From positions 1 through 34,175 of the forward strand of contig JAHWJP010000012.1 of NCBI GenBank assembly GCA_019348355.1: DNA of 34,175 nucleotides, written 5' to 3'. Shown in pieces: positions 1-34,175 of this stretch. The position numbers and the translations under genes were made by a program. This DNA comes from Actinomycetota bacterium (lineage in GTDB: Bacteria; Actinomycetota; Actinomycetes; Mycobacteriales; SCTD01). The notes beneath the pieces were generated by a model. The model was given only the letters and a program-made list of their open reading frames with translations, was not told where the DNA came from and did no database searches. Numbering within the stretch: the first letter of the stretch is position 1; the number at the start of each line of letters is the position of its first letter.

Positions 1-118
1 GGGAAACCTCGGTGGTCAGCGACATGATGCCGACACAGGCGAAGGCGAGCCCGGCAGGGACGGCCACGGCCAAGGCGACGAAAACGGACAGGACGGAACG
101 CCAGGGGAGTTTGTTCAT
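1..118 (-). CDS. Secreted protein of unknown function, truncated by window edge (N-terminus only)
   Basis: Reverse strand from ATG at 118: MNKLPWRSVLSVFVALAVAVPAGLAFACVGIMSLTTEVS..., typical signal peptide; continues off the window. Confidence 0.55.
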   Translation of the reverse strand, partial: MNKLPWRSVLSVFVALAVAVPAGLAFACVGIMSLTTEVS

Positions 119-170
119 GGTCGAGGACCCTGCCGACTGGCTTCTGACGTGTCAAGTCAGGTGATGGCGG

Positions 171-180
171 ACATATATGT
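171..180. promoter_or_regulatory. AT-rich perfect palindrome ACATATATGT upstream of the truncated secreted protein
   Basis: acatatatgt at 171-180; nearby TGACGT (145-150) / ACGTCA (181-186) inverted pair and CTGAC(144-148)/GTCAG(156-160). Confidence 0.3.
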
Positions 181-251
181 ACGTCACATCTAGCTCTTTG
201 CCATTTGCTGGTCCCCGCCGCTGCCCAGCGTCCTGCGATCAGGCAGACCGC

Positions 252-806
252 TCAACCCGGGACCTTGACGACGACCGTCTGCAGGATCTTGTCGGCGAAG
301 GTCTGCTTCTTGTCGTCCCACAGCGGCCACAGGAAGCCCAGGTAGCGGGATCGGGTCGACGATGTGGACGAAATAGCGGCCGATCGACAGGCCAGCACCG
401 ACCACCTGGCCGTCCTGCTCGCGCAGCAGTTTGATCTTCATCTGCTTCTTGCCGATGGTCTGGCCGGTCCTTCCCTGCACCACGAGCTGCCAGAGAATGA
501 AGCCGAAGACACCGAGATATCCGAACAGTCCCAGCAGCGCGGCGAGGACCTCGCTGACATAGGTGACCGCAGCAACGACGATCACGAGCACGATCATCAG
601 GCCGAACAGCACGGCGCCATCGATCAGGTACGCGGCGACGCGGGTGCCCCACTCGGCCAGCGGCGGGCGCCCGGGGGCGCCGTACCCCGACGGCGGCGCG
701 CCGTAGCCCGGCTGGGGTGGGGCGCCGTATCCGGGTTGCGGGATGCCGTACCCGGGTTGCGGGGCGCCGCTCGTGGCTTGGCGAACGGGTCCTGTGGTCC
801 GGTCAT
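252..806 (-). pseudogene. RDD family membrane protein, reading frame broken twice (decay or sequence error)
   Basis: Start MTGPQDPFAKP (ATG 806) in one frame; SGAPQPGYGIPQPGYGAPPQPGYGAPPSGYGAPGRPPLAEWGTRVAAYLIDGAVLFGL...GRTGQTIGKKQMKIKLL...SIGRYFVHIVDPIP in a second frame; YLGFLWPLWDDKKQTFADKILQTVVVKVPG* back in the first frame, stop 252-254. Breaks near 771 and 345. SD-like GGAGGG upstream of ATG. Confidence 0.8.
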
Positions 807-871
807 GGCGGTGCCCTCCGTGTACGGGCCGGCGCAGGATGCGGCGTGTCCCGCAGCCGGGCGAAAGTCGC

Positions 872-1378
872 TCAGCCCCCGAGGTCGGTCTGCAGGTCGC
901 GCTGGCACTGCTGCCTATCGGCTTCGGTGGTGGCTCGTTCGACGCAGTTCTTCAAGTCCTGGATGGTGTCGGAGCCGAAAAGGCTCACCCCGAGGATGAT
1001 GACGCCGATCGAGATCAGCAGCCCCAGCGCGCCGAGGATGATGCCGGCGAGCGCCAGGCCGCCGTTGTTCGCCTCTCCTCGCTTGGCCCGGCCGCGGCCG
1101 ATGACCCCGAGGACGATCGCCAACAGGCCGAACAGGATGCCGCCGACGATGCTCCAGGAGAGGAGCAGGGCGAGCACGCCCAGCACGAGCGCCGCGATGC
1201 CGAGACCGTTGCGGGGTGCGGCACCCGACCCTGGTGGCGGCGCGCCGTAGCCACCGCTCGGCGGCGGTGCGCCGTAGCCGGGCTGACCGGGCTGCTGGCC
1301 GGGAGCGCCGTGACCCGGCGTACCTCCAGGCTGCGACCCCTGGTCGGGTGTGCCGAACGGGTCCTGCGGAGCGGTCAC
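872..1378 (-). CDS. DUF4190-like membrane protein with PGYG-rich N-terminus
   Basis: GTG 1378 preceded by AGGAGG; VTAPQDPFGTPDQG...QPGYGAPPP...NGLGIAALVLGVLALLLSWSIVGGILFGLLAIVLGVIGRGRAKRGEANNGGLALAGIILGALGLLISIGVIILG; 'NGLGIAALVLG' and 'LAIVLGVIG' are typical of DUF4190. Confidence 0.75.
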   Translation of the reverse strand: MTAPQDPFGTPDQGSQPGGTPGHGAPGQQPGQPGYGAPPPSGGYGAPPPGSGAAPRNGLGIAALVLGVLALLLSWSIVGGILFGLLAIVLGVIGRGRAKRGEANNGGLALAGIILGALGLLISIGVIILGVSLFGSDTIQDLKNCVERATTEADRQQCQRDLQTDLGG

Positions 1379-1573
1379 GGGTGCCTCCTGCGTGGCGGCC
1401 CGGGTGGGCAGCGGGGTGACGGACGATCGCCGTCGGGTGCACCCTCCACCCCGGTGCCGGTCGACCGCAAGCACATGCGGCCCATGTCGGAGCCTGCCCG
1501 GACGAAGGGCCGATGCGGCGCGCCTGCCGGGGCCCCGCCGCAGGCCTGACCGCCCCGGTAGGGTCCGGGTGTC

Positions 1574-2203
1574 GTGGCCCGAGTCCCAGGAGCAGCCCTC
1601 CCAGCGCGGCTGGTCGTGCTCGCCTCCGGTGCCGGCACGACGCTGCAGGCCCTGCTGGACGCGTGCGCGGATGCCTCGTACGGCGCGCAGGTCGTCGGCG
1701 TCGGGACCGATCGGCCCTCGATTGCCGCTCTGGACCGTGCGAAGGCGGCCGGGGTGCCCTCTTTCACCCTGCGGGTCGCTGACTTCACGGATCGCGCGGC
1801 GTGGGACGCAGCCTTTACCGAGGCGGTGGCGGACCACGACCCGGACCTCATCGTCAGCGCCGGCTTCATGAAGCTCGCGGGGCAGGCGTTTCTGGGCCGA
1901 TTCGCGGGACGTTACGTCAACACCCACCCCGCCCTGCTCCCAGCCTTTCCCGGGATGCACGGGGCCCGCGACGCCCTGGCGCACGGGGTGAAGGTCACCG
2001 GGTGCACGCTGTTCGTGGTCGATCAGGGCGTCGACACCGGGCCGATCATCGCCCAGTGCGCCGTGCCGGTTCTGGACGATGACGACGAGGATGCCCTGCA
2101 TGAACGGATCAAGGTCGTTGAGCGCGCTCTGCTCGTCGACGTCGTGGGACGCATGTGTCGTGAAGGTTGGCGTGTCGAGGGAAGGACCGTGAGGCTGGGA
2201 TGA
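1574..2203 (+). CDS. purN: Phosphoribosylglycinamide formyltransferase
   Basis: [72 protein letters not shown]; overlaps purH by 4 nt (ATGA). Confidence 0.95.
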
Positions 2204-3756
2204 CCCGCAACCGGGTGCGACGGGCGCTCGTGAGCGTTTACGACAAGACCGGCCTGCCCGAGCTGGGCCAGGGCCTCGTCGCGGCAGGGGTCGAGATCGT
2301 CTCGACCGGCTCGACCGCCGTCCGGCTGCGGGAGGCCGGGGTGGCGGTGACTGCCGTCGAGGAGTTGACCGGCTTCCCGGAGTGCCTCGACGGCCGGGTC
2401 AAGACGCTGCACCCGACGGTGCACGCCGGGATCCTCGCTGATCTGCGGCTACCCGATCACGTCCGGCAATTGACCGATCTCGGGATCGAGTCGTTCGAGC
2501 TGGTCGTCGTGAACCTCTACCCCTTCGCCGCGACGGTGGCGTCCGGCGCGAGCCCCGACCAGTGCATCGAGCAGATCGACATCGGCGGTCCGACGATGGT
2601 GCGAGCCGCCGCGAAGAACTGCCCGTCGGTCGCGGTCGTCGTCGACCCGGCCGCCTACGCCGACGTGCTGGCAGCGGTCCGCGACGGCGGGACGACGCTC
2701 GAGCAGCGCAGGCGCTGGGCGGCGCTCGCCTTCGCGCACACCGCGGCGTACGACGTCGATGTCGCGTCCTGGTTCTCCTCGGTCTACGCGCCCGCCGACG
2801 CCGAGCCCTTCCCGGTCTTTCTGGGTGCGACCTTCGAGCGAGCGTCGGTGCTGCGGTACGGCGAGAACCCGCACCAGGCGGCGGCGCTCTACACGTCGGC
2901 CGATTCCGGCGGGGACAGCCTGGCGGCGGCCCGGCAACTGCACGGCAAGGCGATGTCGTACAACAACTACGTCGACACCGATGCGGCGCTGCGGGCCGCC
3001 AACGACATGGTCGAGCCGTGCGTTGCGATCATCAAGCACGCCAACCCCTGCGGGATCGCGATCGGCGGCGATGTCGCCGAGGCGCACCGCAAGGCCCACG
3101 CGTGCGACCCGGTGTCGGCGTTCGGTGGGGTGATGGCGGCGAACCGGCCGGTGTCGGTCGCCATGGCCGAGCAGGTCGCAGAGGTGTTCACCGAGGTGAT
3201 CGTCGCGCCGTCCTACGAGGACGGAGCGGTCGAGGTGCTCTCCCGCAAGCCCTCGATCCGGGTGCTCGAGACATCCGGTTTCGGTGGTCGCGGGATCGAG
3301 CTGCGACAGGTCTGCGGAGGCCTGCTGCTGCAGCAGGCCGATGACCTCGGCGCGCGTGGTGACGACCCGTCGGGCTGGACCTTGCGGGCCGGCTCGCCTG
3401 CGCCGCCGGAGCAGCTGGCGGATCTTGCGTTCGCCTGGCGGGCGGTGCGGTCGGTGAAGAGCAACGCGATCCTGCTCGCTCGGGATGGGGCGACCGTCGG
3501 GGTCGGCATGGGCCAGGTGAACCGGGTCGACGCCGCCAAGCTGGCCGTCGCCCGGGCGGGGAAGCGAGCAGCGGGTGCGGTCGCCGCCTCCGACGCCTTC
3601 TTCCCCTTCGCCGACGGGCTCTCGATACTGCTCGATGCGGGGGTATGCGCCGTCGTCCAGCCGGGCGGGTCGGTGCGCGACGACGAGGTGGTCGCTGCGG
3701 CAGAGGCGGCTGGCGTGACGCTCTACGTCACTGGCACCCGGCACTTCGCGCACTAG
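2200..3756 (+). CDS. purH: Bifunctional AICAR formyltransferase / IMP cyclohydrolase
   Basis: [98 protein letters not shown]. Confidence 0.97.
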
Positions 3757-3757
3757 C

Positions 3758-4339
3758 GTGGCGGAGGATCTGACCCGAGCGGACTTCTCACGAGAGGTGC
3801 TGCGGGGCAGACACTTCGTCGACGCGCGGCTCGTGGGCGCCGACTTCAGCGAGGCAGAGCTCTCCGGCGTGGTCTTCGAGCGGTGCGAGCTGTCCGGCGC
3901 CGAGCTGACCTCGGCGGTGTTCGACAGCTGCGCTTTTCTCGGCTGTACGTTCGAAGGGACCCGGCTGTTCGGCTCGACCCTGCGGGGGTGCAAGCTGACC
4001 GGCTCGACGTTCGTACGCGCCCAGCTGCGACCGCTCGTCGTCGACGGTGGTGACTGGTCCTACGTGTCCCTGCGGGGCGCAGACCTGCGGGGCGTCGGGC
4101 TGGTCGGGCTGCGCTTGACGGAGGCCGACCTGTCCGATGCCGACCTGTCCGGCTGCGACATGTCGGGCGCTGACCTGTCCCGGACCCGCCTGCGTGGGGT
4201 GAAGCTGCGCAGGGCGGACCTGCGGGGTGCCGTGCTGGACGGCTGCGACGTCGAGGGCGTGGACTGGCGGGAGGTGCGGATCGACCTTGCGCAGGCTGTC
4301 CTGCTCGCGCGTGCCCGGGGGGCGGTCGTCGACGGCTGA
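3758..4339 (+). CDS. Pentapeptide repeat protein
   Basis: Tandem A(D/N)LXX-type pentapeptides: ADFSEAELSGVVFERCELSGAELTSAVF... and LRGADLRGVGLVGLRLTEADLSDADLSGCDMSGADLSRTRLRGVKLRRADLRGAVLDG. Confidence 0.92.
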   Translation: MAEDLTRADFSREVLRGRHFVDARLVGADFSEAELSGVVFERCELSGAELTSAVFDSCAFLGCTFEGTRLFGSTLRGCKLTGSTFVRAQLRPLVVDGGDWSYVSLRGADLRGVGLVGLRLTEADLSDADLSGCDMSGADLSRTRLRGVKLRRADLRGAVLDGCDVEGVDWREVRIDLAQAVLLARARGAVVDG

Positions 4340-4415
4340 GTCGGAGCATTCGGTCGGCTTGCGCTTGGGGCGGGTCCGCTCACCCAGCGGAACGCTTCGT
4401 CGCTGGACCACTAGC

Positions 4416-5284
4416 GTGCTGGCCGTGACTGCCCGACTGCTGCCCGGAGCACCCGTCGCTCAGGCCGTCTTCGCCGCTCTGGCGCCGCGGATCGCTGCGC
4501 TGGTCGAAAGCGGCCACCGGCCGGGTCTCGGCACGATGCTCGTGGGGGGTGACAGCGCGAGTGGTGGCTACGTACAGATGAAGATGGCCAAGGCCGCCGA
4601 GCTCGGGCTGACCAGCCCGCATCGCCAGCTGCCCGACGACGCGACGCAGGCCGACCTCGTGCGGGCCGTCCGGGAGATGAACGACGACCCGACGGTCGAC
4701 GCGATGCTGCTGCAGCACCCGACGCCGCCGCAGATCGACTTCGAGGCGGCCCTGCTCGAGATGGACCCGGACAAGGACGTCGACGGGTTGCACCCGGTCA
4801 ACCTGGGGCGGCTGGCCCTCGGCATGCCCGGGCCGGTGCCCTGCACGCCGGCCGGCATCGAGGCGCTGCTGGCCCACCACGGCATCCAGGTCGCCGGCCG
4901 GGAGGTCTGCATCCTCGGCCGGGGCACCACGCTGGGCCGACCGCTGGCGCTCCTGCTCACGCAGAAGCGGCCGACCGCCAACGCCGCTGTCACCGTCGTG
5001 CACACCGGCGTGCCGGACTGGGCGGACTACACCCGCCGGGCGTCGATCGTCGTGGCGGCTGCAGGCGTGCCAGGCATCCTTCGACCCGAGCACATCACAC
5101 CCGGCGCGACCGTCGTCGGTGGCGGCGTGCGCTACGAGGGCAGGCGGCTGCTTCCCGACGTCGACGAGGCCTGCAACGAGGTCGCGGGAGCCATAACCCC
5201 GCGGGTCGGGGGCGTCGGACCGACCACCGTGGCCATGCTGTTCCGCAACTGCGTGGAGGCGGCGGAGCGGAGGGCCGGGTTGCG

Positions 5285-5288
<4 letters not shown>
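4416..5288 (+). CDS. folD: Bifunctional methylenetetrahydrofolate dehydrogenase/cyclohydrolase
   Basis: SGGYVQMKMAKAAELG, MLLQHPTPP, PDKDVDGLHPVNLGRLALG, PCTPAGIEALL, ILGRGTTLGRPLALLL; start may be GTG 4425 (see leaderless finding). Confidence 0.94.
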
Positions 5289-6617
<1,329 letters not shown>

Positions 6618-6642
6618 CGACTGCGACCTAGGGAGCATCCAC

Positions 6643-7857
6643 ATGGCGAAGATCGCGGTGAAGAACCCCATCGTCGAGATGGACGGCGATGAGATGACGC
6701 GCATCATCTGGGCGTTCATCAAGGAGCAGCTGATCCTGCCCTACCTCGACGTCGACCTGAAGTACTACGACCTGTCGATCGAGAACCGGGACGCGACCGA
6801 CGACCAGGTCACGCTCGACTCCGCAGAGGCCACCAAGCAGTACGGCGTCGCCGTCAAGTGCGCGACCATCACGCCGGACGAGGCCCGGGTCGAGGAGTTC
6901 GGCCTGAAGCAGATGTGGAAGTCACCGAACGGCACCATCCGCAACGTGCTCGGCGGGGTGATCTTCCGCGAGCCGATTCTCATCTCGAACATCCCGCGCC
7001 TCGTGCCGGGCTGGACCAAGCCGATCATCATCGGCCGGCACGCGTTCGGCGACCAGTACCGCGCGACCGACCTCGTCATCCCGGGCGAGGGCACCCTGAC
7101 GCTGAGTTTCCAGCCGAAGGACGGCAGCGCGCCCACCGAGCTGAACGTCTTCGACTTCCCGGGCGGGGGCATCGCGATGGCGATGTACAACCTGGACGCC
7201 TCGATCCGCGACTTCGCGAGGGCCAGCCTGCGTTACGGCCTGGACCGGGGGCTGCCGGTGTACCTGTCGACCAAGAACACGATCATGAAGGCGTACGACG
7301 GGCGCTTCAAGGACCTGTTCGCCGAGGTCTACGCCGCCGAGTTCGCCACCGAGTTCGAGTCGGCCGGGCTGACCTACGAGCACCGGCTCATCGACGACAT
7401 GGTCGCCGCAGCGATGAAGTGGGAGGGCGGCTACGTCTGGGCCTGCAAGAACTACGACGGCGACGTGCAGTCCGACACGGTCGCGCAGGGCTTCGGCTCG
7501 CTCGGGCTGATGACCTCGGTGTTGATGACGCCGGACGGCAAGACGGTGGAGGCCGAAGCCGCGCACGGCACGGTGACGCGCCACTTCCGGGAGCACCAGA
7601 AGGGCAATCCGACCTCCACCAACCCGATCGCGTCGATCTTCGCCTGGACGCAGGGCCTGTCCTACCGGGGCAAGCTGGACGGCACGCCCGAGGTGACGGC
7701 GTTCGCCGAGACGCTGCAACGGGTCTGCGTCGAGACCGTCGAGGGCGGTGCGATGACCAAGGACCTGGCGCTGCTCGTCGGCGGCGACCAGACCTACCAA
7801 AGCACGCAGGAGTTCCTCGCCTCGATTCGGTCGAACCTCGAGCAGGCCATGGCGTGA
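6643..7857 (+). CDS. icd: NADP-dependent isocitrate dehydrogenase (dimeric, eukaryote-like type)
   Basis: [98 protein letters not shown]. Confidence 0.96.
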
Positions 7858-7860
7858 GCG

Positions 7861-9003
7861 TCACCGCCCGAGGGTCGCCGGACACCGCACGATCTCCCGC
7901 ACCATCGCGACGGCCAGCGGGCGCGTGACCAGTCCGCGCCCGAGGCCCACCTCGACGAGGGCGTCGAAGACCGGCCGGGACCGGGCGGCTGCCGCCACCC
8001 CCGCGTCGACGACTCCCGGCCGGCTGGTGACCCGGGCCAGGGCGGTGGTGTGCCGCAGGTGGCGGCCCAGCTCGCGTCGTAGAGCGGTCCGGTAGGCCGC
8101 TCCCGGGTCCCCGAGGCCACCGACCGCGGCCCGACCGGCCAGTCGCCCCGACGCCAGCGCGTAGTAGATGCCCTCCCCGGTCAGCGGGTTGATCAGCGAC
8201 ATCGCGTCGCCGGCGATCAGGACCCGGCCGTTCGGCTGCCGGGGCCGCGACGTCGACAGCGGCAGGTGGTGGCTCACCAGGCGCTCGGGCCGGACGTCCG
8301 GCAGCAGGGCAGCCAGCCGCCCGTGCAGCACCGCCCGCCCCCCGGCCGGCTGGGCTCGCAGCGTGGGCAGCAGCATGCCGAAGCCGACGTTGGCGCCGCC
8401 GAGCCCGTCGGCGAACGACCACGCGTAGGCTGGCCAGTCCTCGCCCGCGAGCACGATGAGCTGCTCCGGCTTCCCGGGCGGCGCCGCCGTGTAGCCGCGC
8501 ACCGCGACCGCGGTGCAGGGGGCCGGCTGCCTCGACAGGCCGATCATCCGGCGGGTCACGCTGGTCGCCCCGTCGGCGCCGATCACGACGCGGCCGGCGA
8601 TCTCGCCGTCCAGCGCGACGTGGTCCGGGTGCACGCTCAGCCGCCGGACGGTGTGCCGGGCGAGCACGGCGCCACGGCGTACGGCCTCGTCCACCAACCG
8701 GGCGTCGAAGACCTCCCGCGGCACGACGTGGTCCGGCCGCCGCATCAGACGCGAGACGCGGATCCCGGCGGGCGAGTGCAGGGTGAGCCGCCAGATGGGC
8801 ACCCGATCGGCCAGGACGGCCTCGACGCGGAGCCGGACCAGCTCGTCGACGGCGTGCGGCGCGATGCCGTCGCCGCACGACTTGTCCCGCGGGAAGTCGT
8901 GCCGGTCCAGCAGCAGGACGCGGGCGTTCGGGCACTGCTGCAGCGCCGACAGGGCCGCTGCGGAACCGGCCGGACCGGCCCCGACGACCACCACATCCCA
9001 CAC
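7861..9003 (-). CDS. Geranylgeranyl reductase family FAD-dependent oxidoreductase
   Basis: VWDVVVVGAGPAGSAAALSAL (Rossmann), DFPRDKSCGDGIAPHAVDEL, RVVIGADGATSVTRR, RVLIAGDAMSLINPLTGEGIYYALASGRLAGRAA. Confidence 0.88.
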   Translation of the reverse strand: MWDVVVVGAGPAGSAAALSALQQCPNARVLLLDRHDFPRDKSCGDGIAPHAVDELVRLRVEAVLADRVPIWRLTLHSPAGIRVSRLMRRPDHVVPREVFDARLVDEAVRRGAVLARHTVRRLSVHPDHVALDGEIAGRVVIGADGATSVTRRMIGLSRQPAPCTAVAVRGYTAAPPGKPEQLIVLAGEDWPAYAWSFADGLGGANVGFGMLLPTLRAQPAGGRAVLHGRLAALLPDVRPERLVSHHLPLSTSRPRQPNGRVLIAGDAMSLINPLTGEGIYYALASGRLAGRAAVGGLGDPGAAYRTALRRELGRHLRHTTALARVTSRPGVVDAGVAAAARSRPVFDALVEVGLGRGLVTRPLAVAMVREIVRCPATLGR

Positions 9004-9096
9004 GCAGGCGCTTCCCTTCTGGTAGAGATCCTGCCTGGTCGAGTGCACAGCCTCCCGCGTGCCGAGACGTTCCGCTCCGGTGACAGGATGGTCGTC

Positions 9097-10110
9097 ATGC
9101 GCCGTCCCCGGGTCCTGAGCGGCATCCGTCCCACCGGGCAGGGCTTCCAGCTCGGCAACTACCTCGGCGCGGTTCAGCACTGGGCAGCCATGCAGGACGA
9201 CAACGAGTGCTTCTTCTTCCTCGCCGACCTGCATGCGCTGACCGCGAACCCCCAGCCGGAGCAGCTGCGCGCGCGCACCCGGGAGTCGGTTGCCGAGCTG
9301 CTGGCGATGGGCGTCGACCCCTCCCGGAGCACGGTCTTCGTACAGAGCCACCTGCCGCAGCACCCGGAGCTCGGCTGGATCCTGTCCTGCCTCACCGGCT
9401 TCGGCGAGGCCAGCCGGATGACCCAGTTCAAGGACTCCCAGCAAAGGGACAAGGGCGAGGGCAGCGTGGGCCTGTTCACCTACCCGGTCCTGCAGGCCGC
9501 CGACATCTTGATGTACCAGGCCGACGCCGTCCCGATCGGCGAGGACCAGCGCCAGCACCTCGAGCTCACCCGCGACCTCGCGCAGCGCTTCAACCACCGC
9601 TACGGCGACACGTTCGTGCTGCCGGCCCCCTACGCCGGCCGCGCGGGGGAGCGCATCAAGGACCTGCAGGATCCCAGCCGCAAGATGAGCAAGAGCATCG
9701 GCGGCAACGGCACCGTGTGGGTGCTCGACGAGCCGGCGGTGGTCACCAAGAAGATCAGGAGCGCCGTCACCGACACCGGACGGGAGGTCCGCGCCACCGG
9801 TGACAAGCCCGGCATCACCAACCTGCTGACGATCCTGTCGGTGGTGACCGGTGACGGCGTCGGGGAGCTCGAGGGGCGCTACGAGGGCCGGGGCTACGGG
9901 GACTTCAAGGCCGACGTGGCCGCTGAGGTGGTCGAGCTGTTCGCGCCGGTGCGCGAGCGGTATGCCGAGCTGATGGCTGACCCCGGCCACCTCGACTCGG
10001 TCCTCGCGCAGGGCGCCGCGTCCGCTCGGGTGGTGGCCGACCGTACGATGACTGAGGTGCGCGAACGGGTCGGCCTGCTACCCCCGGCGCCGGCGCGTCA
10101 GGCGGGCTGA
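9097..10110 (+). CDS. trpS: Tryptophan--tRNA ligase
   Basis: RPRVLSGIRPTGQGFQLGNYLGAVQHW, FFFLADLHALT, YPVLQAADILMYQADAVPIGEDQRQHLELTRDLAQRFNHRYG, DPSRKMSKS (KMSKS). ATG 9088 is an alternative start. Confidence 0.96.
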   Translation: MRRPRVLSGIRPTGQGFQLGNYLGAVQHWAAMQDDNECFFFLADLHALTANPQPEQLRARTRESVAELLAMGVDPSRSTVFVQSHLPQHPELGWILSCLTGFGEASRMTQFKDSQQRDKGEGSVGLFTYPVLQAADILMYQADAVPIGEDQRQHLELTRDLAQRFNHRYGDTFVLPAPYAGRAGERIKDLQDPSRKMSKSIGGNGTVWVLDEPAVVTKKIRSAVTDTGREVRATGDKPGITNLLTILSVVTGDGVGELEGRYEGRGYGDFKADVAAEVVELFAPVRERYAELMADPGHLDSVLAQGAASARVVADRTMTEVRERVGLLPPAPARQAG

Positions 10111-10667
10111 TGGCGCGACGTGACGTCGGCGTGGCTGTCGGGATCCCGGAGCCCTGGACCAGCGAGCTGCAGAGTTGGCGGGAGCGCCTCGGTGACCCGA
10201 ACGCCGCCGGCATCCCCCCGCACATCACCCTGCTGCCGCCGACCGCGCTCTGCGAGGACGCGCTGCACGAGGTCGAGGAGCACCTGCGGGTGGTGGCGGC
10301 GGGAGAGCGGCCGTTCGAGCTGCACCTGCAGGGATCGGGGACGTTCCGGCCGGTCTCCCCGGTCGTCTTCGTGCCGCTCGCGCAGGGCACCACCGACTGC
10401 GCGCGGGTGCAGACCAAGGTGCGCACCGGACCGCTGGCCGGCGAGCTGAGCTTTCCCTACCATCCGCACGTCACCGTGGCCCACGACCTGCCTGAGCCGG
10501 CGCTCGACGACGCCTTCGTTGCGCTGTCGGACTACGAGGCCCGCTTCACCGTCTGGGGCTTCACGCTGTTCGAGCAGGACCTCCGCGGCGTCTGGCGACC
10601 CCAGCGTGACTTCCCGTTCGGCGGGGGCGGCGTGCCGGGGCCGGCCGAGGCGCCCGGAATGATCTAG
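10110..10667 (+). CDS. 2'-5' RNA ligase / cyclic phosphodiesterase-like (2H phosphoesterase) protein
   Basis: Two HxT motifs: IPPHITLLPP and YHPHVTVAHDL; ~185 aa; starts at the trpS stop. Confidence 0.88.
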   Translation: MARRDVGVAVGIPEPWTSELQSWRERLGDPNAAGIPPHITLLPPTALCEDALHEVEEHLRVVAAGERPFELHLQGSGTFRPVSPVVFVPLAQGTTDCARVQTKVRTGPLAGELSFPYHPHVTVAHDLPEPALDDAFVALSDYEARFTVWGFTLFEQDLRGVWRPQRDFPFGGGGVPGPAEAPGMI

Positions 10668-10704
10668 GGAGCGTGCGCGGGAGCAACCCGGGTAGAGGCG
10701 CGTC

Positions 10705-11955
10705 ATGGTTTCCCCTGGCGCCGTCCTCACCTCCGTACGGAACAAGCGGCCCTTCCTCGACCACCTGATCCGGGCGTTCGGCCGCTACCAGGCCGATGCC
10801 GGCGACCGGCAGGCGGCGGCGGTGACCTTCTTCGGCTTCCTGTCCTTCTTCCCGCTGATCGCCCTCGCGACATCCCTGCTGTCCTACGTCCTCGGCGACG
10901 AGGCGATCGGCACCGTCGTACGCGAGGTCAACTCCTACGCGCCGGGCCTCGCCGGTCAGCTGGAGCTCGAGAAGATCCTCACCGACAACCGCAAGGCGGG
11001 GGCGACCGGGCTGCTCGGCCTCGCCGGCCTGCTCTACGCCGGGCTCGGTTGGGTGGATGCGCTACGCGAGGCGATCCGCACCGTGTGGCACCACAACGTC
11101 AAGGAGGGCAACCTCGTCGTCAAGAAGGTCAAGGACGTCGTCGTCCTGGCCGGCCTCGGCGTGGCGGTGGTCCTGTCGGTCGGCATCTCGGCGGCGACGG
11201 GCGCCTTCACCGGCTTCGCGCTCGATGTCGTCGGCCTCGAAAAGACCTTCGTCGCCACTGCCATCGCGAAGGTCGTCGGGGTGACGCTCGGGCTCGCCAC
11301 CAGCACCGGGCTGTTCCTCTACCTGTTCTGGCGGCTGCCGAAGGTGCAGTCGCCGTTTCGCCGGGTGGTCAAGGGCGCGCTGCTCGCCGGGTTGCTCTTC
11401 GAGGTGCTCAAGCGGGTCGGCGCCGTCTACATCGAGCGGACCACCGAGAACCCGGTGTACGGCGCGTTCGCCGTCATCGTCGGCCTGCTCGTCTGGATCA
11501 ACATCGTGTCCCGGATGCTGCTGTTCTGCGCGGCCTGGACGGTCACCCAGCCCTACGACTCCGACATCGAGCCGTCCGGAACGGCCAGCGTGGAGGCCGC
11601 CCGAGAGGCCGACATCCCGACGGAGTTCGCCGACAACGACCCGGACGACCCGCCGACGATCCAGCAGGACGGCGCGCCCAGCCCGCTGGCCGCGGCGGTG
11701 CAGGGCGCGGCGCCGCAACCGGACGATCCTTCCGACGGCCCGGCCCGGGCGGGAGCGTCCGCCGGTACGACGTCGTCGTACGCATCAATCTCGCCTGCAC
11801 CGGTCGGGCTGAGCTCACCGGCGGCCCCCGCCGCCGACAGGACGCAGGTCGTCGTCCGTCAGGCCGCGCAGTTCACCGCTGGCGCGCTGGGGATGGTCGT
11901 GACGGCCGTCCTGATCCACGTGTTGCGGACCGTGCGCGGCCTGGTGCGCCGCTGA
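10705..11955 (+). CDS. YihY/BrkB family inner membrane protein with extended acidic/Pro-rich C-terminus
   Basis: RYQADAGDRQAAAVTFFGFLSFFPLIALATSLLSYVLGD..., LLGLAGLLYAGLGWVDALREAIRTVWH..., VNPVYGAFAVIVGLLVWINIVSR-type motif; ~120 aa tail ending in a hydrophobic helix. Confidence 0.9.
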   Translation: MVSPGAVLTSVRNKRPFLDHLIRAFGRYQADAGDRQAAAVTFFGFLSFFPLIALATSLLSYVLGDEAIGTVVREVNSYAPGLAGQLELEKILTDNRKAGATGLLGLAGLLYAGLGWVDALREAIRTVWHHNVKEGNLVVKKVKDVVVLAGLGVAVVLSVGISAATGAFTGFALDVVGLEKTFVATAIAKVVGVTLGLATSTGLFLYLFWRLPKVQSPFRRVVKGALLAGLLFEVLKRVGAVYIERTTENPVYGAFAVIVGLLVWINIVSRMLLFCAAWTVTQPYDSDIEPSGTASVEAAREADIPTEFADNDPDDPPTIQQDGAPSPLAAAVQGAAPQPDDPSDGPARAGASAGTTSSYASISPAPVGLSSPAAPAADRTQVVVRQAAQFTAGALGMVVTAVLIHVLRTVRGLVRR

Positions 11956-13045
11956 TCTCGCGACGCCGCGGGGGCGGGGCGGGGCGGTGCCGGACTACGA
12001 ACACCGCGGCGGCGGCGAGCCCCATGCCGGCCAGGGTGACGGGCAGGCCGCCCGGTTGGGCGGGGCTGGTCCGGTCTGACGGCCCGGCCAGGCCGAGTCC
12101 CTCGACCAGTTCCGTGACGGCCCCGACCCCGGTCGGGGTTGTGTTCAGGCTGCCGACCGCATCCACGCGAGCGTTGGCGAACCCCCAGTCGAGCAGCTTG
12201 GCCGCCTCGTCGAAGATCTTCGGGTCCGACTGCATCATGGTCACGATCAGGCGTCGGCCGTCGCGCTCGGCCGCACCCACAAAGCTCGCCCGGGCTCGCG
12301 TCGTGTAGCCGTTCTTGACCCCGAGCGCTCCCGCGTAGTCGCGCAGCAGCTTGTTCTTGTTCACGATCTCGATCCGTGCCTTGTCCGGCGGTGCGCTCAC
12401 ACTGCTGCTGCGAGTTCTCACGTAGCGCGCGAAGTCGGCGTCGGCGAGGCCCGCGCGGCCGAGAACGGCAAGGTCGTACGCCGAGCTGAGCTGTCCCTCG
12501 GCATCGAGTCCGTGCGGGTTCACCGCCCGGGTGTCGAGCGCGCCGAGCTCGCGCGCCTTGTCGTTCATCGCGGCGGCTGCCACCTGCTGGCCGCCGGCGG
12601 CCGTGGCGAGGGCGTTGGCCGCGTCGTTGCCCGACACCATGAGCAGCGCGGAGAACAGCTCCTCGGCGGGATAGCTCACCTGCTCGACCAGGCCCACCTT
12701 GCTGCCCTCGACGTCGATGTCCTCGAACGTCGGGGTGACCATCCGGTCGCGGTCGACCAGGGGCAGCAACGTCACCGCAGTCAGGATCTTCAGGGTGCTG
12801 GCCGGCGCATAGCGGCCGTGCGGGTCCTTCGCCGCGAGCACCTCGCCGGTGTCGAGGTCCGCAACCACCCAGCTCGCGGCGGCAATCTCTGGCAGCACGA
12901 CGAAGTCGGCGACGACGATGCCGGCCTCGCCGAGCCGCTCCCCTCCGATCGGCCCCTCGGCGGCGGCGGGCGCCGCGGCTGCGGTGCCGGTCAGGACGAG
13001 CGCCGCGGTGACCAGCGTCGCGGCAAGCAAGGAGGGCAGAGGCAT
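11873..13045 (-). CDS. D-alanyl-D-alanine carboxypeptidase (serine-type, PBP5/DacA-like)
   Basis: Signal peptide; SxxK in YAPASTLKILTAVTLLP; SGN in LMVSGNDAANAL; KNG in GVKNGYTTRARASFVGAAERDGRRLIV; C-terminal TM PVTLAGMGLAAAAVFVV. Confidence 0.92.
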   Translation of the reverse strand: MPLPSLLAATLVTAALVLTGTAAAAPAAAEGPIGGERLGEAGIVVADFVVLPEIAAASWVVADLDTGEVLAAKDPHGRYAPASTLKILTAVTLLPLVDRDRMVTPTFEDIDVEGSKVGLVEQVSYPAEELFSALLMVSGNDAANALATAAGGQQVAAAAMNDKARELGALDTRAVNPHGLDAEGQLSSAYDLAVLGRAGLADADFARYVRTRSSSVSAPPDKARIEIVNKNKLLRDYAGALGVKNGYTTRARASFVGAAERDGRRLIVTMMQSDPKIFDEAAKLLDWGFANARVDAVGSLNTTPTGVGAVTELVEGLGLAGPSDRTSPAQPGGLPVTLAGMGLAAAAVFVVRHRPAPPPRRREISGAPGRARSATRGSGRPSRPSPARQR

Positions 13046-13098
13046 GGTGGCTCGGACCGTACCGGCAGGCCGGCCCGCGATCGGTCAACGACACTTAC

Positions 13099-13326
13099 GT
13101 GATGGTGTTCACCCGCCGCGCCGCCGCGTTCATGGTCCTCGCCGGCCTGTGGCCCCTGCTCGTGTGGCCCAACTTCGTGCGGGTCGTCGCCACCGACGAG
13201 CGCGCCTTCGACGCCGGGCCGACGGCCTACCTCGTCGTGCACGTCACCTTGGCGGCGGTGTCCATGTCGCTCGGGCTGGCCCTCGTCGTGCTGGGCGTGC
13301 GCGCCTGGCGACGCTCCGGCGGCTGA
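13099..13326 (+). CDS. Small integral membrane protein (SCO4848-family-like)
   Basis: FTRRAAAFMVLAGLWPLLVWPNFVRVVATDERAF...PTAYLVVHVTLAAVSMSLGLALVVLGVRAWR; located between DacA-like and sdh genes. ATG 13102 alternative start. Confidence 0.7.
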   Translation: MMVFTRRAAAFMVLAGLWPLLVWPNFVRVVATDERAFDAGPTAYLVVHVTLAAVSMSLGLALVVLGVRAWRRSGG

Positions 13327-13335
13327 CCGCCCCGG

Positions 13336-14090
13336 CTACCGCCGGCGGAAGATCAGCGCGCGCTTGACCTCCTGGATCGCCTTGGTGACCTCGATGCCCC
13401 GCGGGCAGGCGTCCGTGCAGTTGAAGGTCGTGCGGCAGCGCCACACCCCCTCCTTGTCGTTGAGGATCTCGAGCCGTTCCCGAGCGCCGTCATCGCGGCT
13501 GTCGAAGATGAAGCGGTGGGCGGCCACGATGGCTTGGGGCCCGAAGTAGGCGTCGTCGGTCCAGAAGACCGGGCACGAGGTGGTGCAGGCTGCGCACATG
13601 ATGCACTTGGTGGTGTCATCGAAGCGCGCCCGGTCCTTCGTGCTCTGCAGCCGCTCCCGGGTGGGCTCGCGACCGGAGGTGATGAGGAACGGCTTAACGG
13701 CCCGGAACGCCTCGAAGAAGGGCTCCATGTCGACGACCAGGTCCTTGAGCACGGCCAGGCCCTTGATCGGCTCGACGAGGATCTCGTCGCCGAGGTCCTT
13801 GACGAGCACCTTGCACGCCAGCCGGTTCACGCCGTTGATGCGCATCGCGTCGGAGCCGCAGACGCCGTGCGCGCACGAACGCCGAAAGGTCAGCGAGCCG
13901 TCCTGGTACCACTTGATCTGGTGCAGCGCGTCGAGCAGCCGGTCGCCCTTCTCGACCGGCACCTCGAAGCTCTGCCAGTTGGCCTCCGGGTCGACCTCGG
14001 GGTCGTAGCGGCGCACCTTGACGGTGACGGTGCGCAGGTGGCCCGCGACACCAGGCTGCTGAACCGCCGACGAAGCCTCGGTGACGGTCA

Positions 14091-14091
<1 letters not shown>
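13336..14091 (-). CDS. sdhB: Succinate dehydrogenase/fumarate reductase iron-sulfur subunit
   Basis: RRSCAHGVCGSDAMRINGVNRLAC, CIMCAACTTSCPVFW, CRTTFNCTDACPRGIEVTKAIQEVKR (Fe-S cysteines). Confidence 0.96.
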
Positions 14092-15868
<1,777 letters not shown>

Positions 15869-15869
<1 letters not shown>

Positions 15870-16297
15870 CAGCCCGTGATGTCGGGGTCGAAGGTGAAGA
15901 TCACGAGTGTGCCGAGCAGCAGGACCAGGAACGAGGAGGTGTAGAGCAGCATCTTGAGCCAGAAGCGGGTGCCGTCCCGCTCCGCGTAGTCGTTGATGAT
16001 GACGCGGAGGCCATTGGTGCCGTGCAGCTGGGCGAGCCACAGCTGGGCGAGGTCCCAGGTGCGCCAGAACGGCGACGCCCAGCGCCCGGCCACGAAGCCG
16101 AAGTTGATGCGCTGCACGCCGCCGTCGAGCAGCAGCATGATGAACAGGTGCCCGAGCACGAGGAAGACCAGCAGCAGGCCGGACATCCGCATGAAGATCC
16201 AGGCGTACATCTCGAAGTTCGTGCCGTTGCCGCCCCCGCTGCGTCGCGAGCGTGGCGCCTCGATGACCGGCAGGTCCCCGGTGACGACCGCCGTCAC
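15869..16297 (-). CDS. sdhD: Succinate dehydrogenase hydrophobic membrane anchor subunit
   Basis: [29 protein letters not shown]..., [24 protein letters not shown] 16297 overlaps sdhC stop. Confidence 0.9.
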
Positions 16298-16686
16298 GTG
16301 GTGCTGCCGAACAGCTCGGCGAAGGTGTGCGCCACCATCCGGTAGGTCGCCGGCACCATCACCGCGACGAACACGGTCAGCACCGCCCAGGTCATCTGCT
16401 TCTGGTAGCGGGTGCCCTTCTCCCAGAAGTCGATGGCCATGACGCGCAGGCCGTTGAGCGCGTGGAACAGCACCGCACCGACGAGGCCGACCTCCATGAG
16501 GTTGACCAGTGGGGTCTTGTAGGTGTCCATGATCCGGTTGTAGGAGTCCGGGGAGACGCGTACGAGCGCGGTGTCGAGCACGTGCGCGAACAGGAAGAAG
16601 AAAATCAACACGCCGGTGACGCGATGCGCGACCCAGCTCCACATGCCCTCACGACCCCGGTAGAGCGTGCCGGCGGGTGCCTGCAT
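16294..16686 (-). CDS. sdhC: Succinate dehydrogenase cytochrome b556 subunit
   Basis: [62 protein letters not shown] upstream. Confidence 0.93.
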
Positions 16687-16780
16687 GTCGCTCCTTCACC
16701 TCGGTGTCGCCTGCCACAGATGCTATCGGCGGGGGCCGCGCACGGCCCTCTGGAAGCCCGTGAGCCCCTTCACATCCCGG

Positions 16781-18535
16781 TCAGGCCCCTGGTTGAAACG
16801 TGGCCGCCATCTGTTCGAACAGCGGCAACGCGGCCTCCCAGTCCTCGGCCCGCACCTGCCAGTAGAGCGCGAAGGCCTCCTCCCCGTCGGCGGTGATGAA
16901 CGTCCGGTCCAGCACACGCAAGGTGGTCTGGTCGAAGTAGGTGAACTCCAGGTCCGCCGCGTCCAGCCCCTTGTAGTTCACGTTCTCCAGCCGCAGCTGC
17001 TGGTAGTCGGTGAGCGAGCCGGCGAACTGCGGTGAGGCGGCCTGCCACGCGGCGAGCGCGCTCTGCTTCGGCGCATCGGTGTAGTCGACCCGTAGCGTGC
17101 GCCGGGTATCGTCGTTACGGAACTGGATCAGGTCGTTGCGCGTGCCCTGGGTGAAGCCGGGTGGCACGCCGATGCTCCAGCCGCGCTCGTCGTCGGTGTA
17201 ACTCGTCCAGCCCGCCGGCACGGCGATCGCCGGGGTCGGACGGGACGACGGCGACGGAGGCGGCGACGGCGGCTCCGACGGCACCGCGCTGGGGGCGGCC
17301 GCACTGGGCGGGGCTGCCGCCGGGGGGACGTCGGGAGCGCCGTCGGGGCCGCCGGCCAGAGCGAAGCCGAGCACGGCCGCGGCGCCCACGAGCAGGATCG
17401 CAGCAAGGGCAAGCACCGGGACACGGTTGTTCGGGCCGGCCCGGGCCGGCCCGGGGGAGGCCGGACGCAGGACCAGCGGCGGTCGAGGCCGAGCGGGCGG
17501 GTGTGGCGGGAGGGCCGCCGGCACCGGCTCGGGCGCTGCCGGCTCACCGGCCGCTGCCGGCGTTGCCTGCGGGGATGCCTGCGCCGCCTCGCGCACCTCG
17601 CGCATCGGCAGGGCGGTGGTGCGGTCGCTGGGCACGGCAGCCGGCTCGGGCATCGGCGCCGCTGCGACCTGCGCCGTCGTGGCTGCAGCGCTCTCGGCCA
17701 GTGGCTGGAGCGCCGCTCGCGCGGCGGCGACGTCGAGCCGGGCCTCGGGCTCGCGGGCGAGCAGCCCCTCCAGTACGGAGGCGAGCGGACCGGCCGCAAC
17801 GAAGGGCGCGTGCTCGCCGGTGACGACGGCGGTGACGGTGAGCAGCGGCTCGCCGCCGTCGTACGGCGGTCGTCCTTCGACTGCGGTGAACAGCGTCGCA
17901 CCGAGCGACCACAGGTCCGACTCCGGCCCGGGCGGCAGCCCTTTCGCCCGCTCCGGCGCGATGTAGGAGGGCGAGCCCAGCAACAGGCCGGTGCTGGTGA
18001 TGCTCGGGTCACCTGGTGAGGAGGCGATGCCGAAGTCGGTCAGGACGACCCGCCCCGGCCGGCCGCCCTCGTCCGGGCAGAGCAGGACGTTGCCGGGCTT
18101 GACGTCGCGATGCACGATCCCTTGCGCGTGCGCGGTCTCGAGCGCGCCGAGCAGCGCCAGGCCGACCTGAGCGGTCCGCTGGGGGGAGAGCGGCCCGTCG
18201 GAGCGGACCACCTGAGACAGGGTCCGCGCCTCGACCAGCTCCATGACCAGGTACGGCGCGTCGCCCTCCTCCACCACGTCGAAGACGGTCACGGCGCTCG
18301 GATGGTCCAGCCGCGCGGCGGCGCGGGCCTCCCGGCGGGTGCGCTCGCGCAGGACCTCGCGCTCCTCGTCGGTGAGGCCGTGCGGGAAAGTGACCTCCTT
18401 GACGGCCACCTCACGGCCGAGCACCACGTCCTCGGCCCGCCAGACCGTACCCATGCCGCCCACACCGAGGGGGGAGAGCAGGCGGTAGCGACCGGCCACC
18501 AGCCGCGTCTGCACAGGGTCGGCAGGGTGCTCCAC
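16781..18535 (-). CDS. Transmembrane serine/threonine protein kinase
   Basis: [57 protein letters not shown]; Pro/Ala linker, [22 protein letters not shown], then ~150 aa extracellular domain. Confidence 0.95.
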
Positions 18536-18630
18536 GAGAGTGCCTTACCCCTTCCTGGTCGAGAGGTATGCCTACCCCATGCCGGATGCTCGACGGGGCC
18601 GGGGCCCGGGTACGGCCTAGTCTGGAAGCC

Positions 18631-20208
<1,578 letters not shown>

Positions 20209-20230
20209 CCGCTCCCACCCGGGCACCGGC

Positions 20231-20263
20231 CCCCTCCCGCCCCCACCCCACCCCACCCCACCC
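20231..20263 (-). repeat. (CCCCA)n tract; G-quadruplex-prone on minus strand
   Basis: + strand cccctcccgcccccaccccaccccaccccaccc; minus strand GGGTGGGGTGGGGTGGGGTGGGGGCGGGAGGGG. Confidence 0.8.
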
Positions 20264-20268
20264 TGCGG

Positions 20269-20326
20269 TGATCTTCGCCATCTGGCGGTCACCGACGGCG
20301 TGTCGACCACCAGACGACGAAGATCG
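20269..20326. repeat. Imperfect 22-bp inverted repeat with 14-nt loop between mutase and ybdK-like gene
   Basis: Left arm tgatcttcgccatctggcggtc (20269-20290), right arm gaccaccagacgacgaagatcg (20305-20326); 18/22 complementary. Confidence 0.75.
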
Positions 20327-20353
20327 GCGAAGTAGGGAAGGAGAGGATGACGC

Positions 20354-21544
20354 GTGCAGATCCCGTTCCACTCCTCGCCGAGCTCGAGCCTCGGCATCGA
20401 GTGGGAGCTCCAGCTGGTCGACCGGGACACCCGCCAGCTCACGAGTGGCGCAGCCGAGATCCTGCGGGAGCTCGCTCCGGACGGCGAACACGCCACCGCC
20501 AAGCACGAGCTGCTGCAGTCGACGGTCGAGATCATCACCGGGGTGTGTTCCACGGTGCGGGAGGCGACGGCCGACCTGGCGGCCACGATCGCACTGGTCC
20601 AGCCGTTCGCGACTGCCCGTGGCCTCGGCCTGATGTGCGCGGGGACGCACCCGGTGACCCACTGGCAGACGCAGCAGATCAGCGTCAACCCCCGCTACGC
20701 CAAGCTCGTCGACGACATGCAGTGGCTCGCCCGGCGGCTGCAGATCTTCGGTGTCCATGTGCACGTCGGGGTCCGCTCGCCCGACAAGGCGATGGCGATG
20801 GTCAACGCGCTGTCGGCCTACATCCCGCACTTCCTCGCGCTGACGGCCTCCTCGCCATACTGGAAGGGCGGCGACACCGGCCTCGCGTCGGCGCGGTCGA
20901 AGATCTTCGAGGGGCTCCCCACCGCCGGCCTGCCCCAGCAGCTGACCGACTGGGCGGAGTTCGAGGGTTACATGGCCACGCTCATCCGTACCGGCACGAT
21001 CGAGTCCATCAAGGAGGTCTGGTGGGACATCCGGCCGCACCCGACCTACGGCACGGTGGAACTGCGGATCGCCGACGGTCTGCCCACGATCGCCGAAGTC
21101 GGCATGGTCGCCGCGCTGTCGCAGTGCCTCGTCGACACGTTCGACCGCGAGATCGACAAGGGCTACACCCTGCCGGTCCCGAAGCGCTGGGTGCTGCAGG
21201 AGAACAAGTGGCGCGCGGCGCGCTACGGCCTTTCCGCCGACATCATCGTGGGTGAGGACGGCGTACGGCCGGTGCGCGCGGCTCTGCGCGAGCTCGCCCA
21301 GGATCTGCGCCCGGCCGCGGAACGGCTCGGCTGCCTCGAGGAGCTGGCGATGATCGACCGGGTGCTCGACGGCGGCGCCTCCTACCAGCGACAGCGAGCC
21401 GTGGCCGCCGCGAGCGGCGGGGACCTGAGCGCCGTCGTCGACAGCCTGCTCGAGGAGTTCGAGGCCGGCAGCCCGATCTACCTGCCCGTACACCCGCCTG
21501 CTGCGGTCGTCGGTGGCCAGGGTGTGGCCGGAGCGTCGACATGA
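20354..21544 (+). CDS. YbdK-type carboxylate-amine ligase (glutamate--cysteine ligase GCS2 family)
   Basis: SLGIEWELQLVDRDTRQLTSGA, HELLQSTVEIITGVCSTV, GTHPVTHW, FGVHVHVGVRSPDKAMAMVNALSAYIPHFLALTASSP, HPTYGTVELRIADGLPT. Confidence 0.92.
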   Translation: MQIPFHSSPSSSLGIEWELQLVDRDTRQLTSGAAEILRELAPDGEHATAKHELLQSTVEIITGVCSTVREATADLAATIALVQPFATARGLGLMCAGTHPVTHWQTQQISVNPRYAKLVDDMQWLARRLQIFGVHVHVGVRSPDKAMAMVNALSAYIPHFLALTASSPYWKGGDTGLASARSKIFEGLPTAGLPQQLTDWAEFEGYMATLIRTGTIESIKEVWWDIRPHPTYGTVELRIADGLPTIAEVGMVAALSQCLVDTFDREIDKGYTLPVPKRWVLQENKWRAARYGLSADIIVGEDGVRPVRAALRELAQDLRPAAERLGCLEELAMIDRVLDGGASYQRQRAVAAASGGDLSAVVDSLLEEFEAGSPIYLPVHPPAAVVGGQGVAGAST

Positions 21545-22725
21545 CCGCTCGGCCGCCGAGCAGCCCGCTCGCCGACGCCTGGCTGGTCGAGCACGGCGCC
21601 GACCTCGTCGCCCTGCGCCGGGACCTGCACGCCCACCCCGAACTCGGCCACTCGGAGCACCGCACCACCGCCCTGCTGGTCGAGCGGCTGACCGCCGCCG
21701 GCCTGTCGCCGAAAGTGCTGAGCACCGGCACCGGTCTGGTCTGCGACGTCGGGTCCGGCGACGGGCCGATCGTGATGCTGCGCGCCGACATCGACGCCCT
21801 GCCGCTCGACGACGAGAAGACCGTGCCCTACCGGTCGACGGTGCCGGGCAGTTGCCATGCCTGTGGTCATGACGTACACACGGCCGCCGTGCTCGGCGCC
21901 GGGTTGGCCCTGGCACAGGGCGGTTTCGAGGGGACCGTCCGCCTGGTGTTCCAGCCGGCCGAGGAGCTGATGCCCGGCGGCGCGCTCGTCGTTCTCGCGG
22001 ACGGCTGGCTCGAAGGGGTGGGCAGCGCCTTCGCGCTGCACTGCGACCCGGCGCTGGACGTCGGCCTGGTGGGGCTCAAGGCAGGCGCCATCACCGCCGC
22101 CTCGGACGCGCTGCAGATCGTGCTCACAGGTCCGGGGGGGCACACCTCACGGCCGCAGAACACCGTCGACCTGGTGCACACGCTGGCGAGTGTCGCGACC
22201 GGGCTGCCGCAGGCGCTGTCCCGGCTGGTCGATCCGCGGGCCGGGCTCTGCCTGGTCTGGGGTCACATGGCGGCGGGCGTCGCCGGCAATGCCATCCCCC
22301 GCTCGGGAACCCTGAAGGGCACCTTGCGCGTGCTCGACAAGGACGCCTGGGGGCGCGCCCCGGAGCTGGTCGAGCGTCTCGTCGGCGAGCTGGTCGCGCC
22401 CTACGGTGCCGAGGCCCAGGTTCACTACACGCGCGGGGTCCCGCCGGTCGTCAACGACGCCTCGGCCAATGCGCTGCTGACCGCGGCCGTACGGATGGCG
22501 CTCGGACCGGGCGCCGCCGTGCCGACGCTGCAGTCGCTCGGCGGCGAGGACTTCGCGTGGTATCTCGACCGGGTGCCCGGCGCCATGGCACGGCTCGGCG
22601 TACGACCGCCCGGGCAGCAGCACCCGCATGACCTGCACCAGGGCGCCTTCGACGTCGACGAGTCCGCGCTGGCCGTCGCGGTGCGGGTGCTGGTCGGGGT
22701 GGCGCTCGGCGCGCTGTCCGCCTGA
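21541..22725 (+). CDS. M20 family amidohydrolase/peptidase
   Basis: LVALRRDLHAHPELGHSEHRT, MLRADIDALPL, SCHACGHDVHTAAVLGAG, LVFQPAEELMPGGALV, SLGGEDFAWYL; 4-nt overlap with upstream ligase. Confidence 0.93.
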   Translation: MTARPPSSPLADAWLVEHGADLVALRRDLHAHPELGHSEHRTTALLVERLTAAGLSPKVLSTGTGLVCDVGSGDGPIVMLRADIDALPLDDEKTVPYRSTVPGSCHACGHDVHTAAVLGAGLALAQGGFEGTVRLVFQPAEELMPGGALVVLADGWLEGVGSAFALHCDPALDVGLVGLKAGAITAASDALQIVLTGPGGHTSRPQNTVDLVHTLASVATGLPQALSRLVDPRAGLCLVWGHMAAGVAGNAIPRSGTLKGTLRVLDKDAWGRAPELVERLVGELVAPYGAEAQVHYTRGVPPVVNDASANALLTAAVRMALGPGAAVPTLQSLGGEDFAWYLDRVPGAMARLGVRPPGQQHPHDLHQGAFDVDESALAVAVRVLVGVALGALSA

Positions 22726-22730
22726 GTCCG

Positions 22731-23699
22731 GTGCCGCCGCCGGCCTGGAAGGTGTGGACTGCCCTCGGCCTGGTCTATGTGTTCTGGGGCTCCACCTACC
22801 TGGCGATCCGCTACGTCGTGGAGACACTGCCGCCGTTGCTGTCAGCGAGCCTGCGCTTCGCCGTCGCGGGGGCGCTGCTGGCGGCCTACCTCGCTGTGCG
22901 CCGTGGCCGCAGCAGCTTTCGGGCGACCCGGCGCCAGCTGCTCGGTGCGGCGGCGGTGGGTGTGCTGCTGCTGCTCGGGGGCAACGGCCTCGTCACCATC
23001 GCCGAGCAGCGCGAGCTGCCCTCCGGGCTCGCGGCACTGCTCATCGCGGCGGTACCGCTGTGGGTGGTCCTGCTGCGGGTCGCCGGCGGCGACCGCCCCG
23101 CACCCCGCACCCTGCTCGGCGTCGCCATCGGCTTCGCCGGCGTCGCCCTGCTGCTGCTGCCGGGCGCCCGGCCGGAAGGTGTGCCGCTGCTGCCCGCGGT
23201 GCTCGTCGTCGGCGCGGGCGTCCTGTGGTCGATCGGCTCCTATGCCGCGACCCGGCTGGACCTGCCCGGCGATGCGTTGCTCACGACCGTCGTCCAGATG
23301 GTCGGCGGCAGCGTCTCGCTCGCTGCGGCCGGGCTTTTGCGAGGCGAGTCCCCAGCGCCCGCAGAGGTCAGCATGACCTCGGTGCTGGCTCTGGCGTACC
23401 TCGTGGTCTTCGGCTCGCTGGTGGCCTTCACGGCCTACAGCTGGCTGCTCGGCGTCGCACCGGTGTCGCAGGTCTCCACCTACGCGTACGTGAACCCGGT
23501 GGTCGCCGTCCTGCTCGGCGCCGTCATCGCGGGTGAGGCGGTCGAGGCGGTGACCGTGCTCGGCGGGGCCGTCACCGTGCTGGCCGTTGCGGTGGTCGTG
23601 TCGGAGGAGGGTCGCCGACGCCGGTCCACGCCGCTCGAGGTGCCGGCCGATGCGCCTACGGTCCGGTCGAGCGGCAGGGACGGTTCCGCAGCTCCGTGA
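22731..23699 (+). CDS. EamA/DMT family transporter
   Basis: ALGLVYVFWGSTYLAIRYVVETLPPLLSASLRFAVAGALLAAYL..., ten hydrophobic segments, VSTYAYVNPVVAVLLGAVIAGEAV. Confidence 0.9.
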   Translation: MPPPAWKVWTALGLVYVFWGSTYLAIRYVVETLPPLLSASLRFAVAGALLAAYLAVRRGRSSFRATRRQLLGAAAVGVLLLLGGNGLVTIAEQRELPSGLAALLIAAVPLWVVLLRVAGGDRPAPRTLLGVAIGFAGVALLLLPGARPEGVPLLPAVLVVGAGVLWSIGSYAATRLDLPGDALLTTVVQMVGGSVSLAAAGLLRGESPAPAEVSMTSVLALAYLVVFGSLVAFTAYSWLLGVAPVSQVSTYAYVNPVVAVLLGAVIAGEAVEAVTVLGGAVTVLAVAVVVSEEGRRRRSTPLEVPADAPTVRSSGRDGSAAP

Positions 23700-24108
23700 C
23701 GTAGTCGTCCGGTGCGCCGGCCGCCTCCGCGGCGTCGGCGAGCTGACCGAGATAGCGGGCGGAGGGCAGTCCGCCCTCGTAGCCGTCGAGAACGTAGACC
23801 CAGCAGAGCTTGTCGCCGTCGAGGGTGTGCACGCGCACCCGCAGCTTGCGGTAGATGTCGCGGTCGGCGCCCTCCCAGGCGTCGAGCTCCGCAGCATCGG
23901 CGTCGGTCATGTCGTAGATGCCGACGAACACGTGCTCGCCGGGCGCCTGGACGAGCGTCGACAGCGAGCCCTCCCACCCGAGGTCCTCACCGCCGAAGGT
24001 CAGCCGCCAGCCCTCGAGCCAGCCGGTCCCCGCGACCGGGGAGTGGGGGCAGCGCATGTGCATCTGGGCGGGATCCAGGTTGCTGCCGTACGCCGCGTAG
24101 AGCGCCAT
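23656..24108 (-). CDS. Gamma-glutamylcyclotransferase-fold protein
   Basis: MALYAAYGSNLDPAQMHMRCPHSPVAGTGWLEGWRLTFGG (YGSNL motif), VFVGIYDMTDADAAELDAWEGADRDIYRKLRVRV. Start at ATG 24108 supported by TAGGGT 8 nt upstream. Confidence 0.85.
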   Translation of the reverse strand: MALYAAYGSNLDPAQMHMRCPHSPVAGTGWLEGWRLTFGGEDLGWEGSLSTLVQAPGEHVFVGIYDMTDADAAELDAWEGADRDIYRKLRVRVHTLDGDKLCWVYVLDGYEGGLPSARYLGQLADAAEAAGAPDDYVTELRNRPCRSTGP

Positions 24109-24135
24109 GGCGCGCAACCCTACCGAGGCAGCAGG

Positions 24136-24711
24136 TCAGCCCTCGAGAACGGCGCAGGCGACGCGGCTCCCGGCATCACCGGTCTTCTTCGTGGTGTCGT
24201 CGAGGGTCGTCGTGTAGCGGTCCGGTACGTTGCCGAAGTTGTCGGGCATCTCGTGGATCATGATGGCGCTGCCATCGTCGTCGAGCACATCTGCTCGGGT
24301 CAGCCGGTCGCTGGTGGCGACGAGTTCGGCGCTGCCGTCCTCCTGCACGAGCAGGCTCGGCAGGTCGCCGTCGTGGTCGCCGTGTGACTGACCCTCCTTC
24401 GCCAGATGGCCCTCGGCGGACAGGAAAGCGCCCTTCGTCTCGGGCTTGGCCGGGTCCGCGCTGTCCGGCTCGCACACCCCGGTCTTGTGGACGTGGAAGC
24501 CGTGCAGGCCGGGGGCCAGCCCGGTCGCCTTCACGGTCACCGTCGCCGCCTTGTCGTCGAAGGCGATGGTGACGGTGCCCTTCCCGGTGCCGTTCGCGTC
24601 CACGAGCGGTGCGGTCATTCCTTCGCCGGCTGCCTCGGGGTCGTTTCCGCCGCAGGCGGCGAGCGTGGTGGCGGCCAGGAGCGTCAGGGCGGCGGTGCGC
24701 AGGCGAGGCAT
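24136..24711 (-). CDS. sodC: Cu/Zn superoxide dismutase-family lipoprotein
   Basis: Lipobox TLAAC; LHGFHVHKTGVCEPD, GHLAKEGQSHGDHDGDLPSLLV, SAIMIHEMPDNFGNVPDRY, DAGSRVACAVLEG. ATG 24711 with GATAAT 7 nt upstream. Confidence 0.92.
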   Translation of the reverse strand: MPRLRTAALTLLAATTLAACGGNDPEAAGEGMTAPLVDANGTGKGTVTIAFDDKAATVTVKATGLAPGLHGFHVHKTGVCEPDSADPAKPETKGAFLSAEGHLAKEGQSHGDHDGDLPSLLVQEDGSAELVATSDRLTRADVLDDDGSAIMIHEMPDNFGNVPDRYTTTLDDTTKKTGDAGSRVACAVLEG

Positions 24712-24773
24712 GTGACGCATTATCCAGGTTCGGTCCGGTACGCGGTGCGCGGGGTGTGCTGGACACTGGTCGG

Positions 24774-26147
24774 ATGACGCGCATCGCCATCGTCGGGGCA
24801 GGACCTGCGGGTTACGAGGCCGCGCTGGTCGCCGTCGAGCTGGGCGCGCAGGTGAGTCTCGTCGACCGTGACGGTGTCGGCGGGCAGTGTGTGCTGTCGG
24901 ACTGCGTGCCGTCCAAGACGTTCATCGCGACGAGCGAGGCGATGACCTCGCTTGCCTCGGCCGACCGGCTGGGCGTGCACGCGACGGGAGAGGTCACGAC
25001 GGCCGTGGAGGAGGTGCACGCGCGCGTCAAGGCGCTGGCCCTCGCCCAGTCGGCAGACATCGGCCGGCGGCTGCTGCGCGAAGGGGTGACGGTGCTGGCC
25101 GGCTCTGCGCGGTTCACCGGACCGCACGCGCTCGAGGTGACGACGACCGACGGCGGTCGGCAGACGCTCGAGGCGGACGTGGTGCTGATCGCGACGGGCG
25201 CGTCCCCGCGGGTCCTGCCCGGCGCCGAGCCGGACGTGGAGCGCATCTTGAACTGGCGGCAGCTCTACGACCTGCCGCAGCTGCCCGAACACCTGGTCGT
25301 CATCGGCTCGGGCGTGACCGGGGCGGAGTTCGCTCACGCCTACCTCGCCGTCGGATCGAGGGTCACGCTCGTGTCAAGCCGCGAGCGCGTGCTGCCCGCC
25401 GAGGACGGCGACGCCGCCGAGCTGCTGCAGCAGGTCTTCGAGCGGCGCGGCATGGACATCCGCCGTGGGCGAGCCGCGCGCGTCGAACGGGTGGCCGGCG
25501 GGGTCCGCGTCCACCTGACCGACGGCACGTGCGTCGAGGGCTCGCACGCGCTGCTGACCGTCGGCTCGGTGCCCAACACCTCGGGCATGGGTCTGGCCGA
25601 GGCTGGGATAGCACTGACAGAAGCGGGATTCGTACGCGTGGACCGCGTCTCCCGCACCAACGTCCCAGGGGTGTACGCCGCCGGCGACTGCACCGGCGTG
25701 CTGATGCTCGCCTCCGTCGCCGCCATGCAGGGGCGCATTGCGATGTGGCATGCGCTCGGCGAAGCGGTGGCTCCGTTGCGGCTCGGCACCGTCGCGGCCA
25801 ACGTCTTCACCGATCCCCAAGTGGCCTCCGTCGGGGTGACGCAGGAGCAGGTGGAGTCCGGCGCCGTCGCGGCGCAGACGGTGACGCTGCCGCTCGCCAC
25901 CAACGCCCGCGCCAAGATGCAGGGCATCACCGACGGCTTCGTGAAGTTCTTCAGCCGGCCGGGCACGGGCACAGTGCTCGGTGGGGTCGTCGTCGCGCCG
26001 AACGCCAGCGAGCTCATCCTGTCGATGTCGCTGGCGGTGCAGCATGCGCTGACGGTCGACCAGGTGGCGCACACCTTCGCCATCTATCCGTCGCTGTCCG
26101 GGTCGATCGCCGAGGCCGCCCGCCAGCTGATGCTGCACGAGGGCTGA
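24774..26147 (+). CDS. Pyridine nucleotide-disulfide oxidoreductase family, LpdA / NAD(P)H-quinone dehydrogenase-like
   Basis: RIAIVGAGPAGYEAALVAVELGAQVSLVDRDGVGGQCVLSDCVPSKTFIA, VVIGSGVTGAEFAHAY, GVYAAGDCTGVLMLASVAAMQGRIAMWHALGE; C-terminal YPSLSGSIAEAARQLM. Confidence 0.9.
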   Translation: MTRIAIVGAGPAGYEAALVAVELGAQVSLVDRDGVGGQCVLSDCVPSKTFIATSEAMTSLASADRLGVHATGEVTTAVEEVHARVKALALAQSADIGRRLLREGVTVLAGSARFTGPHALEVTTTDGGRQTLEADVVLIATGASPRVLPGAEPDVERILNWRQLYDLPQLPEHLVVIGSGVTGAEFAHAYLAVGSRVTLVSSRERVLPAEDGDAAELLQQVFERRGMDIRRGRAARVERVAGGVRVHLTDGTCVEGSHALLTVGSVPNTSGMGLAEAGIALTEAGFVRVDRVSRTNVPGVYAAGDCTGVLMLASVAAMQGRIAMWHALGEAVAPLRLGTVAANVFTDPQVASVGVTQEQVESGAVAAQTVTLPLATNARAKMQGITDGFVKFFSRPGTGTVLGGVVVAPNASELILSMSLAVQHALTVDQVAHTFAIYPSLSGSIAEAARQLMLHEG

Positions 26148-26169
26148 GCCCGGATCAGTCCTTCGCCCA

Positions 26170-27939
26170 TCACTCCTTGATGGTGCATAGCGCGGCGCCG
26201 CTGGTGACGACCTCACCCACCGCCGACACGAAATCGGTTATGGTGCCGGCCTTGTGGGCGTTGATCGGCTGCTCCATCTTCATGGCCTCCAGCACGACGA
26301 CCAGGTCGCCCGCGGCGACCGTCGCGCCCTCCTCGACGGCGACCTTGACGATGGTGCCCTGCATCGGCGAGGTGAGGGTGTCGCCGGAGACCGGTGGACC
26401 GGCGGCCTTCTTGGTCGCCCGCGGCGCTTCCTTCTTGCTGGCCGGTGCTGGGCCCGCGCCGCCCGACGAGGCGCCGAAGCTGGCGGGCAGCGTGACCTCG
26501 AGCCGGCGCCCGTCGACCTCGACCGTCAATGTCTGCCGCGGCTCGCTGCCCGCCGCCAGGTCGCCACCGTCGGCATAGGGCTCGATGTCGTTCTCGAACT
26601 CGGTCTCGATCCAGCGGTTGTGGACGGTGAAGGGCTCTGACTCCGAGGCAGGCGCGAAAGCGGGATCGCGAACCACCTTCCGGTGGAAGGGGAGCAGCGT
26701 CGCCATTCCCTCCACCTGCATGTCGTCGAGCGCGCGGCGGGAGCGCTCGAGCGCCTCGGTGCGGGTGGCCCCGGTCACGATGAGCTTGGCCAGGAGCGAG
26801 TCGAAGGCGCCGCCGATGACCGAGCCCGACTCGACGCCGGTGTCCACCCGGACCCCTGGACCGGACGGCGGGCGGAACGTCCGCACGACGCCCGGTGCGG
26901 GCAGGAAACCCCGGCCGGCGTCCTCGCCGTTGATCCGGAACTCGAAGGCGTGGCCGCGTGGCTCGGGATCGGGAAAGGACAGCTCGAGCCCGTCGGCGAT
27001 GCGGAACTGCTCACGCACGAGGTCGACACCGGTGACCTGCTCGGTGACCGGGTGCTCCACCTGCAGTCGGGTGTTGACCTCGAGAAAGGAGATCATCCCG
27101 TCCTGGGCGACGAGAAACTCGCAGGTTCCGGCGCCGACGTAGCCGGCTTCGAGCATGATCTTCTTCGAGGCGTCGTAGAGCTGCTCGCGCTGCTCGTCGG
27201 TGAGGAATGGGGCGGGCGCCTCCTCGATCACCTTCTGGTAGCGGCGCTGCAGCGAGCAGTCGCGGGTGCCCACCACCACGACGTTGCCGTGGCTGTCGGC
27301 GAGCACCTGGGTCTCGACATGGCGCGGCTTGTCGAGGTAGCGCTCGACGAAGCACTCACCACGTCCGAAGGCGGCGACCGCCTCGCGGACCGCCGACTCG
27401 TACAGCTCCTCGATCTCCTCGTCCTTGCGGGCGATCTTCAGACCGCGCCCGCCGCCGCCGAACGCCGCTTTGATGGCGACGGGCAGGCCGTGCTCGGCGA
27501 CAAAGGAGCGGACCTCGTCGACGCCCTTCACCGGATCGGCCGTGCCGGGCGCGAGCGGGGCGCCGATCCGCAGGGCGATGTGGCGTGCGGTCGTCTTGTC
27601 GCCGAGCGCGGCGATGGCCTCCGGTGACGGGCCGATCCAGGTCACACCGGCGTCGAGGACCGCCTGCGCGAAAGCTCCGTTCTCCGAGAGGAATCCGTAA
27701 CCGGGGTGCACCGCGTCGGCACCCGAGTCGGCGAGCGCCTGCAGTACCTTGGCGACCTGCAGGTAGGAGTCACCCGGCGTCGTCCCGCCGAGGGCGAACG
27801 CCTCGTCGGCGACCCGGACGTGCAGCGCCTCGAGGTCGGGCTCGGCGTAGATGGCCACCGACCGCAGGCCGGCGTCGCGGCAGGCGTGGGCGACGCGGAC
27901 CGCGATCTCGCCCCGATTGGCGATCAGGACCTTGTGCAC
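26170..27939 (-). CDS. Acyl-CoA carboxylase alpha subunit (biotin carboxylase + biotin carboxyl carrier domain)
   Basis: [105 protein letters not shown] (biotin Lys). Confidence 0.97.
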
Positions 27940-28003
27940 GTGGCGAACTCCCAGGACGGCGGTACGGGACGTCGCAGTCTACGAGTCGCGATCCGGCCGT
28001 CGG

Positions 28004-29185
28004 TCAACGCAGGATGCCAGTGTGCCCCAGTGAGTAACGACCCGGCTGGGGGTAGACGGTGAGGCCGTGCGGCCCCTGACCGACCTCGACGGTGGCGGTG
28101 GTCTGCCCGGTGGTCATGTCGAGGGCGTAGATCTGCGAGCCGTAGCGGGAGGAGAGCCACAGCTTCGTGCCGTCCACGGACAGGTTGCCCATGTCGGGGC
28201 TGGCGCCGCCCGGTAGCTGGTAGGTCGCTCGCACCGTGCGGCTGGCGAGGTCGAGCACCGAGACGCTGCCCGCGCCCCGGTTGGTGACGTAGAGGTCGCG
28301 GCTGTCGCGGCTGGTGTAGAGACCGTGCGCGCCGGTGCCGGTGGGGACGAAGCCGACCTCCGTGAAGCTCGCGGCGTCCAGCACCACGACGCCGTCGCGG
28401 TTCAGATCGGCGATGAAGTAGACCGCGCCGTCCGGCGAGAGCTTGACGTCCTGCGGCTTGCTGCCGCGGGGCAGGTCGAGCGTCCGAGTGATGGCGCGTG
28501 CGGCGGTGTCGACTTCGATCAGCTGCGCGCTGAACTCGCAGCTGGCGACGAAGGTGCGTCCGTCCGCGGAGAAGTCGACGTGGTTGACACCCTTGCAGGG
28601 GGTGGGCAGGGAGGCCCGGAGCTCCATCGTCTCCGGATCCCGGAAGTCGATCCGCCGCAGGCGCTCGGCGATGACGACCGCATCCTTGCCGTCGGGCGTG
28701 AAATAGAGGTTGTACGGGTCGTCGACCTCGATCGTGTCGATCACCTTCCCCGTGGCCGGGTCCATCCGGGTGAGTGTGTTGCTCGAGCTGCTGTTCACCC
28801 ACAGGGTTTTCAGGTCGTAGGACGGCACCACGTGCTGCGGCACGTCGCCCGCCGGATATTCGCCGACGACCGTCGCGGACTTCGCGTCGACCACCGTGAC
28901 GGTGTCCGAGACGCCGTTCGGGACGTAGATGAGCTCGGGGAAGTCCCGCACGGCCGGCGCGAGGCCGTCCCGGGTGGCGGCGTAGACGTCGTCGCCCTGC
29001 AACGGGGGTGGCATGCCGGGCAGCAGGTTCGGCAGGACCGGGGTCGGGGAGGCGGCCGGCGAGGGGCTGGTGGTCGTGCCGCCGGTGGGCCCGGCCAGCG
29101 GCCGTACGGTCGCCGGCGGGGCGCCGCATGCCGTGATGACAGCTGTGATCGTCAGCACCAGTGTGGTGACGTGCCAGGTACGCAT
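28004..29185 (-). CDS. YncE-like / YVTN-type beta-propeller lipoprotein
   Basis: Lipobox AVITACG; repeated blades (ELIYVPNGVSDTVTVVDAKSATVVGEYPAGDVPQHVVPSYDLKTLWVNSSSSNTLTRMDPATGKVIDTIEV, RDLYVTNRGAGSVSVLDLASRTV). Confidence 0.88.
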   Translation of the reverse strand: MRTWHVTTLVLTITAVITACGAPPATVRPLAGPTGGTTTSPSPAASPTPVLPNLLPGMPPPLQGDDVYAATRDGLAPAVRDFPELIYVPNGVSDTVTVVDAKSATVVGEYPAGDVPQHVVPSYDLKTLWVNSSSSNTLTRMDPATGKVIDTIEVDDPYNLYFTPDGKDAVVIAERLRRIDFRDPETMELRASLPTPCKGVNHVDFSADGRTFVASCEFSAQLIEVDTAARAITRTLDLPRGSKPQDVKLSPDGAVYFIADLNRDGVVVLDAASFTEVGFVPTGTGAHGLYTSRDSRDLYVTNRGAGSVSVLDLASRTVRATYQLPGGASPDMGNLSVDGTKLWLSSRYGSQIYALDMTTGQTTATVEVGQGPHGLTVYPQPGRYSLGHTGILR

Positions 29186-29208
29186 AGCCTTGAGGGTATG
29201 CCGGGATG

Positions 29209-29224
29209 GCACGACGAGTCGTGC
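29209..29224. promoter_or_regulatory. Perfect inverted repeat GCACGAC-GA-GTCGTGC, candidate operator upstream of the beta-propeller lipoprotein
   Basis: gcacgacgagtcgtgc at 29209-29224, 24 nt upstream of ATG 29185. Confidence 0.4.
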
Positions 29225-29245
29225 AGTCGGGGGCGCTGCTGCTGT

Positions 29246-29269
29246 CCTCGGGTGACTAACAGCCCGAGG
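29246..29269 (-). terminator. Stem-loop downstream of the carboxylase epsilon gene (no U-tract)
   Basis: cctcggg (29246-29252) / cccgagg (29263-29269), 10-nt loop, just past the epsilon stop at 29280. Confidence 0.5.
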
Positions 29270-29279
29270 GCGGGCCGGT

Positions 29280-29504
29280 TCACCGGGGGAGGGCCGACCC
29301 GCGCCAGGCCCCGGGTCCGGCGGGCAGCGGCCGGCGCAGGCCGGCCGAGCGCGCGGCCCAGAAACCAACAGCCACCACGGGCTCGGCGGGAGCCGGCGGG
29401 TCGTGGCTCGGGGGGCGCAGCAGCGCGACCAGGGCCGCGAGCTCCTGGACCGTGGGAACACCGCGCGCGACGGTGAACAGCGGCCCGTCGTCAGGACCGG
29501 TCAC
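29280..29504 (-). CDS. Acyl-CoA carboxylase epsilon subunit
   Basis: ~74 aa: [34 protein letters not shown]...[33 protein letters not shown]; 4-nt overlap with beta subunit. Confidence 0.88.
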
Positions 29505-31084
29505 AGCGGGATGTTCCCGTGCTTTTTCGGCGGCAAGCTCTGGCGCTTGTTGCGCAGAAGCCGCAGCGCCCGGGCCACCTCCCGGCGGGTCTGCGACGGC
29601 TCGATGACCGCGTCGACGAAGCCGCGCTCCGCAGCGATATACGGCGTGGCGAAGGTGTCCTCGTACTGCTCGATGAACTCTGCACGGGTCTTGTCCGGAT
29701 TGTCGGAGGCGGCGATCTCCCTGCGCCGGATGATGTTCACGGCTCCCTGCGCGCCGACGACGGCGACCTGCGCGGTCGGCCAGGCCAGGTTGACGTCGGC
29801 ACCGAGATGCTTGCTCCCCATCACGACATACGCCCCGCCGTAGGCCTTTCGGGTGATGACGGTGACCTTCGGCACGGTGGCCTCGGAGTAGGCGTAGAGC
29901 AGCTTGGCGCCGCGCCGGATGATGCCGGCGTGCTCCTGGCCGACGCCGGGCAGGAAGCCGGGGACGTCGCAGAAGGTGAGCACCGGGAGATTGAACGCGT
30001 CGCAGGTGCGTACGAAACGGGCCGCCTTCTCGGAGGCGTCGATGTCGAGCGTGCCGGCGAAGTGCATCGGATTGTTTCCGACGACGCCGACGCTGCGACC
30101 CTCGACCCGGCCGAAGCCGCAGAGCATGTTCTGCGCCCACAACTGCTGAACCTCGAGGAACTCGCCCTCGTCGAGCACGTGCTCGATGACGTGGTGCATG
30201 TCGTACGGCGTGTTGTTGCTGTCCGGGATGAACTCGTCCAGCCCGGTGTCGGGCTCCTCGGCGAGTGCGTCGGGCGCACCTGCCACCGGCGGCACCTCGT
30301 CGAGGTTGTTGCTCGGCAGATAGGACAGCAGGACCTTGGCGAGGTCGAGGGCCTCCTGCTCGTCGGCGCTCATGAAGTGGGCGACACCGCTCTTCGAGTT
30401 GTGCGCCCGGGCGCCGCCGAGGTCCTCCATGTCGATGACCTCGCCGGTGACCGTCTTGATGACGTCGGGTCCGGTGATGAACATCGCCGAGGCGCCGTCG
30501 ACCATCACCGTGAAGTCGGTGAGGGCCGGTGAGTAGACGTGCCCGCCGGCGCAGTTGCCGAGGATCAGGCTGAGCTGCGGGACGACCCCGGAGGCCATGA
30601 CGTTGCGGTAGAAGATGTCGCCGTACAGCGCGAGGCCCATGATCCCTTCCTGGATCCGGGCGCCGCTGCCCTCGTTGAGCCCGACGACCGGGCAGCCGGT
30701 CCTGAGGGCCAGGTCCATGACCTTGACGATCTTCTCCCCGTAGACCTCGCCGAGGGCCCCGCCGAAGACCATCGCGTCCTGGCTGAAGACGCAGACCGGC
30801 CGGCCGTCCACGGTCCCGAAGCCGGTGATCACGCCGTCGCCGGTCGGGCGGTTGCTCTCCAGGTTGAAGTCCCGGGCCCGGTGCCGGGCGAGGGCGTCGG
30901 TCTCGCAAAAGCTGCCCCCGTCGAGGAACGCCTCGATCCGCTCACGGGCGGTGCGCTTGCCCTGGGTACGGCGCTTGTCCAGGGCGGCTGCGGACCCGGG
31001 GTGCAGGGCGGCATCGTTGCGCCGCCGGAGCTCCGCGAGCTTGCCCGCGGTCGTGTGCAGGTCGGGCGGGGGCGCGGCGGTCAT
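29501..31084 (-). CDS. Acyl-CoA (propionyl-CoA type) carboxylase beta subunit
   Basis: [137 protein letters not shown]. Confidence 0.97.
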
Positions 31085-31120
31085 CGACTCAGCCTAATGA
31101 GCCGGTCCGCAGCAGGAAGG

Positions 31121-31924
31121 ATGGACAGCGTGTACGAAAACCTCGACCGCCCGCCGCTGTCCGCCCGGGCGTTGGACCGCGCCCTTGCCCCGGACGGGTG
31201 GCGGGTCGAGGTGCTCGCGACCGCCGGCTCCACCAACGAGGTGGTCGCGGGGCGAGCCCGGGCCGGGGAGCCGGCCGGCCTGGTGGTGGTCGCCGAGCAG
31301 CAGACCGCCGGGCGGGGCCGTCTCGTCAGGTCGTGGGTCTCGCCGCCCCGCGCGGGGCTGACCTTGTCGGTGCTGCTCCGACCGGACCTGCCGGGTGCCC
31401 GCTGGCCGTGGCTGCCGCTCTGGGGCGGGCTCGCGGTGGCTCGGGCGCTGCGCGAGCGGGCCGGGGTCGACGCGCTCCTCAAGTGGCCCAACGACGTGCT
31501 CGTCGGCGACCGCAAGGTGTGTGGCGTGCTGGCCGAGGTGCCGGTCCCGGGAGCTCTGGTGCTCGGCATCGGCCTCAACGTGAGCACCCGCGCCGACGAG
31601 CTGCCGCACGCGGGCGCCACCTCGCTCCTGCTGGAACACGCGACGACGACCGATCGGGACACGCTGCTTCGCGCGGTGCTCCGGACCCTGACCGTTGTGC
31701 TGCGCGAGCAGCCGGTCGAGCGCTACCGCGCGCTCTGCTCGACGATCGGCCGGCAGGTGCGGCTCGAGCTGCCGGGCGGGCGTTCGGTGTCCGGGCCGGC
31801 CGAGGCGGTCGACGACGCGGGACGGCTGGTGGTCGCCGGCCAGGCGTACAGCGTGGGTGACATCGTCCACGTACGTCCTGGGACACCAGCCCTCCGGCCA
31901 CGGGCTGATCCACGCGGGGTGTGA
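31121..31924 (+). CDS. birA: Biotin--[acetyl-CoA-carboxylase] ligase, no N-terminal HTH domain
   Basis: ATAGSTNEVVAGRARAGEPAGLVVVAEQQTAGRGRLVRSWVSPPRAGLTLSVLLRP, LLKWPNDVLVGDRKVCGVLAEV, VLGIGLNVST; SD aggaagg. Confidence 0.95.
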   Translation: MDSVYENLDRPPLSARALDRALAPDGWRVEVLATAGSTNEVVAGRARAGEPAGLVVVAEQQTAGRGRLVRSWVSPPRAGLTLSVLLRPDLPGARWPWLPLWGGLAVARALRERAGVDALLKWPNDVLVGDRKVCGVLAEVPVPGALVLGIGLNVSTRADELPHAGATSLLLEHATTTDRDTLLRAVLRTLTVVLREQPVERYRALCSTIGRQVRLELPGGRSVSGPAEAVDDAGRLVVAGQAYSVGDIVHVRPGTPALRPRADPRGV

Positions 31925-31979
31925 GGCTTCTCGAGCCGGGCTTTCCACCTCGAAGTCTGTGACACGAAGATCGGGGCGC

Positions 31980-33047
31980 TCAGCCGGTGACCCGGACGTC
32001 CTTGTCGTCGACGAACATCCGGCTGCCGTTCTCGGCAGAACTCGCGAAGGCCCGCAGCACGTAGTCGCCCGGCGGCACGTCGACGGTCGCCGACCAGTCA
32101 CCGCGCCCGGGTGCGCCCTCCTCGGCGGTGCTGAAGCCCTCGTCCACGACCTGACCGCCCTTCAGCCACTCCCAGCTCACGGTGGCCTCGAACACGGTCG
32201 CCTCGCCGCCGAACTTCTCCCCCCGGCTCAGCTCGGCCCCCGCTGACAGGTCGAGCCACACCGGGCCGAGGACGTCCTGCGATGCGGCCCGCTCCACCGG
32301 CTCGTCCAGCGACACCGCGCCCCAGAAGTCACCCGGTGCTTCGCCCTCGATGAGGATCCGGACCGCGCGGATGCTGGTGGCGGCGTCGTGCACGGTCCAC
32401 ACCAGCTGCTGCAGGACCATCTCCGCCGCGGCCGACCCGCCACTGGTGACGGCCGCCTCCTTCGACAGGTTGACGATCGCGACGTCGCCCTCGATGTTCG
32501 CACCGAGCACCCGCGTCCCGGACGCCCACGGCGAGACGTAGTCGTCGTCGAAGGGTGCCTCCTCGAGCATCGCAGCGACGGCGTCGCGCACCACCCCGAG
32601 TGTCCTGGGACGCAGGTGGGTCTCGCGGTAGAGCCGCAACCCGTTCGTGGTGTCGGCCACGTAGTAGACGCTGACAGGCACTCGGTCAGGTGGTGCCGGC
32701 TGTGCCGTCGGCTCGGAAGCCGGCGGTGACGGGGGTGGCTGCGGGCTGGGTGACACCGACGCCTCGGTAGACGGTGATGCGGTCACCGGCTGGCTCGGGC
32801 TCGGGCTCGACCCGGCCGACGGCGTCGGGTCGCTGGCATACCGCAGACCCTCCTGCTGCGGGCCCGGCTGCAGGGCGAGCGCTGTCCCGGCGCCGGCCAC
32901 GAGCACCAGCGCGAGACCGGCCGCGGACGCCCGCATCCGGCGCCGCCCGCGCGCCCTCGCCACCGCAGCCTGGGGACCTGGACCGGCACCGGCCGCGTCC
33001 CTGGACAGCGCGTCGAACAGCGACTGCAGGTCGTCGGGGTCACGCAT
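31980..33047 (-). CDS. Single-pass membrane protein with GerMN-like and Gmad2-like extracellular domains; candidate regulator of the adjacent ECF sigma factor
   Basis: MRDPDDLQSLFDALSRDAAG... cytoplasmic N-term, TM ASAAGLALVLVAGAGTALAL, Pro/Ser linker, GerMN-like VPVSVYYVADTTNGLRLYRETH...AVAAMLEEAPFDDDYVSPWASGTRVLGANIEGDVAIVNLSKEA, Gmad2-like AELSRGEKFGGEATVFEATVSWEWLKGGQVVDEGFSTAEEGAPGRGDW. Confidence 0.85.
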   Translation of the reverse strand: MRDPDDLQSLFDALSRDAAGAGPGPQAAVARARGRRRMRASAAGLALVLVAGAGTALALQPGPQQEGLRYASDPTPSAGSSPSPSQPVTASPSTEASVSPSPQPPPSPPASEPTAQPAPPDRVPVSVYYVADTTNGLRLYRETHLRPRTLGVVRDAVAAMLEEAPFDDDYVSPWASGTRVLGANIEGDVAIVNLSKEAAVTSGGSAAAEMVLQQLVWTVHDAATSIRAVRILIEGEAPGDFWGAVSLDEPVERAASQDVLGPVWLDLSAGAELSRGEKFGGEATVFEATVSWEWLKGGQVVDEGFSTAEEGAPGRGDWSATVDVPPGDYVLRAFASSAENGSRMFVDDKDVRVTG

Positions 33048-33606
33048 GGCGGGCCTCCTGGGTAGGCGCGTGGTCAGGGTCCGCGGCGGAGGCGCCGCCG
33101 GTGTCGTCATCGCCGAGCAGGGCAGCAAGGGCGATGCGGCCCCGGGACAGGCGGGCTTTCACGGTCCCCTCCGGAACGCCTGCACGGCGGGCGATCTCGG
33201 CAACCGCCATCCCGCCCATGTGGTGCTGGACCAGGGCGGTGCGCTGCGCCTCGGGCAGTTGCCGCAACGCTGCGACGAGGACCATCGTCTGCGGGTCGGG
33301 GCCCGGCGTGGGGTCCGGCGCTCGGTCGGCGCGGCTGCGGGTCAGGGCGGTGCGGGTGCGGCGCCAGCGACTCACGGCGACCCGGTGCCCGACGGTCACC
33401 ACCCAGGCGCGCGGCTCGTCGTAGGTCGAGAGCTTCTCCCAGCGTGGCCAAGCCCGCACGAACGCCTCCTGCGCGCACTCCTCGGCCTCGGTGCGGTTGC
33501 CGGTGACGGCGTAAAGCTGTGCGACGAGACCGGGGAAGGTCGCGGTGTAGAAGTCGGCGAAGTCGCGCGTGGTGCTGTCGACCGCCTGGCTGCCTGCTGC
33601 GCTCAC
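33040..33606 (-). CDS. ECF RNA polymerase sigma factor, SigE-family type
   Basis: DFADFYTATFPGLVAQLYAVTGNRTEAEECAQEAFVRAWPRWEKLSTYDEPRAWVVTVGHRVAVSRWRR (region 2), LRQLPEAQRTALVQHHMGGMAVAEIARRAGVPEGTVKARLSRGRIALAALL (region 4). Confidence 0.95.
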   Translation of the reverse strand: MSAAGSQAVDSTTRDFADFYTATFPGLVAQLYAVTGNRTEAEECAQEAFVRAWPRWEKLSTYDEPRAWVVTVGHRVAVSRWRRTRTALTRSRADRAPDPTPGPDPQTMVLVAALRQLPEAQRTALVQHHMGGMAVAEIARRAGVPEGTVKARLSRGRIALAALLGDDDTGGASAADPDHAPTQEARHA

Positions 33607-33643
33607 GGCCCGCTCCCCATGCGGCCGGACGGCCGCTCACCCA

Positions 33644-33673
33644 TCACACGCGACGCCCGGCGGACAGGTTGCA
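33644..33673 (-). promoter_or_regulatory. Candidate ECF-type promoter upstream of the sigma factor gene
   Basis: Minus strand TGCAACC (33673-33667), 16-nt spacer, CGTGTGA (33650-33644); AAC core is typical of ECF -35 elements. Confidence 0.35.
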
Positions 33674-33677
33674 TGGT

Positions 33678-33962
33678 CTACCGGGGCAGTTCCACCGGCT
33701 CGTCCTCGCCGACGCGGTACGGCGGCCAGGCTCCCTGCGGTGCGGACACTGAGTCGAACCAGCGGTCCTGCGGCCGGGCCCCGGCCCGCTCCCCGGGTCC
33801 GCCGGCGTTGACGCCCATGCAGGTCGTCACGGCGACGACGCCGGCAATCAGGATGACCAGGGCTGCCGGTATGCCGCGGGGCAGGACAGTGGCCGCCAGC
33901 ACGAAGGCGGTCCCCGCCGCGATGCGGATCGCGACGTACGTCCACATCCTTTTCCGGGCCAT
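33678..33962 (-). CDS. Small two-TM membrane protein of unknown function
   Basis: MARKRMWTYVAIRIAAGTAFVLAATVLPRGIPAALVILIAGVVAVTTCMGVNAGG...; ATG 33962 with TACCGT 7 nt upstream. Confidence 0.65.
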   Translation of the reverse strand: MARKRMWTYVAIRIAAGTAFVLAATVLPRGIPAALVILIAGVVAVTTCMGVNAGGPGERAGARPQDRWFDSVSAPQGAWPPYRVGEDEPVELPR

Positions 33963-34031
33963 GACAGGCACGGTACGCCGGGACCGGCCGCCATGCAGAT
34001 CCGACCGATCGGCCGCACGTACCCTCGCGCC

Positions 34032-34175
34032 GTGGACCCGATGGAGCTCGAACAGGCGCTGCTGGGTGCGCCGTGCGAGCTGACCAGGGAGGACGTCGCC
34101 GCTGCCGTCGGGATCCCGGTGGAGCAGGCCACCGCCCTCTGGACGGCGATGGGGTTCGCCGAGGTCCCCACCGGG
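34032..34175 (+). CDS. N-terminus of probable adenylate/guanylate cyclase (regulatory domain), truncated by window edge
   Basis: VDPMELEQALLGAPCELTREDVAAAVGIPVEQATALWTAMGFAEVPTG resembles the N-terminal regulatory domain of actinobacterial class III cyclases; TACCCT 6 nt upstream of GTG. Confidence 0.6.
   Translation, partial: MDPMELEQALLGAPCELTREDVAAAVGIPVEQATALWTAMGFAEVPTG

Follow-up and report, generated by a model that had tools for sequence, protein, structure and literature searches.

We propose that the two genes at positions 31980-33606 of the window, the whole 34,175-nucleotide stretch of DNA that was analysed, most probably form an autoregulated operon of a SigE-like ECF sigma factor and its membrane anti-sigma factor, onto which an envelope sensor has recently been grafted. 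On this reading, a sigma signalling system in one environmental actinobacterial lineage has gained a new sensor by gene fusion, and the pre-fusion state has been kept in close relatives. The proposal draws on observations of gene anatomy, the same locus in relatives, phylogenies of both proteins, covariation between the sigma factor and the N-terminus of its partner, and promoter conservation.

The sigma gene (33040..33606, minus strand) encodes a protein of 188 aa with regions 2 and 4 of an ECF (group IV) sigma-70 factor. It scores above the Pfam cut-offs for Sigma70_r2 (45.0 bits) and r4_2 (52.9 bits) and above that of TIGR02937 (59.7 bits against 42.9), in agreement with the ECF identity originally predicted. 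The best-fitting subfamily is SigE-fam_strep (TIGR02983, NCBIfam), for which the score of 133.1 bits falls slightly below the curated cut-off of 141.55; by its sequence the protein is labelled SigE-like, not a member. The SigE of S. coelicolor is itself under the control of CseBC/CseA and lacks an anti-sigma partner of the kind proposed here (PMC8999054), whereas the window sigma gene overlaps the gene for a single-TM partner. Eighteen further open reading frames in the same genome loosely match the TIGR02983 model (L207-L225), and among those examined, two (L210, L216) have partners with HxxxCxxC.

The partner gene (31980..33047, minus strand) shares 8 nt with the sigma gene (33040-33047), an overlap already noted from the sequence, and encodes a 355-aa protein composed of a cytoplasmic N-terminus, a transmembrane helix, a stalk, and GerMN and Gmad2 domains. 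The predicted short N-terminus, one membrane span and Pro/Ser-rich stalk are all present. The single strong hydrophobic segment comprises residues 41-59 (32871..32927, minus strand; Kyte-Doolittle peak 1.96), and it is followed by a Pro/Ser/Thr-rich stalk (residues 60-121; 32685..32870, minus strand), for which AlphaFold2 gives pLDDT values mostly below 60 over residues 60-100. For most of residues 121-355 pLDDT exceeds 90. Profile searches support the domain identities that had been assigned by resemblance: GerMN (Germane, PF10646; residues 127-236; 32340..32669, minus strand) scores 64.2 bits against a gathering cut-off of 23, and the Ig-like Gmad2 domain (PF10648; residues 270-342; 32022..32240, minus strand), the sole Gmad2 match in its genome, scores 54.0 bits against 25.7. 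In a Foldseek comparison the GerMN part aligned with B. subtilis GerM (6gz8; TM-score 0.76, by target). The fold is common to both proteins (6gz8, 6gzb), but GerM is a sporulation protein with tandem GerMN domains (6gzb) and is not known to have a sigma-binding N-terminus. The description of GerMN and Gmad2 as mainly spore-germination families did not hold here: 124 of the 397 genomes sampled from the phylum contain Gmad2, which in the window's own family is found mostly on lipoproteins.

The window partner contains no cysteine anywhere, so no zinc motif is possible, and the expected absence of the HxxxCxxC motif of class I zinc anti-sigma factors was borne out; the signal peptide with lipobox cysteine that characterizes own-family GerMN-Gmad2 lipoproteins is likewise absent from it. 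Residues 1-40 (32928..33047, minus strand) are the putative anti-sigma domain; two helices are predicted in it, and its sequence matches the consensus L-x-x-x-L ... R-x-R-x-x-R-R obtained from 83 partners. AlphaFold2 places the helices at residues 5-19 and 26-46 with low to moderate confidence (pLDDT about 50-76). A profile of this N-terminus searched against the PDB matched no solved anti-sigma factor of either class II (CnrY/NepR-type) or class III (RsbN-type). The predicted layout nonetheless resembles that of the class II structural class of ECF anti-sigma factors represented by CnrY (PMC7406223, PMC4598750), membrane proteins whose cytoplasmic domain is short, has two helices and binds no zinc, although sequence similarity is undetectable. 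We therefore describe the window partner as one that may work like a class II anti-sigma factor, rather than as a member of the class. CnrY receives its signal from a separate sensor, CnrX (PMC4598750), whereas the sensor domains of the window partner are fused to it.

Such partners are common beside SigE-like sigma factors. In a survey of Actinomycetota that covered 118 ORFs for SigE-like sigma factors, 104 were directly followed by a gene for a single-TM partner; the loci were drawn by sigma and GerMN/Gmad2 searches and are not a random sample of all ECF systems. Among 98 non-redundant pairs, the genes overlap by 4 nt in 61 and by 8 nt in 19, and the cytoplasmic part of the partners has a median length of 41 residues. 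The zinc motif occurs in only 2 of the 104 partners. The window pair was originally called non-canonical, which stands relative to zinc anti-sigma factors but not among the partners of SigE-like sigma factors, which as a rule have a short N-terminus without the zinc motif. The systems of TIGR02983 type with overlapping single-TM partners share with the window the sigma architecture, a 4-8 nt overlap, a cytoplasmic N-terminus of about 40 aa without zinc ligands and, in many cases, an upstream GCAACC-N16-CGT[CG] element; the window differs in its score below the family cut-off, in CGTGT instead of CGTC at -10, and in its grafted lipoprotein ectodomain.

Single-linkage clustering sorts the ectodomains of the 98 systems into 40 families, and ectodomain similarity does not correlate with that of the sigma factors (rho 0.04). 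Similarity of the N-termini does (rho 0.33), also among pairs with unrelated ectodomains (rho 0.31, Mantel p 0.001). An N-terminus that tracks the sigma factor while ectodomains swap freely is what would be expected of a sigma-binding segment with interchangeable sensors, as judged from these sequences; the N-termini are short and arginine-rich, and part of the covariation could stem from composition or shared ancestry. Together with the overlapping gene order conserved in 98 systems and a conserved ECF-type promoter, the covariation gives good support to the sigma/membrane-partner pair that had been predicted. Covariation of the binding type would suit an activator just as well as an inhibitor, and the partner could instead be a positive co-factor or membrane tether, with an N-terminus that binds the sigma factor and on which the activity or localisation of the sigma factor depends. 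We regard this as unlikely. Inhibitory anti-sigma factors are usually encoded just so, by a membrane partner gene that overlaps the sigma gene in an operon behind an ECF-type promoter, and the window has this layout. In favour of the co-factor reading, RskA is reported to behave as both activator and inhibitor (PMC7509140).

The origin of the window's ectodomain can be traced at the equivalent locus of its own genus and family, where a GerMN-Gmad2 gene lies beside birA/accD and a gene for a 97-aa TM protein. The orthologues in five genomes of the same genus (G002-G006) and in two of other genera (G011, G012) are lipobox-bearing lipoproteins without a sigma gene. In G020 the orthologue begins at a contig end and its N-terminus is missing there, and G001 and G007 have no such gene. 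Wherever the flank is covered, no same-genus or same-family relative examined has a sigma gene at this locus. In the GerMN-Gmad2 tree the window copy falls inside a 9-row clade of otherwise sigma-less own-family copies (support 100), in which its branch is the longest (0.58 against 0.13-0.39). Because the orthologues are sigma-less lipoproteins and the window copy is nested among them, the window partner reads as a resident lipoprotein whose signal peptide and lipobox were exchanged for a cytoplasmic N-terminus and a TM helix, and ahead of which a sigma gene was put. The partner is clearly similar to the lipoproteins beyond about residue 121, and the sequence after the TM helix, 'LRYASDPTPS', resembles by eye the 'LRFATPPSSS' of a sigma partner in G001; the graft junction thus probably lies inside the stalk (residues 60-121). 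At the same locus of another congener, G008 retains a GerMN remnant alone, with Gmad2 missing (L106:4721-5254). The 97-aa neighbour in the window (33678-33971) was considered as the real anti-sigma factor and rejected, as it is also found at the locus in sigma-less relatives.

The graft is known from a single assembly of 259 contigs that is 88% complete, and exactly this fusion was found in no other genome. Such a fragmented assembly might join two unrelated pieces artefactually. We consider this extremely improbable, given that the fusion is in frame, that its promoter matches the clade of its sigma factor, and that it lies within a single 40-kb contig in which the flanking genes are kept on both sides (birA/accD on one, the 97-aa TM gene and its neighbour on the other).

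The closest relatives of the window sigma factor (47-55% identity) are encoded at other loci of the relatives' genomes. Their partners are likewise encoded by overlapping genes and have the same (V/A)RARG-type N-terminus, joined to unrelated ectodomains, some of them PknH_C-like and most without a Pfam match. The PknH_C domain is known from mycobacterial kinases; the PknH_C-like ectodomains, at L083:1039-2337 (G003) and L084:3103-4419 (G002), score 32.1 bits, over the cut-off of 27, and 24.2 bits, under it. In the sigma tree, the window sigma and eight own-family sigma factors form a 9-row clade (support 96), split at 98 from a remainder that includes a 26-row clade (support 99). The latter consists of 19 sigma factors of other actinobacterial families (Micromonosporaceae, Intrasporangiaceae, Kineosporiaceae, Propionibacteriaceae and Sporichthyaceae), which are paired with GerMN-Gmad2 partners (support 99), and of seven own-family sigma factors whose partners carry Gmad2 and a C-terminal part that is probably a beta-propeller.

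Grouping the window sigma with those 19 was rejected (AU p 1.9e-31), and so was a single origin of all sigma-linked GerMN-Gmad2 domains (AU p 3.8e-56, or 3.7e-5 when the three most isolated are left out). These p values are somewhat optimistic, since the groups were chosen with the trees already in view. By these phylogenetic tests, the pairing of a SigE-like sigma factor with GerMN-Gmad2 arose more than once. The operons of the 19-row clade have the same order of N-terminus, TM helix, stalk, GerMN and Gmad2 behind an overlapping sigma gene, but the window belongs to a different sigma clade and a different GerMN-Gmad2 lineage, so that the likeness is convergent. The existence of this old clade in several families might suggest that a sigma-GerMN-Gmad2 operon was ancestral at the window locus too, and that the relatives lost the sigma gene and became lipoproteins. 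This is very unlikely: the window sigma lies outside the clade, and the orthologues from its own family, also those in outgroup genera, are sigma-less with lipoprotein N-termini wherever the start is covered, a pattern that would require many parallel losses.

A SigE-like sigma gene lies in the flank of 7 of the 70 Gmad2 loci examined; with Gmad2 this common, the choice of ectodomain is recurrent and not unique. (An alignment-based scan of genome contigs yielded 67 loci; a single-protein query yielded none.) The co-occurrence expected of a dedicated pair was seen in part: GerMN-Gmad2 is linked independently to other sigma factors in the phylum, but at this locus the relatives lack the sigma gene because the window carries a lineage-specific graft. 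Linkage could also be incidental, a sigma gene having inserted beside a lipoprotein gene whose new N-terminus is a mere membrane anchor without regulatory role; the exact fusion occurs in one genome, and the ectodomain is otherwise that of an ordinary sigma-less lipoprotein. We think this improbable, since the new N-terminus shares its layout and motif with the partners of the closest sigma factors, and incidental linkage poorly explains why GerMN-Gmad2 was joined to SigE-like sigma factors several times independently.

Upstream of the sigma gene, TGCAACC-N16-CGTGT (33646..33673, minus strand; 0 mismatches) is a predicted autoregulatory ECF-type promoter element. The element precedes eight of the nine clade sigma genes, namely that of the window and those of seven of its eight relatives; the ninth has TGCAACC with a divergent -10. 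The window copy is the only exact one in its genome. Conservation ahead of the clade sigma genes and uniqueness within the genome make it probable, at the level of sequence, that the operon is autoregulated. Across 24 family genomes there are 13 exact sites, against 8 control hits, and sigma genes of the window clade account for 8 of the 13; sites beyond the clade sigma promoters are at control level in these genomes, and no wider regulon is indicated. More broadly, 25 of the 98 SigE-like sigma genes have GCAACC-N16-CGT[CG] in their upstream region, compared with 0.15 in shuffles. The variant GCAACC-N16-CGTC is widespread before such genes (for example L207, L226-L231 and L258-L281), and the -10 is shifted to CGTG(T) in the window clade. 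Promoters of S. coelicolor sigma-E are of the same AAC(C)-N16-CGTC type, as in the TGCAACC...CGTCTG upstream of sco5358 (PMC6767563), and differ from those of the window clade in the -10, which is CGTGT in the latter.

For the operon itself, we infer direct binding and inhibition: the zinc-free N-terminus of about 40 residues, with its two short helices, most likely keeps the sigma factor inactive at the membrane. The GerMN-Gmad2 ectodomain, held outside the membrane on a flexible stalk, most likely senses the state of the envelope, which would be the signal for release. Once released, be it through proteolysis or through a change of conformation, the sigma factor would fire the TGCAACC-N16-CGTGT promoter ahead of its own operon. 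The module would have been assembled recently, when a sigma gene, together with the anti-sigma N-terminus and TM helix of its usual partner, was inserted upstream of the resident GerMN-Gmad2 lipoprotein gene and fused to it in frame, replacing the signal peptide and lipobox and turning the former lipoprotein into a new outside-to-inside sensor.

We place roughly even confidence in a broader proposal of recent sensor capture. Here, a SigE-like sigma factor and its short zinc-free anti-sigma N-terminus would have entered a conserved lipoprotein locus, and the lipoprotein would have become an ectodomain under the sigma factor's promoter; taken with the captures elsewhere, GerMN-Gmad2 would be a readily reused envelope-sensing ectodomain, and the short N-terminus would represent a widespread, structurally undescribed anti-sigma class of SigE-like sigma factors. 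In the openly licensed literature searched, we found no description of this set of short zinc-free partners and nothing relevant that ties Gmad2 or GerMN to a sigma factor. The set is large, its 98 systems comprising some 40 ectodomain families; insight into one N-terminus would bear on the rest, and the convergent sigma-GerMN-Gmad2 operons offer a parallel case for comparison.

A second conserved sigma-partner operon occurs in the same family near hrcA/dnaJ/rsmE/HIT (L037-L041, L043 and L044, in G017, G021, G009, G023, G020, G015 and G012), and it was not found in the window's own genome, which is 88% complete. Its sigma factors form the sister group of the sigma clade with GerMN-Gmad2 partners. 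Its partner has a 'TTPE...LLR'-type N-terminus, a TM helix and Gmad2, followed, if complete, by about 300 more residues; weak PD40 matches in two of these partners make a beta-propeller probable. In G012 (L044:6999-10484), the region downstream of one sigma gene encodes two TM proteins in tandem that have Gmad2 and a propeller-like C-terminus, and at L194:2394-5752 (Sporichthyaceae) two GerMN-Gmad2 open frames are adjacent, with a sigma gene immediately ahead of one of the two.
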